Part shown: one piece after another, positions 1 to 64,000 of the stretch
Layout: each line of letters begins with the position of its first letter
Numbering within the stretch: position 1 is the stretch's first letter
DNA from: Ignavibacteriae bacterium HGW-Ignavibacteriae-4
GTDB lineage: Bacteria > Bacteroidota > Ignavibacteria > Kapaibacteriales > UBA2268
Assembly (NCBI GenBank): GCA_002839765.1
Contig: PGYR01000001.1
Span: 1-64,000, forward strand
Reading direction: 5' to 3'
DNA length: 64,000 nt
The notes under the pieces: generated by a model
Told to the model about the DNA's origin: nothing
The model's database searches: none
The model's input: only the letters and a program-made list of their open reading frames with translations
Position numbers and translations under genes: made by a program

Positions 1-1880
1 ATTATAACAGTATATTTACCTTTACAAAGTTCTTTGGCTAGGAATTCACCCTCTTTGTCAGTTGCCTTTTTCTCAAAAATTACTTTACCATTAAGTTTTA
101 AAGTAATCTTAGCTCCTTCAAGCGCAGACTTTGTTTTACTATCTTTTACTATGAATTTTAATATGGCATCACAACAGTCAGATTTTACTTTTAGTTTTTT
201 CTCAAAAGTTAATTCTTTATCACAACCTATTTCAAATTTAAACTCTTGCCCTTCATACTCTTCTGATAATATAGAGATACTATACTCATTACTTTCACAA
301 AGTTCTTTGAATTCAATATATCCATTAGCATCAGTCTTAAGTTCAGTAAGTTGTTTTGAACCTTTCCAAAGTCTTACTGTTACTCCTTTTAAAACATTTC
401 CGTTTTCATCTTTTACAGTTATTTTAACTTTACCATTACAGCAATCGCTAATAGGCTCCATTGAGAATGTTTCTTGGAAAGTATCACAATTCTCAATTTT
501 CCATGATGTCTCTATTCTCTTATACCCATCTTTCTCGATAATAACAGTATAGTTGCCTATACAAAGCTCTTTTGCTAAAAACTCACCTTCGCTATCTGTT
601 AGCTTTTTCTCTAAAATTACTTTACCGTTTAATTTTAAAGTAATCTTAGCATCTTCTAGTGAAGATTTAGTTTTGTTATCTTTCACAATGAATTTTAATA
701 TGGCGTCACAACAATCTTCTTTAGTTGTTAGCTTTTTCTCAAAACTCAACTCTTTATTGCAAGCCAAATCAAATCCAAATTCAAACTCTTCAAAACCATC
801 TGCAAATATAGAAATACTATATTCATTACTTTCACAAAGTTCTTTGAACTCAATATATCCATTTGCATCTGTTTTAAGTTCAGTTAGCTTATTTTTACCC
901 TTCCAAAGTCTGACAGCCGCATTTTTAAGTACATTTCCTTTATCATCTTTAACTATGATTTTTACTTTACCGTCACAACAATCGCTCTTTTTTTCTAGGG
1001 TGTGTTCTAATGTTTTTTCTTCATCACATCCAATTTCAACTTGAACTTCTTTATTTTCGTAACCATCCAGTTTGTACACAATTGTATATTTTCCTTCACA
1101 TAAACTATCTTGAACGGCTGAACCATTTTCGACTAAAGGGTCTTCGATTACTTTTCCATCTTTATATATGTAAACTTTAGTTCCATTTAGTATATTGCCA
1201 TCTTTATCCTTAGGCTTGAATATAAATACTCCATCGCAACAAGTATCCTCATCGGATTGAGTACTTATCATTTTAAAATCAATTAGTTTCGTATCATCAC
1301 AGTTTTCAATATTAATAGTTTCTTCAATTACTTTGTATCCATCTAGTGCCAATCTTAAATTATACTCTTCAAGACAAAGTCCTTCGAATTTAACTTTCCC
1401 ATTCTCGTCAGACGTTCCTTTTTTCAAGAGTTCCTTATTTTGTCTAACTTTTACCTCTACATTCTTAAGTACATTTCCATCTTTATCTTTTATAGTAAGT
1501 TCGATTGAGCCACAACAATCTTTTTTATCCTCTAATGTAACAGAACCATTCTTTTTATTATCTATATCAGAATAGTTTAGGTTCAGTGAGTTATAAAGAG
1601 GATGTGAAATTGAAAATGTTATGTTTTCAGTTGGGACTGAAATTTTATCGAAAGAAATAAAACCATCTTCATCAGATGTGTCAGTTGCTATTACGTCACT
1701 TTTATCAGTCTCATGGATATTAACAATTGCGTTAATAACAGGGTTATCTCTACTATCAATTAAATTAGTAGAATAACTTATGTCCATATCAGAAGGTTTA
1801 CTTGGTTGATCTTCCTTACAGGACATAAATAAAAGTACCGTTACTAATGATATGGTTAAAATACGTATCATTGATTTCAT
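1..1880 (-). CDS. Lipoprotein with tandem four-cysteine Ig-like (Cna-B/carboxypeptidase-regulatory-like) repeats, partial
   Basis: The reading frame opens at the ATG at 1878-1880 and stays open to the left edge, so the C-terminus is missing. The N-terminus is a lipoprotein signal (MKSMIRIL..LLFMSC, lipid Cys at residue 21), predicting an exported, membrane-anchored protein. After a first carboxypeptidase-regulatory-like module, at least six repeats of about 90 residues follow. Each opens with a D-x-C-C or D-C-C motif, contains a V-K-D-x-x-G-N-V-L-like strand, then a third Cys in a (E/S)LC motif and a fourth near the end (x-C-D/N). The CC codons fall near 1520, 1240, 978, 710, 440 and 170, so the period is about 270 nt; from about 1044 leftwards two alternating repeat types give a 540-nt super-period. 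The fold is inferred to be surface beta-sandwiches braced by disulfides. A T9SS or other anchor at the missing end cannot be judged. Function unknown: adhesin or stalk is a guess. Confidence 0.85.
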   Translation of the reverse strand, partial: MKSMIRILTISLVTVLLFMSCKEDQPSKPSDMDISYSTNLIDSRDNPVINAIVNIHETDKSDVIATDTSDEDGFISFDKISVPTENITFSISHPLYNSLNLNYSDIDNKKNGSVTLEDKKDCCGSIELTIKDKDGNVLKNVEVKVRQNKELLKKGTSDENGKVKFEGLCLEEYNLRLALDGYKVIEETINIENCDDTKLIDFKMISTQSDEDTCCDGVFIFKPKDKDGNILNGTKVYIYKDGKVIEDPLVENGSAVQDSLCEGKYTIVYKLDGYENKEVQVEIGCDEEKTLEHTLEKKSDCCDGKVKIIVKDDKGNVLKNAAVRLWKGKNKLTELKTDANGYIEFKELCESNEYSISIFADGFEEFEFGFDLACNKELSFEKKLTTKEDCCDAILKFIVKDNKTKSSLEDAKITLKLNGKVILEKKLTDSEGEFLAKELCIGNYTVIIEKDGYKRIETSWKIENCDTFQETFSMEPISDCCNGKVKITVKDENGNVLKGVTVRLWKGSKQLTELKTDANGYIEFKELCESNEYSISILSEEYEGQEFKFEIGCDKELTFEKKLKVKSDCCDAILKFIVKDSKTKSALEGAKITLKLNGKVIFEKKATDKEGEFLAKELCKGKYTVI

Positions 1881-1957
1881 AACAACCCTCAAATTAATTT
1901 ATTAAATATGCTTACAAATATACTGAATAACAGTTGAAATCGATTTTTGTCACATTT

Positions 1958-3805
1958 TTAGTTAAAAGAAATTATATTAGTATCAAGATTAGGTAATATC
2001 GTTTCTATCTCTAATGAATCTGATTTAGGGATTTTTATAACATTTCTTTCCGGATAAAAGAATTCTAATAATAGTTCTTTAGCAATAGGAGCACATACAC
2101 GACCACCCCAACCTGCATTTTCAACCATCACTGCCATAGCAATTTTGGGATTCTCTTTTGGAGCAAAGCATGTAAACCAACCATGATCTTTACCATGTGG
2201 GTTTTGTGCTGTTGATGTTTTTCCGCAGACATTGAGTCCATCGATACGTGCATTACCTGCAGTACCACCTCCAGCATTAACTACTTGCCACATTCCTTCT
2301 TTCACAATTTCAATTGTTTTAGGGGAGAGTTTCAAGTCTTTCTTATCATATTCTATATTTTGAAAAGTTCTTGTAACATTATTATATATTTTTTTAACGA
2401 CGTGAGGTTGAACCCATATTCCACCATTAGCAATAGCAGCAATGTATGAAGCCATTTGAACCGGAGTAACTAGTATTTCCCCTTGACCAATACCAAAGTT
2501 CATTAACATCCAGCCAGGTATGTTATTATTGAATCTCTTGTTCAATGTAGCTAAATCTTGAAAATTTCCTCTTTTTTCACTAGGTAGGTCTATACCAGTC
2601 AATTGTCCAAAGTTTAATAATCTTCCATATTTCACAACATTCTCAGCTCCCAATTTTAATGATAATTGGTAAAAGAAAGCATTACAGGATTTTTTGATTG
2701 CCGTTTTCACATCTATACTGCCATGATGGCCTAAACATTTGAAGAATCTATTACCATATTGATATCCACCATTGCACGTAAAATGTGAGGTTTCCGTTAT
2801 TACACCTTCTTCTAAACCAGCTAGTGCAATTAGCATTTTCCAAGAAGAACCAGGTGGATATTCACTATTAACTGTTCTATCCAAAAATGGTTTATCTGGG
2901 TCTGTCATTAAAGAATTATAATAACTAGACGATATTTTCCCACTAAATTCTGTTAAATCGTAGGTTGGAGAACTAGCCATAGCAAGGATTTCACCTGTCG
3001 ATGGATCGATTGCGACTATTGCCCCACGCTTACCTTCTAGTAATTTCTCAGCTTTTGCTTGTAATCCTGAATTAATGCCTAAATATAAATCAAAACCATT
3101 CTTCGATACTTTATCTTTTTTACCCTTTTCGTATTGAAATACTTGTTGCCCGAACTTATTAACAGCAACAAATTTAACTCCTTCGTTTCCTTTCAATAAA
3201 CCTTCATATTCTTTTTCAATTCCTTGTTTTCCTATTGCATCACCAGGTCTGTAATATTGAAAAGTTTCTAATTCTTTAGGAGAAATTTCTTTAGTATAAC
3301 CAAGTAGGTGTGCCATATAGGCATCAGATTGATATAAGCGCTTAGATTCAATTATTACATCAATACCTCGTAGATATTCAGAATATTCCTCAATACCAGA
3401 AATAGTTTCTAGATCGACATCTCTTTGGAATTTAATAGGAAGAAAAGGGGAGAAGGAACTATATTTCTTTATTGATTTACTAAGTTCAGTGCTGTCTATG
3501 TCAATCAATGAAACTAATAATGGAAATGATTCATCTCTCCATAAATTTGGAGTGAAGCTCAGTGCAAATGAAGATTTGTTGTGGACTATTAGTTTGCCAT
3601 CAGAATCGTAGATATTACCTCTGAAAGGTTCTTGAATTATCTGCTTAATAGCTTGTGCCTCACTTGCTTCTTTGTAAAGTAACCCCTTTACTATCTGTAA
3701 ATGAGCTAATTTAAGTGTATATAATGCACATACTAATATAACAATTACCTTGAATACACGGATTCTAGGTGTTGATATAAATTTTTCTGAATAATTATTA
3801 TCCAT
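1958..3805 (-). CDS. mrdA: Penicillin-binding protein 2 (peptidoglycan transpeptidase)
   Basis: Class B penicillin-binding protein of the MrdA/PBP2 family, which cross-links peptidoglycan during cell elongation with RodA and MreB. One N-terminal membrane anchor lies at about residues 17-36, followed by the non-catalytic dimerisation region (FRGNIYDSDG near 61) and the transpeptidase domain from about 260. All three catalytic motifs are present: SxxK with the acyl-serine at S320 (S-S-W-K), SxN at S373-C374-N375, and the KTG-type motif K529-T530-S531. The 615-residue length is normal. The start is ATG at 3805, 8 bases after the stop of the upstream O-antigen ligase gene. It is the last gene of the apparent eight-gene envelope operon. 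No rodA is seen next to it in this window. Confidence 0.93.
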   Translation of the reverse strand: MDNNYSEKFISTPRIRVFKVIVILVCALYTLKLAHLQIVKGLLYKEASEAQAIKQIIQEPFRGNIYDSDGKLIVHNKSSFALSFTPNLWRDESFPLLVSLIDIDSTELSKSIKKYSSFSPFLPIKFQRDVDLETISGIEEYSEYLRGIDVIIESKRLYQSDAYMAHLLGYTKEISPKELETFQYYRPGDAIGKQGIEKEYEGLLKGNEGVKFVAVNKFGQQVFQYEKGKKDKVSKNGFDLYLGINSGLQAKAEKLLEGKRGAIVAIDPSTGEILAMASSPTYDLTEFSGKISSSYYNSLMTDPDKPFLDRTVNSEYPPGSSWKMLIALAGLEEGVITETSHFTCNGGYQYGNRFFKCLGHHGSIDVKTAIKKSCNAFFYQLSLKLGAENVVKYGRLLNFGQLTGIDLPSEKRGNFQDLATLNKRFNNNIPGWMLMNFGIGQGEILVTPVQMASYIAAIANGGIWVQPHVVKKIYNNVTRTFQNIEYDKKDLKLSPKTIEIVKEGMWQVVNAGGGTAGNARIDGLNVCGKTSTAQNPHGKDHGWFTCFAPKENPKIAMAVMVENAGWGGRVCAPIAKELLLEFFYPERNVIKIPKSDSLEIETILPNLDTNIISFN

Positions 3806-3813
3806 TTATTGTA

Positions 3814-5238
3814 CTAATTTAAAACTTTGTTTTTGTAATTGACTTCCACATAATTTACCAAAAAGAAAAGTATTGCATTGATAATAAGTGTATCTCGGAA
3901 GATAAATGTCATTGTAAACATACCAGTAATTACTAGAGTAATAACTGATAACCATACTCCAATCATAAGTAATCTGTAGAAAGTATCAATTTTTAATTTT
4001 ATACTATAAAATATCGATTTTACGAAAATTACTCCAAACAAGCTGAAAAACATCATTCCTAGAGGTATTCCTATTCTAAAAAAGAAATGTAAGAAGCTAT
4101 TATGTATTACAGATGAATATCCCATTTTACCAGTTATAGGATTCCTAAAAGTAAATACTGCACCAAAACCATTACCTATAAAAGGTGATTCTTTTATCTT
4201 TTCGATTACTACTTTCCATTCCTCAAATCTTGATATCGCAGAAATATCTTCTGTACCTTGTGAAGTAGATTCGAATCTAGATTCTAAAGCCCAAATAACA
4301 AATTTGAAAATATCACCAAAGAATATCGATGCTATAAGATATGCTAGTACTATTGAAACAACAAAATATGAGAAAAATCTAACTTTCTCCTTTATATTCA
4401 ATACAAGAAAAATAGAAATAATATTAACAAAAGCGGCAGCCCAAAAAATTCTTGCAAAGGTTGAAGTTAGTGCTCCTAAAGTGAGAATCATAATTATAGT
4501 AACTAGTATTCTATATTTAGTTTCTTTCTGATAAAAAATAAAAATACAACTAAAAGTAGTACCAATAACATACATATAAGTATTGTTTCTAATTGTTGAT
4601 CCAACTTCATAGGCATAAGTAATACTAGAAAGTATTTCCTTATAAATATAGAATTGTAATAAATCAGAAAATAATAATGTTATTGTAAAGACAATTAGAA
4701 GTATCACTACATCTTTGTGGGTAGTGAAATACTTTTTCATAGGAAAGTAAAGAAGCATTAATGAAAGTAAAGAAAACTCTCTTATCCATTCAAAAAAAAC
4801 AGTCTTCTCATGAAATACATTGATTAGTGTTAGTGTAGTAAGTATAAAAAATGCAAAGAAAAACCATTCTGTTTTGGATTGTATTAGCTTTTCTTTTTTC
4901 ACCATTACTTGCCAAATAATCCATAAGTATAGAAATATATTAAGATAGATAGAGAATACAACATCAATGGCACTAACACCACCACCTGTTGTAGAGGAAA
5001 ATACACCTGAGACTAATACTATAGAGTAAATCCATAATTTAGGATTGTATACTAAAAGAGTTAAAAAAAGTAGGGATACGCCAAATACCATATAAATGAT
5101 GGGTGTACCAGTCTGCCCAATAGATATATTGAGTATAAAAATAGATACCAACCCAGCAAACACAATAAATAGGAACTGAGATATTGAGAAATTAGCTGGA
5201 TTGAATTTATTTAGTTCAAGACTATCAATTTTTGACAT
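3814..5238 (-). CDS. O-antigen ligase/polymerase (Wzy/WaaL-like) membrane protein
   Basis: A polytopic inner-membrane protein of 474 residues with about ten to twelve hydrophobic segments over its whole length. A periplasmic loop around residues 355-385 ends in H-N-S-F-L-H-F-F-F-R-I-G-I-P-L-G, matching the Wzy_C / O-antigen ligase signature in which the loop His and Arg are important. It is expected to polymerise surface polysaccharide or ligate it to a lipid acceptor. The immediate upstream gene encodes a Wzz-like chain-length regulator (8-base gap), supporting a role in surface glycan assembly, though no glycosyltransferases are seen nearby. Ligase versus polymerase cannot be separated from sequence alone. 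Confidence 0.82.
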   Translation of the reverse strand: MSKIDSLELNKFNPANFSISQFLFIVFAGLVSIFILNISIGQTGTPIIYMVFGVSLLFLTLLVYNPKLWIYSIVLVSGVFSSTTGGGVSAIDVVFSIYLNIFLYLWIIWQVMVKKEKLIQSKTEWFFFAFFILTTLTLINVFHEKTVFFEWIREFSLLSLMLLYFPMKKYFTTHKDVVILLIVFTITLLFSDLLQFYIYKEILSSITYAYEVGSTIRNNTYMYVIGTTFSCIFIFYQKETKYRILVTIIMILTLGALTSTFARIFWAAAFVNIISIFLVLNIKEKVRFFSYFVVSIVLAYLIASIFFGDIFKFVIWALESRFESTSQGTEDISAISRFEEWKVVIEKIKESPFIGNGFGAVFTFRNPITGKMGYSSVIHNSFLHFFFRIGIPLGMMFFSLFGVIFVKSIFYSIKLKIDTFYRLLMIGVWLSVITLVITGMFTMTFIFRDTLIINAILFFLVNYVEVNYKNKVLN

Positions 5239-5246
5239 TTCGTTTT

Positions 5247-6401
5247 CTATTGATTTTCTTTGAAATTTCTTAATCGAAGTTTTACATTATTATACATATT
5301 TAAGAATAAAACTAAGACAATAGATAAAATTAAAGAACCTGCGAAAGTACCCATTACTATATAAGAACGTTTAGGTCTGTCTTTATTCTCAGCAGGAATA
5401 GCTTCATCAACTACAAAAAGATAGTTATTATTTGTTACCAAATCCAGTTTTGTTTTTTCTAAAGTAGGCATAAGATAGATTTTCATTTTAGAATGAGCTT
5501 CATACTCAGTATATAATCTCATGTATTCCATTCCAACTTTACTAACGTCATTAAGTGAGAAGTTACCAATAAGACCTGGTTGAGTCTTAGATTCTTGTAA
5601 TTTTTTTCTAGCTTCCCCAACATAATCTTTTAGCATTTTGGTATAAGGGTCATTTTCACCGAGTTTGTTCTTTGTGATTTCGTACTCTGTTTCAGCTTTC
5701 ATAACTGTTGCAGTTAATTCTGATAGAGCTTCACTATAAACAGATGCTTGGTCTTCAGGAGAGTAAATCTGATATTTTTTAGAATAAATTGAAAGTGAAT
5801 CACCTAATGCGGCAATAATTTGGTCAGTATGCGCTAATCTCTGCTCCAAATAAGTAATATTTGCAGCGGCTTCTTTCTTATTCATAATTACAGCTTTAGC
5901 ATTTACAATTCTAACGTATTCGTTTGCCATTTCAGCTGCTTTATCGGGTTTTGCATCCCAAACAGAAAACTCAATGTTACCTTCTTTATAATTTACAATT
6001 TCTACATTACTTCTAAATGTTTTTCTAGCAAGTTCTTTACTATTATCTTTTACTTTGTAAGTTTTAATAAGATCAAATTTATTTACCATGGAATCTAGAA
6101 CAGTCCTACTTTCCATAAGTACCGATAAATCATAACTCTGGCCACCACTTCCACCACCAGCAACTTTAGTTATACCGAAATCTTTTAGTTTGGAGGAGAT
6201 TCCACTTAATGCCCCACCTAAAAGTCCGTCAGCAGCATTGCTAGGAGGCACTACATTTACTGTAGATTTGTATTGTACATCCATATTCATTGCATAGAAT
6301 ACAGAACCTACAGTTAGTACTAATGTGAAGATTATAATAACCCATTTGTGTTTGAGCAATGTTGCTAATACTTCAATGCTCTCATTTTCTCTTATTATCA
6401 T
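5247..6401 (-). CDS. Wzz-family polysaccharide chain-length determinant
   Basis: 384 residues with the classic Wzz topology: a transmembrane segment at about 22-41, a long periplasmic region with coiled coil, and a second transmembrane segment at about 350-372 followed by a short basic tail. The N-terminal region after TM1 (V-Q-Y-K-S-T-V-N-V-V-P-P) is typical of the Wzz domain, and the C-terminal P-A-E-N-K-D-R-P-K-R-S motif just before TM2 is the usual proline-rich signature. No cytoplasmic tyrosine-kinase domain is fused, so this is a stand-alone co-polymerase. It lies between the exported TldE-like gene and the O-antigen ligase gene and is likely cotranscribed with both. Confidence 0.85.
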   Translation of the reverse strand: MIIRENESIEVLATLLKHKWVIIIFTLVLTVGSVFYAMNMDVQYKSTVNVVPPSNAADGLLGGALSGISSKLKDFGITKVAGGGSGGQSYDLSVLMESRTVLDSMVNKFDLIKTYKVKDNSKELARKTFRSNVEIVNYKEGNIEFSVWDAKPDKAAEMANEYVRIVNAKAVIMNKKEAAANITYLEQRLAHTDQIIAALGDSLSIYSKKYQIYSPEDQASVYSEALSELTATVMKAETEYEITKNKLGENDPYTKMLKDYVGEARKKLQESKTQPGLIGNFSLNDVSKVGMEYMRLYTEYEAHSKMKIYLMPTLEKTKLDLVTNNNYLFVVDEAIPAENKDRPKRSYIVMGTFAGSLILSIVLVLFLNMYNNVKLRLRNFKENQ

Positions 6402-6438
6402 ATTATAAGTATTTTAAGTGTAAATTTAAAAAAATCTG

Positions 6439-8193
6439 TTAGTTATTATTTACATAAGGAGGTCGTTTGAAATCCTCTTCCATTAAATGCAATTCCGCAT
6501 CTTCGAAAAGTAAATCTGGCAATGTTATGCTTGAAGGTAAATAACTATCCCCACCCGTCAAATAAGGTGAAATAACAGCTGGAGCTAAGTAATTCAAAGT
6601 ATAAGATTTGTCACTTGTACTTACTATGTCTTTGAATAATAATACATTCATAGTTGGAATTACCATACCGCTGAATTTTTCTTTTCTACCGTCAGTATAT
6701 ATTTTATAACCGTCCATCACATAATTCTTTTTACCGAATGGAATCTCTATATTTCCGTTTAAAATTCTATAAAGTGAAGTATATCTTATATTTGCATCTA
6801 AGATTTTAGTGACAACTATTCCAAAGTCTAATTCACGTTTTTTTACAAATTCTAATAACTTTGATTCAAGTTCTTTACTACTAAGTTTATTATCAGAATT
6901 ATTATTTTCAACGATAATATTACTAAACATAACAGAACCACCTCTTTTATGAGCATTTGATTCTTTTATTCTCTTAGTAGGGACTCTATCAGACAATAAG
7001 GTCTCTAAATATCCGCCCTTTACTAATTCCACATTCTGAGATTCTAATCCATCATCATCGATTTTATAAGTACCTATAAGATCGACTCCGTTTAATTTGC
7101 TTTCATTAGGTTTGTCTGTAATATTTAAAAATTCTGGTAATACTCTGCCACCTACTTTTCTTTGGAATACAGCATCTTCATTTTCGGAAGAGAATCCACC
7201 ATCTGTTAATGGCTCTCTTTGTGATATTAATTTTGGCACGAATGATTGAGCAAAAATTTGACCAGCTGCTTGTCCAGAAAATATGATTGGGCCAACATAA
7301 AAGTCATCAAGCTGAGGTAGTATTAATCGATCTGAGATATTGTCAGCTACTTGTTTTGCTGCTTTTATCAGAGAATCTTTCGAAGGCATATCACTTGGTT
7401 TGATTGAATAAGCAGTATAGTGATCAAAGACTGGCATTCCCTCTTTATTTTGACTAGCAGCGACTATTTCAAAACCTGTATAATAAGAGTCTTTAACATA
7501 CTCAACACCTTCAGAGTTTATATAATATATTCTTTGGGGTATAAACTCTATACTAACTCCAGAAGTGTAAATAGCGGGATAACTATTGAATACAGAAGAA
7601 ACCGACTCGATAATGTCCTTATACTTTGCAAGATTGAACTCTGGTATTTCTTTTATATCCCGTAGTTTTTTCACTGACTCCAATTTATTGAAATCTGGAA
7701 TAGTATCTTTACGCATTCTATTTTTTAATATAGCTAGTTTCTTCGAGTATAACTCAGCAGTTTGTTTATAAGCTGCATCAGTAGCTAACCAGAATTCCTT
7801 TCTCAAGTAATTAATACTTGGTTCATAGCTGACAGAGCGTTTTTTAAATCCTTCTTCGTCATCACTACTACCGAAGAATCCTAATCCAACATCAAAGAAA
7901 TTCGTATTATCAAAGCTATAATCTCCTACTCTAACACTTACACTTATATATGCTGATTTCGAGTTATTAGCAGCTTCTATACTTCCCATAGTACCTCTCA
8001 TACTAGATGCTTCATATTCTACATATTTGTACTCTATAAAATATGGACTTTCTAAGTCATTAATCTTTAATTCATTCATCGAACGGCTAAGTTCGTTTTT
8101 CATAGCAAAGATTATATCTTCGTTTGGCTTATCAAAGCTATAGCCAACTGAGTTTATTAAAACTAATAACAATAATGTGATGATCAATTTCAT
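6439..8193 (-). CDS. Exported TldE/PmbA-like protein, catalytically inactive paralogue
   Basis: 584 residues beginning with a clear signal peptide (residues 1 to about 19). The body aligns by eye with the neighbouring TldD-like protein: both carry S-V-R-V-G-D-Y or D-L-R-V-G-D-Y, F-D-N-T, an S-G-x-A-x-G core and D-L-I-G-T with Y-T-D-G-R near the C-terminus. Where the neighbour has the zinc motif HEIFGH, this protein has A-Q-S-F-V-P, and the C-terminal Cys ligand is also missing. By analogy with the TldD/TldE heterodimer, TldE is the non-catalytic subunit. Classical TldD/E are cytoplasmic; the signal peptides on both members here predict an extracytoplasmic version. It is separated from its active partner by one small membrane-protein gene. 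Confidence 0.8.
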   Translation of the reverse strand: MKLIITLLLLVLINSVGYSFDKPNEDIIFAMKNELSRSMNELKINDLESPYFIEYKYVEYEASSMRGTMGSIEAANNSKSAYISVSVRVGDYSFDNTNFFDVGLGFFGSSDDEEGFKKRSVSYEPSINYLRKEFWLATDAAYKQTAELYSKKLAILKNRMRKDTIPDFNKLESVKKLRDIKEIPEFNLAKYKDIIESVSSVFNSYPAIYTSGVSIEFIPQRIYYINSEGVEYVKDSYYTGFEIVAASQNKEGMPVFDHYTAYSIKPSDMPSKDSLIKAAKQVADNISDRLILPQLDDFYVGPIIFSGQAAGQIFAQSFVPKLISQREPLTDGGFSSENEDAVFQRKVGGRVLPEFLNITDKPNESKLNGVDLIGTYKIDDDGLESQNVELVKGGYLETLLSDRVPTKRIKESNAHKRGGSVMFSNIIVENNNSDNKLSSKELESKLLEFVKKRELDFGIVVTKILDANIRYTSLYRILNGNIEIPFGKKNYVMDGYKIYTDGRKEKFSGMVIPTMNVLLFKDIVSTSDKSYTLNYLAPAVISPYLTGGDSYLPSSITLPDLLFEDAELHLMEEDFKRPPYVNNN

Positions 8194-8226
8194 TTATATT
8201 CTTTTTTTAATTTACGTTAATTCAAG

Positions 8227-8760
8227 TTAAATCATATTCTTTTTTAAACTTTCAACAACAACAGCTAATTCTTCAGATTTTTGTGTTCCCAATAGGAGTT
8301 CGAATCCGTCCTTCATTTTTATTCTAAGACCCTTGTTCTTACTAACATTGAGACATAATCCACGACCTTTCATCGAAAATCTATATCCCCATCCACCATA
8401 TTCCATTATAGGTCTATATTTTTCTACTTCAATGCTATAAATAGATTGAACAGGAATAGTCTTATAATCTCTGATGAAAGGCCAAAACTTATATTTAATA
8501 TTTGTGTCTTCTATCTTAGTTTCTAATTTTATTGAGTAGAAAAACCAAGAAAGGAAGATTGCAAATCCAATTACTAGAATAAAACCTACAAATAAAGCTC
8601 CATCACTCATTGGTTTATCACCAAATTGTTCATTTGTAATTACTTGATTGAATAAAGCAATCCCAAATAGTACAATGGATCCACCAGTAATTAGTGTGAG
8701 CAATATCCAAAGTGCCTTTTGTCTGAATACTTGCGTTTCTTCAAATAGTAATTTTGACAT
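8227..8760 (-). CDS. Membrane protein with PH-like C-terminal domain
   Basis: 177 residues with two transmembrane segments (about 17-38 and 53-75) followed by a cytoplasmic beta-rich domain. The pattern K-I-E-D-T-N-I-K-Y-K-F-W-P-F followed by I-P-V-Q-S-I-Y-S-I-E-V and W-G-Y-R-F resembles bacterial PH-like or DUF6141-type proteins. I do not recognise a specific function. Its position is notable: 4 bases after the active tldD-like gene and 33 bases before the inactive tldE-like gene, in one apparent transcript, so a role in anchoring or regulating that protease pair is possible but only inferred from context. Confidence 0.7.
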   Translation of the reverse strand: MSKLLFEETQVFRQKALWILLTLITGGSIVLFGIALFNQVITNEQFGDKPMSDGALFVGFILVIGFAIFLSWFFYSIKLETKIEDTNIKYKFWPFIRDYKTIPVQSIYSIEVEKYRPIMEYGGWGYRFSMKGRGLCLNVSKNKGLRIKMKDGFELLLGTQKSEELAVVVESLKKNMI

Positions 8761-8764
8761 AATA

Positions 8765-10435
8765 CTAATCTGTTGTTACTTTTTTAGGAGCTTCCAATAT
8801 TGGCGGTTTTGCTTGAGACTTTTTCTTCTTTTGTACTTCAATTTTAGAAACTAATATATCTGGTGAAGATGCAGAAACTGGGACTCCACCTGACTCTGCA
8901 CCACATATTCCGTTGAATACACCAACTCTTTCAGAAGTAGCTAATATATTGCTAAAAGTAGATAGGGGAGTTCCAATCAAATCTACTCCTCTTACTAACT
9001 CATTTGCCCTTCCATCTGTATAAATCTTATATACCTCTAGAGGAAGTACATTAAATGCATTTGGTACCGTTCTACCAGTGAATGTAAATCCACCTTGTAC
9101 AGTTTTAAAATACAGACCAAACTCTTTTTCTTGCTTTTTACATTCTTTTCTTAGTAGCTCTACTAATTCATCATCGTCAACCTTATTACTACTCTCTACT
9201 ATTAGATTTGACTGTCTCGATACGGCATTGTAACCAGCTTGTTTTCGACCATGTCCATTAGAATGATCAAATCCTTCAATTGGTGATCTAGCCATCAAAA
9301 AGCTCCTAAATATACCATCATTTACAGAGACTACTTTTTCAGACTTTACGCCCTGATCATCAAATAAAAAGTAACCAGAAAGCTCAGTACCATTTCTTTC
9401 TTTTATAGTAGGATCGAAAACAACATCTATGAAATCAGGAAGTATAGACTCTCCGACAGACTTTTTAAAAGTTTGGCTAGATGATGGATCTTTTTCTCTA
9501 TGTCCTTCAACTCTATGACCGAATATCTCATGGAAAAAGACACCGGAGGCCTCACCGGATAATATTGCAGGGCCGGAGTAAGTGTCCATAAGAGGGGCTT
9601 CTCTTAGTTCTTTTAACAATGCTATTATTTTTAAAATATCAGCTTCTATTTTTCCTAAGGGAGGTAAGGTTTCAGGTGTGAAAGCAAAGTATGACTCGTA
9701 TAAAGGCAAACTCATTCCGTCAGTTGCTTTTGTTTTAGCATATACAAATATTCTAATTGAAGACTCATCAAATTTAAGCTGACTTCCCTCGGTATTTACA
9801 AAATACTTTGTCTTATTCTCTAATTGAAAAGAAACCGAACCATCATATATTAATGGATCTGAATTAAATAGATTAGATAGTTGTTTTACATATCCAACCC
9901 ATTTATCTCTATCTATTTTTAATTTTTCAACTGACTCACTAAATTTGACTGGTTTCTCTTTTGAAAAATCAGCAGATTTATCTTCTTGTTCTACTTTAAC
10001 TGCAGCATTAGATTTTGCTTTCTCATAAGTTTCAATTGCCTCTTTATAGACTTTGTCAGTAGAATACCAAATTTTATTCTTTATTGCATTAGCATTGTTA
10101 TCTAGTGGAAGAAATTCAAATCCAGAACCTCCACCAAAGTTAAATGAACTACCTCTAATAATATGTGTATTATCAAATTTATAATCTCCAACTCTTAGAT
10201 CAATATCTAATATTCTCTGACTTGTACTATCATTACTCATCAGATTACCAAATGATGAATTTATAGAAATTCTCTCTATATCTGTAATATTATATGATAT
10301 ATAATAGGGCGGAGTACTCTCCTTCTGGAGTTCTTTGAAGTTTCGTGTTAGTTCCTTATTTGCAATATCTAAAACTGATTCAGATTTACTAATAGAGAAC
10401 GAAATAAATATTAATGCAATTACTAGTTTATACAT
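8765..10435 (-). CDS. Exported TldD-like zinc metalloprotease
   Basis: The start is taken as the ATG at 10435, which overlaps the gpmA stop as ATGTATAA; an in-frame TTG at 10444 lies further upstream. Residues 1 to about 16 form a signal peptide. TldD proteins are metalloproteases with an HExxxH motif and a distal Cys ligand: here H302-E303-I-F-G-H307 is present, followed by R-V-E-G-H, and the Cys appears in N-G-I-C-G-A-E-S-G-G near the C-terminus. The flanking S-G-E-A-S-G-V-F-F core also fits. The partner TldE-like subunit is encoded two genes downstream. Known TldD/E act on unfolded or modified peptides in the cytoplasm (microcin B17 maturation); the exported location here is inferred and the substrate is unknown. 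Confidence 0.86.
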   Translation of the reverse strand: MYKLVIALIFISFSISKSESVLDIANKELTRNFKELQKESTPPYYISYNITDIERISINSSFGNLMSNDSTSQRILDIDLRVGDYKFDNTHIIRGSSFNFGGGSGFEFLPLDNNANAIKNKIWYSTDKVYKEAIETYEKAKSNAAVKVEQEDKSADFSKEKPVKFSESVEKLKIDRDKWVGYVKQLSNLFNSDPLIYDGSVSFQLENKTKYFVNTEGSQLKFDESSIRIFVYAKTKATDGMSLPLYESYFAFTPETLPPLGKIEADILKIIALLKELREAPLMDTYSGPAILSGEASGVFFHEIFGHRVEGHREKDPSSSQTFKKSVGESILPDFIDVVFDPTIKERNGTELSGYFLFDDQGVKSEKVVSVNDGIFRSFLMARSPIEGFDHSNGHGRKQAGYNAVSRQSNLIVESSNKVDDDELVELLRKECKKQEKEFGLYFKTVQGGFTFTGRTVPNAFNVLPLEVYKIYTDGRANELVRGVDLIGTPLSTFSNILATSERVGVFNGICGAESGGVPVSASSPDILVSKIEVQKKKKSQAKPPILEAPKKVTTD

Positions 10436-11045
10436 TTTCACCAAGATATTTCTTTGATATTAATTTTAATGATTCATCGAACTCATATACATACGGTTTT
10501 CCTGTCGGAATGTTAATATCTGATATGTCTTCTTTACTAACACCTTCTATATGCATAGTCAATGCTCTTAATGAATTGCCATGAGCAGAGATTAAAATAT
10601 CCTTACCTGCCTTAAGCAAAGGAGCTATTTGACTCTCATAATATGGTAGCACACGGTCGAGTGTATCTTTCAGTGACTCTCCTTTGGGTGGAGCCACATC
10701 GAAACTCCTTCTCCAAATATGCAATTGTTCTGCACCGACTTTCTCACCTATTTCAGCTTTATTAAGTCCTTGCAACTCACCATAGTTTCTTTCATTTAAT
10801 GCAATATTAGATATAATTTCAATTTTACTAAATCCGGCTACTTCAGATATAATTTCTGCAGTTTTTATTGCCCTTTTCAACCCAGAAGTGAAGATTTTAT
10901 CAAATTTATATCCTTTGAGTAATTCTCCAGCTTCTTGCGCCTCCTCTATACCAAGCTCAGATAGCTCGATATCGACCCAACCTGTGAATCTATTTTCTTT
11001 ATTCCATTGTGATTGACCATGTCTTACACAAACTAACTTTGACAT
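10428..11045 (-). CDS. gpmA: 2,3-bisphosphoglycerate-dependent phosphoglycerate mutase
   Basis: Interconverts 3- and 2-phosphoglycerate in glycolysis and gluconeogenesis through a phosphohistidine. The phosphatase-superfamily RHG motif is at R8-H9-G10 (CVRHGQSQWN), followed by N-R-F-T-G-W, and the second half has E-R-N-Y-G-E-L-Q-G-L-N and S-A-H-G-N-S-L-R containing the second active-site His. 205 residues is shorter than E. coli GpmA (about 250) but fits the short dPGM form found in many bacteria. The 3' end overlaps the ATG of the tldD-like gene by 8 bases, suggesting translational coupling. Confidence 0.92.
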   Translation of the reverse strand: MSKLVCVRHGQSQWNKENRFTGWVDIELSELGIEEAQEAGELLKGYKFDKIFTSGLKRAIKTAEIISEVAGFSKIEIISNIALNERNYGELQGLNKAEIGEKVGAEQLHIWRRSFDVAPPKGESLKDTLDRVLPYYESQIAPLLKAGKDILISAHGNSLRALTMHIEGVSKEDISDINIPTGKPYVYEFDESLKLISKKYLGENV

Positions 11046-11062
11046 TTCAAATACCTTTCTTT

Positions 11063-12262
11063 TTATTTCAATTTATTTATTAATTCTTTTGGAGCTTGGA
11101 CTAATTCTATCAGTACACCTTCACCTGAGATTGGTGAGTTTTCATTGCCTTTGGGATGTATAAAACAAACATTATGACCAGAAGCACCCTTTCTAATTCC
11201 ACCTTGTGTAAATCTTACACCTTTTGCTTCTAGTTGTTGATATGCAGATTCTATGTCATCTACCCACAACCCAATGTGATTTAAAGTTGGTGTATGAACT
11301 GCAGGCTTTTTATTTATATCAATAGGTTGCATTATATCAATTTCTATTTCAGCTATGCCTTTGCCAAGCTTCAAAATATCTTCATCAACATTCTCAAATT
11401 CACTCTTATAATCACCAATTTTAGGTAAACCAAATAGATTCTGCCATAGTTCGATATGTTTAGATTTTTCTTCAGAACCTATAGCTATTTGTTGTAATCC
11501 CAATATATTAAATGCTTTATTTTTACTGTTTAATTTCATTTCAGCAATCTTCAAATCTTCAATTGAGTTAATACCTTGTATCTCATCAATATTTGAAGTA
11601 GGATATGCCATCACTTTATAACCGTCATTTTTAATTATCTCAACTATATCAGTTAGATAGTATTCACCCTGTGCATTGCTATTATTCACTCGCTCCAAAG
11701 CAGAGAATAATAAGTCAGACTTTACTAAATAAGTTCCACTATTAATTTCATTGACTGATTTTTCTACTTCATTAGCATCTTTTTGCTCAACAATTCTAGC
11801 AAAATCATTTGACTCATTTCTTATTATTCTACCATAACCAGTAGGATCAGGTGCAATTGCAGAAAGAACAGTTAACGAACTTTCATTATCATTATGATAT
11901 TTTATAAATGAATTTAAAGTATCTAAAGTAAGTAAAGGTACATCACCACAAAGGATCATAACATCCGAATCTGATTCTATTATCGCAACTCTTGTTTGAT
12001 CTACAGCGTGACCAGTTCCTAATTGAGGTTCTTGGATAACAGTTTCAATATTAGAAAAATTATTTTGCGATAAAAATAATTCAACTTTTTCCTTTTCGTG
12101 GCCTAATATAACAACAGTTTTAGAAGAGTTTAAGCTCTCAATCGTCTCTAGCACATACCCTAATAGGGGTTTACTTTTCATTGGGACTAATACTTTTGGT
12201 AAATCAGGTACATTCATTCTTGTACCTTTTCCTGCTGCTAATATTGCTACGGTGAGTTTCAT
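11063..12262 (-). CDS. GlmU-type UDP-GlcNAc pyrophosphorylase domain fused to a VOC/methylmalonyl-CoA epimerase-like domain
   Basis: Residues 1 to about 245 are a complete GlmU-like uridylyltransferase: L8-AAGKGTRM with P22-K23, Q77-E-P-Q-L-G-T-G-H-A, C105-G-D-V-P-L, P140-T-G-Y-G-R-I, E172-I-N-S-G and N196-A-Q-G-E-Y-Y-L-T-D. The left-handed beta-helix acetyltransferase domain of normal GlmU is absent. Instead residues about 250-399 form a VOC (glyoxalase-fold) domain: [10 protein letters not shown], then L-N-H329-I-G-L-W-V-D-D-I, K-G-A-S-G-H, F-I-H-P-K-G and G-V-L-I-E386-L-V-Q-A-P. H329 and E386 match epimerase metal ligands, whereas the first ligand His is replaced by Gln (Q257/Q258 region) and the Gln ligand seems replaced by D309. 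The frame is continuous. It heads the operon; the GlcN-1-P acetyltransferase step would have to be encoded elsewhere. Confidence 0.88.
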
Positions 12263-12347
12263 TTAAGAATATTTTATATTTTTGAGATAATAAGTTTAGT
12301 AAAATACAGTTTTAAAAATTGAACTCAAAGATAAGTGGGAAATTGAG

Positions 12348-12908
12348 ATGAAAAATATCATTATAGTTCTGGCATTAATTATACTTTCGAACTATTCTTA
12401 CTCCAAGGATAATTTTACTTTGGTTAAGGAAATTGATTTGACAAATATTAATACATCTAATATGAATAGAATGACGATTGATTTCAAATCTGGTAAGAAA
12501 CTAGTATCAAAAAGTAAAGCAATAGATATAAATGAGATAATTCAAATATGTGATAACTGCTTTGCAGAAATTGAAGATATAAATGGCAAGTTTCATTATT
12601 TAAGTAATAGTGATCTGAATAAACAAATAAATAATCAACAAGCACTTCTACTTTTTGATGAAGAATTTTCTAGCTTAGGTGATACTTTAGTAATTGGAGA
12701 AGATGATTTAAGTAAATTAGAAGGTAATAAATTACTAAATGTAGAATTGGGATCAATGGTTAATGCTAGTTATGGATTAAATTCAAAGAATTGGACAAAT
12801 GATCGCAAAAATAAGTATTTCAAATCTAATTCTTTAGTGTTTCCATTTGACAATAATACAACTAGATGGATCACTGATATTAGAAGAATTCGAATTTATA
12901 AAAGATAA
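12348..12908 (+). CDS. Hypothetical secreted protein
   Basis: 186 residues with an N-terminal signal peptide (hydrophobic residues 3-16, small residues to about 19). The mature part is rich in Asn, Lys, Asp and Ser and includes I-C-D-N-C at about residue 65, a possible disulfide or metal site. I recognise no family. It is transcribed divergently from the GlmU-VOC operon and ends 2 bases before the convergent histidine kinase gene. An FCB-type box TATTTTTG lies at 12277-12284, 63 bases upstream of the ATG. Confidence 0.7.
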   Translation: MKNIIIVLALIILSNYSYSKDNFTLVKEIDLTNINTSNMNRMTIDFKSGKKLVSKSKAIDINEIIQICDNCFAEIEDINGKFHYLSNSDLNKQINNQQALLLFDEEFSSLGDTLVIGEDDLSKLEGNKLLNVELGSMVNASYGLNSKNWTNDRKNKYFKSNSLVFPFDNNTTRWITDIRRIRIYKR

Positions 12909-12909
12909 T

Positions 12910-14172
12910 TTAAATATCTTCAATATCTATATCTGCAATAGGTAAGGTTAAAGAAACTTCAGTGAATTTACCAACTTCGCTTTTGAACTTAATTTTACCA
13001 TTATAAATATCCATTATTTTTTTTACTATTGCTAAGCCTAGTCCTGAACCTTGCTGTTCATTTTCTAATCTATCAAATTGAATATAGGCATCCAACATAT
13101 AGATTTTTTCAAGTGGCATCCCTATCCCATCATCATGTATAGTTATATTATACTTATTATCAATAATTTTAGAGGTAATCACTACTTTGGTTTCATCATT
13201 CCCAAATTTGAATGCGTTATCAACTAGTTCATAAATTAATTTATTGAAATGTTCTTCGGATATTTGAAGTGGTGAATCCTCAAGTTCCATTTCTATATTG
13301 CCAGTCTTCTCGAATCTATAAGAAATATTAGTTGCTGTTTCATAGATTAATGATTCAGCTGAATAGATTGTAGCTTCTTGCAATTTTTCTAACTCTTCTA
13401 TATTATACGAGTTGATTGTAAGTGCTGATAAATATAAATAATTCTCAAATAATCTACGTAACCTAACTGCTGAAGAGTGCACATCTTCTAATATTTCTAA
13501 TGTCTCTTCTTTGTCAACTTCGTCTAGACTTTGTTTCAGATAGTCAGTCAAACCAAGAATCTGGTTGAGTGGCGTTCTTACTTCGTGTGGTAATGTCATT
13601 AGCAAACTAGATTTGAGTTGTTCTACTTTCTCACTAATTTCCTTCTTTTTCTCCATTAGGTCTCTAGTTTGAACTGCTACTAATTGGTCTATTTTATTCT
13701 TAAATAGTTTACTCTCGTTTTCTAATTTCAGTCCATTAATACTAGAAGCTAAATATCCTGTGAAATATTTTAATAAAAACTTAGTTTCTGAATCCAACTC
13801 TATTTTAGTTTTATCATATTCAATAAGACCAAACCCCAATGCACCTTTTGAACTAATTAGAGGGGCAAGTAGAATAGAGCTTGAATCATCTATATCTCTT
13901 TGAATTAAATCATTTGAATTCATTACTTCACCAATCAAACCAAGTTCAATAGTTTTTTCAAATATAGTTAAGCAAAACTCTCTTTCTTCATTTGGGAAAC
14001 AACTCTTTAAAACTGGTTCAAACGTTTCAGTATTAAAAAGAAATATTGCTGAATATTTGGGGTTAAGTAAATGGAAGTAAATATTATTTGCACTATTAAT
14101 TACTGATTCAATAGTTGGATTGTTTACAATAGCTTGATTAAAGCTCTCAAATATTTCTAATTTTGAATGCAT
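12910..14172 (-). CDS. Soluble GAF-domain sensor histidine kinase
   Basis: 420 residues with no membrane segment. Residues about 20-150 look like a GAF sensor domain, 150-190 a coiled coil, 190-255 a HisKA dimerisation domain with the phospho-acceptor H196 in T-L-P-H-E-V-R-T-P-L-N, and about 290-415 an HATPase_c domain with the N box (E-L-V-D-N-A-F-K-F-G-N), G1 box (D-D-G-I-G-M-P) and G2 box (G-S-G-L-G-L-A-I-V). It probably phosphorylates a response regulator, but none is encoded nearby. It starts 6 bases after the HDOD gene stop and is probably cotranscribed with it. Confidence 0.9.
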   Translation of the reverse strand: MHSKLEIFESFNQAIVNNPTIESVINSANNIYFHLLNPKYSAIFLFNTETFEPVLKSCFPNEEREFCLTIFEKTIELGLIGEVMNSNDLIQRDIDDSSSILLAPLISSKGALGFGLIEYDKTKIELDSETKFLLKYFTGYLASSINGLKLENESKLFKNKIDQLVAVQTRDLMEKKKEISEKVEQLKSSLLMTLPHEVRTPLNQILGLTDYLKQSLDEVDKEETLEILEDVHSSAVRLRRLFENYLYLSALTINSYNIEELEKLQEATIYSAESLIYETATNISYRFEKTGNIEMELEDSPLQISEEHFNKLIYELVDNAFKFGNDETKVVITSKIIDNKYNITIHDDGIGMPLEKIYMLDAYIQFDRLENEQQGSGLGLAIVKKIMDIYNGKIKFKSEVGKFTEVSLTLPIADIDIEDI

Positions 14173-14178
14173 ATCGTT

Positions 14179-15027
14179 CTAATTAATAATTAATATTTCA
14201 TTTGCTTGTTCGTAATCAGTTTTAATTCTTTCGTAGAATGATTCTTTATCAAATTTCGATATATCTAATCTACGCCAAAGCAATTGGTTAGGTTGAGATA
14301 CTTTGCCACAACCCGAATGACCTAAACCAAGTAGTTTTGCAAGAATATTTGAGATATGAACAACTCCAACAAGTTGATCATAATTAGAACCAACCAAACC
14401 GTCATTATGATATCTAATCACATTTAAAATATTAGGATCTAGATTCCAAGATTCTGCTAATTTGAGCCCAATTTCCTGATGTGTAATACCTAAAACTTTT
14501 TGTTCAGCTTCTAATAAAGAGATACTTTCTTTTTCCATCATTATAAAAACAACATTATAGTCGGAACCTAAGATTTTAATTAATACTAATTTACCAATAT
14601 CATGAGTAATCCCAGAAAGCAAATATTCATCTAGATTCTTTTGCCCTAATTCTTGAGCTATTATTCTCGAAATAGCACCAACTGCAATTGAATGTTTCCA
14701 AAATTCAACCAAATCAAATTTAGAATTTGAATTTATATCTGAGAATACTTCGATTATTTTTGTTGATAGAATAATGTTTTTCAATTCACGGAACCCAAGA
14801 TGGAATATAGCTTTATCTATAGAGTTGACTTTCGTGCTTAGTCCATATATACTTGAGTTTACTATTTTTAAAAGTTTAAATGATAAAGCAATATCTGTAG
14901 AAATTAAATTAGAAAGGTCTTTTATCGTAGTTGACGTATTCGATAATGCGTCAACTAGTTTATAATATATAGTTGGTAAAGTTGGGAAATCATCAAAATT
15001 CTCAATTTTATTAAGTAATTTATTCAT
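14179..15027 (-). CDS. HDOD domain signalling protein
   Basis: The start is taken as ATG 15027, overlapping the stop of the upstream gene as ATGAATAA; a TTG at 15042 would add five residues. The N-terminal half matches HDOD proteins: L-P-T-L-P-T-I-Y-Y-K-L, then L-L-K-I-V-N-S-S-I-Y-G and I-D-K-A-I-F-H-L-G-F-R-E-L-K. Further on are A-V-G-A-I-S-R-I-I-A, G-I-T-H-D-I-G-K-L-V and Y-H-N-D, an HD-like set. HDOD proteins are regulators in bacterial signalling and are not usually active phosphodiesterases, although the H-D here is retained. Middle member of a three-gene unit with a small DUF3391-like protein and a GAF kinase. Confidence 0.86.
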   Translation of the reverse strand: MNKLLNKIENFDDFPTLPTIYYKLVDALSNTSTTIKDLSNLISTDIALSFKLLKIVNSSIYGLSTKVNSIDKAIFHLGFRELKNIILSTKIIEVFSDINSNSKFDLVEFWKHSIAVGAISRIIAQELGQKNLDEYLLSGITHDIGKLVLIKILGSDYNVVFIMMEKESISLLEAEQKVLGITHQEIGLKLAESWNLDPNILNVIRYHNDGLVGSNYDQLVGVVHISNILAKLLGLGHSGCGKVSQPNQLLWRRLDISKFDKESFYERIKTDYEQANEILIIN

Positions 15028-15349
15028 TATTAAATGTCCCAATCCTACTCAATACGGCAACGTCAAATAATAATTTGTCATTTTCATTCTTTATTATCCA
15101 ACCTATTTCATCAAGAAGGATAGTTTCAATATTTGCAATTTCCTCACTATTTACTGAACCACTTGAGGCATCAACTAGATCATCAAAAATTAAAATCTCA
15201 TTGATACCCCACATCTTTAGTACTCTAATGTGTGAATCAAGATTTAGCGAAGTACCTTTTTTAATAAGTATTTGGTCATATTTATTAGACAGAGTTTCTG
15301 CTAATATTTGACCTTCTTCTATATCTTCTAATTTTACTTTTCTTGGCAT
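15020..15349 (-). CDS. Small DUF3391-like protein of the HDOD operon
   Basis: 109 residues, no signal peptide. The first 55 residues (V-K-L-E-D-I-E-E-G-Q-I-L-A-E-T-L ... I-L-I-K-K-G-T-S-L) resemble the module often found next to HD-GYP domains, with pattern (I/V)xxLxxGMxLAEdv...G.LLxkkG. The same module forms the C-terminus of the HD-GYP-like protein at 32564-33454 in this window. It is first in the operon, and its 3' end overlaps the HDOD ATG by 8 bases, so the two products are probably made together. It may act in trans with the HDOD protein; this is inference. Confidence 0.7.
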   Translation of the reverse strand: MPRKVKLEDIEEGQILAETLSNKYDQILIKKGTSLNLDSHIRVLKMWGINEILIFDDLVDASSGSVNSEEIANIETILLDEIGWIIKNENDKLLFDVAVLSRIGTFNNE

Positions 15350-15501
15350 ATACCTAAAACTACGTTTTCTGATGAGCTAATTTAACAATAAGAGTAAACT
15401 TTTGAACATTTAATTTATTAACATCTGTTAAATTCTACATAAACTATAAAGTTTTTTAAATTTCGGAAGTGGAAATGTATTATAACTTAAAAGAATAGTC
15501 T

Positions 15502-17124
15502 ATGAAAAAAATAATAGAATGTGTACCCAATTTTTCAGAAGGAAGAAACAAAGAAACAATAGAATCAATTGCAGATTCAATAAGAAAAACTAATGGATGT
15601 ACATTATTGGATGTAGATCCTGGAGCATCTACAAACAGAACAGTATATACATTTGTTGGTGATGAGAATTCTGTAATTGAAGGGGCTCTGGCTTCAGCTA
15701 AAGTAGCAAAAGAGCTGATAGATATGCGAACTCAAAAAGGGGAGCATCCAAGAATGGGTGCCATGGATGTATGTCCATTTGTTCCAATTTCAAATGTAAC
15801 TATGGAAGAATGCGTAGAAATTTCCAAAAGATTTGCCAAAAGAGCTGCTGAAGAACTTGGATTAGCGTTTTATCTTTACGAAGAAGCTTCAAACTTGGAT
15901 TATCGTAAGAAGTTGCCAGATATTCGGAAAGGAGAATATGAGGCAATGTCAGATAAAGTAAAAAAAGAAGGTTGGGAGCCAGATTATTGGTCAGGTAGTT
16001 TTGATCCAAAATGGGGAGTTACAGCGACTGGAGCAAGAAAATTCCTAATTGCATACAACATTAATGTTTTAGGAACTTGGAATCAGGCACATAGGATTGC
16101 TCTAAATCTTAGAGAAGCTGGTAGGGAAGAAGGCGATACAGGTAGATTGAAAGAGACGAAAGGTCTAGGTTGGCATGTAGATGAGTACAATATGGCTCAA
16201 ATATCAATGAATCTGAATGATTATCACGTTACTCCAATGCATATTGCATTTGAAGAAGCAAAGAAAGACGCAATTGAGATGAATTTAGGTCTTGCTGGTT
16301 CTGAGATTGTTGGACTAGTTCCGTTAGAAGCTATGCTAATGGCAGCCGAATATTATATTGAAAAAGAGAATTTATTTGTAATTGCTGAAGATCAGAAAAT
16401 AAAATTAGTAATAGATAGACTTGGTCTAAGCTCAATCCAATATTTTGATCCTCAAAAAAGAATAATTGAATACATAATCAAACAAGATAGAAATGAACCT
16501 TTGGCTTCACTTTCAGTAAGAGACTTCATTGGTTCAGTAGCAGCTCGTACATCAGCTCCTGGTGGTGGAAGTGTATCTGCTGCTGTGGCTTCTATGGGGG
16601 CCGGTTTAGGTGCAATGGTTGCATGGCTAACATTTGGATATAAAAAATATGAAGAATATGATTATCAGTTAAGAAAGATAATACCTAATCTTGTTAAGAC
16701 CACAGAAGATTTGATACCGCTTATTGATGCTGATACTAACGCATTTAGTGATTATATGGAAGCAATGCGATTACCTCAGACTACTGAAGATGAGAAATTA
16801 ATTCGAAGTGAAGCAATGGAAGAAGGAATGAAAGTAGCGATAGAAGTCCCTTTGAAAACAATAAAAACTGCTGATAGAATATGGGATGATTTAATTGAAG
16901 TTGCAAAAATAGGAAATTTTAGTAGCCGTTCAGATTTGGAAGTTGGTGCTAGAGCACTCGAAGTAGGTATTTGGGGTGCTTATAGAAATGTTACAATTAA
17001 TTTGTCTGGTATAAGTGACAAAAATTATGTTGAAAAAACGAAGTTAGAGGCAGAATCACTATCTCTAAGAGCAAAAAATAAAATGCAAGAGATATTAGAT
17101 ATAATTGAAAACAGAAATAGTTAA
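15502..17124 (+). CDS. ftcD: Bifunctional glutamate formimidoyltransferase / formimidoyl-THF cyclodeaminase (FTCD)
   Basis: A fusion of two folate enzymes of histidine degradation. Residues 1 to about 320 are the formimidoyltransferase (C-V-P-N-F-S-E-G-R, L-L-D-V-D-P-G-A-S-T-N-R-T-V-Y-T-F-V-G, the H-P-R-M-G-A-M-D-V-C-P-F-V-P motif containing the catalytic His, and the N-I-N-V-L-G-T region). Residues about 335-540 are the cyclodeaminase (S-V-R-D-F-I-G-S-V-A-A-R-T-S-A-P-G-G-G-S-V-S-A-A). The two steps move the formimino group from formiminoglutamate to THF and release ammonia, giving methenyl-THF. 540 residues is the normal full fusion length. No hut genes are visible in the window. A strong bidirectional terminator follows directly. 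Confidence 0.93.
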   Translation: MKKIIECVPNFSEGRNKETIESIADSIRKTNGCTLLDVDPGASTNRTVYTFVGDENSVIEGALASAKVAKELIDMRTQKGEHPRMGAMDVCPFVPISNVTMEECVEISKRFAKRAAEELGLAFYLYEEASNLDYRKKLPDIRKGEYEAMSDKVKKEGWEPDYWSGSFDPKWGVTATGARKFLIAYNINVLGTWNQAHRIALNLREAGREEGDTGRLKETKGLGWHVDEYNMAQISMNLNDYHVTPMHIAFEEAKKDAIEMNLGLAGSEIVGLVPLEAMLMAAEYYIEKENLFVIAEDQKIKLVIDRLGLSSIQYFDPQKRIIEYIIKQDRNEPLASLSVRDFIGSVAARTSAPGGGSVSAAVASMGAGLGAMVAWLTFGYKKYEEYDYQLRKIIPNLVKTTEDLIPLIDADTNAFSDYMEAMRLPQTTEDEKLIRSEAMEEGMKVAIEVPLKTIKTADRIWDDLIEVAKIGNFSSRSDLEVGARALEVGIWGAYRNVTINLSGISDKNYVEKTKLEAESLSLRAKNKMQEILDIIENRNS

Positions 17125-17161
17125 TCAAAAAGGGGCAATGAAATTTTGCCCCTTTTGATTT
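17125..17161. terminator. Bidirectional intrinsic terminator
   Basis: Stem TCAAAAAGGGGCAA (17125-17138) pairs with TTGCCCCTTTTGA (17146-17158), with one bulged A. T-runs flank it on both strands. It sits exactly between the FTCD stop and the stop of the convergent S9 peptidase gene, so it can serve both. Confidence 0.85.
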
Positions 17162-19885
17162 TTATCTACCTATATTATATTTGCCTTTAAAACGGAAACC
17201 GTCCATCATCCATTTGGGCATGTCACCCCCAAAAACATAATAATCCATGAACTGCTTCATTCTAATAGAGTAATCAAGTTGATTTTGAATCTTTTTAGGG
17301 TGATGTGGCTCACCTTCATATTGTAAGAATATACAGTTTTTGTCAAATCGACGCATAGCTAAGTAAAGCTCTATACCTTGTTGCCAAGGCACTGCTTCAT
17401 CTATATCACCAAACATTACAAGTAGTGGTGTATTCATCTTATCTGCAAAGAAAATAGGTGAGTTGCGAATATATGAATCAAGTGAATCTATTATATTCCC
17501 TCCAATACGGCTTTGTTCTTTCTCATATTGGAATTGTCTAGCTAATCCTGAACCTAACCTAATACCTGAGTATGCAGATGTCATATTTGAGACTGGTGCT
17601 CCAGAAACACAAGCAGCAAAATAATCAGTCTGAGTTACAATCCAAGCACTTTCGTATCCAGACCAGCTATGACCATGCATCACAATTCTTTTTGGGTCAG
17701 CTATACCCATTTCAACCAGTTTATCACATCCAGCAATTAATGCCACCTCCGCAGATTTACCAGGGTCACCATCATAGAACTTAACATCAGGGAAGAACAT
17801 AACATATTCTGATCCTAAGTACAGTGAATAAGGAGGTCTATGATTTATTTTAGGCATATTAAATTCGTTCTTTCTATCTGAAAATCTCTCATAGAAATAA
17901 ACAAATACTGGGTACTTCTTACCTTTTTCATAATTATCTGGAAGTGCATAATAACCTTGTAATGTATCACCGAACTCAGTAACAAAATCAACAAGGTGTG
18001 AAGTCCCCCAAAGAAATTCATCAACTTGTAGTTGCTCATTAGTCAATCTTTCTAGGTTACTAATATTAGAATTAGTTAGCCATACATCTGGATAAGTATT
18101 AAACCCTTCTTTAGTAATTATTATCTTGTCAGAATTCTCTGATTTTCCTTTGTAAGAATATAAGTAATCACCATAAGTTCTAATATCTAATTCTCCTGTT
18201 ATTAGATCCAGAACTCCAATATGCTGCTGTTTCGATTTAATTCCATATAAACTTACAAGGACTCTATCAGAACTATCGAACCATTTTTTATTTCTATCCG
18301 TGTTTATAATATTAATTGAATTTTCATTTTTACGACCTATTCCTTTAGTTAATAATCGACTACTTCCATCAGATAAATCAAACTGCCAAATATCAAACTG
18401 GTCGCCTATTAAAACTTTTTGGTCTTTGCCAATCCAACCCTTAACACCATAAGAACCCGGCTCTTTGGGGTGGTCATCTAAAACATCATAGAATGGAATA
18501 GACAAATTTTCATTCAATACTAAAGTCTTTTGAGTCTCATTATTATAGGAATACCAATTCTTTTCTTTGAAGTAAACCGTATAAAGCCCCTCTGGAGATA
18601 GGTTTGGACTTTCTTCCAGATTTTTTTCTATTAAATGTTTTTTTCCATTCTTAATACTAATACTATATAAATCGTAATACCATCCACTGTATGTCATTTG
18701 CTTTTTGTAAGGTACATTATTTAGTTGTATTGTAAAATTAGGGTTATCAGAATATCTAACTCCAGTACTAATACTATCTGTTAAGTATATTATATTCTTA
18801 TTATTAATGTCATATATTGAATAGTAAAATTCGTCTTTTGTTTTATCCCAATTTGTTTGTTGAAATGGAATAATTTCTGGGTCATTTGGATGCCACAAAT
18901 ACAGCTGGGTCTTATCTAATATTAAATCTGTATCATACAAATTAGTTTCTGTAATCTCTGTTGTGTCTTTTTCATCACCATTCCACTCACCAAGCGGTTT
19001 ATATCCGAACCAAATTCTTTTATCATCTTCTGTAAATCTGATTTCATTTATCTCAGGAATATAATAGCCAGAACGAGATGATGTATCAGCTATAGTCACT
19101 AATGACTTAGAAACGAAGTCATATAGATTTATAGAATTATCTTTTGTTTTATCATCTTTCAACAATTTACCTTTTAAGTAAATGAGTTTAGATGATGTTT
19201 CATCCCAAGAAAGGTTAGTAAATTTAGAATTAGAATCGGATTCTATTTTTAATTCTGGTATAAATTCTTCGTTCAAATTCCTTGTATAAAGGCCATTAAT
19301 ACCTTTGTCAATAATTGTAGAATAGAAGAGATTATTACCTAAAGAATCCAAAGTAAACTCAATAACATTATCAATAGGAATCTCAGTTTCACTTTGCAAA
19401 TGTCTTAATAATAGCTTCTTACCTTTTAATTTATCTTTCTTGTCATAATCAATTGTGTAAGCTAGCCACTTTCCATTTTTTGTTAATTTAAAGCTTGAAA
19501 CATCTTCAATTGTTTTACGATAGTCAGTTAAAGTATTAATAAGCACCAAATCTGGCTTCTCATCTTTATATTTTTCAGGGTTTAATTGCTTTATTACATC
19601 TACATCGGTTTTTATAGCAAACCACTTTGTGTCTTGTGAATACAGCGAGTAGCTTCCTTTTTCAACCTCTATTTTTTTGTCGGACTCAAGTGATTGAATT
19701 ACATAGATATTATTCCCTCTTTGTTTGTCCAATCTGTAAGTTAGCCAGCTACCATTATCAGTTAGAGTAGGGGAGGTCAGATTCTTGAACTTCATTATAT
19801 CTTCAAAAGTGATTGCTTTTTTAGCAAAAGATATACTTGTTGCTAGTATTAATATTATGATTACGAGTCGTTTATTGAGCTTCAT
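17162..19885 (-). CDS. Exported S9 family peptidase (prolyl oligopeptidase type)
   Basis: 907 residues with a signal peptide (1 to about 21), a long beta-propeller-like region (about 25-620), and a C-terminal alpha/beta-hydrolase domain. The catalytic triad is visible: nucleophile S740 in H-G-H-S-W-S-G, the acid in G-D-I-D-E-A-V-P-W (around 827-829), and the His in E-G-E-P-H-H-P (861/862). The G-Y-Y-A-L-P-D-N-Y motif at the start of the hydrolase domain is typical of S9 peptidases. It is probably a periplasmic or surface peptidase that cleaves short peptides. It is monocistronic, with the terminator at 17125-17161. Confidence 0.9.
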   Translation of the reverse strand: MKLNKRLVIIILILATSISFAKKAITFEDIMKFKNLTSPTLTDNGSWLTYRLDKQRGNNIYVIQSLESDKKIEVEKGSYSLYSQDTKWFAIKTDVDVIKQLNPEKYKDEKPDLVLINTLTDYRKTIEDVSSFKLTKNGKWLAYTIDYDKKDKLKGKKLLLRHLQSETEIPIDNVIEFTLDSLGNNLFYSTIIDKGINGLYTRNLNEEFIPELKIESDSNSKFTNLSWDETSSKLIYLKGKLLKDDKTKDNSINLYDFVSKSLVTIADTSSRSGYYIPEINEIRFTEDDKRIWFGYKPLGEWNGDEKDTTEITETNLYDTDLILDKTQLYLWHPNDPEIIPFQQTNWDKTKDEFYYSIYDINNKNIIYLTDSISTGVRYSDNPNFTIQLNNVPYKKQMTYSGWYYDLYSISIKNGKKHLIEKNLEESPNLSPEGLYTVYFKEKNWYSYNNETQKTLVLNENLSIPFYDVLDDHPKEPGSYGVKGWIGKDQKVLIGDQFDIWQFDLSDGSSRLLTKGIGRKNENSINIINTDRNKKWFDSSDRVLVSLYGIKSKQQHIGVLDLITGELDIRTYGDYLYSYKGKSENSDKIIITKEGFNTYPDVWLTNSNISNLERLTNEQLQVDEFLWGTSHLVDFVTEFGDTLQGYYALPDNYEKGKKYPVFVYFYERFSDRKNEFNMPKINHRPPYSLYLGSEYVMFFPDVKFYDGDPGKSAEVALIAGCDKLVEMGIADPKRIVMHGHSWSGYESAWIVTQTDYFAACVSGAPVSNMTSAYSGIRLGSGLARQFQYEKEQSRIGGNIIDSLDSYIRNSPIFFADKMNTPLLVMFGDIDEAVPWQQGIELYLAMRRFDKNCIFLQYEGEPHHPKKIQNQLDYSIRMKQFMDYYVFGGDMPKWMMDGFRFKGKYNIGR

Positions 19886-19992
19886 TAATTAATTCCGATT
19901 ATTGGGTATCCAAAGTCCATAATATAATAAAGTAATTTGAGAATGGGAAAAAGTAAGTGGTTTCATATTATAAGAAATATTCAAATTAATCT

Positions 19993-20000
19993 TATATTTG
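19993..20000 (+). promoter_or_regulatory. Candidate FCB -7 box (TATATTTG)
   Basis: Matches TAnnTTTG and lies 32 bases before the ATG of the DUF4256 gene, similar to the spacing of the other candidate boxes in this window. No clear -33 TTG is seen at the expected distance. Confidence 0.3.
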
Positions 20001-20032
20001 AAGGTTACTAGAAAAATTAAAAATGAAAAAAA

Positions 20033-20590
20033 ATGAAAAAGAAACTATCTAAAGAAATCCAAGCAGAACTGCTTAGCATACTAAAAGAAAGATTCGAGAA
20101 TAATATGAATCGACATAAAGGAATAAATTGGCAGTCAGTACAGTCTAAGTTAGAATCATCTCTAGAAAAACTTTGTTCACTTAACGAAATGGAACTATCT
20201 GGTGGTGAACCAGATGTAGTCGGTTTTGATAGTAAAACAAATGAATTCATATTTTTTGATTGTTCCGCCGAAAGCCCTAAAGGTCGTAGAAGTATAAGTT
20301 ATGATCACAAAGCACTTGAAGCCCGCAAGAAATTCCCACCAGAGGATAGTGCGATTAACATGGCATCGCAAATGGGTATCGAAATTCTTGATGAAGTTCA
20401 ATATAGAAAACTTCAAATGCTTGGGAGCTTCGATTGTAAGACTTCGAGTTGGATTAAAACTCCTGATAATATTAGAAAATTAGGTGGTGCAATATTCGCA
20501 GACTTAAGATATGATAATGTATTTATCTATCACAATGGAGCAGATTCATACTACGCAGCAAGAGGTTTTAGTGGCTCGCTGAGGGTGTAG
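20033..20590 (+). CDS. DUF4256 family protein
   Basis: 185 residues, cytoplasmic, full length for DUF4256. The match rests on W-Q-S-V-Q-S-K-L, the M-E-x-S-G-G-E-P-D-V-V-G-F core, F-F-D-C-S-A-E-S-P-K-G-R-R-S-I-S-Y-D, and a C-terminal G-A-D-S-Y-Y-A-A-R-G-F-S-G-S-L-R-V motif, all of which I associate with this family. The biochemical function is unknown. An upstream ATG at 20023 is in another frame and quickly stops, so ATG 20033 is chosen. Flanked by minus-strand genes on both sides. Confidence 0.85.
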   Translation: MKKKLSKEIQAELLSILKERFENNMNRHKGINWQSVQSKLESSLEKLCSLNEMELSGGEPDVVGFDSKTNEFIFFDCSAESPKGRRSISYDHKALEARKKFPPEDSAINMASQMGIEILDEVQYRKLQMLGSFDCKTSSWIKTPDNIRKLGGAIFADLRYDNVFIYHNGADSYYAARGFSGSLRV

Positions 20591-20606
20591 TATTTTATGT
20601 AGATTT

Positions 20607-21326
20607 TCACTTTCTATAAACATACATAATAGATTGAATCATTGTGAAAATTGAGATAAAAATGATGATACCACCCCAAATCCAATAGGGGAAAAAGAGG
20701 TTTTGAGCGATAACTCCTGTATCCGAAATATGGAAATCATTGTCTATGAAGGCTTCCTGGCTCATCAAATAGCCAATACTAAGGTAAATACTGAGGAATG
20801 CTTGTATTCCGAGGAAGATAATCAGTAACTTCTGATTCTTTGCTTGCATTTTGAGTGCGGAGAAGAATATTAAAACGGCGAAAGTAAGTATCACAGGAAT
20901 GCCGTAAATAGAACGAACCCAGTATATTACAGAAAATGCAAGAATTGCACTAAAAGTGTAAAGTATATTTTTGAGATGCTTGTCTTTTCTAGAAAGAATG
21001 ATGAGGATTGCACCTGCTACGGTTGGTCCTAATGGTCCCGAAGCCGCAACTATAGCTTTACCAACATTGCCAAGAAATAAATTACCACTCCACATAGCAA
21101 GTCCAGAACCGTCAGCATATATCTCTAGTTGATGGAAGCTACCCCCAAGAATAAGTGCCATTATCCCATGTGCCATCTCGTGAAACCAAGTGGAGAGTAT
21201 CGTAAAAGGGTATAGCACAAGCATTCCGAAGGGAATACGCCATAGAATTATTGTAAGTAAAGCAAATCCAACCATCCAGATTATGTACTTTTGCTGTTCG
21301 GTTAGTTTTTTCTTTGCTTTTGCCAT
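20607..21326 (-). CDS. M50B-like membrane metalloprotease
   Basis: 239 residues with about six to seven hydrophobic segments. Zinc motif H-E-M-A-H lies in T-W-F-H-E-M-A-H-G-I-M-A-L-I-L-G-G at about residues 45-60, followed by a short soluble loop and A-A-S-G-P-L-G-P-T-V-A-G, which fits the Peptidase_M50B family (site-2-protease relatives). It starts 6 bases after the OmpA-family gene, so the two are probably cotranscribed. Substrate unknown; many members of this small family are uncharacterised. Confidence 0.84.
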   Translation of the reverse strand: MAKAKKKLTEQQKYIIWMVGFALLTIILWRIPFGMLVLYPFTILSTWFHEMAHGIMALILGGSFHQLEIYADGSGLAMWSGNLFLGNVGKAIVAASGPLGPTVAGAILIILSRKDKHLKNILYTFSAILAFSVIYWVRSIYGIPVILTFAVLIFFSALKMQAKNQKLLIIFLGIQAFLSIYLSIGYLMSQEAFIDNDFHISDTGVIAQNLFFPYWIWGGIIIFISIFTMIQSIMYVYRK

Positions 21327-21332
21327 TATCTA

Positions 21333-23357
21333 CTATGAGTCTTTTACAGGTGTTTCCACTGTTATTTGGACTGTACGGCAATAGAATCTACCTTCAGGAA
21401 GATTGTTGTCGTACAGCAAGGTTTCTTCACCTAATCCTTTGACTACTGCATCGCGTAGCCTTAGTCTATTTGCAACTGATTTTGCTCTTCTTTCGGATAT
21501 TTTCTTGTTGATATCCTCTTCGCCCATGCTGTCAGAGTAACCATAGATATAGACTTTTGCCTTTTCCGTGATTCTATTTTTCACAAAGTCAACTACTTCT
21601 CTATGCTCTTGCTCCAAACTTGATTTCCCGTAAGAGAATAGTATTAAACTATAATACTCGAACTCTTTGTCATCCGTTCTGTTTTCTCTCTTCGTATTAA
21701 CTGTTAGTTTATTGATGGGAAGTATCTTTTCAGCAAATCCTCTCTGGCCAACTGAGTCCATAACAGATAATTTATATTCAATAGGGGATGCAGAACGAGG
21801 CATACTTTTCTTATCATTTCTCAAATTCCAAAGTAATTCAGGGTCTGGTTGACCATTTCCAATTTTCTGGAATAGAATATTATCGTCTTGTTTAGCTTCA
21901 AATAGCCACTCATTGATTCCTACTTCCGAATCTACATCAGCTAGGAATTTGATATCAGTATCAGAAAGTACTCTTAGAGTATCAGTAGTCATTACTGGCT
22001 TGATTATAGACTCATCACTTGATAGTATTTCGACTCTTCTATTTTCTTCTTGACCTGGGAGAGTATCTGACTTTGACGCTTCTGAAGGTAGATTTCGAGC
22101 TTGAACTTCAATTCTATTAGGCTCTATTCCCCAAGTATTTGTAAGATAGTTTTTAACAGACAAAGCCCTATCATTTGAAAGTACCTTATTATCTTTTTCC
22201 AAATCAATATCAGAATTACAACCTACCAATGTTATATTAGCACTAAGGTTTTCTTTCATTCTCTGGCCAACAATATTCATCACATCATAATAAGTCTCGA
22301 TGGCATTCTTACCCTTCAAATCGTCAGTATTGAACTTAGTAGCTTCATTCTTTGCTAGTTGATTGTATCTTTTGGGAATAGCAGAAGAATTATCATCAAA
22401 GAAAACATAATTAAGCAGAGGTCTCATATTAATCGATACGAAATCTTCTATCTGAACTTGAGGTTCCTTAGTAATTCTTCCATTCGAATCAACTGCAACA
22501 GCATCTACAAATACCTGCAATGCAGGAGGATTGATAGGTAAAGGAAGCGAATCCGGCATAATAGGGTTAGCTGGTGGGGGAGGTGGGGGAGGTGGGGCAG
22601 GAGGTGTTCTGTATTTCACAGCAACTCCGGCTTTTAGTTCACCAATATTCCAAGCCAAATCACTTACTATATTATTGAATTTGTGAGAGTAGTATAATCC
22701 AGGTACTATAAATAACGAATTCTTTTTATTTAAAGGAAGTTGATAATCTATGCCAATAGTTAATCCAAAAATCAGACTACTAAGATTCTGAATTTCACCT
22801 TCATATTTATTTCGAACTCTACCTTCACCAGGGAATACACCTCTATCAGATGGTTGTTCTATTTGCTCCCATTGCTTAAAATCAGAAGATAAGAGAAGTC
22901 CAAAACTCGGACCTCCGTTCAAGAATACATTCTCTGCTATTCTATATGAAAGCAAAGCGTCAAAATCAACTTTAGAAAATGTAGAATTCAAATTATAAGA
23001 GAATACCCCTTTCTGCAAATTACCATCTACCAATACATCTGTATTAATTTCATTGTAGAAATTACCAGTAACTTGGCTGTATCCAGCACGTAAATTTACG
23101 ATGTAATTATAATCAATGGGAATATCCACAACCAGACCACCACCAAAGGATGGGCCTATTTCAGAATTAAAACCACCGCAACAACTTTGAGTGTTTGGTA
23201 GCTTTGCAAAGTCTGCAAAATGAAAAGCCAAACCATATTGACCATATACACCGAACTTTGGTTTCAGTGCATTCGTATCTATAGTAGTTTGTGAGTTGGT
23301 ATTATAAATGCTGCAAAAGAGAATTATAATAAAAATGCTAATATAACTTCTCGTCAT
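21333..23357 (-). CDS. OmpA-family outer membrane protein with two OmpA-like regions
   Basis: 674 residues: a signal peptide (about 1-22), an N-terminal outer-membrane beta-barrel-like region (about 30-250), a striking proline-rich linker near residue 255 (mostly Pro with Ala and Asn), then two peptidoglycan-binding-type OmpA regions. The first (about 330-450) has N-D-R-A-L-S-V-K-N-Y-L and the final E-E-N-R-R-V-E-I. The second (about 575-670) has G-Y-S-D-S-M-G, I-S-E-R-R-A-K-S-V-A-N-R-L and R-x-V-Q-I-T-V. Such proteins tie the outer membrane to peptidoglycan. A candidate TATTTTTG box lies 19 bases upstream. Confidence 0.87.
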   Translation of the reverse strand: MTRSYISIFIIILFCSIYNTNSQTTIDTNALKPKFGVYGQYGLAFHFADFAKLPNTQSCCGGFNSEIGPSFGGGLVVDIPIDYNYIVNLRAGYSQVTGNFYNEINTDVLVDGNLQKGVFSYNLNSTFSKVDFDALLSYRIAENVFLNGGPSFGLLLSSDFKQWEQIEQPSDRGVFPGEGRVRNKYEGEIQNLSSLIFGLTIGIDYQLPLNKKNSLFIVPGLYYSHKFNNIVSDLAWNIGELKAGVAVKYRTPPAPPPPPPPPANPIMPDSLPLPINPPALQVFVDAVAVDSNGRITKEPQVQIEDFVSINMRPLLNYVFFDDNSSAIPKRYNQLAKNEATKFNTDDLKGKNAIETYYDVMNIVGQRMKENLSANITLVGCNSDIDLEKDNKVLSNDRALSVKNYLTNTWGIEPNRIEVQARNLPSEASKSDTLPGQEENRRVEILSSDESIIKPVMTTDTLRVLSDTDIKFLADVDSEVGINEWLFEAKQDDNILFQKIGNGQPDPELLWNLRNDKKSMPRSASPIEYKLSVMDSVGQRGFAEKILPINKLTVNTKRENRTDDKEFEYYSLILFSYGKSSLEQEHREVVDFVKNRITEKAKVYIYGYSDSMGEEDINKKISERRAKSVANRLRLRDAVVKGLGEETLLYDNNLPEGRFYCRTVQITVETPVKDS

Positions 23358-23376
23358 ATACTATCAATTTTTATAT

Positions 23377-23384
23377 CAAAAATA
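23377..23384 (-). promoter_or_regulatory. Candidate FCB -7 box for the OmpA gene (TATTTTTG)
   Basis: On the minus strand TATTTTTG matches TAnnTTTG. A TTGTTTG run lies about 16-20 bases further upstream, which fits a -33 TTG. It overlaps a plus-strand box by two bases. Confidence 0.35.
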
Positions 23385-23390
23385 AGTTTG
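23383..23390 (+). promoter_or_regulatory. Candidate FCB -7 box for the DUF1232 gene (TAAGTTTG)
   Basis: Matches TAnnTTTG, 45 bases before the TTG start at 23436, back-to-back with the minus-strand box of the divergent OmpA gene. Confidence 0.3.
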
Positions 23391-23435
23391 TAAATTAAAA
23401 CAAACAACTAAAAATAACTAATAATGTGAGCAAAT

Positions 23436-23777
23436 TTGAGCAATATAATTATATATCAAAACAAGTATAATGAAAGTAAGTTTTGGAAAAAGCTATATAA
23501 AGTAGTTAAATTTACTAGTATAGGTCTGATAGAAAAGGCTTTAGTCCTTTATTATGCTGCGAAAGATGAAGCAACTCCTAAATGGGCGAAATCTGTTATA
23601 TTCGGAGCATTGGGGTATTTTGTTTTCCCTTTAGATGCAATACCAGATATAATCCCAGTGGCAGGTTATACAGATGATATATCAGTACTGGCAGCTGCTC
23701 TTGCTACAGTGATAGTCTATATAAAAGATGAGCATAAACAGAAGGCAAGAGCTAAAGTGGAAAACATTCTGAAGTAG
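23436..23777 (+). CDS. DUF1232 (YkvA-like) membrane-associated protein
   Basis: 113 residues. The DUF1232 core F-P-L-D-A-I-P-D-I-I-P-V-A-G-Y-T-D-D at about residues 69-86 is diagnostic. The start codon is TTG: no in-frame ATG exists before the conserved core, and nearby ATG and GTG codons are in other frames. YkvA-type proteins are small and of unknown function, often membrane-associated through the hydrophobic helix that follows the D-D motif. Confidence 0.85.
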   Translation: MSNIIIYQNKYNESKFWKKLYKVVKFTSIGLIEKALVLYYAAKDEATPKWAKSVIFGALGYFVFPLDAIPDIIPVAGYTDDISVLAAALATVIVYIKDEHKQKARAKVENILK

Positions 23778-23836
23778 TTGGCACGGATTTGCTACTATGA
23801 GATATAGAATTACAAATTAATATCTGGAGCCAAGCA

Positions 23837-24202
23837 ATGAACATCACAAAAATAACTACTGAAGCGAACGTAAAGTATGATCCATTTCTAGTGGAAACAC
23901 TAGTAAAATCCGATGTTACGAGTAAATCAAATACTAACAATCATCTTGACAAAGCAGATTGGTCTTCGGATATTCTAAAAGATGGTCTTAATAAATTGGA
24001 GAATAATATTCAATCCAATGAAGATACATCGCCACTTAGCTACAAATCAGCACCAGCTATAGAGACAATGCAAGATGCCCAAAAAGTATTATCAGAAATA
24101 AATACGGACGATTTAGTAAAAAATATTAATAATATTTTCTCAGGATTGAACGCCGAAAGAATATCTAGTCTGTTTTTAGAAGAAGCTGATGTGGTTGTTT
24201 AA
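23837..24202 (+). CDS. Hypothetical small acidic protein
   Basis: 121 residues, acidic, no signal peptide and no membrane segment; mostly predicted helical with many Asn, Asp, Glu and Ser. No family recognised. It lies 59 bases after the DUF1232 gene and is followed by a strong hairpin terminator, so the two genes may share a transcript. The presence of an ATG, the terminator at the right distance and an uninterrupted frame support it as real. Confidence 0.6.
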   Translation: MNITKITTEANVKYDPFLVETLVKSDVTSKSNTNNHLDKADWSSDILKDGLNKLENNIQSNEDTSPLSYKSAPAIETMQDAQKVLSEINTDDLVKNINNIFSGLNAERISSLFLEEADVVV

Positions 24203-24230
24203 TCAGCTTTTAATATATGCAAAAAACTAG

Positions 24231-24264
24231 AAACCGATTGCACATAGTGTAGTCGGTTTTTTTG
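24231..24264 (+). terminator. Intrinsic terminator
   Basis: AAACCGATTGCAC and GTGTAGTCGGTTT form a 13-base-pair stem (two G-U pairs) with an ATA loop, followed by a run of T. It ends the DUF1232 / small acidic protein transcript. Confidence 0.85.
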
Positions 24265-24271
24265 AAAAATA

Positions 24272-24766
24272 CTATGGCTGGTAAATAATTAATGAGTCAT
24301 GTATAAAGTTCCCTATAACATTTAGAGGCATATAATTAAATGCCATTGAATCTTTATCAAAATTATTTTTATAATAATAATCTAATTCGTGAAGACTATC
24401 CATGTTAAAATATAAATCTAAACTACCCTACCTTAAATTGGTAACGAAGTAAAATGAAATATTGGGATTATTTTCATCATTGGTTATATTAGGTGGTTTG
24501 GGTAAAAATTTTAAATGAAATTCATATTTTCCTCCTATATTAATTCGTTTGAAATTTAATTTATCAGGTTGTCCCTTTATAAATTTTAATACTAAATTGC
24601 AATATTCAGTTTTGGCAAGATAATTAAATTCTGCTGTATCATAAGTTAATGTATCAATTGAATAAGAGTATAATCTTATTATTTCACAATCAACAAATTC
24701 ATTGTGTAACGTGACTTTGTTGAAAGGGTTATTAATAAATAGTAAGAATATTAATAGTGATTTCAT
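24272..24766 (-). pseudogene. Hypothetical secreted protein interrupted by an in-frame TAG
   Basis: A 112-codon ORF (24428-24766) starts at ATG 24766 with a short hydrophobic N-terminus like a signal peptide, then is cut by a TAG at 24428-24430. The same frame continues without another stop for 51 more codons and ends at a TAG at 24272-24274. The downstream part has similar composition (rich in Asp, Asn, Tyr, Leu) and would complete a protein of about 164 residues. A nonsense mutation, for example from CAG, is the simplest reading; a genuine stop at residue 112 remains possible. No family recognised. The gene begins 3 bases after the stop of the frameshifted lipoprotein gene. Confidence 0.45.
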
Positions 24767-24769
24767 TTT

Positions 24770-25362
24770 TTACTTAAGGTTAAAATATTCAGATTTATAT
24801 ACCTTTTTTGCATTCAATCTACCACGAATATAAAAATATTCAATAAATTCGATTTTATCATCAAAACCAGATATTCTAATATCTTGAATTTCTGTTCTAA
24901 TCTCATAATTTAAAATCCCTGACTTAGATTCATAATAAGGTTCTATTAATTTAAATTCAATATGGAAATTAGATTCTGGTAATTCATCATATTCATCTAT
25001 TAATGCTATGATAGCTCCAATAGTTCCTTTTTCGTCATCAATATTATTTAATAGTATATCTTTAGAATAACTATATTCAATAATTAAGTATAATTGATCA
25101 GTTTCAGAATAACGAATTTTTACTTCTTCAAATTCATATTTATAGGTGCTATCATGCACTTTTAAATTATCTTTAGGTTCAAAAGAATATGATTTATCAA
25201 TAAATATGGAAGTGTCTGAATAATAGTTTTTAGAACGTTTAATGTATCTTCTTTCCAATCAAGAAATCTTTGTTCATTTCCTGAAAATGAAGTATGAGAT
25301 TCATCAGAAATACAAGATTGTAGTAACAAAGTACTTAATGTAATAAGAAAATATTTTTTCAA
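24770..25362 (-). pseudogene. Frameshifted small lipoprotein gene
   Basis: The 5' part (from TTG 25362) encodes a lipoprotein signal peptide (L-L-L-Q-S-C, lipid Cys at residue 17) and about 20 further residues before drifting into an unlikely frame. The rest of the protein (to 24770, 162 codons open from TTG 25258) is in the -1 frame; a TGA sits just before that TTG. Adding one A to the A5 run (plus-strand T5 at 25227-25231) joins both into a single ORF of about 195 residues with a smooth junction (L-K-N-Y-Y-S-D-T-S). Either a true frameshift mutation or a homopolymer error in the sequence. Family not recognised. Confidence 0.55.
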
Positions 25363-25502
25363 GGTACAAACCTATCTTTATTCTTTTTATCAAAGTTACC
25401 ACCTAAAGGAGTTAGTATGTCTTGGAATAGAGTTTGACCTATCGTATTATATTGAATACAAGTATAGAATAATAGAAATATAATATATTTTAATTTAAAC
25501 AT
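25359..25502 (-). CDS. Very small secreted peptide or gene remnant
   Basis: A 47-codon ORF from ATG 25502 to TGA 25359. Residues 1 to about 22 look like a signal peptide (M-F-K-L-K-Y-I-I-F-L-L-F-Y ... I-G-Q). Its stop overlaps the TTG start of the next gene as TTGA, an arrangement that suggests coupling. It may be a real small exported peptide, or the leftover N-terminus of a larger decayed gene, as its two downstream neighbours are also damaged. Confidence 0.35.
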   Translation of the reverse strand: MFKLKYIIFLLFYTCIQYNTIGQTLFQDILTPLGGNFDKKNKDRFVP

Positions 25503-25589
25503 ATTCTAAAATACTAAATGAGGTTCTAAACTCAAACTTTATATCTATTGGTTCGTATAAATTGCACAATCAATAAACTCGAGAAATAA

Positions 25590-26660
25590 TTGAAAACCTT
25601 TTTTACTCATTCTATAAATATTCATTTCTTTTTACTCGCCCTTAGTTTAAACACTTCGATTTTAGCTTACTCACAAAACAATTCAACAGCTGAATTTCCT
25701 GATTCTTACTGGATTGAAAATGCTCATATCCGTCCAAACCCATACATTGATAAGCAAGTTGGTGGGGTTGTCAGGGATATATTTGAAGATAGTAAAGGGA
25801 ACTTGTGGTTTGGCACTGAAGATGGTCCTTTTCGATATGACGGAAAGAAACTAGAATTTTTCGATAATATAAAGAATCAGTTCGGACAAGGAGTTTCAAT
25901 AAAAGAGATTGCTGAGGATGAACAAGGTAATATATGGTTTGGTCATACAGGTGGAATTAGTAAATATGATGGTCAGAATTTTACAAATTATAATGAAAAA
26001 GATGGATTGATTAGTGATGATGTATGGAAAATAAGTGTAGATCAAAATGGAGTAATTTGGGTAGGTACAACTTATGGTATTAGTCTTTTTGATGGTCAAA
26101 AATTCATAAGTTTTGAAATACCAGAATCACCTAAGGATTCAACTAAAGGAATATCAAGTACAAAGATAATACATAGTATATTTAATGATAGCAAAGGCAA
26201 TATTTGGTTGGGAACAAATGGTGGTGCAAAAAAATATGATGGTGAAAGTCTTACAAATATTTCTGAAATAGATGGACTTTGTAATAACTTTGTAAATAAG
26301 ATACTAGAAGATAGAAATGGTAATATATGGTTTGCGACATCGAGAAATGGATTATGTGTTTACGATGGAAAATTATTTAAAAATATTGAAGTATTAAATC
26401 AATTTAAGAATAAAGAAGTTTGGGATATTATAGAAGACAGTAAAGGGAATATTTGGTTATCAGTTAAGCACGAAGGTATATATAAATTTGATGGTAAAAC
26501 ACTTACTAATTATTCTAAGAAAGAGGGATTATTGAGTCATGCAATAATGTCTATTTTCGAAGATAGTAAAGGAAGAATATGGTGTGGTGGCTTATTAGGT
26601 TTATTTCGATTATATGGAAATAGATTTGTAAATATTACTCGAGAAGGGCCATGGGAATAA
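25590..26660 (+). CDS. Secreted Reg_prop (two-component regulator propeller) protein without a kinase domain
   Basis: 356 residues starting at TTG 25590 with a signal peptide (hydrophobic stretch about 12-27). The mature protein is made of about seven to eight repeats of roughly 41 residues with the pattern (D/E)-D-S-K-G-N-I-W-F-G-T-x-x-G-(V/A)-x-(K/R)-Y-D-G, the signature of Reg_prop blades. In hybrid two-component sensors such propellers sit in front of a membrane segment and kinase; here the protein ends right after the last blade. It is predicted to be a free periplasmic or extracellular propeller. It ends 3 bases before the stop of the convergent murB gene. Confidence 0.85.
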   Translation: MKTFFTHSINIHFFLLALSLNTSILAYSQNNSTAEFPDSYWIENAHIRPNPYIDKQVGGVVRDIFEDSKGNLWFGTEDGPFRYDGKKLEFFDNIKNQFGQGVSIKEIAEDEQGNIWFGHTGGISKYDGQNFTNYNEKDGLISDDVWKISVDQNGVIWVGTTYGISLFDGQKFISFEIPESPKDSTKGISSTKIIHSIFNDSKGNIWLGTNGGAKKYDGESLTNISEIDGLCNNFVNKILEDRNGNIWFATSRNGLCVYDGKLFKNIEVLNQFKNKEVWDIIEDSKGNIWLSVKHEGIYKFDGKTLTNYSKKEGLLSHAIMSIFEDSKGRIWCGGLLGLFRLYGNRFVNITREGPWE

Positions 26661-26663
26661 TAA

Positions 26664-27677
26664 TCACTCCACTACATTCACTTCTGGTTCAAGTCTAACT
26701 TGGAATTTATCGAATACTGTTTTTATAACATGTTTTGCAATACCCCATATTTCATCACCAGTGGCATTGCCATAGTTTACTAATATAAGAGCATGTTTTT
26801 CATATACAGCTGCGTCACCTACACGATATCCCTTAAGTCCAGCTTTCTCTATTAGCCAGCCAGCAGATATTTTCACAGTATCATCACTTTGAGGGAACCC
26901 TCGCAGATCAGAGTATTCAGTTGAGATTCTATCAAATTCCGTGTGTGTGATAATAGGGTTTTTAAAAAATGAGCCAGAATTTCCAAGCTGACTAGGGGAG
27001 GGCAGTTTATTTGATCTTATATCAATCACAGAATCAAAAACATTCTTAGCTGTTGCTTCTAACCTTCTTTGAATTATGTAGTTCTCTAATTCAGAATAAC
27101 TAAGATTTGGGGTATCTGTTTTGCTAAGTTTATATGTCACAGAAGTGATTATGAACTTACCTTTTAGTTTTGATTTGAAGATAGAGCTTCTATATCCAAA
27201 TTCACATTGCTCCTTTGTGTAAATTTCAAATTGTTTAGATTCGATATTATAACCATGCAAACTGACGAAATACTGTTCTTGTTCAACTCCGTAAGCCCCA
27301 ATATTTTGAATAGGAGCAGTTCCAACATTTCCAGGGATTAATGCTAAGTTTTCAAATCCATAATAATTATTTGACACTAAGTAATGTACAAATTTGTGCC
27401 AGTTCTCACCAGCCATTACTTCTAAAGTAACAGAATCAAAGTCTTCTTCAATTAGATTAATTCCAAGCAAATCGGGTTTCAACACATCGTAATCTAAATC
27501 ATTCTTGATTAATAGATTAGAGCCACCACCTAATAATAGAAATGGACTATTTATACTATGATTTTCAAAATAATCAACTATATCATCTTCGGATTCTAGT
27601 ATGACTAACCGCTTACATTTGGCATCTATACCAAATGTATTATACTTTTTTAAGCTATGATTGTTATGTATTTGCAT
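26664..27677 (-). CDS. murB: UDP-N-acetylmuramate dehydrogenase
   Basis: FAD/NADPH enzyme that reduces UDP-GlcNAc-enolpyruvate to UDP-MurNAc in peptidoglycan synthesis. 337 residues. N-terminal N-H-S-L-K-K-Y-N-T-F-G-I is typical, followed by the FAD-binding L-L-G-G-G-S-N-L-L and I-P-G-N-V-G-T-A-P-I-Q-N-I-G-A-Y-G-V-E, F-G-Y-R-S-S-I-F-K, L-G-N-S-G-S-F-F-K-N-P with the catalytic Ser, and A-G-W-L-I-E-K-A-G-L-K-G. It is the E. coli-like (type I) enzyme. Its ATG abuts the T-run of the fumC terminator, leaving no room for a normal ribosome binding site. Confidence 0.95.
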   Translation of the reverse strand: MQIHNNHSLKKYNTFGIDAKCKRLVILESEDDIVDYFENHSINSPFLLLGGGSNLLIKNDLDYDVLKPDLLGINLIEEDFDSVTLEVMAGENWHKFVHYLVSNNYYGFENLALIPGNVGTAPIQNIGAYGVEQEQYFVSLHGYNIESKQFEIYTKEQCEFGYRSSIFKSKLKGKFIITSVTYKLSKTDTPNLSYSELENYIIQRRLEATAKNVFDSVIDIRSNKLPSPSQLGNSGSFFKNPIITHTEFDRISTEYSDLRGFPQSDDTVKISAGWLIEKAGLKGYRVGDAAVYEKHALILVNYGNATGDEIWGIAKHVIKTVFDKFQVRLEPEVNVVE

Positions 27678-27702
27678 AAAAAAAGCCCGCTATTATGCGG
27701 GC
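27678..27702 (-). terminator. Intrinsic terminator downstream of fumC
   Basis: On the minus strand GCCCGC-ATAATA-GCGGGC is followed by seven T residues. The T-run ends exactly at the murB ATG (27677), so read-through, or a promoter overlapping the hairpin, is needed for murB expression. Confidence 0.85.
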
Positions 27703-27724
27703 ATTATATAGATTATTTTTGTGA

Positions 27725-29116
27725 TTAGATACTTGGTGCTAACATGTCTTCTGGTCTAACATATTTGTCAAATTCTTCGCTAGTTAGTATTTCTAACTCA
27801 AGAGCAGATTCCTTAAGGGTTATTCCTTTTTGATGAGCATTCTTAGCTATTTTAGCTGCTTTATCATAACCTATATGTGGATTAAGTGCAGTTACTAACA
27901 TCAAGGATTTATTAACATTTTCTTCTAGCTTTTCTCTATTTGGCTCTATTCCTACAGCACAATGAATATTAAACATCCTACAAGTATCAGCTAATAATCT
28001 AGTACTTTGAAGGAAATTATATATCATAACTGGTTTGAAAACATTTAGTTCGAAATTCCCCTGACTTCCTCCGAAATTTATAGCAGTATCGTTACCCATT
28101 ACTTGAACTGCAACCATAGTCATTGCTTCTGATTGAGTCGGGTTTACTTTACCAGGCATAATAGATGATCCCGGTTCATTTTCAGGAATGAAGATTTCTC
28201 CTAATCCAACTCTAGGACCTGAAGCCATCCATCTAATATCGTTAGCAATTTTCATTAAAGAAGCAGCAAGAGTTTTTAATGCACCATGAGCAAACACAAT
28301 AGCATCGTGAGCTGAAGAAGACTCAAATTTATTCGGAGCTGTTACAAATGGAAGACCTGTGATTTTTGCAATATTTTCTGCTGATTTTACAGCGAAATCT
28401 GGATGTGAGTTTAAACCCGTACCAACCGCAGTTCCACCAAGGGATAGTTCGTATAAACCTGGTAATACTAAACTAATTCTTTCAATAGCTTTGTCAAGTT
28501 GTTGCACATAACCTGAAAATTCTTGACCTAAAGTCAATGGAGTAGCATCCATTAGGTGAGTTCTACCAGATTTTATAATATCTTTGAAATCTTTTGCTTT
28601 ATGATCTAAAGTAACTCTAAGTTCTGCAAGTGCAGGTAGCAAATAATTATTCAATTGTTCTGCAGCAGCAATGTGCATAGCCGTGGGGAATGTATCATTT
28701 GAGCTTTGAGACTTGTTTACGTCATCATTCGGGTGAATAGGTGTTTTACTACCTAACTCACCACCAGCAATCTCTATAGCTCTATTAGCGATAACCTCAT
28801 TCGAATTCATATTCGATTGTGTGCCAGACCCAGTTTGCCAAATCGAAAGTGGAAAATGAGCATCTAATTCTCCTGAAATCACTTCATCAGCAGCTTGACT
28901 AATCAAATCTAATTTGAATTTATCCATTAGTCCAAGTTCTGTATTAGTTTGTGCGGCACCTTTTTTAAGGATTCCCATTGCTCTGATTAATTCTCTTGGC
29001 ATTTTCTCAATACCAATATCAAAATGGATTAATGATCTAGCTGATTGAGCACCATAATATGCTTCAGCAGGTACTTCAATTTCACCCATTGTATCTTTTT
29101 CTATTCTAGTTTTCAT
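27725..29116 (-). CDS. fumC: Class II fumarate hydratase
   Basis: Reversible hydration of fumarate to malate in the TCA cycle. 463 residues, normal for FumC. Signature [13 protein letters not shown] is present, as are [28 protein letters not shown] and [11 protein letters not shown]. The 5' end has a candidate FCB promoter box (TAAATTTG) 31 bases upstream; an intrinsic terminator lies between it and murB. Confidence 0.95.
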
Positions 29117-29147
29117 ATTTTCCTTAAATTTTCATATTATATATTCT

Positions 29148-29155
29148 CAAATTTA
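29148..29155 (-). promoter_or_regulatory. Candidate FCB -7 box for fumC (TAAATTTG)
   Basis: Minus-strand TAAATTTG matches TAnnTTTG, 31 bases upstream of the fumC ATG. The same octamer occurs 28 bases before proS. No -33 TTG is clear. Confidence 0.35.
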
Positions 29156-29210
29156 CGAAATCATAATAGATGTTTAAAATAATAGCTCTATTTAATAGTG
29201 AAGTACTAAT

Positions 29211-31532
29211 ATGAAAGAGAAAAAAGAACGAGTATTACCCACAAAACCTGAGTGGAAGATAATATTAGACCATCTTGTTTACCAAGATAATTCTATATTA
29301 TATAAGCTATGTCGTAAGATGATAATTCATCTAGAAAGAATGAAAATACCAGAGATTTATTTTCTAATAGAAGAATTAAATCCATCTTTTACAGATGAAA
29401 ATCATTCTCAGGCAGTTGGACCCAATTGGCCGAAACCAAAAGGGAATCCACTTATACCACGTGAAATTATAAAAAAAGTATTTGATATAGCTGATAAATA
29501 TATCCCAGATGATGAATTAACACAACAGATTACACAATGGCTTCATAAAGAAAAATTATCAAATCTTTCAAGAGTATTAGAGAAAAGACATGCTCCATTA
29601 GTAGATGTAATAGAAGCCTTAAAGACATATTTCCAACATGGTGGTAGTAAAGAATTCACTAGTGTTGATGAGCGTGTTGGCGTTAGAGTAGCTATTATTT
29701 ACAGATTCTTAAGTGAAAATCTCAAATATATTAACATAGCTAAACACTATATAACACTAATAGCTATAGAGAAAATCTTCGAAAGATTCCTTGGGCCAGC
29801 TTATGGATATGGAAAAGTTGGAGGAAAAAGTGCAGGTATGATACTTGCAGAACAAATACTTAATGTAAAAAAACAAAAAATTCCAATTTTGGAAAATGTA
29901 AGAACTCCAAAAAGTTGGTTTCTAACTTCTGATGGTATTCTAGAATTTATCAATTATAATGCACTTGACGAATTCAACTATGTTAAATATCAGACATTAG
30001 AACATATAAATCTAGAATTCTCATTTATTGAGTATATCTTCAAAAACTCGAAATTTACTCCAGAAGCAATAAATGCTTTCAATATTATCTTAGATGATTT
30101 GGAAGGAAAGCCAATTGTAATAAGATCATCTTCACTTTTAGAAGATAGTTTCGAGGCTGCATTCACAGGTAAATATAAGTCTCTATTTATTTCTAATGTA
30201 GGAACAAAAGAAGAGAGATTAAACGCTCTAACAAATGCCATTGCTGAAGTATATGCCAGTACATTGGGACCAGACCCAATTCAATATAGGAAAGAGAAAG
30301 AGCTTCTTGATTTTAGAGAAGAAATGGGAATTCTAATACAAGAAGTTGTAGGTAATAAATTAGGAAAGTTCTTCCTACCAGCTTATGCTGGTGTCGCAAT
30401 GAGTCATAATGAATTCAGATGGTCAAGCAGAATTAGAAGGGAAGATGGAGTAATCAGAATAGTAGCAGGATTAGGAACTAGGGCAGTAGATAGAACAATA
30501 GATGATTATCCTAAACTAATATCACCAGGTTCACCTGATATTAAAATAAATCAGACTGTTAAAGATACAATTAGATATTCTCAGAACAAAATTGATGTTA
30601 TCAATCTTGAAACTAGTAAGTTCGAATCTGTAGAATTTGAAGAAGTTATAAAAGAATGTAACGGTAATTATCCTGGAATTGAAAAAATTGTTTCTTTTGT
30701 AAGAGGACAAACCTTAGTTGATCCTGTAAGTTCTTTTGTTGATTTTACTAAAGAAAATTCGGTTATAACTTTTAATGGATTAGTAAAGAATACTACTTTT
30801 ATTGAAAAAATGAACGCAATTTTGAAAGAACTATCAGATGCTTACCAAAGTCCTGTCGATATAGAGTTTGCATCAGATGGTGAAATACTTTATTTATTAC
30901 AATGTCGTCCACAATCACAATTTGGAGCAGAAAGTCAGATCACTATACCACCTGATGTAACTGAAGAGTCAAAAATATTTAGCAGTAGCAAATATATAAA
31001 TAATGGAATGTTTGATGATATTGGTTTTGTAGTATATGTAACTTCAGAAGGTTACTCATCACTTACAACAGATGATGATATGCGTAATATTGGTAAGATT
31101 ATTGGTCAACTAAATCAATCATTACCTAAGAGAAGATTTATATTGATTGGTCCAGGTAGATGGGGAAGTAAAGGTGATATCCAATTAGGAGTATCAGTAA
31201 ATTACTCAGATATAAATAACACTGCTATGCTCATAGAAGTAGCCAGAAAGAATAAAGATTATGTTCCAGAATTATCGTTTGGAACTCACTTCTTCCAAGA
31301 TTTAGTAGAAGCTAATATAAAATACCTTCCACTATATCCGGATGAGGAAGGTACAATATTTAATGAAAAATTCTTTCTAGAAACTCCTAACAGTCTATCA
31401 CAATTCGTAGATGATGCTGAAAAATATGAAAATGTAATTCGATTAATTAACGTCGAACATTTCAAAAGAAATGGACAAGTTAAAATCTACATGGACGGTG
31501 AAAATGGGAAAGCTCTGGCTTTCGTAAAGTAG
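29211..31532 (+). CDS. PEP/pyruvate-binding (PPDK N-terminal-like) domain protein
   Basis: 773 residues, no signal peptide. The central part matches the ATP-binding N-terminal domain of PEP synthase and pyruvate phosphate dikinase: G-G-K-S-A-G-M-I-L-A (about residue 204), I-V-I-R-S-S-S-L-L-E-D-S-F-E-A-A-F-T-G-K-Y (about 306) and Q-E-V-V-G. Towards the C-terminus it has L-I-G-P-G-R-W-G-S-K-G-D. The swivelling phosphohistidine domain (T-x-G-G-x-x-x-H) and the PEP-binding TIM barrel of true PEP synthase are not present, so it cannot be a complete PEP synthase by itself. The role is unknown; phosphotransfer or regulation is inferred. Confidence 0.85.
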   Translation: MKEKKERVLPTKPEWKIILDHLVYQDNSILYKLCRKMIIHLERMKIPEIYFLIEELNPSFTDENHSQAVGPNWPKPKGNPLIPREIIKKVFDIADKYIPDDELTQQITQWLHKEKLSNLSRVLEKRHAPLVDVIEALKTYFQHGGSKEFTSVDERVGVRVAIIYRFLSENLKYINIAKHYITLIAIEKIFERFLGPAYGYGKVGGKSAGMILAEQILNVKKQKIPILENVRTPKSWFLTSDGILEFINYNALDEFNYVKYQTLEHINLEFSFIEYIFKNSKFTPEAINAFNIILDDLEGKPIVIRSSSLLEDSFEAAFTGKYKSLFISNVGTKEERLNALTNAIAEVYASTLGPDPIQYRKEKELLDFREEMGILIQEVVGNKLGKFFLPAYAGVAMSHNEFRWSSRIRREDGVIRIVAGLGTRAVDRTIDDYPKLISPGSPDIKINQTVKDTIRYSQNKIDVINLETSKFESVEFEEVIKECNGNYPGIEKIVSFVRGQTLVDPVSSFVDFTKENSVITFNGLVKNTTFIEKMNAILKELSDAYQSPVDIEFASDGEILYLLQCRPQSQFGAESQITIPPDVTEESKIFSSSKYINNGMFDDIGFVVYVTSEGYSSLTTDDDMRNIGKIIGQLNQSLPKRRFILIGPGRWGSKGDIQLGVSVNYSDINNTAMLIEVARKNKDYVPELSFGTHFFQDLVEANIKYLPLYPDEEGTIFNEKFFLETPNSLSQFVDDAEKYENVIRLINVEHFKRNGQVKIYMDGENGKALAFVK

Positions 31533-31548
31533 TTATTCCAGAGCTTTC
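31508..31548. terminator. Inverted repeat spanning two convergent stop codons, candidate bidirectional terminator
   Basis: GAAAGCTCTGG (31508-31518) and CCAGAGCTTTC (31538-31548) are perfect 11-base inverted repeats with a 19-base loop that contains both stop codons (TAG at 31530-31532 on plus, TAA at 31533-31535 on minus). The tails are only weakly T-rich, so terminator activity is uncertain. Confidence 0.45.
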
Positions 31549-32468
31549 AAACTTTCAAATATTTTCTTTTGTTTAGCATTTAATTTTTTTGGTAATACAG
31601 GATATAATTTGACAAATAAATCACCTCTATCTGCAGATTTATAATTTTTGAATCCTAATCCACTAAATTTCAATTTTTTACCTGAAGGTGTTGCTTCTTT
31701 TAAAATAAAATTGACTTTGTTACCGAGAAATTCAATAGTTTCCTGACCACCAAGTACCATGCTAGTAAGAGGTACTTGTTTTTCAATGGTTAAATTATCT
31801 CCTTTCCTTTCTATACCTTCTTGTAAAGTTATATTTACTTTTATGTATAAATCACCACTTGGTCCGCCATTTTTACCAGCCATTCCTTTTCCTGAGAGCT
31901 TCAATTCATGTCCATCTACTATTCCAGGTTTAAAGTTGATGCTAATTCTTTCATCGTTTATCTTCAGATTTTTAGACGTTCCATTGTATGCTTCTTCTAA
32001 CGTTATTGTTACATTGGTTTTATAATCAACGCCTTTCTGAGGTCTAGCTCTAGTCGTCCTTTGACTATAACCTCTGGTTCCGCCACCAAATATCCTATCA
32101 AAGAAATCTGAAACTCCTCCACCTGATTGACCTCCAAATACATCACCAGCATTACTATAACCCTGTGTTCTTTGTTGACCTTGCTGTCCTGAAAACCAAT
32201 CTGACCAATCAAAATCACCGTTAGCCCCACCAGATTGTTGATGTTGGCTATATCTATTACCTAGATTATCATATTTTGATCTTCTATCTTTATCTTTTAA
32301 TACTTCATAAGCTTCTGAAATTTCTTTAAATTTCTCTTCTGATTCTTTGTCATTCTGATTCATATCAGGATGATGTTTCTGAGCTAGCTTTCTATAAGCT
32401 TTCTTTATTTCATCTTGGCTTGCGGTCTTTTCAACACCAAGCACTTTATAATAATCTTTAAACTCCAA
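31533..32468 (-). CDS. cbpA: DnaJ-class co-chaperone (CbpA-like)
   Basis: J-domain co-chaperone that stimulates DnaK. Start is set at TTG 32468 ([11 protein letters not shown]), which matches the usual CbpA N-terminus; an in-frame TTG at 32483 would add five residues. The J-domain has the essential H-P-D (Q-K-H-H-P-D-M-N). A Gly/Gln/Ser-rich linker follows (about 75-145), then two C-terminal substrate-binding domains ([14 protein letters not shown] and G-D-L-Y-I-K-V-N). The zinc-finger domain of full DnaJ is absent, so this is a type II (CbpA) protein. Its stop abuts that of the convergent PPDK-like gene. Confidence 0.88.
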
Positions 32469-32563
32469 CTTATATTTCCACAATTAGTTTTACTTTCTTA
32501 AATACCTAAATAAAATTCCTTAACTTCCGATTATAAAGTTATAGACGAAGAAAACAAAAATTT

Positions 32564-33454
32564 ATGAGCAATAATACGAAAGAACTTGAAGAAATAATAG
32601 AAAAATTAGGATATCAGCTCGCAAATAATATCTATGATACTATAAAAACACTCCAATTTTCTCTTGATTTGACTGAAAGATTTTATGAAAACAGTCATTC
32701 TAGATTTGTTGGTGATATGTCTGGTAAAATGGCTAAGTTGATGAGTCTAAATGAAGAAGATATATTTGAGATTAGAACTGCTGGCTTATTACATGACATT
32801 GGGAAGATAGGTTTTAGAGATACAGCACTTTTTAAAACAATGCCTGAGATGAATTCTAGAGAATTGAAACAATATAAACTTCATGTGGATATTGGTAGAG
32901 AAATGCTTTATAATCATAAAGCATTACAAGGTGTGGCAGATATAGTATATGAACATCATGAAAATTTTGATGGTACTGGCTTTCCAGAGAAAAAACAGAA
33001 AAGTAATATAAAAGTTGGTGCTCGTATTATCAGTATCGTTGATTTCTATCATAATGCGATGCATAAGTCAATGAAATTAGATAGTATATCAGACATATCT
33101 CAGAAATCTAATGCAATGGATTATTTGCAAGAAACTCAACGAAAATTCGATAGTATTCTAGAATTTATAGATGATCAAAAGAATATTAAGTTTGATCCTG
33201 AATTAGTACATCTATTTGTTAAATTAGCAGAATCAGAACGTAAAAAGATTGAAGGGTTTTTAGTAAAAAGAATACATATTGCTAATGTGAAACCAGGGAT
33301 GATATTTGCAGAAAGCTATTATAGTTCTTCAGGATTATTAATAGCAAACAAAGGTGAAGTTGTGGCAAATGATTCTTTGAAAGCACTTTATAGATGTGTT
33401 GAATCAAACCAAATACCTCAAAAATTATTAATGTTAGCTGACAATAACGATTAG
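32564..33454 (+). CDS. HD-GYP-like phosphohydrolase with C-terminal DUF3391-like module
   Basis: 296 residues, cytoplasmic. The HD pair is H77-D78-I-G-K, and H131-H-E-N-F-D-G-T-G-F-P is the HD-GYP motif with Phe in place of Tyr in the GYP triplet. HD-GYP proteins hydrolyse cyclic-di-GMP or related dinucleotides; with the altered triplet the activity is plausible, not certain. The last 60 residues (A-N-V-K-P-G-M-I-F-A-E-S-Y) share the small module seen in the 15020-15349 protein. The next gene, holA, begins 3 bases later, so they are probably cotranscribed. Confidence 0.85.
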   Translation: MSNNTKELEEIIEKLGYQLANNIYDTIKTLQFSLDLTERFYENSHSRFVGDMSGKMAKLMSLNEEDIFEIRTAGLLHDIGKIGFRDTALFKTMPEMNSRELKQYKLHVDIGREMLYNHKALQGVADIVYEHHENFDGTGFPEKKQKSNIKVGARIISIVDFYHNAMHKSMKLDSISDISQKSNAMDYLQETQRKFDSILEFIDDQKNIKFDPELVHLFVKLAESERKKIEGFLVKRIHIANVKPGMIFAESYYSSSGLLIANKGEVVANDSLKALYRCVESNQIPQKLLMLADNND

Positions 33455-33457
33455 ATT

Positions 33458-34504
33458 ATGCCTTATAATATTAAACAAAATGAAATTCCTAACAATCTGT
33501 TAGTTTTTGGAGAAGAGACATTTTTAGTAGATGAGTTAATTACTCAAATTATTGAAAAAATGATATCTAATGGATTAGATACAAATTCTATTGAACGTCT
33601 TGACGGATCTTCTATTACCGAACAAGAAATTGTAGATAATGCCAATAATTTATCTTTAATCTCACCTCAGAAGCTGATTATAATAAATAATTTTGATGTT
33701 TTATATAAGAATAAACGAAAATCATTTCCTGGGTTAGTTAACTATCTCCAAAATCCAAATCCTAGCTCTACCTTAGTTTTTATTGGTGTACCTAGTAGAT
33801 TAAATGGAATATCAAAAGAACTTAATAACTCTAAAAAAGCCTCTGCTGCAAAATCAAAAATTGAAAAGTTGCCAGAAGTATTAAAGTTTTTAATTCAAAG
33901 TGACTTTTATGCTGAGTTTCCAAAATTATATGATAATGAGATCCCTGATTGGGTTGTAAAAAGAGCATTAAATTATAAGAAGGAAATTGATATTCAAACA
34001 GCTAACCTCATAGCATTAAGCAGTAATTCTATTAGAGAAATCGATAGTGAATTAGAGAAACTAAACGTTTATCTTGGGAATAAAAATCATATTACTATAG
34101 ATGATGTAGAAGAAATAGTAGGAATAAATAAAGAAAATAATGTTTTCGAGTTAACAAAATCTGTTGGAATTAGAGATTTAGATACTTCACTTGGGATAAC
34201 AGATAATTTATTGTTGCATTCTAATCAATCTGTTTTGATATTAATTACTTTAACTCGATATTTTTTAACATTATTTAAGTTGATAGATGAACGTAAAGCA
34301 ACTACTAACAAATTTCAATTAGCAGGGAAAGTAGGTGTAAACCCATATTTTATAGATGAGTATATCCGTTCTTTAAGTAAGTATTCACCATCAGATGTAG
34401 AGAGAGCAATTTCTTTACTTTCCAAAGCAGATGAAGAATTAAAATCAACATCTACTGACAACAAATACCTTATGTTTAGAACTCTTACCGATATAATTAC
34501 ATAA
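33458..34504 (+). CDS. holA: DNA polymerase III subunit delta
   Basis: 348 residues, normal for the delta subunit of the clamp loader. The N-terminal half has the HolA pattern of an inactive AAA+ domain (L-L-V-F-G-E-E-T-F-L-V-D-E-L near residue 14, L-I-I-I-N-N-F-D), a middle region with S-N-S-I-R-E-I-D-S-E-L-E-K-L and a C-terminal collar domain. No Walker A motif is expected in delta, and none is seen. It follows the HD-GYP-like gene by 3 bases. Confidence 0.85.
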   Translation: MPYNIKQNEIPNNLLVFGEETFLVDELITQIIEKMISNGLDTNSIERLDGSSITEQEIVDNANNLSLISPQKLIIINNFDVLYKNKRKSFPGLVNYLQNPNPSSTLVFIGVPSRLNGISKELNNSKKASAAKSKIEKLPEVLKFLIQSDFYAEFPKLYDNEIPDWVVKRALNYKKEIDIQTANLIALSSNSIREIDSELEKLNVYLGNKNHITIDDVEEIVGINKENNVFELTKSVGIRDLDTSLGITDNLLLHSNQSVLILITLTRYFLTLFKLIDERKATTNKFQLAGKVGVNPYFIDEYIRSLSKYSPSDVERAISLLSKADEELKSTSTDNKYLMFRTLTDIIT

Positions 34505-34532
34505 ATATAATTATTCATAAACTCTAATTTCT

Positions 34533-34540
34533 TAAATTTG
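34533..34540 (+). promoter_or_regulatory. Candidate FCB -7 box for proS (TAAATTTG)
   Basis: Matches TAnnTTTG, 28 bases upstream of the proS ATG, and is identical to the fumC box. Confidence 0.35.
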
Positions 34541-34568
34541 GCTTTATGATAAATTAAAAACTGATAAA

Positions 34569-36272
34569 ATGTATCAAAGTCAATTTTTTATTCCTACTTT
34601 AAAGGAAATTCCAAACGATGCACAGATGCCTTCGCATCAGTTGATGCTTCGTGCTGGATTAATAAGACAAATAGCAGCCGGTGTATTTTCATGGCTTCCA
34701 CTGGGATATAAAGTACTAAAGAAAGTACAAGATATACTTAGAGAAGAAATGGATGCCATTGGTGGGCAAGAATTTTTATTACCTGCTCTTAATCCCAAGG
34801 AAATTTGGGAACAAACAAATAGGGTTGAGGCAATGGGTGATGTGATGTTTCACATTAAGAATAGAGATAATCTTATCTTAGCCCCAACACACGAAGAAAT
34901 AATAGCCTACCACGCTTCTCAAAGTGTCAAATCTTATAAGGAAGTGCCACAAATTTGGTATCAAATTCAGAATAAATTTAGGAATGAACCTAGACCAAAA
35001 TCAGGTGTTATGAGAGGTCGTCAGTTTTTGATGAAGGATTCTTATTCATTAGATGCTACTGAAGAAGGTCTTGATATTAGTTATGAAAAACATTCTGATG
35101 CATACCACAAGATATTTAATAGATGTGGGATTAAATTCTTTGTTGTAGGTGCTTCTTCTGGTGCAATGGGAGGTAGTAAATCACAAGAATTTATGGTTGA
35201 AAATCCTTTTGGTGAAGATACTTGTGCTGTAAACTATGAGTCTGGCTACTCTTCTAATATAGAAGTTGCAGTATCATCAGTTGAGCAAGTTGGAAGGATT
35301 GAAAACTGTCCTGAAATTGAAAAGTTTGCAACACCAAATGCTAAAACAATCAAAGAATTATCTGAACAGTTTGACTTACCAATTGAAAGATGTGCTAAAT
35401 CAGTTGTATATATAATTGATTCGAAACCTGTACTAATTCTGATGAGAGGTATAGATGAACTAAATGAATCGAAGTTACAATCATTTTTTGGTACTAACAA
35501 TGTAAGACCAGCCGATGAAAGTGAAATATTAGATGTGTTTGGTGCACATCCCGGTTCTTTAGGTCCTATCAATATCAAAAAGCAGATACAAGTATTTGCT
35601 GACAACTTATTACATGGTGCAAATGGATTAGTAAGTGGCGCAAACGAAGATGGTCAACACTTCAAGAATATTGATCTAGAAAGAGATTGTAAATTAGATG
35701 GATACGAAGATTTTCGGACAGTATTAGCTGGAGAAGCCGATACTATCTCAGGAAATCCACTTAAAGTAGTGAATGCCATCGAATTAGGACATATATTTAA
35801 ATTAGGAACAAAATACTCAGAAGCTCTAGGTGCGAAGATACTCGATGAGAATGGAAAAGAAAAACCAATTATTATGGGTAGCTATGGTATCGGAGTAGAA
35901 AGAGTATTAGCATGTGTTATAGAACAAAATCATGATGAGAATGGTATTATTTGGAATAAAGGATTGACTCCGTTCCATGTACATATACTTGGATTAGCTT
36001 TTGATAAATCAGAGCAAGTACAAAATGTATGTAACCAATTGAAAGATGAATTAGAAAGACTCGGTCTAGAAGTATTGTTAGATGATAGAAAGGAAAGGCC
36101 AGGGTTCAAATTTAAAGATGCCGATTTAATTGGTATTCCAGTACAAGTTGTAATAGGAGATAGGGGATTGGAAGAAAATAAAGTTGAATTGAAATTCAGA
36201 AAAACTGGAGAGAAAGTTGAAATTTCTCCTGACAATATTGTTGAAAGCTTAACTAAATTCTACGAAGTATAA
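34569..36272 (+). CDS. proS: Prolyl-tRNA synthetase (bacterial type)
   Basis: Charges tRNA-Pro with proline. 567 residues, the usual length of the bacterial type with an inserted editing domain. Motifs: M-L-R-A-G-L-I-R-Q-I-A-A-G-V-F-S-W-L-P-L-G (motif 1 region), T-H-E-E-I and Q-N-K-F-R-N-E-P-R-P-K-S-G-V-M-R-G-R-Q-F-L-M-K-D (motif 2), the INS editing domain (about 225-380), and M-G-S-Y-G-I-G-V-E-R (motif 3 region), then a Pro-type anticodon-binding C-terminal domain. The stop overlaps the next ATG (TAATG), so the PHP gene is translationally coupled. Confidence 0.96.
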   Translation: MYQSQFFIPTLKEIPNDAQMPSHQLMLRAGLIRQIAAGVFSWLPLGYKVLKKVQDILREEMDAIGGQEFLLPALNPKEIWEQTNRVEAMGDVMFHIKNRDNLILAPTHEEIIAYHASQSVKSYKEVPQIWYQIQNKFRNEPRPKSGVMRGRQFLMKDSYSLDATEEGLDISYEKHSDAYHKIFNRCGIKFFVVGASSGAMGGSKSQEFMVENPFGEDTCAVNYESGYSSNIEVAVSSVEQVGRIENCPEIEKFATPNAKTIKELSEQFDLPIERCAKSVVYIIDSKPVLILMRGIDELNESKLQSFFGTNNVRPADESEILDVFGAHPGSLGPINIKKQIQVFADNLLHGANGLVSGANEDGQHFKNIDLERDCKLDGYEDFRTVLAGEADTISGNPLKVVNAIELGHIFKLGTKYSEALGAKILDENGKEKPIIMGSYGIGVERVLACVIEQNHDENGIIWNKGLTPFHVHILGLAFDKSEQVQNVCNQLKDELERLGLEVLLDDRKERPGFKFKDADLIGIPVQVVIGDRGLEENKVELKFRKTGEKVEISPDNIVESLTKFYEV

Positions 36273-37087
36273 TGAATTTACAAGCAGATTTACATACCCA
36301 TACTGTACATTCCGATGGGGTCTTAACGGTCAAGCAATTATTCGATAAAGCGAAGAAGGCTGGATTTTCTGGATTTAGTATTACTGATCACGACACTTTA
36401 TCAGGAGTAGTTGAAGGGTTAACCATAATTGATAATTATAATTTCAAATTTCTCTCTGGAGTTGAGTTAACAACTCACGTAGAAGAAAAGGAAATACATC
36501 TATTATCTTATGGAGTTGATCCATTTCACGAAGAGTTGAATGCTAAGCTTATTAGTTTGCAAAAATCTCGTGAGAAAAGAGCTGAAATAATTGTAAGTAA
36601 ATTAGCCGATCATGATATTAATCTTGACATGGCTTTAATTAAAAAGAAAGCTAAAGGTGCTTCTATAACTAGACCACATATTGCTAAAGAGATGTTAGAA
36701 GGTGGTTATGTCAAAAATTTTAAAGAAGCTTTTGACGTTTATATAGGTGATAATCTACCAGCATTCGAAGGTAAGGAAAAGTTTGATATTGTAGATGCAA
36801 TCAGACTTGTACATGAAGCAGGTGGTAAAACTGTTGTAGCTCATCCTAATAAGTACGTTACCAAAGAAGAAATGCGATTTATGATAAAAAATGGTCTTGA
36901 TGGAATCGAAGTACTTCATCCTTCTCATAATGAACATCATATTCGATATTGGAGACGTTGGTGTATAGAAAACAAGTTAATAGCCACTGGTGGATCTGAT
37001 TATCACGGTTCCAGACCTTATGATGAAGATAATTTTGGTAGATGGAAAGTAAACGTAGAAGTAATTGAAAAGCTACTTAATAAGTAA
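36272..37087 (+). CDS. PHP-domain phosphoesterase (YciV/RNase AM-like)
   Basis: 271 residues, cytoplasmic. PHP metal-binding motifs are all visible: D-L-H-T-H-T-V-H-S-D-G at residues 6-16, I-T-D-H-D-T, G-V-E-L-T-T-H-V, H-L-L-S-Y-G, R-P-H-I-A, V-V-A-H-P-N-K-Y and S-D-Y-H-G at the C-terminus. The order and length fit the YciV/TrpH group (3',5'-nucleoside bisphosphate phosphatase or 5'-3' exoribonuclease RNase AM). It overlaps the proS stop (TAATG) and is followed after 7 bases by tRNA-Leu. Confidence 0.87.
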   Translation: MNLQADLHTHTVHSDGVLTVKQLFDKAKKAGFSGFSITDHDTLSGVVEGLTIIDNYNFKFLSGVELTTHVEEKEIHLLSYGVDPFHEELNAKLISLQKSREKRAEIIVSKLADHDINLDMALIKKKAKGASITRPHIAKEMLEGGYVKNFKEAFDVYIGDNLPAFEGKEKFDIVDAIRLVHEAGGKTVVAHPNKYVTKEEMRFMIKNGLDGIEVLHPSHNEHHIRYWRRWCIENKLIATGGSDYHGSRPYDEDNFGRWKVNVEVIEKLLNK

Positions 37088-37094
37088 TTTCCTT

Positions 37095-37178
37095 ACGGGA
37101 GTGGCGAAATTGGCAGACGCGCTGTCTTGAGGGGGCAGTGACCTTAAGGTTGTGTGGGTTCGAATCCCATCTCTCGTA
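37095..37178 (+). tRNA. tRNA-Leu (anticodon GAG)
   Basis: Acceptor stem ACGGGAG pairs with CTCTCGT (one G-T pair), discriminator A at 37178, no encoded CCA. D-stem GCG/CGC, anticodon stem CTGTC/GGCAG with loop TTGAGGG giving anticodon GAG, a long type II variable arm with the ACCTT/AAGGT stem, and T-arm GTGGG-TTCGAAT-CCCAT. Leu is the expected identity for GAG. It directly follows the PHP gene and is followed by a hairpin. Confidence 0.93.
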
Positions 37179-37190
37179 CAAAAAAAAAAT

Positions 37191-37225
37191 AAAGCACTAT
37201 TTTCATATTGGAAATAGTGCTTTTT
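37191..37225. terminator. Bidirectional intrinsic terminator
   Basis: AAAGCACTATTTTC (37191-37204) pairs with GAAATAGTGCTTT (37211-37223), with T-runs on both strands. It ends the proS/PHP/tRNA-Leu transcript and the convergent sodC transcript. Confidence 0.85.
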
Positions 37226-37250
37226 AATTTCTTTTGATTCCGGTAATATA

Positions 37251-37841
37251 CTATTTTGAAATTCCTATAACTCCACAAGCTACTCTTGCACCAGCTCCAC
37301 CTGTAGGCTGAGTTTTTGTGTCATCTTCACCCTCGTGAACTATAACACCCCTTCCTATAATATTATTCATTCCAGATAATGATAATTTATCTGTTATAAA
37401 TGACACTTTTGCAATTCCATCAGCATTTGCATTTAGATTACCCAAATCACCAACATGTGTCATATTATCTTCCAACGCACCATGATTATCATGGTCAGTG
37501 AAAAAATGACCACCAGCTGATTTACCATCTGGTGAAGAACAATCTCCAAATTCGTGTACATGGAAACCATGTTTACCTGGAGTTAGATTATACACTTCTG
37601 CATTCACTTTTATTCTGCCATCTTCCATTTTTGTGAAAGTAACTTGACCATTTGCCTCACTACCTTCTGTGGGATATAAAATCACTAAAGCTGATTCTAT
37701 ATTAGTTTCAGTTGTTTGTACAATTGCAGATTCATTAGCTTTACCATTATTCATTTCATCGTGTTGATGGTCGGCCTCACTACACGAAATAAACAGTAAT
37801 GCTGAAGTTGCAAGCGAAATTATAAACTTAAATTTACTCAT
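37251..37841 (-). CDS. sodC: Cu/Zn superoxide dismutase, lipoprotein
   Basis: 196 residues with a lipoprotein signal (L-L-F-I-S-C, about residue 20) and a short His/Asp-rich linker after it. The SOD fold has all metal residues: H-G-F-H-V-H-E-F-G-D-C (Cu His pair), G-G-H-F-F and D-H-D-N-H-G (zinc and bridging His), the Asp ligand in H-V-G-D-L-G-N, and V-H-E-G-E-D-D with the last Cu His. The G-A-G-A-R-V-A-C-G-V-I-G C-terminus carries the second disulfide Cys and the active-site Arg. Anchored in a membrane facing the periplasm or outside, it removes superoxide. Confidence 0.94.
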   Translation of the reverse strand: MSKFKFIISLATSALLFISCSEADHQHDEMNNGKANESAIVQTTETNIESALVILYPTEGSEANGQVTFTKMEDGRIKVNAEVYNLTPGKHGFHVHEFGDCSSPDGKSAGGHFFTDHDNHGALEDNMTHVGDLGNLNANADGIAKVSFITDKLSLSGMNNIIGRGVIVHEGEDDTKTQPTGGAGARVACGVIGISK

Positions 37842-37901
37842 TATATTACCATACTTATTAAAAAAATATTAAATTTAAACGAAATTAAGTAGATTTATTT
37901 T

Positions 37902-38381
37902 ATGATAAAATACAATACTATAATATTTATACTTTTAGCACTATTTCTTTCGTCTTGTGACAAGGGGTTGGAGCCGCGTGATGAAGCTCAGTTGGCATAC
38001 CTGAATGTTAGTATTAATTTTATAAATGATTGGCCTAAAAAGGATAGTGTCTTTGGTTTAAGAGTTGCTGCTTTCAAATTACCACCTTCAGAGAGTTTAT
38101 TAAAAGAGATTTCAAACGGAAATGCTACGATAAGTGATTTAATTAAAGATTATAATATCAATAATAAAGATATCCAGTTTATTTATTCCGATTTACCCTT
38201 AGATTTGTTGTATATAGTAGTTGCTTGGCAATATGAGCCAGATTTAACATCACAAAGGATAGTCGGTGTATATAATATTATTAATAAAAGTGAACCCGGC
38301 ACTGTGAAATTAGTACAAGGTGAGACAGTTAACATAGATATAGAGGTAGATTGGAATGATTTCCCACCACAACCTTTTTAA
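37902..38381 (+). CDS. Lipoprotein of unknown function, partner of a TonB-dependent receptor
   Basis: 159 residues with a lipoprotein signal peptide (L-F-L-S-S-C, lipid Cys at about 19). The mature domain looks beta-rich with an end rich in Asp, Trp and Pro. No family is recognised with confidence. The 3' end overlaps the start of the TonB-dependent receptor by 26 bases, so the two are surely made together; the lipoprotein may help in substrate capture or receptor assembly. Confidence 0.75.
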   Translation: MIKYNTIIFILLALFLSSCDKGLEPRDEAQLAYLNVSINFINDWPKKDSVFGLRVAAFKLPPSESLLKEISNGNATISDLIKDYNINNKDIQFIYSDLPLDLLYIVVAWQYEPDLTSQRIVGVYNIINKSEPGTVKLVQGETVNIDIEVDWNDFPPQPF

Positions 38382-40536
38382 AGTAGTACTAATATTTCTT
38401 ATTTTGACCTATTCTACAGCAATGGCTGACGTAAAAGGAGAGATAGTTGATAGTGATAGCAATGAACCTATTATAGGTGCCAGTATATCAGTCTTGGGTA
38501 CATTAATAGGTGATCTCACTGATAGAAAAGGTAATTTTCATATTAAAAGTTCAAAGGATAGCTTATTAATTGTAATTCAATATGCCGGTTATGAAAAGAA
38601 ATCAACATTCGTCAGTTCGTTAAATCCAGTTAAAATTGAATTGAAGAGATTGACATATCATTCAAATGAATTGATAGTTAGTGCAAATAAGAAGACTGAA
38701 TCAATTCAGAATGTTCCGATATCAGTATCTCTAATTAAGAGTGAAGAATTTTCTACTAGAAATATAACGTCTATTGATTATGCCCTTCAATATGTACCTG
38801 GTGTTGAAGTTAATCAGGATAATGTATCTATAAGAGGTTCATCAGGCTTTTCTTTCGGAATTGGAACAAGGACGATTTTCCTTCAAGATGGATTCCCATT
38901 ACTTTCAGCAGATAATAATGATATAAAATTTGATATAATTCCAATTCTCTTCATAGATAGAGTTGAAGTTATAAAAGGTGCTGGATCTGCACTGTATGGT
39001 ACATCGGCACTTGGTGGTGTTATTAATGTATTAACTGCCAAACCATCTTACAATCCAATGATTAGAGCAAGACTATATTCAGGATTATATGATTCTCCTA
39101 AATATGAGCAATGGAATTGGAGTGATAAATCACTAATAGATAAAGGACTTGACTTTGCTTATTCTCAGAAATTTGGAGATTATGGGATAATGGGTTCTGC
39201 TTCTATGTTCTCTCGAGATAGCTACAAGAGATATGATAAATCTGAAAGGTTGTCAATGTTCTTAAAGCAGTTATATGATTTTTCAGAGAAAACTAATGTT
39301 GAATTAGCCATAAATTATTCTACTTCTAAAACTGATGATTGGGTTTATTGGAATAGCTTGGATTCTGCACTTATTCCACCAACTGGTACAGATGAAAGCA
39401 TAGTAATTACGTCAAATAAACTAGCCGTTTCTACTAGTTTAAAGCATATACTAAATGAAAGCAGTTTTATGAATATAAAGCTAGGCTTGTTCAATACTTA
39501 TTTTTCCAATATGCTTGCTATAGACAATATAGAATACCGTGAATCTACTGGTAATACTTATTTCTTTGAGACCCAATATTCAAATAGTTTGAATGTTGAA
39601 AATTCTTTGATTACTGGAATTGAAAGTAGAATCAATCAAGTATCTTCATTTACCTATGGTGATAATATCCAGACAATCCTAGGTGCATACGCTCAATTAG
39701 AAAATAAGTCGATTTCCAATTTGATAGCTACGATTGGTATTAGAACAGATAAGGAGCTTTTAGATACAATTGATACTAAATTTCAATATAGTCCTAAAAT
39801 TGGTTTGAATTATACACTTAGCGAGTCAATGACACTTAGAGGTTCTTATGGAAGAGGGTTTAGAGCTGCTTCCTTAGCAGAGAGATTTGCTTCAGTCCAA
39901 TTTCAAGGATTTAATGTAATAGCAAACCCCGAACTTAAATCAGAGATTAGTCAATCATTAGAACTAGGTTTAAGTTATGACATGATCAATTCAACTGATT
40001 ACTTGAATCTTGATATATCAGGTTTTTATAATAGATATGATGATTTGATAGAACCGACATTCGAAAGTAGCTCGCAAGCAGTTATTAAGTTTATGAATAT
40101 AATCGAAGCAGAAATTTCTGGTGTAGAGATAGATATGACTTTTAAAACTGAAGAAAACTTCACTTTAAAATCGTCACTAACTTATTTGAATCCTAAGAAT
40201 ATAGTAGAAAATAAAGATTTAAAATATAGATCAAATTATTTATGGTACAGCTCTTTAAATTATAAGTTACTTCCTTTTGAAGTGCAGTTAGATTATAGAT
40301 ATAAGAGCAAATATAATGAGATAGATGAAAGACTTGGTTCGACAATTAAAGACCATAATCTAAAGATTGATGCACATATATTAGATATTAGTTTTTCAGT
40401 ATATTCAGATATATTTGATTCTAAAACAAAATTCACAATGAATGTGAAAAATGCTCTGAATTACTATTATCTAGAAATGGTGGGGAATATGGCACCTATT
40501 CGGTTCCTGAATTTCCAGATCGAATCAGAATTATAA
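38356..40536 (+). CDS. TonB-dependent outer membrane receptor
   Basis: 726 residues: signal peptide (1 to about 24), a carboxypeptidase-regulatory-like domain (about 26-100, G-E-I-V-D-S-D-S-N-E-P-I-I-G-A), a plug domain (about 115-235, with S-I-R-G-S-S-G-F and V-E-V-I-K-G-A-G-S-A-L-Y-G-T-S-A-L-G-G-V-I-N-V), and a 22-strand barrel with the typical L-R-G-S-Y-G-R-G-F-R-A-A and a terminal beta strand. It imports an unidentified ligand. It overlaps the upstream lipoprotein gene, and its last 41 bases overlap the 3' end of the convergent CPBP gene. Confidence 0.92.
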   Translation: MISHHNLFKVVLIFLILTYSTAMADVKGEIVDSDSNEPIIGASISVLGTLIGDLTDRKGNFHIKSSKDSLLIVIQYAGYEKKSTFVSSLNPVKIELKRLTYHSNELIVSANKKTESIQNVPISVSLIKSEEFSTRNITSIDYALQYVPGVEVNQDNVSIRGSSGFSFGIGTRTIFLQDGFPLLSADNNDIKFDIIPILFIDRVEVIKGAGSALYGTSALGGVINVLTAKPSYNPMIRARLYSGLYDSPKYEQWNWSDKSLIDKGLDFAYSQKFGDYGIMGSASMFSRDSYKRYDKSERLSMFLKQLYDFSEKTNVELAINYSTSKTDDWVYWNSLDSALIPPTGTDESIVITSNKLAVSTSLKHILNESSFMNIKLGLFNTYFSNMLAIDNIEYRESTGNTYFFETQYSNSLNVENSLITGIESRINQVSSFTYGDNIQTILGAYAQLENKSISNLIATIGIRTDKELLDTIDTKFQYSPKIGLNYTLSESMTLRGSYGRGFRAASLAERFASVQFQGFNVIANPELKSEISQSLELGLSYDMINSTDYLNLDISGFYNRYDDLIEPTFESSSQAVIKFMNIIEAEISGVEIDMTFKTEENFTLKSSLTYLNPKNIVENKDLKYRSNYLWYSSLNYKLLPFEVQLDYRYKSKYNEIDERLGSTIKDHNLKIDAHILDISFSVYSDIFDSKTKFTMNVKNALNYYYLEMVGNMAPIRFLNFQIESEL

Positions 40537-41344
40537 TAACACCAATTACCCCGAGTAATCCTATTGCAGAAAACAACAATGAAGTAGAAAAACTTAGGCT
40601 AGATTCATCATTTAGTACAGTTGGTTCTCCAATATAGAAGAAGAGAATTGAAACCGCATTATTAAGAAAGTGTATAAAAATTGGTACAAGTATGTTTTTA
40701 GAATAATGAGCTAAATAGCCTAGAAATACGCCAATAAGTATAAGTGGAAATAAATTCACTAAGTTAAAGTGAATTACACCGAAGATAGTTCCAGTGACTA
40801 AAACTGAGAATATGACAGAATTATTTTCTTCTAATGACCGTTGACCGAATCCCCTAAATAGAAATTCCTCAGAAATAGCTGGTATAATAGCACCAATCAA
40901 TAGAGCTAACAAGAAATCATAGACATCTCGACCCATTAGCATTTTCTCATATATAGATTCCATCAGCTTAATATAATCTTGATAGATACCCATAAGAGAT
41001 TCTGGAATAAGATACTCCTGGAAAGGCACAAATCCAGTATTGAATAGATTTAGAAAGAACAAACCAACAATTCCATAAAAAATATACTTAATTTCTATAT
41101 TTTTTTCTAACCTAAACAACTGTTTGAATTTTAATGGAATAATATTGGAAATTAGGATAGTAAGACCAAAAAGAAATATCAACTGTGAAACAGCTTGAAT
41201 TAATTTAGCATCTATCCCCAAATCTAGTTTCATTGAAATCAAAGTAACTAATGAACCGAACACATTGAAACCAACAGTTATACCTATTATTAATAAAATT
41301 ATAACTGCATTCGAAGGAAATTTGTCAATAGATTTATAATTCAT
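40496..41344 (-). CDS. CPBP-family intramembrane metalloprotease
   Basis: 282 residues with about eight hydrophobic segments. The CPBP (CAAX protease / Abi) motifs are present: A-I-S-E-E-F-L-F-R-G-F (EExxxR), F-G-V-I-H-F-N (FxxxH) and F-I-H-F-L-N-N (HxxxN/B). These are predicted to form a glutamate-based active site within the membrane. The 3' ends of this gene and the TonB-dependent receptor gene overlap by 41 bases. Confidence 0.88.
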   Translation of the reverse strand: MNYKSIDKFPSNAVIILLIIGITVGFNVFGSLVTLISMKLDLGIDAKLIQAVSQLIFLFGLTILISNIIPLKFKQLFRLEKNIEIKYIFYGIVGLFFLNLFNTGFVPFQEYLIPESLMGIYQDYIKLMESIYEKMLMGRDVYDFLLALLIGAIIPAISEEFLFRGFGQRSLEENNSVIFSVLVTGTIFGVIHFNLVNLFPLILIGVFLGYLAHYSKNILVPIFIHFLNNAVSILFFYIGEPTVLNDESSLSFSTSLLFSAIGLLGVIGVIIILIRSGNSGTE

Positions 41345-41396
41345 TATTTTTACAAATGTTTATTTAGATTTATTAAAAATGACGTAATAAGTAAGT

Positions 41397-44300
41397 ATGA
41401 GAGTTGCAATATACATAATATTATTATTAGCATCTATTACCCAGTTAATAGGGCAAGAAGCTGTAATATCTGAGTATTATAATGATTCTGACTTTAAAAA
41501 TGAATGGACTGAAATCCTAATCACCAAAGATAATACTAGTCTTACGGGATACGAGCTAAGAGATAATACAGAAAAGTATAATGATGGTAATTCATGGCAA
41601 AAAGGTGTAAAATTCAACTCCAATAATCTTTGGAAAAATCTTAGAATAGGTACGGTTATAGTTATTAACCACAGAGGTACTAGTGCAATAGATATTGATC
41701 CTAGAGATGGATATATTGAAGTTGATGCTGAGAATAATTTATATTTTGATAGACCTAGTTGGAATGGTATTGCTTCTTTATCATTACAACAATTTGGAGA
41801 TGTAGTACAGCTACTAAATGCAAGTGGCACTAATGTTCATGCCTTAGCACATGTGAAATATTCCTCTCAAGGTGACTTTTATAAAATTGTAGGTAGGAAA
41901 ATTGCTTATGTTGGCGATTGTAGTTTAGGATATTCAATATCTATTGGTAATGCAAGTAAATTAGATGATTATAATCTTAATTTGGATAATCTAAGTGGTT
42001 ACGATACAGGAAAATCAATCACACTTCACTCACCAGGAGGAACAAAAGGAAAAGCTAATAAAAATCCAAAAGGTTCACCAATAAATTATAGATTTTGGCA
42101 ATTATTAAGAGAACCAGTATTTAATACTGCATCTCTAAAAGCTACCAGACAAGATTCTACTATTAAGTTAAAATGGAATAAGGTTAATTTACTTAGTGGT
42201 TCAAATGATTATGGTGGATATATAATCCTCAAGACAACGGATTTGGGATCTTTTTGTAAACCAATTGATGGAAAAATTTACTATGTGGGACAAAAGATTT
42301 GTGTTACTTCCGAAGTACTTGCTTTCATTCAAGGTTCAGATATAACTGAGTTCATTGATGAGAATCCAATTTGTGGAGCAACAACTCAATACTCAGTTTT
42401 TGCTTATAATTTCTATGATGGTAAAAGCACTTCATGGAATATTGAAGATGGTAGAGGGATAGCATATTCGGACGTAATAAATGAGTCTAATACTGAATCA
42501 ATTACTTTAGATAATCCAATTGATGTCAAAATTGATTCTCGATTAGGTACTAAGTTTTGTTCAATTGATACAACTACATTATTTACTGATTTACCTAATG
42601 ATAAGAAAAATGAATATAGTTATGCTTGGTATTTTAAAAGAGAATTAGATGGTTCAGAAACAATACTAATTGATTTCAAAGAACCTGGAATATCTGATTC
42701 GGTTACAATATACAGACCCGGTTACTATCGGTTGGAAATAAAAGGGGATAATGGTTGTATAACTGAGTCTAATACAGTTTATATTGAAATATTAGAACAA
42801 CCTGAATCTTATATTGCAAATGAAAGTGGAAATATAATCACAAAAGATACGGTTGTGTATTATTGTGACAACATAGATTACAAATTAAGAGCCGATACAA
42901 AGCCAAAAGACCCCAAAGAGCTTATATATCTATATAAGGATGGTATTAAAGTCAGTAATTTTAATGTATTGTTTGACGTAAAATCAGAAGGAGAATACTA
43001 TTATATATTTTTAAATGGTGACTGTAAAGATACATCCTATTCTGTGACATTTGAGAAATCTATATCAGAAGTTGAGTCAAATTTAAATAAGCTGGACTAT
43101 AAACTACCATTAGCTAAAAACTCTAAGATTGATTCAATAATAATAACAAATAAGTCAGACAAAGATATTATATACCAAAAATCAGATTTCAAAATAAAAT
43201 CTCCTTTTACAATATTAAATTCATTTCCGATTACATTAAAAGGCAATACTACTGAAAAATTATTTATTGAATTCAAGCCCCTGACTAATGGCAAATATTA
43301 TGATACTCTTAATATCAGTACTGCATGTAATGATTTAAAGATTGCTTTAAATGGCGAAAAAGTCAAATCAAATGTATTAGTAACGGCGGATAAAGATACG
43401 ATTGATTTTGGGGTACTTATTAGTTGTACCTTTATAGTAGATACTACCTTAACTATAAGAAATGAAGGTGATGAATGGGTTATACTTGAAGGAGTTAACA
43501 ACTTTGGTAGTTTTGCTATTTATCCATTTATTCCAAATGACACTCTATTCCCAAATGAATCAAGAATATATCACATAACAACAACAGATTTGAATACAGG
43601 ACAAAGATATAATGCTAGTTACATAAAATGGATATCTGAAAGTGGTGTAGAGGGTAGAGTTAATTTAATATTAAAAGCATTTGTAACTGTTCCTAGTTCT
43701 GGAATTGTAGAAGATACACTAGATTTTGGAATTTTATCTGGCTGTGATGAGTTTATAATTGACTCTGTCCATGCATTTAATGATGGAAAAGTAGAAGTCG
43801 AACTTAGAAAAGACGACATAACTGCAGGAATTGAAATTGTTAATGCACCTGTAATAATTCCTCCTGGTGATACAGTTGTTGTTATTCTAAAATATTCGAA
43901 AACAAGTCCAAAAATAATAAATAAACGAAATCAATTCAAGCTTATACCTGGTTGTGCTGGTGCAGTTCCATCTTTTCATGTAATTGCTGAACGGCAAGAA
44001 GGAGGTTATAATCTTGATATCAAAGATACAATAGATTTTGGTAAGTTCTATACTTGTGATGAGATAAATAAAACTATTGAAGTTGATATAAATATCCTTG
44101 AAAAAGAGATAACTGAGGCTATTAATTTAATTAACATCGAAGAACAAGATGGAAATTTCAATATATCAATATTGCCACAAGAAATTGATGAGAATACTAA
44201 GATTCCGATATCTTTTAATAAAATTAACCCAGGAAAATATAACTCAACTGTAAGTTTGACTTTTGAGCCGTGCGGAATTCAAAGGGAGATTACCCTTATA

Positions 44301-45341
44301 GCAGAGGTTTTAGAACAAAAACTTGATTATACAAAAACTATACAATTCGCTTCCTTTAATCAAGGAAACAGTACAACTGATATTCTATCAATAACAAACA
44401 TAAATGAAGATGAATTGATAATTGAAAGTATAAATCTACCTCAGTATGTTACATTTAAAAATGTAGTCAATTTCCCTATTAAGTTAGCAAAAGATAGTGT
44501 GCTGATACTAGATATAGAATTTAAAACACTTAGAGTTGGTGAATTTAAAGATTCATTAAGAATAGTTACGTCTATGCCATGTGATAATAACTACATTGTT
44601 TTTTTAGAAGGAACTGTACTAGATACAACAATACCACCAGGGAATTTCATCGCAAATTTTGGACTTGGGAATTATAATACTCCACCTAAAATGGTCATAA
44701 ATATTCCCATTAACATATATGAAGATATCTATAAATTTGATTCAGTGGATGTTGAATCAATTACTTTAGATCTAATGTATCCATTCAATGCATTAGTATT
44801 AGGATCTGTTAAATCCCTACAAAATGAATTACAAGTATCAAAAACGGATGATAGAGGTAATCTTAGTTTGAACTTGAGTAAATCAGATAATAGTTTATTT
44901 AACTTAAACTCAAATAGATTACTTGAATTAGAATTTTATGTATTGGACGTTGTTCCAAATGATTACCAAATTGAGATGGTAAATGGTAATGTAAAATCAT
45001 TCCCTACTATGACTATAACTACTGAAGATAGTGTTTTAGTTAAAATTACAGAGAATTGTGTTAATAATACAGATTTCACTTTTGTCAACCGTTTGAATCT
45101 ATTATTCAAAGTAGAAAATAATAGCTTGAATATTAGCTTTGAACAGCCAACTGACGATACTTATACAATGGAATTGATAGACAATACTGGACAAACAATT
45201 GTAACTATTTTAGATGGTAATCAGAGTAGGGGAGTGCAACATAAAAATGTTAATATTAGCTCACTTTCAAGTGGTATCTACTATCTTACTTTAAGATATA
45301 TGGATAGAATATTAGTCGAAAAAGTAAGAATCATTAAATAA
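41397..45341 (+). CDS. Giant T9SS-secreted protein with lamin-tail-like and choice-of-anchor-D (ASH) domains
   Basis: 1314 residues. Signal peptide (1-19); a lamin-tail-like domain (about 20-215, A-V-I-S-E-Y-Y-N-D and W-T-E-I-L-I); an Ig/PKD-like region (about 375-470); then several ASH/choice-of-anchor-D-type units (about 550-1080, repeated I-D-F-G and T-L-x-I-x-N-x-G-x motifs); a cohesin-like sandwich (about 1090-1230, N-I-P-I-N-I-Y-E and Y-V-L-D-V-V-P); and a C-terminal T9SS type A sorting domain (about 1235-1314, S-S-G-I-Y-Y-L-T-L-R-Y). Predicted to be secreted by the type IX system to the cell surface; function unknown. Confidence 0.88.
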   Translation: MRVAIYIILLLASITQLIGQEAVISEYYNDSDFKNEWTEILITKDNTSLTGYELRDNTEKYNDGNSWQKGVKFNSNNLWKNLRIGTVIVINHRGTSAIDIDPRDGYIEVDAENNLYFDRPSWNGIASLSLQQFGDVVQLLNASGTNVHALAHVKYSSQGDFYKIVGRKIAYVGDCSLGYSISIGNASKLDDYNLNLDNLSGYDTGKSITLHSPGGTKGKANKNPKGSPINYRFWQLLREPVFNTASLKATRQDSTIKLKWNKVNLLSGSNDYGGYIILKTTDLGSFCKPIDGKIYYVGQKICVTSEVLAFIQGSDITEFIDENPICGATTQYSVFAYNFYDGKSTSWNIEDGRGIAYSDVINESNTESITLDNPIDVKIDSRLGTKFCSIDTTTLFTDLPNDKKNEYSYAWYFKRELDGSETILIDFKEPGISDSVTIYRPGYYRLEIKGDNGCITESNTVYIEILEQPESYIANESGNIITKDTVVYYCDNIDYKLRADTKPKDPKELIYLYKDGIKVSNFNVLFDVKSEGEYYYIFLNGDCKDTSYSVTFEKSISEVESNLNKLDYKLPLAKNSKIDSIIITNKSDKDIIYQKSDFKIKSPFTILNSFPITLKGNTTEKLFIEFKPLTNGKYYDTLNISTACNDLKIALNGEKVKSNVLVTADKDTIDFGVLISCTFIVDTTLTIRNEGDEWVILEGVNNFGSFAIYPFIPNDTLFPNESRIYHITTTDLNTGQRYNASYIKWISESGVEGRVNLILKAFVTVPSSGIVEDTLDFGILSGCDEFIIDSVHAFNDGKVEVELRKDDITAGIEIVNAPVIIPPGDTVVVILKYSKTSPKIINKRNQFKLIPGCAGAVPSFHVIAERQEGGYNLDIKDTIDFGKFYTCDEINKTIEVDINILEKEITEAINLINIEEQDGNFNISILPQEIDENTKIPISFNKINPGKYNSTVSLTFEPCGIQREITLIAEVLEQKLDYTKTIQFASFNQGNSTTDILSITNINEDELIIESINLPQYVTFKNVVNFPIKLAKDSVLILDIEFKTLRVGEFKDSLRIVTSMPCDNNYIVFLEGTVLDTTIPPGNFIANFGLGNYNTPPKMVINIPINIYEDIYKFDSVDVESITLDLMYPFNALVLGSVKSLQNELQVSKTDDRGNLSLNLSKSDNSLFNLNSNRLLELEFYVLDVVPNDYQIEMVNGNVKSFPTMTITTEDSVLVKITENCVNNTDFTFVNRLNLLFKVENNSLNISFEQPTDDTYTMELIDNTGQTIVTILDGNQSRGVQHKNVNISSLSSGIYYLTLRYMDRILVEKVRIIK

Positions 45342-45343
45342 AA

Positions 45344-45367
45344 AAGCCCTTCACTATGGAAGGGCTT
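45344..45367 (-). terminator. Intrinsic terminator of the amidohydrolase operon
   Basis: AAGCCCTTC pairs with GAAGGGCTT across ACTATG. The T-run lies on the minus-strand side, so it acts chiefly on the gene at 45385-48669, and may act weakly on the plus strand too. Confidence 0.8.
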
Positions 45368-45384
45368 AATTCATATTTAGTTTT

Positions 45385-48300
45385 CTAATGAATATGATTA
45401 GAATATCCGCATTGACACTTTGGTATTTCAAAACTTTTTATTCTTTCATGGAAATCGAAACCATTATATTTCTCAGATTCCCACCAAAACGCTTGACTTT
45501 TTACATCATAGTTACCAACTTCATTCATAGTTTCAGAATCGTAAACTCTTCCATTTAGAATTGTATAAACAACATTCTCTGTTTTATATAAATCTTCTAA
45601 TGGATTGCCATCAATAACTATAATATCTGCTAATTTACCTTTTTCTAAAGTCCCTATTTCATCATCCATTCCAATATACTCAGCTCCATTTATCGTTGCC
45701 GCTGCTAGAACTTCCATTTCAGTCATACCACCTTGATGTAACATCCACATTTCCCAATGCGCACCTAAACCTTGTAATTGTCCATGTGCTCCCATGTTAA
45801 TCTTAACACCATAATCAGTTAATTTTTTTAATGATTTTGAAGTTAGAATGTGACCATTTTCATATTCATCTTCAGGAATCATTGTTCTATGTCTAGCTCT
45901 AGAATCTATGATCTCCCGTGGAGTGAATCTTAATAGCCGTTCTTTTTCCCAAACATTAGTATGCTGATACCAATAATACTCACCCGTAACAGAACCGTAG
46001 TTTACAATTAATGTTGGTGTATTATGGGTTTCCGTATTTGACCAAAAATTTAAGACATCATTATAAAGGGGAGCAATAGGAACATTATGTTCTATACCCG
46101 TATGTCCATCTGCTATCATTGTTAAATTATGGAAAAAATTAGAACCACCTTCTGGTACAACTAGCATTTCTAACTCCCTCGCTGCTTCAATTATTTGCTG
46201 TCTTTGATTTCTACGAGGTTGGTTATATGATTTGACAGAAAAAGCACCAAAAGCTTTTGTTCTCTTCAAATGAGTCTTTGCATCGTCTAAGTTATTTATT
46301 ACAGCTTTGAAATCACCATCGGCACCATATAGTATAATCCCAGTCGAGTATGTTCTAGGGCCAATCATTCTACCAGTTTTAATCATTTCTGATTGACTAA
46401 AAACCATTTCTGTATTAGATGACGGATCATGTGTAGTTGTAACACCATAAGCTAAATTTGCCCAATATGGCCAGTGTTTCTCAGGACTAATCCCATATCT
46501 AAATGTTCCTTGATGAGCATGAACATCTATTAGACCTGGCATAGTTGTCTTACCTTGCAAATTTATAATTTTTGCATCACTTGGAATACTAATTTCACCT
46601 TGTTTCCCAACAGCAACAATTTTGTTTTCGTTGATTAAGATAGTTCCATTATCAATGACTTTTCTATCTTTATCCATAGTAATAATTCTAGTATTCGTTA
46701 ATGCTATTTTTCCAGATGGTTTGTCAGACTTTAATTTTGGACCAATATCAAAAGAAGTTGACTTCTGTTTCTCAGTTTCTTTTTTGTTATCATTAAGATA
46801 TTCAAAGGACTCTTTTAAACTAATAGTATGGTATTGATCACCAAGTGTCCAATGTAGGTTCTTGCTGTCGCTTGACCAGTGCATATTTATACCAGCATCG
46901 TCCGCAACATTAACGACAGGAATTGATTTTATATCAGCCGATAAAACAATTGGTTGTCCTGTTTTAGGAAACCTAGCTATATAAACTTTGTGCAATTCAT
47001 TGAATGCTATAAACTGACCATCAGGAGAGGGTACAAATCTATTAGCATAAGTCGAGGTGAAATGAGTCTTTTTATCATTCCCAAATAAATCTACTGAATG
47101 ATACCCCTTATCAAGTTCACCAAAATAATAACCACCGGTTTGATAGAATACCCTTGTTTCATCTTCATTGAACTGAGGATATTCACCTTCTTCTGTTATT
47201 AATACTGGTTTAGCTTGTTTACTTAAATCAAGAGTATAAATACCTGGTTCATCGCTATAAGAGTAGCCCTGGTGTTCGTTTCCACCTTCTTTCAAAAATA
47301 ATAACTTGCTTTCATTTTTCGAGTAGCTTGGTGTTCTATAAATTCCTTTGGGCAAATCAAAAGTTCTTGTTTCATTTGAAATGAAGTTATATGATTTAAT
47401 TTTCCCTTTATCAGCATCAGTCCAAGTAACATAAACTATCTTATTACCATCATTACTAAATGATGGTTCAAATTCAAGATTACTTTCTTGCGTTAGTCTT
47501 TTAGCTACTTTAGATTTAATATCGTAAACATATAAGTAACCAGCAGCATTATAAGCTATTTTGTCCCCTTTGGGTGATGTCACTACACCTCTTAGGACTT
47601 TAGAGTCAATTTCATCAGTGAAAACCTTGTTCTTGAAACTAACTGTTTCTTGCAATCTATGTTTAGCATTTACTTCAAAAGGAATTTCAGTAAATGACTT
47701 ATTACTAATATTCACATTCCATATTTTACCATTTCCATAGATTATTATGTTCTTACTATCTGGTGTCCAATCATAATTAGGATATACTCCAAATATAGCC
47801 CAAGCTTCTTGTTGGTCTTTTATTAATCCATCAAATAAAGGCCATTCTTCTCCTGTGACTAAATCCTTAATAAATAGAATTGTCTTAGTTCTTACTCTTG
47901 ATACGAAAGCTAGATACTTTCCATCTGGAGATGATTGTGGTCTGAATGCTCCACCTGGACCACCTGCATATACTTTAGTTTCCCCTGTCTCAAATTCGTA
48001 ACGTTTAATCGCATATATCTGATTATTAGGGTCTTTATTATATTGGAATGAACCTCCAGGATACATATCTTCAGAATAGTACATATATTTACCATCTACA
48101 GAAACATTTGGTTCATTGACATCTTGCTGATCATTTTTCTTTTTTGTTAGCTCAATACCACTCCCACCAGAAATGTGATACATCCACATCTCTCCGGCAC
48201 CAGCAGACCTGGTTGAAGTAAAGTGCTTTCTAGCAATTAGAAATTCGCTATCGGGTGTCCAATCAGCATTATTCAATAATCTAAAATCTTCCTTGGTAAT

Positions 48301-48669
48301 TTGTTTAGGATTACTTCCATCTACATTCATTATCCAGATATTATCTGCACCATCAAAATCACTAGTAAATGAAATATACTTCCCATTTGGTGAAAATCGG
48401 GGTTGTACTTCCCATGCTAAACCTTGTCGAAGGACTTTAGCTTTTCCACCAGTTATAGGTATAGTATATATGTCACCTAACATATCAAATACTATTGTAT
48501 TTCCATCAGGACTTACATCTAGATTCATCCATGTTCCCTCAGTAACAGTAAATTCAACTGTTTTGTTATTACCAGGTGGATTACTTATATCCCATTTCTC
48601 TTTTTCTTCTTCCGATGCTAAATTACTTACCCAAAGTAGGGTCAGTAAGAATAAGAGCGTCTGTTTCAT
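45385..48669 (-). CDS. Exported TolB/tricorn-like beta-propeller amidohydrolase
   Basis: 1094 residues with a signal peptide (1-19). The first two thirds hold WD40-like/PD40 repeats (S-P-N-G-K-Y-I-S-F-T-S-D-F-D-G-A-D-N-I-W, S-P-D-G-K-Y-L-A-F-V-S). The last third is an amidohydrolase: M-P-G-L-I-D-V-H-A-H-Q-G (metal HxH), H-D-P-S-S-N, G-H-T-G-I-E-H-N-V-P, N-M-G-A-H-G-Q and A-D-I-I-V-I-D-G-N-P-L. A Cys- and His-containing tail (C-Q-C-G-Y-S-N-H-I-H) ends the protein. The ATG is preceded by AAGGAG, 7 bases upstream, and overlaps the end of the DUF885 gene by 47 bases. Likely periplasmic hydrolase of a peptide or amide substrate. Confidence 0.9.
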   Translation of the reverse strand: MKQTLLFLLTLLWVSNLASEEEKEKWDISNPPGNNKTVEFTVTEGTWMNLDVSPDGNTIVFDMLGDIYTIPITGGKAKVLRQGLAWEVQPRFSPNGKYISFTSDFDGADNIWIMNVDGSNPKQITKEDFRLLNNADWTPDSEFLIARKHFTSTRSAGAGEMWMYHISGGSGIELTKKKNDQQDVNEPNVSVDGKYMYYSEDMYPGGSFQYNKDPNNQIYAIKRYEFETGETKVYAGGPGGAFRPQSSPDGKYLAFVSRVRTKTILFIKDLVTGEEWPLFDGLIKDQQEAWAIFGVYPNYDWTPDSKNIIIYGNGKIWNVNISNKSFTEIPFEVNAKHRLQETVSFKNKVFTDEIDSKVLRGVVTSPKGDKIAYNAAGYLYVYDIKSKVAKRLTQESNLEFEPSFSNDGNKIVYVTWTDADKGKIKSYNFISNETRTFDLPKGIYRTPSYSKNESKLLFLKEGGNEHQGYSYSDEPGIYTLDLSKQAKPVLITEEGEYPQFNEDETRVFYQTGGYYFGELDKGYHSVDLFGNDKKTHFTSTYANRFVPSPDGQFIAFNELHKVYIARFPKTGQPIVLSADIKSIPVVNVADDAGINMHWSSDSKNLHWTLGDQYHTISLKESFEYLNDNKKETEKQKSTSFDIGPKLKSDKPSGKIALTNTRIITMDKDRKVIDNGTILINENKIVAVGKQGEISIPSDAKIINLQGKTTMPGLIDVHAHQGTFRYGISPEKHWPYWANLAYGVTTTHDPSSNTEMVFSQSEMIKTGRMIGPRTYSTGIILYGADGDFKAVINNLDDAKTHLKRTKAFGAFSVKSYNQPRRNQRQQIIEAARELEMLVVPEGGSNFFHNLTMIADGHTGIEHNVPIAPLYNDVLNFWSNTETHNTPTLIVNYGSVTGEYYWYQHTNVWEKERLLRFTPREIIDSRARHRTMIPEDEYENGHILTSKSLKKLTDYGVKINMGAHGQLQGLGAHWEMWMLHQGGMTEMEVLAAATINGAEYIGMDDEIGTLEKGKLADIIVIDGNPLEDLYKTENVVYTILNGRVYDSETMNEVGNYDVKSQAFWWESEKYNGFDFHERIKSFEIPKCQCGYSNHIH

Positions 48670-50467
48670 TAATTTCTCCTTGTTCCGAATTATTTGATTT
48701 ATTTTTAACTATCCAATTATTAATTGTTTCCGAAAGTACAAAGAGTGGTACTGGGCCATCTTTTAGAACTAAATCGTGAAATTTCTTTATGTCAAATTTA
48801 TCTTTAAGTGATTTCTTTGCTTTTTCTCTTAGATCTAAAATGTGTCGCATACCTAACTTGTAACCGGTAGCCTGTCCTGGCATTACAATATGTCTATCAA
48901 CCATACCAATAGATTCAGAGTTAGTAGCAGGTGTATTATTATTATAGTAATCTATTGCTGTTTGTCTATCCCATTTTTTAGCATGTATCCCTACATCGAC
49001 AACTAATCTGCAAGCTCTCCAAAGTTCCATTGCTAATCGCCCAAAATCAGAATAAGGGTTCGAATAATATCCAATTTCTTTTGGTAATAATTCTGAATAT
49101 AGTCCCCAACCTTCTACATAGCTTACATATAGATTTCCAATACTTCTAAACTTAGGAATTCCTTCTAATTCTTGAGAAATAGCTATTTGCATGTGATGTC
49201 CAGGTATTCCTTCATGATAAGCTAATGCTTCCATTTGATAAATAGGCATGTCAGCCATATTATACAAGTTAGCATAGTAAATCCCTGGTCGTTTACCATC
49301 TATTGATGGTGTTTCATAGAATGCTGTTCCAGCTGATTGCTCTCTGAAAGGCTCTACTGATTTTACCATTAGCTCCGTTTTGGGAATTACATTAAATAAT
49401 TTAGGTAATTCTTGTTTCATAGAATTGATAATTGATTTAGCACTATCAAGATACATTTGTTTTCCTTCTAAGGTATTAGGAAAATAGAATTGTTTATCTT
49501 CTCTCATGAATTTGAAAAATGAATTCAAATCACCTTTAAAACCGACATTATCTTTTATTTTAATCATTTCATTATGAATTCTTTCAACTTCAGAAAGTCC
49601 ATATTGGTAAATCTCATCCGAAGTAATGTCTATCGTATTATTCAATTTTATTTGATAATTGTAATAATTAACTCCATTTTTAAGTGACCAAGCACCAATT
49701 TCTTCGTTAGACGCTTTTTTTAATTCATTTAAATAAATAACTAAATTTTGATATGCTACAGAGAAATTATCAGTAATTGCTTTTCTAATTTCACTATCTA
49801 AATCAATATTTATTTTGGCCGTTTTAGATTTAAAATCTTTATAGATAGGATGATTATCAATAGTATTCTTTGAATTTAATATCAGATTTTTTGAACTTTG
49901 AATAACATAATCAAGAATCATAACTGGAGCAACAATTCCTTTACTTTCTCTTCTTTTCAAATTATCAATAAGTTGGTTAATAACTTCTGGAACATTATTC
50001 ACTCTACTAAGGTAATTGTCGGCGTCTTTCTTGTTATTTATAGTATGTTGATTAATAAGTGTTGATGGAATCTTAGTGTGCCATCCATCCATTTGGCTTA
50101 CCGGATATACATGATATATATATTCCGCACCTGCTAACTCAGTCTCAACATTGTAAAGATAGATTTTATAACTTAATAATGATTGATCTGTTAAATTACT
50201 AACTTTAAAGTTTTTTGATAATTCTACAATGTTCTTAGTCAATATATCTAGCTCAGCTAATTGCATACTATCTGAAATGTTATCCCATTTATCATCGTTT
50301 GTCCTATAACCGTATTCTGTTTGTAAAGCTGGAAATCTATTAACTTTTGCTAACCACACGGAATCTAACCATTTATTAAACTCTACATTCTGATTATTAT
50401 TTATTGGTTTTGGGGAATCCGTACAAGAAAAAAGTAGAATAGATAAAAGTAGGATAAAGTATTTCAT
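48623..50467 (-). CDS. DUF885 family metalloprotease-like lipoprotein
   Basis: 614 residues with a lipoprotein signal (L-L-F-S-C, lipid Cys 15). DUF885 proteins have an H-E-x-x-x-G-H-H type metal motif, here A-Y-H-E-G-I-P-G-H-H-M-Q at about residue 415, along with E-G-W-G-L-Y-S-E-L and Y-K-L-G at usual places. Proteins of this group are predicted zinc peptidases. The stop is 47 bases inside the following amidohydrolase gene, so both are expressed together; they might act on the same class of peptides. Confidence 0.88.
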   Translation of the reverse strand: MKYFILLLSILLFSCTDSPKPINNNQNVEFNKWLDSVWLAKVNRFPALQTEYGYRTNDDKWDNISDSMQLAELDILTKNIVELSKNFKVSNLTDQSLLSYKIYLYNVETELAGAEYIYHVYPVSQMDGWHTKIPSTLINQHTINNKKDADNYLSRVNNVPEVINQLIDNLKRRESKGIVAPVMILDYVIQSSKNLILNSKNTIDNHPIYKDFKSKTAKINIDLDSEIRKAITDNFSVAYQNLVIYLNELKKASNEEIGAWSLKNGVNYYNYQIKLNNTIDITSDEIYQYGLSEVERIHNEMIKIKDNVGFKGDLNSFFKFMREDKQFYFPNTLEGKQMYLDSAKSIINSMKQELPKLFNVIPKTELMVKSVEPFREQSAGTAFYETPSIDGKRPGIYYANLYNMADMPIYQMEALAYHEGIPGHHMQIAISQELEGIPKFRSIGNLYVSYVEGWGLYSELLPKEIGYYSNPYSDFGRLAMELWRACRLVVDVGIHAKKWDRQTAIDYYNNNTPATNSESIGMVDRHIVMPGQATGYKLGMRHILDLREKAKKSLKDKFDIKKFHDLVLKDGPVPLFVLSETINNWIVKNKSNNSEQGEINETDALILTDPTLGK

Positions 50468-50576
50468 AAAATTGCACTATTTGATTATCAGTAAAATATA
50501 AATATAACAGATTATGTAACATTTTTAGTATATTATTATTATTAAAGTATATGACTTTACAAAAACCCAAAAAATA

Positions 50577-53500
50577 ATGAAAACTATTTACACAATATTG
50601 ATTTTAATAGTAGCAAGTAACCTGCTAAATGGGCAGAATTTTCATGTTTATGATGTGAATTCTGATGAATATCCAATTATAAACGCAAAATTCTACGTTA
50701 CTGATTCTGGTAATAAACAAATAACCCAATTTGTTCCAGAAGAATTTCAAATTATAGAGAATATGATTAATCGAACAGTCAGGGAAATACAATGTAGTCC
50801 TGATCCTGTTTTCAATAGAATTTCAACTGTTCTAACTATTGATGTATCTGGCTCAATGAAAGGACAAAGATTAGATTGGGTAAAGCTTGCGGCAAGCCAA
50901 TGGATAGAACAAATGGATTCACTAAACGAAGAAACTGCAATTACTACATTTGATGATGAAGCCTTACTTTATTCAGACTTTAAGATTAATAAATCTTTAT
51001 TACTTGAATCTATTGCTTCTCTAGAGATAAGAAATGGGACAAATTATAAGAATGCATTTCTCGATCCTTATGCTGGAGCTTTAGATGTTGCACGTAGAGC
51101 GAATTACAAACCTATTATAATCTTTTTGACTGATGGTATTGGTTTATCTGATTTCAATACTAAAGATATAGTTAGAAGAGCAGAAGAACTTGGTGCAATA
51201 GTTTATTCAATTTCTATTGATATTTCACTGCCTGTTGAAATGAAAGCTGTTTCAGACGCAACTGGAGGTCAATACTTCGAAAATATTGATTCTAAAGAAA
51301 AATTGATAGAAGTTTATAATACAATCCGAAAAATTGCAATTAGTACTAGTCCATGTAATATTTCATGGTTTACTGAAGGGTGTTTACTCGGAAGAGAAGC
51401 AGATATAGAATATAAACCATTGAAACTTAATAAGAAAGTATCATATGATTCACCAGGCGAAAAATTTCCTGAGTTTGAATATATAATAGATGACGGGTTC
51501 GCTACTTTTGAATGTGAAAAACAATCGACTTATCTAATGAAATTAAAAGCTGTAAATGGCAATATTGAAATAAAAGGAATTAATAAGAATAGCGGAACTG
51601 CCATTTGTTCTGATTTTACTGCAAGTTTTGTAAATAAAAAGGTACCTTTCTCTTTAGAAAAAGATTCAATTGTTGATATTCTAATTAGTTATAACCCTTC
51701 AGATAATAATTATAAAATTTGTGAATTTGAAATAGATGCGAGCTCTTGTTTAAATAATAAGATCAATGCTGTTAGCAATTGTTTAAATTCACCTCCTTCA
51801 AGTGTTCCAATTAAAATTAGAAGACCAAATGGTGGGGAAGTATTCAAATCTATAAGTAAAGAAAAAATATTTTGGGATGGCACTCCGCAGAATACTAATA
51901 TAATGATAGATTATTCTATAGATTCAGGTAAAAGCTGGAATATAGTTGACTATGGTAAAATGTATAATATGTCCGAATGGATTATTCCAAATGTTGAAAG
52001 TGACAATTGTTTAGTTAGAGTAAAAAAAATAAGTGATAATGCTGGTAGAAAAATTTACGATGCTAATATAGATAAAAGTGATGTAAAAAGAATAAGTTGG
52101 AATAAACGAGGTAATGTTTTTGCAATATTAACAGGTACTAATTCTATTAAATTATATAATAGTATCACGGGCGAAAAGATAAATGAATTTTTTATGGATA
52201 CGGATACTTCTTCATTTATAGATGTTCAGTTTTTTCCTGATGGTGCACGTTTATTCGTCACAAATCCAGACGGTTTACATATCTTTAATGTACTAAATAA
52301 AAAGTTTGTAAAGATAAATGACCTAACTGGTGAGTTAGAACTAAGTAACGATGAAAAGATAATAACTATTACGAATGCTGACAGTATAGCGATTATGGAT
52401 ATAATGACAAGAGAGATACTCAAAGTAATCAAAAGACCTATTATTAATGGAAAGATATCAAATTCTGCAATTTCTAATGATTCACGTAAACTAGCATTTT
52501 GTGTTGACTCTAATGGCATTACAGATTCAATATATGTCTACGAAAAGAGTACTACATGGAAAGTGACCTCTAACTATATAATGTTTGATACTACAGAAAA
52601 ATATTCTTATAAGAATATAGATTGGAGCTTTGATGATAAATTTATTTTTACTACTTCAGCTGTTAGTACAATTCGATTCATTGAACTATGGGATGTTAGT
52701 ACTAGAAAAAAAGAAGTTAGAATATTTAGACCTTCTACTCGAATTTCAGATATAAAAGCTTCTTCAATTGAAAATTTAGTTGTGACAGTGGATCATGGTT
52801 CAAATGTAATAGTTTGGGAAGTTGTTGAAATTGGAGGGAAAAAAGAATTTCAAGAAAAATATAGCTTCTTATCTAATAGTATAATTAATAACACTATAGA
52901 ATGGAGTCCTGATTTTACTAGATTTGCAGTAGGAACAGATGGTTTATCAACTGATAATTTATTAGCAGTTTATTCAGTAAGACCATATCCTGAATATGAA
53001 GATATTTCAGATAGTGTATTCTCTATAAGAAAGACAGTTTTTGAAGTTCCGGATATTGATTTAGGTGTTGAATTAGTTGGTCAAACTAAAGACTCAACAA
53101 TTGCTAATTTGCTTAAGTATAACTTCGAATATCCATTTAAGATTGATTCTGTTAATATATCTGGAAATGACAAGGCTATGTTCACTATTTCAAATAGTCC
53201 CTCATTGCCTAATATTGCAAATAAAATAGATCAACCAAATTTTGAATTTGGATTCACGCCAAATAAGGAAGGTAATTTTACAGCTAATCTTAATATTTAT
53301 ACCCAATATGGATTAAAAACGAGTAAACTAATGGCTAAAGGAGTAAAGCCATTAGTTCAAGTTGAAAACTATAACTTTGGTGAAGTTCTTATAACTAAAG
53401 ATTCTACAATCAAGAAAAACTCTATTATTAATAATGGTACCTCTAAATTAAAAATTAATAGAATATATTTAGTTGGTCCGTCAGATAAATTCTTTAGATT

Positions 53501-55595
53501 GTTAGATGCAACTGGAAATACTTTAAATGAAATAACTAATATTGAAATAGATCCGAACGAGCAGTACGAAGTATCGATTCAATTTTTGCCATTAATACCG
53601 GAAATTGAGAATGCTAGGTTAAGAATAGAATATATAAATGAATCAAACACAGAGAATACTACTCATATTAACTTATATGGTGAAGGGATAGATCCAAAAT
53701 TAGAATTTAGTAATAGTATTAATTTTGGTAACGTAATTTGTGATGAGACTAAAATCGAAACAATTACTGTTTACAACAAGGGTAAGGGAAGTATAACTAT
53801 TTCTGATATTAAACTAAATAGTTCTAATTTCAGTATCTTAAATAACTTTAATTTTAATATTAAATTAAAAGGTGGGGATTCACTGTCATTTGATGTTGAG
53901 TTCAAACCAATTGATAATGGTCTAATAAAAGACTCTATACTTATCTTCACTAACGAATTAGAAAACAATATTAGGAAAGTTTATCTCAATGCAAGGAAAC
54001 TAAATACATCATTCGTTGTCTCGGGTAACAACAATTTAGTCGGTGCTGACAATAACGTTGTTATAAATGAGAGCTTTAGTATTATAAACAATGGAAAGAC
54101 AAATTTATTATGGAGTCCTACTTATTTATCTACAGATGGAAAAATAGAAGTACTTTCCATAAATCCAGATCCAACTCTACAAGGCGATACAGCTATTGTT
54201 AACTACAGATTCAACGGTGGCAATAAAGGGGAGAGCTTTAACTTCAAATTTGCTCCACAACCCTACTGCTCTGATAGCATTGAAATCAGAATAGATGTTA
54301 AAAATACTCAACCTACTCTTTTCACTGATTTCGAATCTGAATATCATTTAATTTGCGAAGACAGTCTTAAAGTAAAAATACCTATTACAAATATAGGTGA
54401 AGAAGAGCTTAGTATTTCAAATATAAGATTCGAGAATGATAATTCAATTTTATTTACAGTAGATAAAAAAATAATGATTTTGCAAGACTCTGAATCTGAT
54501 ACTTTAACTTTAACATTCTCAACAAGCAATGTTGGTGTATATAATACAGATTTAGTCTTTATTTCAAATGATCCCAAATCAACTAATGGTAAAATAGTCA
54601 AGTCCATCAAAGTTAAAAAAGATATTTCTAACTTTGAAGTTGTTGAAGATGATGTGCAATTTGTGTTCAATGGACTAAATAACCCTGGTAATCAAACCTT
54701 TAATATTAAAAATACTGGCTCGGTTCCTATTAGATGGAACTTACAACCCCTACCTGGATTTAATATAATTTCTATAATCCCTCTTGTAGCTCAACCGGGA
54801 CAATCCTCCACTATTACTGTATATTACAATGGTCCAAATGATATTTCAAGCGAGAGAATATTGTTTGTTAACGATTCATGTTTGAATCAAGATAGTATAT
54901 TATTCAATGTTGTATCAGCTGGTAACGGCATCGCCCTTCTTAGTTTACCATTAAGAGAAAGTAGAAAAATAGGGGAGAGATTTGATTATCCAATCACATT
55001 AACTAATTCGAACAAATTGGATGAAGCAGGTGTTACTTCTATTTCTGGACAACTTTTCTTCAATCATTCGCTTATGAGACCGACACTCTTAAATAGCGAA
55101 ATCGTAAATGGATTTAGAATTGTTCCTTTTGAAATTACAAATCTCGAGAAAGGTGCAGTTCTAAATATAGAAATGGAAGCGCTATGGGGTGATGATTCTT
55201 GTACCGTAGTGAATATGGATAGCTTAGTTGCCAATGGAAACACAACGGAAATTGAAATTAACTATGGATTAGGTCTTTTCTGCGTTAGCAACCTTTGTTA
55301 TGAAGGTGGAGCCAGATTAATAGATCTATCAGTTGAGTTAAGTGCAGCTGTAAAATTTATAGATAAAAACTCCGACGAATTAAAACTCGAATTGAATTTA
55401 ATAGAAAAAGGAAAAACCGAGATTAAAATATTAGATTTCAATGGTAGAATTGTTATGAATTTGTATAATGAAGAAATACCATTGGGTTATAATAGTTTAA
55501 CAAGAAACATAAGTAATTTATCAAATGGTGTTTATATGATAGAAATTACAACACCATCAATAACTATTTATAAAAAACTAATTATCGTCAGATAA
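50577..55595 (+). CDS. Giant T9SS-secreted VWA / WD40-like / ASH-repeat protein
   Basis: 1672 residues. Signal peptide (1-20); a von Willebrand A domain with an intact MIDAS start D89-V-S-G-S at about 80-250; a WD40-like propeller region (about 500-800, I-S-W-N-K-R-G-N-V-F-A and N-I-D-W-S-F-D-D-K-F-I-F); choice-of-anchor-D/ASH repeats (about 820-1440, each with Y-N-F-G-E-V or I-N-F-G-N-V); a cohesin-like domain (about 1445-1580); and a T9SS type A C-terminal sorting domain (L-S-N-G-V-Y-M-I-E-I). The 3' end overlaps the MscS gene by 18 bases. Predicted surface protein; ligand unknown. Confidence 0.88.
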   Translation: MKTIYTILILIVASNLLNGQNFHVYDVNSDEYPIINAKFYVTDSGNKQITQFVPEEFQIIENMINRTVREIQCSPDPVFNRISTVLTIDVSGSMKGQRLDWVKLAASQWIEQMDSLNEETAITTFDDEALLYSDFKINKSLLLESIASLEIRNGTNYKNAFLDPYAGALDVARRANYKPIIIFLTDGIGLSDFNTKDIVRRAEELGAIVYSISIDISLPVEMKAVSDATGGQYFENIDSKEKLIEVYNTIRKIAISTSPCNISWFTEGCLLGREADIEYKPLKLNKKVSYDSPGEKFPEFEYIIDDGFATFECEKQSTYLMKLKAVNGNIEIKGINKNSGTAICSDFTASFVNKKVPFSLEKDSIVDILISYNPSDNNYKICEFEIDASSCLNNKINAVSNCLNSPPSSVPIKIRRPNGGEVFKSISKEKIFWDGTPQNTNIMIDYSIDSGKSWNIVDYGKMYNMSEWIIPNVESDNCLVRVKKISDNAGRKIYDANIDKSDVKRISWNKRGNVFAILTGTNSIKLYNSITGEKINEFFMDTDTSSFIDVQFFPDGARLFVTNPDGLHIFNVLNKKFVKINDLTGELELSNDEKIITITNADSIAIMDIMTREILKVIKRPIINGKISNSAISNDSRKLAFCVDSNGITDSIYVYEKSTTWKVTSNYIMFDTTEKYSYKNIDWSFDDKFIFTTSAVSTIRFIELWDVSTRKKEVRIFRPSTRISDIKASSIENLVVTVDHGSNVIVWEVVEIGGKKEFQEKYSFLSNSIINNTIEWSPDFTRFAVGTDGLSTDNLLAVYSVRPYPEYEDISDSVFSIRKTVFEVPDIDLGVELVGQTKDSTIANLLKYNFEYPFKIDSVNISGNDKAMFTISNSPSLPNIANKIDQPNFEFGFTPNKEGNFTANLNIYTQYGLKTSKLMAKGVKPLVQVENYNFGEVLITKDSTIKKNSIINNGTSKLKINRIYLVGPSDKFFRLLDATGNTLNEITNIEIDPNEQYEVSIQFLPLIPEIENARLRIEYINESNTENTTHINLYGEGIDPKLEFSNSINFGNVICDETKIETITVYNKGKGSITISDIKLNSSNFSILNNFNFNIKLKGGDSLSFDVEFKPIDNGLIKDSILIFTNELENNIRKVYLNARKLNTSFVVSGNNNLVGADNNVVINESFSIINNGKTNLLWSPTYLSTDGKIEVLSINPDPTLQGDTAIVNYRFNGGNKGESFNFKFAPQPYCSDSIEIRIDVKNTQPTLFTDFESEYHLICEDSLKVKIPITNIGEEELSISNIRFENDNSILFTVDKKIMILQDSESDTLTLTFSTSNVGVYNTDLVFISNDPKSTNGKIVKSIKVKKDISNFEVVEDDVQFVFNGLNNPGNQTFNIKNTGSVPIRWNLQPLPGFNIISIIPLVAQPGQSSTITVYYNGPNDISSERILFVNDSCLNQDSILFNVVSAGNGIALLSLPLRESRKIGERFDYPITLTNSNKLDEAGVTSISGQLFFNHSLMRPTLLNSEIVNGFRIVPFEITNLEKGAVLNIEMEALWGDDSCTVVNMDSLVANGNTTEIEINYGLGLFCVSNLCYEGGARLIDLSVELSAAVKFIDKNSDELKLELNLIEKGKTEIKILDFNGRIVMNLYNEEIPLGYNSLTRNISNLSNGVYMIEITTPSITIYKKLIIVR

Positions 55596-56435
55596 AAACT
55601 CTCTTAAAGATTGTTTATTGATATTTATATCTCTTTGAGGAAATGGTATTGATATATGATTCTTATTGAATTCCTCAATTATTTTATACCTTATGTTAGA
55701 TTGCGTTACAAAACCATCTAGAGGATATTGAATAAATATACAAAGTCTAAAATTATAAGCACTTTCACCTATATTATCAAACATTACAAATGGCTCTGGT
55801 GTTTCCAAAACTAACTCTTCAGTTTTAGCAATCTCTAATAGAAGTTTCTTTACTATAGTTGTATCAGAACCGTAAGCTACATCTATTTTTATATTGAATC
55901 GAACAGGATGGACACCATTATCATAATTTATTACCTTTTCAGTAACTATTTTTGAGTTTGGTATTATAACTATTGAATTATCAAAACTTTCAGCAGTTGA
56001 TGTTCTAAGACCAATATTTCTAATTTTTTTAAATTCACCATCAACAACGACAACATCACCTATCTTGATTGAACCTTCGAAAAGTAAGATAATACCGGAT
56101 ATTAGGTCGTTGAAAGTTTGTTGTAATCCAATTCCAATTCCAACTAACAAAGCAGCACTACTTGCAACTAAGAATGTAACATCAAACCCTATGAAATTTA
56201 GATAAAATGATACTCCAATAACCCACAGTAAATAACTTATTAGTTTATAAACTGCAATTGTAGAACCCCTATCTCTTTTAGAATACTTAAATACGATTCG
56301 ATTAAGTATTTTGGATAATATTTTAATAACCATCAAAAATAGTAACAAAAAAGCAAAGTCCTTTATCTGTATATCTACATCATAGATGGAAAATAAATCA
56401 TAGCTTAAAAACTTATTTAGTACAGTCTTAGTCAT
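55578..56435 (-). CDS. MscS-family mechanosensitive ion channel
   Basis: 285 residues: three hydrophobic segments in the N-terminal 130 residues, the pore-lining TM3 with G-I-G-I-G-L-Q-Q-T-F-N-D-L-I-S-G-I-I-L-L, then the MscS beta domain (I-K-I-G-D-V-V-V-V-D-G-E-F, V-I-I-P-N-S-K-I) and a C-terminal alpha/beta domain. It releases ions during osmotic down-shock. Length near that of E. coli MscS (286). It converges with the giant ASH gene, overlapping 18 bases. Confidence 0.92.
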   Translation of the reverse strand: MTKTVLNKFLSYDLFSIYDVDIQIKDFAFLLLFLMVIKILSKILNRIVFKYSKRDRGSTIAVYKLISYLLWVIGVSFYLNFIGFDVTFLVASSAALLVGIGIGLQQTFNDLISGIILLFEGSIKIGDVVVVDGEFKKIRNIGLRTSTAESFDNSIVIIPNSKIVTEKVINYDNGVHPVRFNIKIDVAYGSDTTIVKKLLLEIAKTEELVLETPEPFVMFDNIGESAYNFRLCIFIQYPLDGFVTQSNIRYKIIEEFNKNHISIPFPQRDININKQSLREFLSDDN

Positions 56436-56490
56436 ATTTTTTTTAAATTAGTGGAATAGAATTAAGTAAAATTAAACTAAATGGTACAAA

Positions 56491-57273
56491 ATGAAAAATA
56501 TTTTAACTACTATGGCAATGTTAATATTATGTGTTAACATACTTTTCGCAGGTGTCAAACTTGAGTTTAAAAATTATGAGATAGATAATGAGAATGAAAG
56601 TGAATCTAATATCGCTATTTTTACTTCTGATAAATTAAGAATTGAAGGCAGAAATCAAGAAGGTAACACTGTAATCATTTATGATTCCAATAAAGATAAG
56701 ATATGGATATTGAATAAAAGTGAAAAACAATATACAGTTATTTCGAAGGAAATGCTTTTGAATATGAAAAAGCAAGTTGAAAATATGATGGATCAAATGA
56801 AACAACAATTTGCAAATTTACCAGATGCACAAAGAGAACAAATAGAAAAGATGATGGGAGCTCAAATGGGTGGAGTAAGCGTGAATTATACCTTAAGCAA
56901 TACAAAGAAAACTGAAAAGATAAATAACTGGAACACAACTAAATATATACTTAAGGCTGACGATGAAATTCAATCTGAAATTTGGGCGACAACTTATTCA
57001 ACATTGGGTGTTGATGCTAAAGATTTTGAGGTTATGAATAAATTTAGTGCGTTCAGTTCTGATATGTTATCTTCCATGCCTAAAATACAGAAAGATCCTT
57101 TTTCGGCCATATATGACGAAATGAAAGGAATTCCAGTGAAAACAATTGATATGTCTAATGATTCTGTAAATGAATTAGTTAATGTTTCAAAATATAATGC
57201 AAGTGATGAAGATTTTGCTGTACCTTCTGATTATAAAGAACAAAAATTATCAATGCCTGGGAATAATAGATAA
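56491..57273 (+). CDS. DUF4412 domain secreted protein
   Basis: 260 residues with a signal peptide (1-20). The mature part fits DUF4412: V-K-L-E-F-K-N-Y-E, R-I-E-G, I-I-Y-D-S-N-K-D-K-I-W-I-L-N, Y-T-V-I-S-K-E, then a Met/Gln-rich helix (about 92-125) and W-N-T-T-K-Y-I-L. Function unknown. Its stop overlaps the alkaline phosphatase ATG (TAATG), so both are coupled; DUF4412 may be an accessory envelope factor. Confidence 0.82.
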   Translation: MKNILTTMAMLILCVNILFAGVKLEFKNYEIDNENESESNIAIFTSDKLRIEGRNQEGNTVIIYDSNKDKIWILNKSEKQYTVISKEMLLNMKKQVENMMDQMKQQFANLPDAQREQIEKMMGAQMGGVSVNYTLSNTKKTEKINNWNTTKYILKADDEIQSEIWATTYSTLGVDAKDFEVMNKFSAFSSDMLSSMPKIQKDPFSAIYDEMKGIPVKTIDMSNDSVNELVNVSKYNASDEDFAVPSDYKEQKLSMPGNNR

Positions 57274-58619
57274 TGATTAAATCAATTTCAGTTTTACTAA
57301 TCACAATATTATTTTTTGGTTGCGAAATAGATAAACCGAAATTGTCACTTAATGTCAAGAAAAAAGAAAGGAAAGCTAAGAATATAATAATAATGATTGC
57401 TGATGGGTGTGGATATAATCACATAGAAGCAACAAATTATTACACTAACGGTGAATTGAATTCACAAGTTTATGAATCATTCCCTGTTATATTTCCTGTA
57501 TGTACTTCGCCAGCAATTTCAGGTAAATTTAAATCGGAAAAAGGACTAAACTGGCAGAATGGATATAACTCTGGACTAACTTATTCCGATTCTCTATGGA
57601 GAACTTTGAGTCCTACCGGATCTGGAGCCGCGGCTACTGCAATTGCTTCTGGTAGAAAAACATACAATGCTTCTATAGGAATGGATATATACTTCCAACC
57701 ACTAAAATCTATAGCTGAGAAAGCTAAAGAATTAGGCAAATCTGCAGGATTAGTAACTACTGTACCTTTTGCACATGCTACTCCGGCATCTTTTGCGGCT
57801 CATAATGTTCATAGGGATAATTATGAAGAAATTGCTAGAGAGATGATTAAAAGTAATATGGATATTATCTTCGGATGTGGTCATCCAGATTATGATGATG
57901 ATGGAATTAAAACCGAAGCTCCAGATTATCAATATGTTGGTGGAAAAGAATTCTGGGGTAAATTCACTTCTGGTAAAAATTATGATAGGCGACTAATAAC
58001 AAAACAGAGTGAATTTGAGAAATTATTATTGAATCCTACGAATGAGAAGTTATTAGGTTTACCATTAGTCCATACAACTTTACAAGCTGGAAGGGGAGGA
58101 GATGTAAACGCTGTACCAAATAAAGTTCCGTTTGTCAAAGCCATTCCCAATTTAAAACTTTTAACAAAGACAGCACTAAGTTCATTAAATCAGAATCCAA
58201 AGGGTTTCTTTCTAATGGTTGAAGGCGGCGCAGTAGATTGGTCAGCTCATTCTAATTATTCTGGTAGAATGATTGAGGAACTGAATTCGTTTAATAAAGC
58301 TGTAGAAAGTGTAGTGAAATGGATAGAAACTAATTCAAGTTGGGATGAAACACTACTAATTGTGACTTCTGATCATGAGACTGGTTATTTAACAGGCCTT
58401 AATGGATTCAATAGCAACATTAGCTCGAAAGGTAAGGGCAAACTACCAAATATGATGTGGAACAGTAAGCAACATACTAATGTGCTTATTCCGCTATATG
58501 CAAAAGGTGTTGGTTCGGATTTATTTGACGATTATGCCGATGAATTAGATTCACTTAGAGGTTATTTCATTCAAAATTCTGAAATTGGACAAATTATGTT
58601 TAGAACAATTGTTAAATAA
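57273..58619 (+). CDS. Alkaline phosphatase, lipoprotein
   Basis: 448 residues with a lipoprotein signal (L-F-F-G-C, lipid Cys 17). Motifs: I-M-I-A-D-G-C-G-Y-N-H-I (first metal Asp), the nucleophile region T-G-S-G-A-A-A-T-A-I-A-S-G-R-K-T (Ser after Gly; PhoA has Asp here), A-H-A-T-P-A-S-F-A-A-H, E-G-G-A-V-D-W-S-A-H-S-N (Asp and His ligands), T-S-D-H-E-T-G and K-Q-H-T-N-V (last His). A full-length PhoA-type phosphomonoesterase, probably facing the periplasm or surface. It abuts the convergent gene at 58620. Confidence 0.9.
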   Translation: MIKSISVLLITILFFGCEIDKPKLSLNVKKKERKAKNIIIMIADGCGYNHIEATNYYTNGELNSQVYESFPVIFPVCTSPAISGKFKSEKGLNWQNGYNSGLTYSDSLWRTLSPTGSGAAATAIASGRKTYNASIGMDIYFQPLKSIAEKAKELGKSAGLVTTVPFAHATPASFAAHNVHRDNYEEIAREMIKSNMDIIFGCGHPDYDDDGIKTEAPDYQYVGGKEFWGKFTSGKNYDRRLITKQSEFEKLLLNPTNEKLLGLPLVHTTLQAGRGGDVNAVPNKVPFVKAIPNLKLLTKTALSSLNQNPKGFFLMVEGGAVDWSAHSNYSGRMIEELNSFNKAVESVVKWIETNSSWDETLLIVTSDHETGYLTGLNGFNSNISSKGKGKLPNMMWNSKQHTNVLIPLYAKGVGSDLFDDYADELDSLRGYFIQNSEIGQIMFRTIVK

Positions 58620-59285
58620 TCATTCATAAACAAACTTGTATGAAATCTCTCTTTTAAGTGATCCACCCATTGTTTGAATTATATTTCCAATATTTTCATA
58701 ATCTTCAACAATTTTATCTACTCTATTAAATTCATCATAGTAAAGCATAAAATGCCCTTTGGGAGAAGTTATCTCAATTAATCTATCATTTTCATCATAT
58801 TTATAATCTTCGGAACTTGCTTTACCCATACTACTAAAAGTGTAATTAATAAGCCTATTCTTTAAATCTAGTTTTACTATATCAACTATTTTACAATTAC
58901 TATATTCAATCTCATACTCTATTTTACCATCTCTACCAGTTTCCCAATCAACAGTATCTCTATGACACCAACTCGAGAATTTGTAAGTTCGGATTCCATC
59001 ATCTTCTGTTGAATCCAAATTCTGATAACTAGAAACCATCAAATAATTGTATATTTCTAAACTTGGGTAAGCAACTTCAATTAATTCTTCCAATATCAAA
59101 TTGAAATCATATTTGTATTTATCACTAAAAGTTCTATCAAATACAACTGCAGTATCCATCAAAGATAATTTATTATTTAAATCAATTTCTAGTATTTTTA
59201 ATGAATTAAATTGAGGTGTTGGTTTACTTGAACTCTGAGAAAATAAATAAATAGGGACTAACAATAATAATATTAATACTTTCAT
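58620..59285 (-). CDS. Hypothetical secreted protein with RHS/YD-like region
   Basis: 221 residues with a signal peptide (1-16). The C-terminal half contains Y-K-Y-D-E-N-D-R-L-I-E-I-T-S-P-K-G-H and Y-Y-D-E-F-N-R-V-D-K-I, which resemble YD-repeat strands. No specific function is recognised. Its stop abuts the alkaline phosphatase stop. It is preceded by the acyl-CoA dehydrogenase gene (58 bases), with no obvious terminator between. Confidence 0.7.
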   Translation of the reverse strand: MKVLILLLLVPIYLFSQSSSKPTPQFNSLKILEIDLNNKLSLMDTAVVFDRTFSDKYKYDFNLILEELIEVAYPSLEIYNYLMVSSYQNLDSTEDDGIRTYKFSSWCHRDTVDWETGRDGKIEYEIEYSNCKIVDIVKLDLKNRLINYTFSSMGKASSEDYKYDENDRLIEITSPKGHFMLYYDEFNRVDKIVEDYENIGNIIQTMGGSLKREISYKFVYE

Positions 59286-59343
59286 AAGAAATTTACTTTT
59301 TTTATTTTTAAAGACACTTTAATTGAACATTAAGTTACATTTA

Positions 59344-60501
59344 TCAATCAAAACAACCTATTGAACGTGCTATTACAAGCCTTTGTATTTCACTTGTGCC
59401 TTCACCAATTTCTAATAACTTCTGATCACGGTAATACTTCTCAGCATCATATTCTTTCATAAGTCCGTACCCACCATGTATTTGAACGCAGTGATTTGCA
59501 GAAGTATGAGCTAATTCTGAGCAATATAATTTAGCTATTGCCCCTTCTTTAGTTATATTATGACCTTCTTCTAGCATTCGACATACGTCATAGAGATAGT
59601 TACGAGCCATTTCTAATCCCATTTCAACATCTGCCAATTTGAATGCATTAGCTTGATAACGTGATATTGGTTTTCCAAATGTAATTCTTTCTTTAGAGTA
59701 TTTAAGAGCAAGTTCATAAGCTCCTTGTGCTAATCCTAATCCCATAGCTGCAATTGATAACCTACCACGATCTAGAGTTGAAAGCATTTGTTTGAAACCT
59801 TCACCTTGTTTACCCAGCATTGCTGATTTATGGACTCTAACGTTTTCTAATACTAATTCACCTGTATTAGATCCTCTCCACATCATCTTATCTTTCATAA
59901 CAAGTTGTGTAAAACCTTCAGTATCATTTTCTACTATAAAGCATGATAATTCTTTGCCACCATCTTTTCTTTCACCTGTAATTGCTAAAATGGTCGAGCC
60001 TACAGTAATATCGGTAGCTGAATTTGTAATGAAGATTTTTGTTCCATTTAGAATCCAATAATCTCCATCCTGCACAGCAGTTGTCTTCGTATTACCAGCG
60101 TCAGAGCCAGCCTCAGGTTCTGTTAGTCCAAAGCCCCATAACTTTCCACCAGATAACTGAGGTAAATACTTTTTCTTTTGTTCTTCATTTCCAAAATAAT
60201 ATAGTGGCCCAGTGCCAAGGGAATTGTGAGCGGCAATCGTTGCCGCTTGTGAGCTATCGACTCTAGCTAATTCTTCTACGGCAATTATGTATGAAACATA
60301 GTCTAATTCAGCACCACCATACTCTGAGGGTAGAAATGCTCCAAGTAATCCAAGTTCAGACATTTGAGCCGTTATTTCGTATGAAAATTCTTCATTCTCA
60401 TCTAAAATTTTAGATTGCTTTCTGATATTATCTTCTGCAAAACCACGGATAGTGTCACGAATTAAGATTTGATCTTCTGTAAGATTGCGATTTAAAGGCA
60501 T
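59344..60501 (-). CDS. Acyl-CoA dehydrogenase
   Basis: 385 residues, the usual length for the FAD-dependent acyl-CoA dehydrogenase family. Signatures: L-T-E-P-E-A-G-S-D-A-G-N-T-K-T-T-A at the substrate/FAD interface, I-T-N-S-A, F-G-K-P-I-S-R-Y-Q-A, Q-I-H-G-G-Y-G, and C-terminal Y-R-D-Q-K-L-L-E-I-G-E-G-T-S-E-I-Q-R with the expected catalytic Glu. Removes two hydrogens from acyl-CoA. Short-chain type probably, exact substrate not determined. A second acyl-CoA dehydrogenase is 900 bases away on the opposite strand. Confidence 0.92.
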   Translation of the reverse strand: MPLNRNLTEDQILIRDTIRGFAEDNIRKQSKILDENEEFSYEITAQMSELGLLGAFLPSEYGGAELDYVSYIIAVEELARVDSSQAATIAAHNSLGTGPLYYFGNEEQKKKYLPQLSGGKLWGFGLTEPEAGSDAGNTKTTAVQDGDYWILNGTKIFITNSATDITVGSTILAITGERKDGGKELSCFIVENDTEGFTQLVMKDKMMWRGSNTGELVLENVRVHKSAMLGKQGEGFKQMLSTLDRGRLSIAAMGLGLAQGAYELALKYSKERITFGKPISRYQANAFKLADVEMGLEMARNYLYDVCRMLEEGHNITKEGAIAKLYCSELAHTSANHCVQIHGGYGLMKEYDAEKYYRDQKLLEIGEGTSEIQRLVIARSIGCFD

Positions 60502-60582
60502 ATTCTAGTTAATTATTTTTTTACTGAAAAACATTATGTAATTTTACAATATAAGAATTTTAATTATTAAAAAATAAATTCG

Positions 60583-61389
60583 ATGATTCAATCCCGTTAT
60601 TACCTAACAATTACTTTATTATTTCTATTTACATCTTGTATCCGCAATAGCAATGAAAGACAGACAGATAATTCTTATAATAACCAATATATAGAACTAA
60701 ACGAAACAAAGAGTTTTAATGATAATGGTACATATGAATATCAGTTCAAAGTACCTACATTTGATGACGACAATTTGGATTTTATAAATCAATTTGTCTT
60801 AGAATCAGTTGCTAAGTATATGGATATTGAGAAATTAAAGAACGATAAATCTATATTGAATAAAGATAAATTACTAACATTTGTTAAATATCATATAGAA
60901 CAAGTAGGTCTAGATAGCTATGATACTGATGTTGAACACTTAGAATTGTTTAAAAAACTAGAAATCGACACTTTATATACAATTAGAGAATTATTGGTAA
61001 TTGTTGAAAATCAAGAGTCATACACTGGTGGGGCACATGGTGCTTATTCTACAAATTATTTTGTTTTTGATATAAAAAATAAAAAGCTATTAAAAACATC
61101 AGATATCTTTGATTTGAATAAATTAACAGAAATTGCATACGATTACTTTCTTACAGAAAGAGGGTTATCAAAAAATCATGTTGAAATTGAAAAAGAAGGA
61201 TATTGGTTTAACGATAACAAATTTCATTTGAATGACAATTTCTCAATTGATTCTAAAAACGTTACTTTCTTATACAATACTTATGAGATTACTTCTTACT
61301 CTGAAGGTCAAATTATAGTAGAAATACCTTTATACAAATTGGAATCAACAATTAAAAAAGAATATAAATATATTATTAATAAAGACTAA
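60583..61389 (+). CDS. DUF3298/RsiV-like lipoprotein
   Basis: 268 residues with a lipoprotein signal (L-F-T-S-C, about residue 19). The C-terminal half matches the DUF3298 group (RsiV/PdaC type): Y-T-G-G-A-H-G-A-Y-S-T-N-Y-F-V-F-D, T-S-D-I-F-D, F-L-Y-N-T-Y-E-I-T-S-Y-S-E-G-Q, and the final I-P-L-Y-K-L. Such domains bind or sense cell-wall material or lysozyme in Firmicutes; the role here is not known. It lies 11 bases before the second acyl-CoA dehydrogenase gene. Confidence 0.82.
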   Translation: MIQSRYYLTITLLFLFTSCIRNSNERQTDNSYNNQYIELNETKSFNDNGTYEYQFKVPTFDDDNLDFINQFVLESVAKYMDIEKLKNDKSILNKDKLLTFVKYHIEQVGLDSYDTDVEHLELFKKLEIDTLYTIRELLVIVENQESYTGGAHGAYSTNYFVFDIKNKKLLKTSDIFDLNKLTEIAYDYFLTERGLSKNHVEIEKEGYWFNDNKFHLNDNFSIDSKNVTFLYNTYEITSYSEGQIIVEIPLYKLESTIKKEYKYIINKD

Positions 61390-61400
61390 GTGGGTTTAAA

Positions 61401-62549
61401 ATGTTTGATTTATTACTTACAGACGAACAAAAAATGCTTCAACAAATGGTTCATGACTTTGCAGTCAATGAAATAGAACCAGTAGCATCTGAAAATGAAA
61501 GAAATCATAGATTTCCTAGAGAAATAATTGAAAAAGCTGGTGAATTAGGACTAATGGGTATAGCTTACCCAGTTGAGTATGGTGGCTCTGGTATGGATTA
61601 TGTGTCATATATGCTAGCAATTGAAGAAATATCAAGATATTGCGCTTCAACTGGAGTAATTATTTCAGCACATTCATCGCTTACTTGTGATCCTATCTAT
61701 AGATTTGGTACAGAAGAGCAAAAACAAAAATATCTTCCTGATATGCTTTCTGGTAAAAAGATTGGTGCTTTCTCATTAACTGAATCTGGTGCTGGCTCTG
61801 ATGCTGGTGCGACTAAAACAACTGCTAAATTAGTAGGTGATAAATGGATACTAAATGGATCAAAAATATTTGCAACAAATGGGGCAGAGGCAGACGTTTT
61901 TGTTTTACTAGCTTCGACTGAGCCAGAAAGTAAAACTCGTGGAGTTACTGCCTTTATAGTAGATGCCAATACACCTGGTTATAGCATTGGTAAAGTAGAA
62001 AGGAAATTAGGAATCCGTTCTTCTTCAACTACAGAAATCATTTTAGATAATGTAGAACTTCCAAAAGAAGCAATGTTAGGTAATCTGAATGAAGGATTCA
62101 AATTAGCAATGATTACTCTTGATGGTGGTCGTTTAGGTATAGCTGCTCAAGCATTAGGAATTGCACGTGCATCATTCGAAGATGCTCTTAAATATTCTAA
62201 AGAAAGAGAACAATTCGGTAAACCGATTAATAGTTTTCAAGCTATACAATGGATGATTGCTGATATGAGAGTTAGATACGAAGCTTCTTGGTTACTAACT
62301 TGGAGAGCTTCTAAAATGAAAGATGCAGGTGAAGTTTATTCTACATATGCTGCTATGGCTAAATTGGATTCTTCCGAAACGGCTATGTTCTGTGCTAATA
62401 AAGCAATACAAGTACACGGTGGATATGGATATACTGAGGATTTTAATGTCGAGAGATATTATCGTGATGCTAAGATTACTGAGCTATACGAAGGTACAAG
62501 CGAGATACAAAGACTAGTAATATCGAGACATTTTATAGTAAATAGCTAA
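61401..62549 (+). CDS. Short-chain acyl-CoA dehydrogenase (butyryl-CoA dehydrogenase-like)
   Basis: 382 residues. Signature L-T-E-S-G-A-G-S-D-A-G-A-T-K-T-T-A, F-G-K-P-I-N-S-F-Q-A-I-Q-W, Q-V-H-G-G-Y-G-Y and the C-terminal I-T-E-L-Y-E-G-T-S-E-I-Q-R with the short-chain catalytic Glu just before G-T-S-E. Overall closest to butyryl-CoA dehydrogenase. No etfA/etfB genes or other beta-oxidation genes are in this window. A strong terminator follows it. Confidence 0.93.
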   Translation: MFDLLLTDEQKMLQQMVHDFAVNEIEPVASENERNHRFPREIIEKAGELGLMGIAYPVEYGGSGMDYVSYMLAIEEISRYCASTGVIISAHSSLTCDPIYRFGTEEQKQKYLPDMLSGKKIGAFSLTESGAGSDAGATKTTAKLVGDKWILNGSKIFATNGAEADVFVLLASTEPESKTRGVTAFIVDANTPGYSIGKVERKLGIRSSSTTEIILDNVELPKEAMLGNLNEGFKLAMITLDGGRLGIAAQALGIARASFEDALKYSKEREQFGKPINSFQAIQWMIADMRVRYEASWLLTWRASKMKDAGEVYSTYAAMAKLDSSETAMFCANKAIQVHGGYGYTEDFNVERYYRDAKITELYEGTSEIQRLVISRHFIVNS

Positions 62550-62569
62550 AAAAGTTATTTTTTATTCCT

Positions 62570-62604
62570 AAGCAGCGATTAAAGTTTAATTGCTGCTTTT
62601 TTTT
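62570..62604 (+). terminator. Intrinsic terminator
   Basis: AAGCAGCGATTAAA (62570-62583) pairs with TTTAATTGCTGCTT (62585-62598), followed by an eight-T run. It ends the acyl-CoA dehydrogenase transcript. Confidence 0.88.
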
Positions 62605-62661
62605 AACAATTGGAATAAATATATAACGTCTCTAATAATATATTAATCAATGGTGAATTAA

Positions 62662-62943
62662 GTGGATTTATTTGAGTTATTGAAAAATGAAACAGTTCAA
62701 ATAGTAGATGTAAGAACTGAAAGTGAATATCAAGATGGTCATGTTATTAATTCTAGAAACATTCCTGTAGATCAAGTACCAAATCTTATAGAAGAGTTTA
62801 AAAATATGTCTAAACCCATTGTGCTTTGTTGTGCATCAGGTTCTAGAAGTGGAATGGCAACTGAGTATTTATCAAGTGCTGGCGTTACAGAGATATATAA
62901 TGGTGGTAGTTGGAAAAATGTTGAACTTCAACAATTAAAATAA
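62662..62943 (+). CDS. Single-domain rhodanese (sulfurtransferase)
   Basis: 93 residues starting at GTG 62662. A full small rhodanese domain: V-D-V-R-T-E-S-E-Y-Q-D-G-H-V, active loop C-C-A-S-G-S-R-S-G with the persulfide Cys (second of the CC pair), and I-Y-N-G-G-S-W-K-N. It transfers a sulfane sulfur from a donor to cyanide or a thiol acceptor. The stop overlaps the ATG of a small membrane protein (TAATG), itself followed by a rhodanese-thioredoxin gene. Confidence 0.9.
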   Translation: MDLFELLKNETVQIVDVRTESEYQDGHVINSRNIPVDQVPNLIEEFKNMSKPIVLCCASGSRSGMATEYLSSAGVTEIYNGGSWKNVELQQLK

Positions 62944-63116
62944 TGCGAAAATTGACAAAAATAGTAGCTTACACGATTGGATTATTTTTCTTAGTTGCAG
63001 GTATTGTAAACGAAAATATCCCAATGATTGCTATTTCAATCGGCTATTTTGTATTTTCTTATTTCAATATGGGCTGTTTAAAACAAAATTGCTCTATAGA
63101 CGACAGTAAGATTTAA
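62943..63116 (+). CDS. Small membrane protein, DUF2892/YgaP-tail-like
   Basis: 57 residues, ATG 62943 overlapping the rhodanese stop (TAATG), TAA at 63114-63116. Two hydrophobic helices (about 8-22 and 27-41) with a short polar link, then a cytoplasmic end with two Cys (M-G-C-L-K-Q-N-C). In YgaP-type rhodaneses, a DUF2892 two-helix membrane tail with a similar Cys-containing end is fused to the rhodanese; here it appears as a separate coupled gene. Assignment rests on context and topology. Confidence 0.65.
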   Translation: MRKLTKIVAYTIGLFFLVAGIVNENIPMIAISIGYFVFSYFNMGCLKQNCSIDDSKI

Positions 63117-63146
63117 CCAAATCAAGAATTTAAATTCGGAAATAAA

Positions 63147-63941
63147 ATGTTTAATTATAGAAAATTGTTGCTGCTTGCAGCATTATTACCATTCATGCTT
63201 GTTGCATGTACAAGCAATGATAAAACTGAAACAACAAATGGCCAAGTTATATCAGAAAGATTAGATGCTAAGTCATTCCAAAGTAAGCTTTCTGAATTTC
63301 CAGATGCTCAACTAGTAGATGTTCGAACTCCAGAAGAATATAATTCAGGTCATATTCAAAATTCTTTGAATCTTAATGTTTATGATTCTAATTTTGATAA
63401 AGAAATATCAAAATTGGACAAAAGTAAACCTGTATTTGTTTATTGCCGATCCGGAGGAAGAAGTTCTAGTGCTGCATCTAAATTAGTTGATATGGGATTT
63501 TCTGAAATATATGATTTACAGGGTGGTATAACTGCATGGAATGCAAATAATCTTAGTTTATCACTAGAAAGCTCTACTACAAAAAAAGGTTTAGATGGTC
63601 AGAGTAATACCGCGGAGCAAGAGGGTTCAGAAGGAATAGATGGCAATAAATATTTACAACTAATATCCAATAAAGAAAAATTAGTATTAGTAGATTTTAA
63701 TGCTGAATGGTGTGGACCATGTAAGAAATTGTCCCCAATACTAGACAAATTAGCAAAAGAATATAGCAGTAAAATAGAATTAGTCAAAATAGATGTTGAT
63801 CATAATCCTATTATAGCTAAGCAATTAAGAATAGAAGGTTTACCAACTCTAAAAATGTATAAAAATGGTAAAGAAGTATGGAGTTTTCTTGGACTTACTG
63901 ATGAAGAAAGTATCAAAGAAGTCATAAAGAGTAATTCTTAA
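63147..63941 (+). CDS. Rhodanese-thioredoxin fusion lipoprotein
   Basis: 264 residues with a lipoprotein signal (M-L-V-A-C, lipid Cys about 21). Residues about 40-140 are a rhodanese (V-D-V-R-T-P-E-E-Y-N-S-G-H-I, active loop C-R-S-G-G-R-S-S, L-Q-G-G-I-T-A-W). Residues about 160-262 are a thioredoxin with W-C-G-P-C and the cis-Pro motif G-L-P-T-L. Anchored in the periplasm or outer face, it likely moves sulfane sulfur and reduces thiols or disulfides. The chain ends normally, with 59 bases left to the window edge and nothing recognisable in them. Confidence 0.9.
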   Translation: MFNYRKLLLLAALLPFMLVACTSNDKTETTNGQVISERLDAKSFQSKLSEFPDAQLVDVRTPEEYNSGHIQNSLNLNVYDSNFDKEISKLDKSKPVFVYCRSGGRSSSAASKLVDMGFSEIYDLQGGITAWNANNLSLSLESSTTKKGLDGQSNTAEQEGSEGIDGNKYLQLISNKEKLVLVDFNAEWCGPCKKLSPILDKLAKEYSSKIELVKIDVDHNPIIAKQLRIEGLPTLKMYKNGKEVWSFLGLTDEESIKEVIKSNS

Positions 63942-64000
63942 AGTATAATCCCAATTATTTGAAAAGAACGTAAGAGTCTGGTAGGTTAACTATCAGCTCT

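What the first reader, a model, noticed from the sequence alone, without database searches (positions are those of the whole stretch)
1..1880. Four-cysteine Ig-like repeats with a 270/540-nt periodicity
At least six repeats of about 90 residues each open with a C-C pair and carry two further Cys at fixed places. Two repeat types alternate, giving near-duplicate DNA at 540-nt spacing (compare 301-350 with 841-890). Cys-rich repeats in an exported lipoprotein from an AT-rich FCB genome suggest a disulfide-braced stalk or adhesin, and recent tandem duplication. I do not recognise a described family with this Cys pattern.
Basis: partly seen in the sequence, partly recalled or inferred. Interest (0 to 1): 0.6.

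Follow-up and report, generated by a model that had tools for sequence, protein, structure and literature searches.

The report
Disulfide-clamped repeat rod on surface lipoprotein
The start of this window carries most of a gene for a lipid-anchored protein, probably on the cell surface, built like a string of small beta-sandwich beads, each with four strictly placed cysteines that most likely form two disulfide clamps; related genes occur widely in this bacterium's own class but no such family has been named.

Summary
Window 1880-3 (minus strand) encodes a lipoprotein with a Cys-free N-terminal domain and six tandem repeats of about 90 residues; repeat 6 is cut by the contig edge. All 23 Cys other than the lipobox Cys sit at four fixed places per repeat (CC, C, C). 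The 3' end is on another contig; a congener has the gene whole, with seven repeats. The repeats are prealbumin/CarboxypepD_reg (PF13620)-type beta-sandwiches, not a new fold, but I found no named family with this Cys pattern. I read 76 relatives with at least three repeats, all from the same GTDB class; of 419 scorable repeats 389 keep all four Cys. In the exceptions Cys mostly go in pairs, C1 with C4 or C2 with C3; CC-- and --CC never occur. That argues for two disulfides per repeat and against a metal site. The AlphaFold model (pLDDT 95.6) puts CC before strand A, C3 in the D-E turn and C4 in the F-G turn, by topology one pole. Best reading: a disulfide-clamped surface stalk, working like isopeptide-locked CnaB pilin domains but not a member of that group. 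Adhesion is untested. The family lacks VKOR and DsbA is rare, so how the disulfides form is open.

The parts
3..1880 (-). four-Cys repeat lipoprotein gene, 3' end missing (contig edge)
   Evidence: frame 1892..3; ATG at 1880; contig C62 begins at window base 1; congener gene is whole, 750-aa frame with 7 repeats
1818..1880 (-). signal peptide and lipobox (MKSMIRILTISLVTVLLFMSC); Cys codon 1820-1818
   Evidence: sequence; helix at model residues 2-19; a comparable lipobox was found by pattern in 58 frames including this one
1809..1820 (-). C-K-E-D after the lipobox: same form as the lipoprotein export signal K-(D/E)2 of Bacteroidetes
   Evidence: motif as quoted in PMC6222051
1536..1781 (-). 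N-terminal beta domain without Cys
   Evidence: strands at model residues 33-114
1242..1517 (-). four-Cys repeat 1 (type 1)
981..1241 (-). four-Cys repeat 2 (type 2)
714..980 (-). four-Cys repeat 3 (type 3)
   Evidence: modelled with repeat 4, pLDDT 95.6
444..713 (-). four-Cys repeat 4 (type 4, same type as the C-terminal repeat)
177..443 (-). four-Cys repeat 5 (type 3)
3..176 (-). four-Cys repeat 6 (type 4), cut off by the contig edge; most likely continues on contig C34 with a seventh repeat and the stop codon
   Evidence: 35-nt overlap of C62 start and C34 end; C34 frame
1958..3805 (-). penicillin-binding protein 2-type gene directly upstream, same strand; neighbour conserved in four genera, not part of the protein
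   Evidence: PF00905, PF03717

Best explanation
The gene makes an outer-membrane lipoprotein whose mature part is a chain of about eight beta-sandwich domains of prealbumin/CarboxypepD_reg type: one without Cys next to the membrane and, in the complete gene, about seven with four Cys. Within each repeat C1 pairs with C4 and C2 with C3. C1 and C2 lie just before strand A, C3 in the D-E turn and C4 in the F-G turn just before the last strand G, so both bonds tie the point where the chain enters the domain to two hairpins at one pole. Pulling along the rod would then load little beyond the last strand, much as the Lys-Asn isopeptide bond between first and last strands locks CnaB pilin domains. 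Length is tuned by gain and loss of repeats (3 to 10 found). Shown: architecture, fold (prediction), conservation, paired loss of Cys. Inferred: oxidation state, exact pairing, surface exposure (K-(D/E)2 signal), stalk function, force bypass.
For: All 23 non-lipobox Cys in the window protein are in register. Among 453 repeats aligned from the class, 419 are scorable at all four places: CCCC 389, C--C 15, -CC- 9, -C-C 5, CCC- 1; CC--, --CC and C-C- do not occur. The single CCC- repeat carries an extra Cys two residues before C1, so its total is again four. 410 of 436 repeats have an even Cys count. The Cys columns are 92-97% conserved, among the highest of all columns. Cys state changes at least 19 times on the best repeat tree; C3 loss goes with C2 loss in 3 of 3 independent supported pairs and with C1 loss in 0 of 3. 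Two-repeat AlphaFold model pLDDT 95.6 with seven strands per repeat and the Cys outside the strands; full-length model shows a string of such domains, pLDDT 84.7. Fold neighbours are CnaB pilins and transthyretin-like domains, e.g. 8bdw Z 13.2, rmsd 1.9 over 89; 5aq0 Z 13.3, rmsd 1.4 over 81. First-to-last-strand locking in CnaB domains and an extra disulfide in SpaD D3: PMC4014117. The window genome has an exported DsbA-like protein with a CSSC motif.
Against: No coordinates were available, so S-S distances were not measured. The five -C-C repeats fit the pairing only if the one-residue gap beside the vicinal Cys is placed the other way. Few independent losses rest on well-supported branches (2-3 pairs per test; the sign test cannot reach significance, and C4 with C1 is 1 of 2). 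VKOR and Thioredoxin_4 are absent from all 54 family genomes, DsbB from this genome, and DSBA is found in only 7 of 54. pTM 0.66 for two repeats and 0.39 for the whole means that the relative placing of domains is not determined, so a straight rod is inferred. Gene neighbours differ between genera and give no functional hint.
Confidence: 0.6

Rival explanations
1. The four Cys of each repeat bind a metal ion or an iron-sulfur cluster, so that the protein is a chain of metal sites (storage, redox or electron transfer).
For: Four strictly conserved Cys that topology puts at one pole of each domain; no standard disulfide oxidase family is widespread in the genomes.
Against: Twenty-nine repeats keep exactly two of the four Cys, always one of the vicinal pair plus one of C3/C4; a four-ligand site would be lost, not halved in matched pairs.
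Confidence: 0.07
2. The Cys form bonds between neighbouring repeats or between molecules, making a covalent filament or layer, rather than clamps inside each domain.
For: The CC pair lies at the domain junction, close to the previous repeat; some S-layer proteins have related domains (8qox).
Against: Both members of a pair are missing from the same repeat while other repeats of the protein keep all four: internal repeat 5 in L051, internal repeats in L166 and L170. The Cys count per repeat is even in 410 of 436.
Confidence: 0.13
3. An ordinary secreted repeat lipoprotein in which the Cys are structural but the protein's job is ligand binding or envelope support rather than a stalk: for example a partner of the peptidoglycan synthase PBP2 beside it, perhaps facing the periplasm.
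For: PBP2 lies upstream on the same strand in 12 loci of four genera.
Against: In the other genera and families PBP2 was not found adjacent; the CKED start fits the surface export signal; repeat number varies from 3 to 10, as expected for a spacer.
Confidence: 0.2

Closest known systems
CarboxypepD_reg (PF13620), carboxypeptidase regulatory-like domain
   Same: Sequence family of the repeats: whole-protein E = 2e-45, seven matched stretches; seven-strand prealbumin-like sandwich.
   Different: The fixed CC-C-C pattern is not a general feature of the fold family: seven stretches matched by the repeat profile in L172 have no Cys. I did not read the Pfam profile itself.
CnaB / SpaA prealbumin-like stalk domains of Gram-positive pilins and adhesins
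   Same: Fold and tandem stalk layout; a covalent bond is placed between the start of the domain and its last-strand region (here inferred).
   Different: Disulfides instead of Lys-Asn isopeptide bonds: no conserved Lys in the middle of strand A nor Asn/Asp in strand G; lipid anchor instead of sortase.
Disulfide-carrying Cna-type domains (SpaD D3 of Corynebacterium diphtheriae; CLIPPER/DUF11)
   Same: Beta-sandwich stalk domains that use a disulfide for extra stability (PMC4014117, PMC12617251).
   Different: In the solved examples one disulfide comes on top of an isopeptide bond and at other places (SpaD D3: between strands 19 and 22; CLIPPER: CTTC in the final strand).

Membership tests
CarboxypepD_reg (PF13620) | profile match above Pfam's gathering score | tested here: met
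   153.5 bits against a cut-off of 32.3, seven stretches
CarboxypepD_reg (PF13620) | seven-strand prealbumin/transthyretin-like sandwich | tested here: met
   model pLDDT 95.6, seven strands; 5aq0 Z 13.3, rmsd 1.4 over 81 residues
CnaB isopeptide domain | CnaB-type fold | tested here: met
   8bdw Z 13.2, rmsd 1.9 over 89 residues; SpaA PF17802 above cut-off
CnaB isopeptide domain | Lys in the first strand, Asn/Asp in the last strand, acidic catalyst | tested here: not met
   no conserved Lys in the middle of strand A and no conserved Asn/Asp in strand G over about 450 repeats
CnaB isopeptide domain | sortase signal at the C-terminus | tested here: not met
   the protein ends directly after the last repeat (...EHFWMKK) and has a lipobox
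Bacteroidetes surface lipoprotein (LES) | lipobox followed by K-(D/E)2 or similar | tested here: met
   C-K-E-D in the window; +3 acidic in 36 of 58 frames with a lipobox
Bacteroidetes surface lipoprotein (LES) | surface exposure of the protein | not testable with these tools
   needs protease shaving or antibody on cells
T9SS cargo | C-terminal sorting domain | tested here: not met
   the last domain is a four-Cys repeat followed by the stop codon; no sorting domain among the Pfam rows shown for the part in the window
Fibrillar adhesin | distinct adhesive domain at the tip | tested here: inconclusive
   only repeats found; the terminal repeat has its own signature (Ala at column 7 in 47 of 77 last repeats against 17 of 288 middle ones) but no known binding domain was recognised

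The most novel reading that the evidence does not exclude
A class-wide kind of bacterial surface rod in which each prealbumin-like bead is locked by two disulfides between the domain entry and the D-E and F-G turns, doing with disulfides what Gram-positive pilins do with isopeptide bonds, in bacteria that mostly lack VKOR and DsbA and therefore need an unrecognised oxidant or oxidase for it.
Probability: 0.3. Interest if true: 0.55.

Novelty: new variant of a known kind. Interest (0 to 1): 0.4.

Why it matters
It points out a conserved, apparently unnamed protein family (a match in 38 of 54 genomes of the GTDB family, and in other families of the class) and gives a testable disulfide map from natural pairwise losses. 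If right, it is a second chemical solution to locking beta-sandwich stalk domains, and it raises a concrete question: how bacteria with few recognisable disulfide oxidases oxidise a protein with about 28 structural Cys.

Tried and rejected
Tandem Repeats Finder gave nothing, as its longest period is 500 and the copies have diverged. The genome-contig scan found only two close congeners. NCBIfam gave only sub-threshold hits. Papers on Cys-rich regulatory-like repeats in this group: none found. Gene neighbourhood as a clue to function: PBP2 adjacency holds in four genera only; elsewhere kinase/regulator, NuoEF, BNR and other genes, so dropped. Phylum hit G255/L172 has matching domains but no Cys in them. 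Reading all repeats as very recent duplicates: only types 3 and 4 are amplified in this species; a congener amplified types 2 and 4 instead. tRNA and Rfam scans show nothing at the locus. Distances between Cys sulfurs could not be taken from the models, because no coordinates are handed out.

Full report
What is there. The first 1,880 bases of the window hold, on the minus strand, a lipoprotein gene that starts at an ATG at 1880 and runs off the window at base 1, because the window starts at the first base of contig C62. The protein has a signal peptide ending in the lipobox FMSC, a Cys-free domain of about 85 residues, and six tandem repeats that open with CC at aa 126, 218, 305, 394, 484 and 573. 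Apart from the lipobox Cys, all 23 Cys are in the repeat positions. The direct-repeat finder sees a 300-nt block repeated at 537 nt with 78% identity; the quoted 540 nt is three bases off in this stretch.

Where the rest is. Contig C34 of the same genome ends in the same repeat, and the last 35 bases of C34 equal the first 35 of C62. Its frame continues the repeat, adds a further one and stops. In congener G042 (record title: Ignavibacteriota bacterium) one unbroken frame of 750 residues has seven repeats, with the PBP2 gene upstream and recX and recA downstream; in the window genome PBP2 is on C62 and recX/recA on C34. The simplest reading is a seven-repeat gene in which the assembly broke; more repeats in the gap cannot be excluded.

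What family. Pfam places the repeats in CarboxypepD_reg (PF13620, E = 2e-45) and the related SpaA prealbumin-like domain. No NCBIfam model fits above its cut-off. The AlphaFold model of repeats 3 and 4, built with 94 repeat pairs, has pLDDT 95.6 and seven strands per repeat; its best structural neighbours include transthyretin-like and CnaB domains. The whole protein is modelled as a signal helix, a linker and a chain of such domains (pLDDT 84.7). The low pTM values mean that the angles between domains are not determined.

How widespread. In the GTDB family of the window genome 38 of 54 genomes have a match; in the order 51 of 123, in a sample of the class 63 of 391. In an even sample of 395 genomes of the phylum only members of the same class had the four-Cys form; the one match from elsewhere has no Cys in its repeats. 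I read 76 genes with three or more repeats; they carry 3 to 10. Phyla other than the window's own were not searched.

What the Cys do. Of 419 repeats scorable at all four places, 389 keep all four Cys, 15 keep C1 and C4, nine keep C2 and C3, five keep one vicinal Cys and C4, and one keeps C1-C3 and has an extra Cys two residues before C1. Two-Cys repeats therefore always keep one of the vicinal pair and one of C3/C4. This excludes a C1-C2 bond and a C3-C4 bond as the general rule, argues strongly against a four-Cys metal site, and favours C1-C4 and C2-C3 by 24 to 5; the five dissenters lack one residue next to the vicinal pair, so which of the two Cys they kept cannot be told. Exceptions occur in first repeats, last repeats and internal repeats, and on the best tree need at least 19 changes of state, of which at least 5 are forced by well-supported branches; the supported independent pairs are too few for a significance test. 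In the model CC precedes strand A, C3 is in the D-E turn and C4 in the F-G turn. Because successive strands run in opposite directions, these three places lie at the same pole.

How it probably works. In CnaB pilin domains a Lys-Asn bond joins first and last strands and is assumed to give mechanical stability (PMC4014117). Here C1-C4 would join the entry of the domain to the start of the last strand, and C2-C3 would tie the entry to the D-E turn. Pulled at both ends, most of the domain would be bypassed. The isopeptide residues themselves are not conserved, so it works like, but is not, a CnaB isopeptide domain. The K-E-D after the lipid Cys is of the form K-(D/E)2 reported as export signal in Capnocytophaga, with CS(D/E)2 in Bacteroides (PMC6222051); relatives are often acidic at +3 and +4. 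A surface stalk follows from this as inference; no adhesive domain was found.

Evolution. In the genus there are four repeat types. The window species alternates types 3 and 4; congener G041 alternates 2 and 4. Type 4 is the type of the C-terminal repeat, which has its own signature across families. So the four-Cys repeat is old, and the alternating expansion is recent and differs by species.

Open problem. VKOR and Thioredoxin_4 are absent from all 54 genomes of the family, DsbB from this genome, and DSBA occurs in 7 of 54, while the control genomes gave matches. The window genome has one DsbA-like protein with a signal peptide and a CSSC motif, but most genomes with the repeats have no such hit. 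Either a diverged thiol oxidase does the work, or oxidation is not enzymatic, or the Cys are not all oxidised.

Verdict. Real, well-conserved and apparently unnamed, but of a known fold and a familiar kind (a tandem beta-sandwich stalk); the new part is the four-Cys clamp and its pairing.

Noticed in passing
window 6439-10444 (-): A gene of the PmbA/TldD kind (584 aa) and a second one that looks like its relative (559 aa), with a 177-aa gene between them, in the same direction as the PBP2, O-antigen ligase and Wzz genes.
   Followed up: partly
window 1 / G000 contig C62 start and C34 end: The assembly breaks inside this gene's repeats with a 35-nt overlap; PBP2 on one side and recX/recA on the other lie together in three congeners.
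   Followed up: yes
L058, L060, L065, L078: Some genomes hold a second paralogue with four to seven repeats; in two of them it is followed within 10 bases by a very large gene, in L065 with BNR repeats and a Por_Secre_tail.
   Followed up: partly
L177 1742-2758 (+): DsbA-like protein with signal peptide and CSSC motif in the window genome, a possible oxidant for the repeats; absent by profile from most relatives.
   Followed up: partly
L153, L155, L165 (class family f59): The four-Cys repeat gene lies between regulator genes (response regulator, histidine kinase) and genes of the NuoE/NuoF kind.
   Followed up: no
L142-L147 (order family f2): The first repeat has six or seven Cys instead of four; possible third disulfide.
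   Followed up: no
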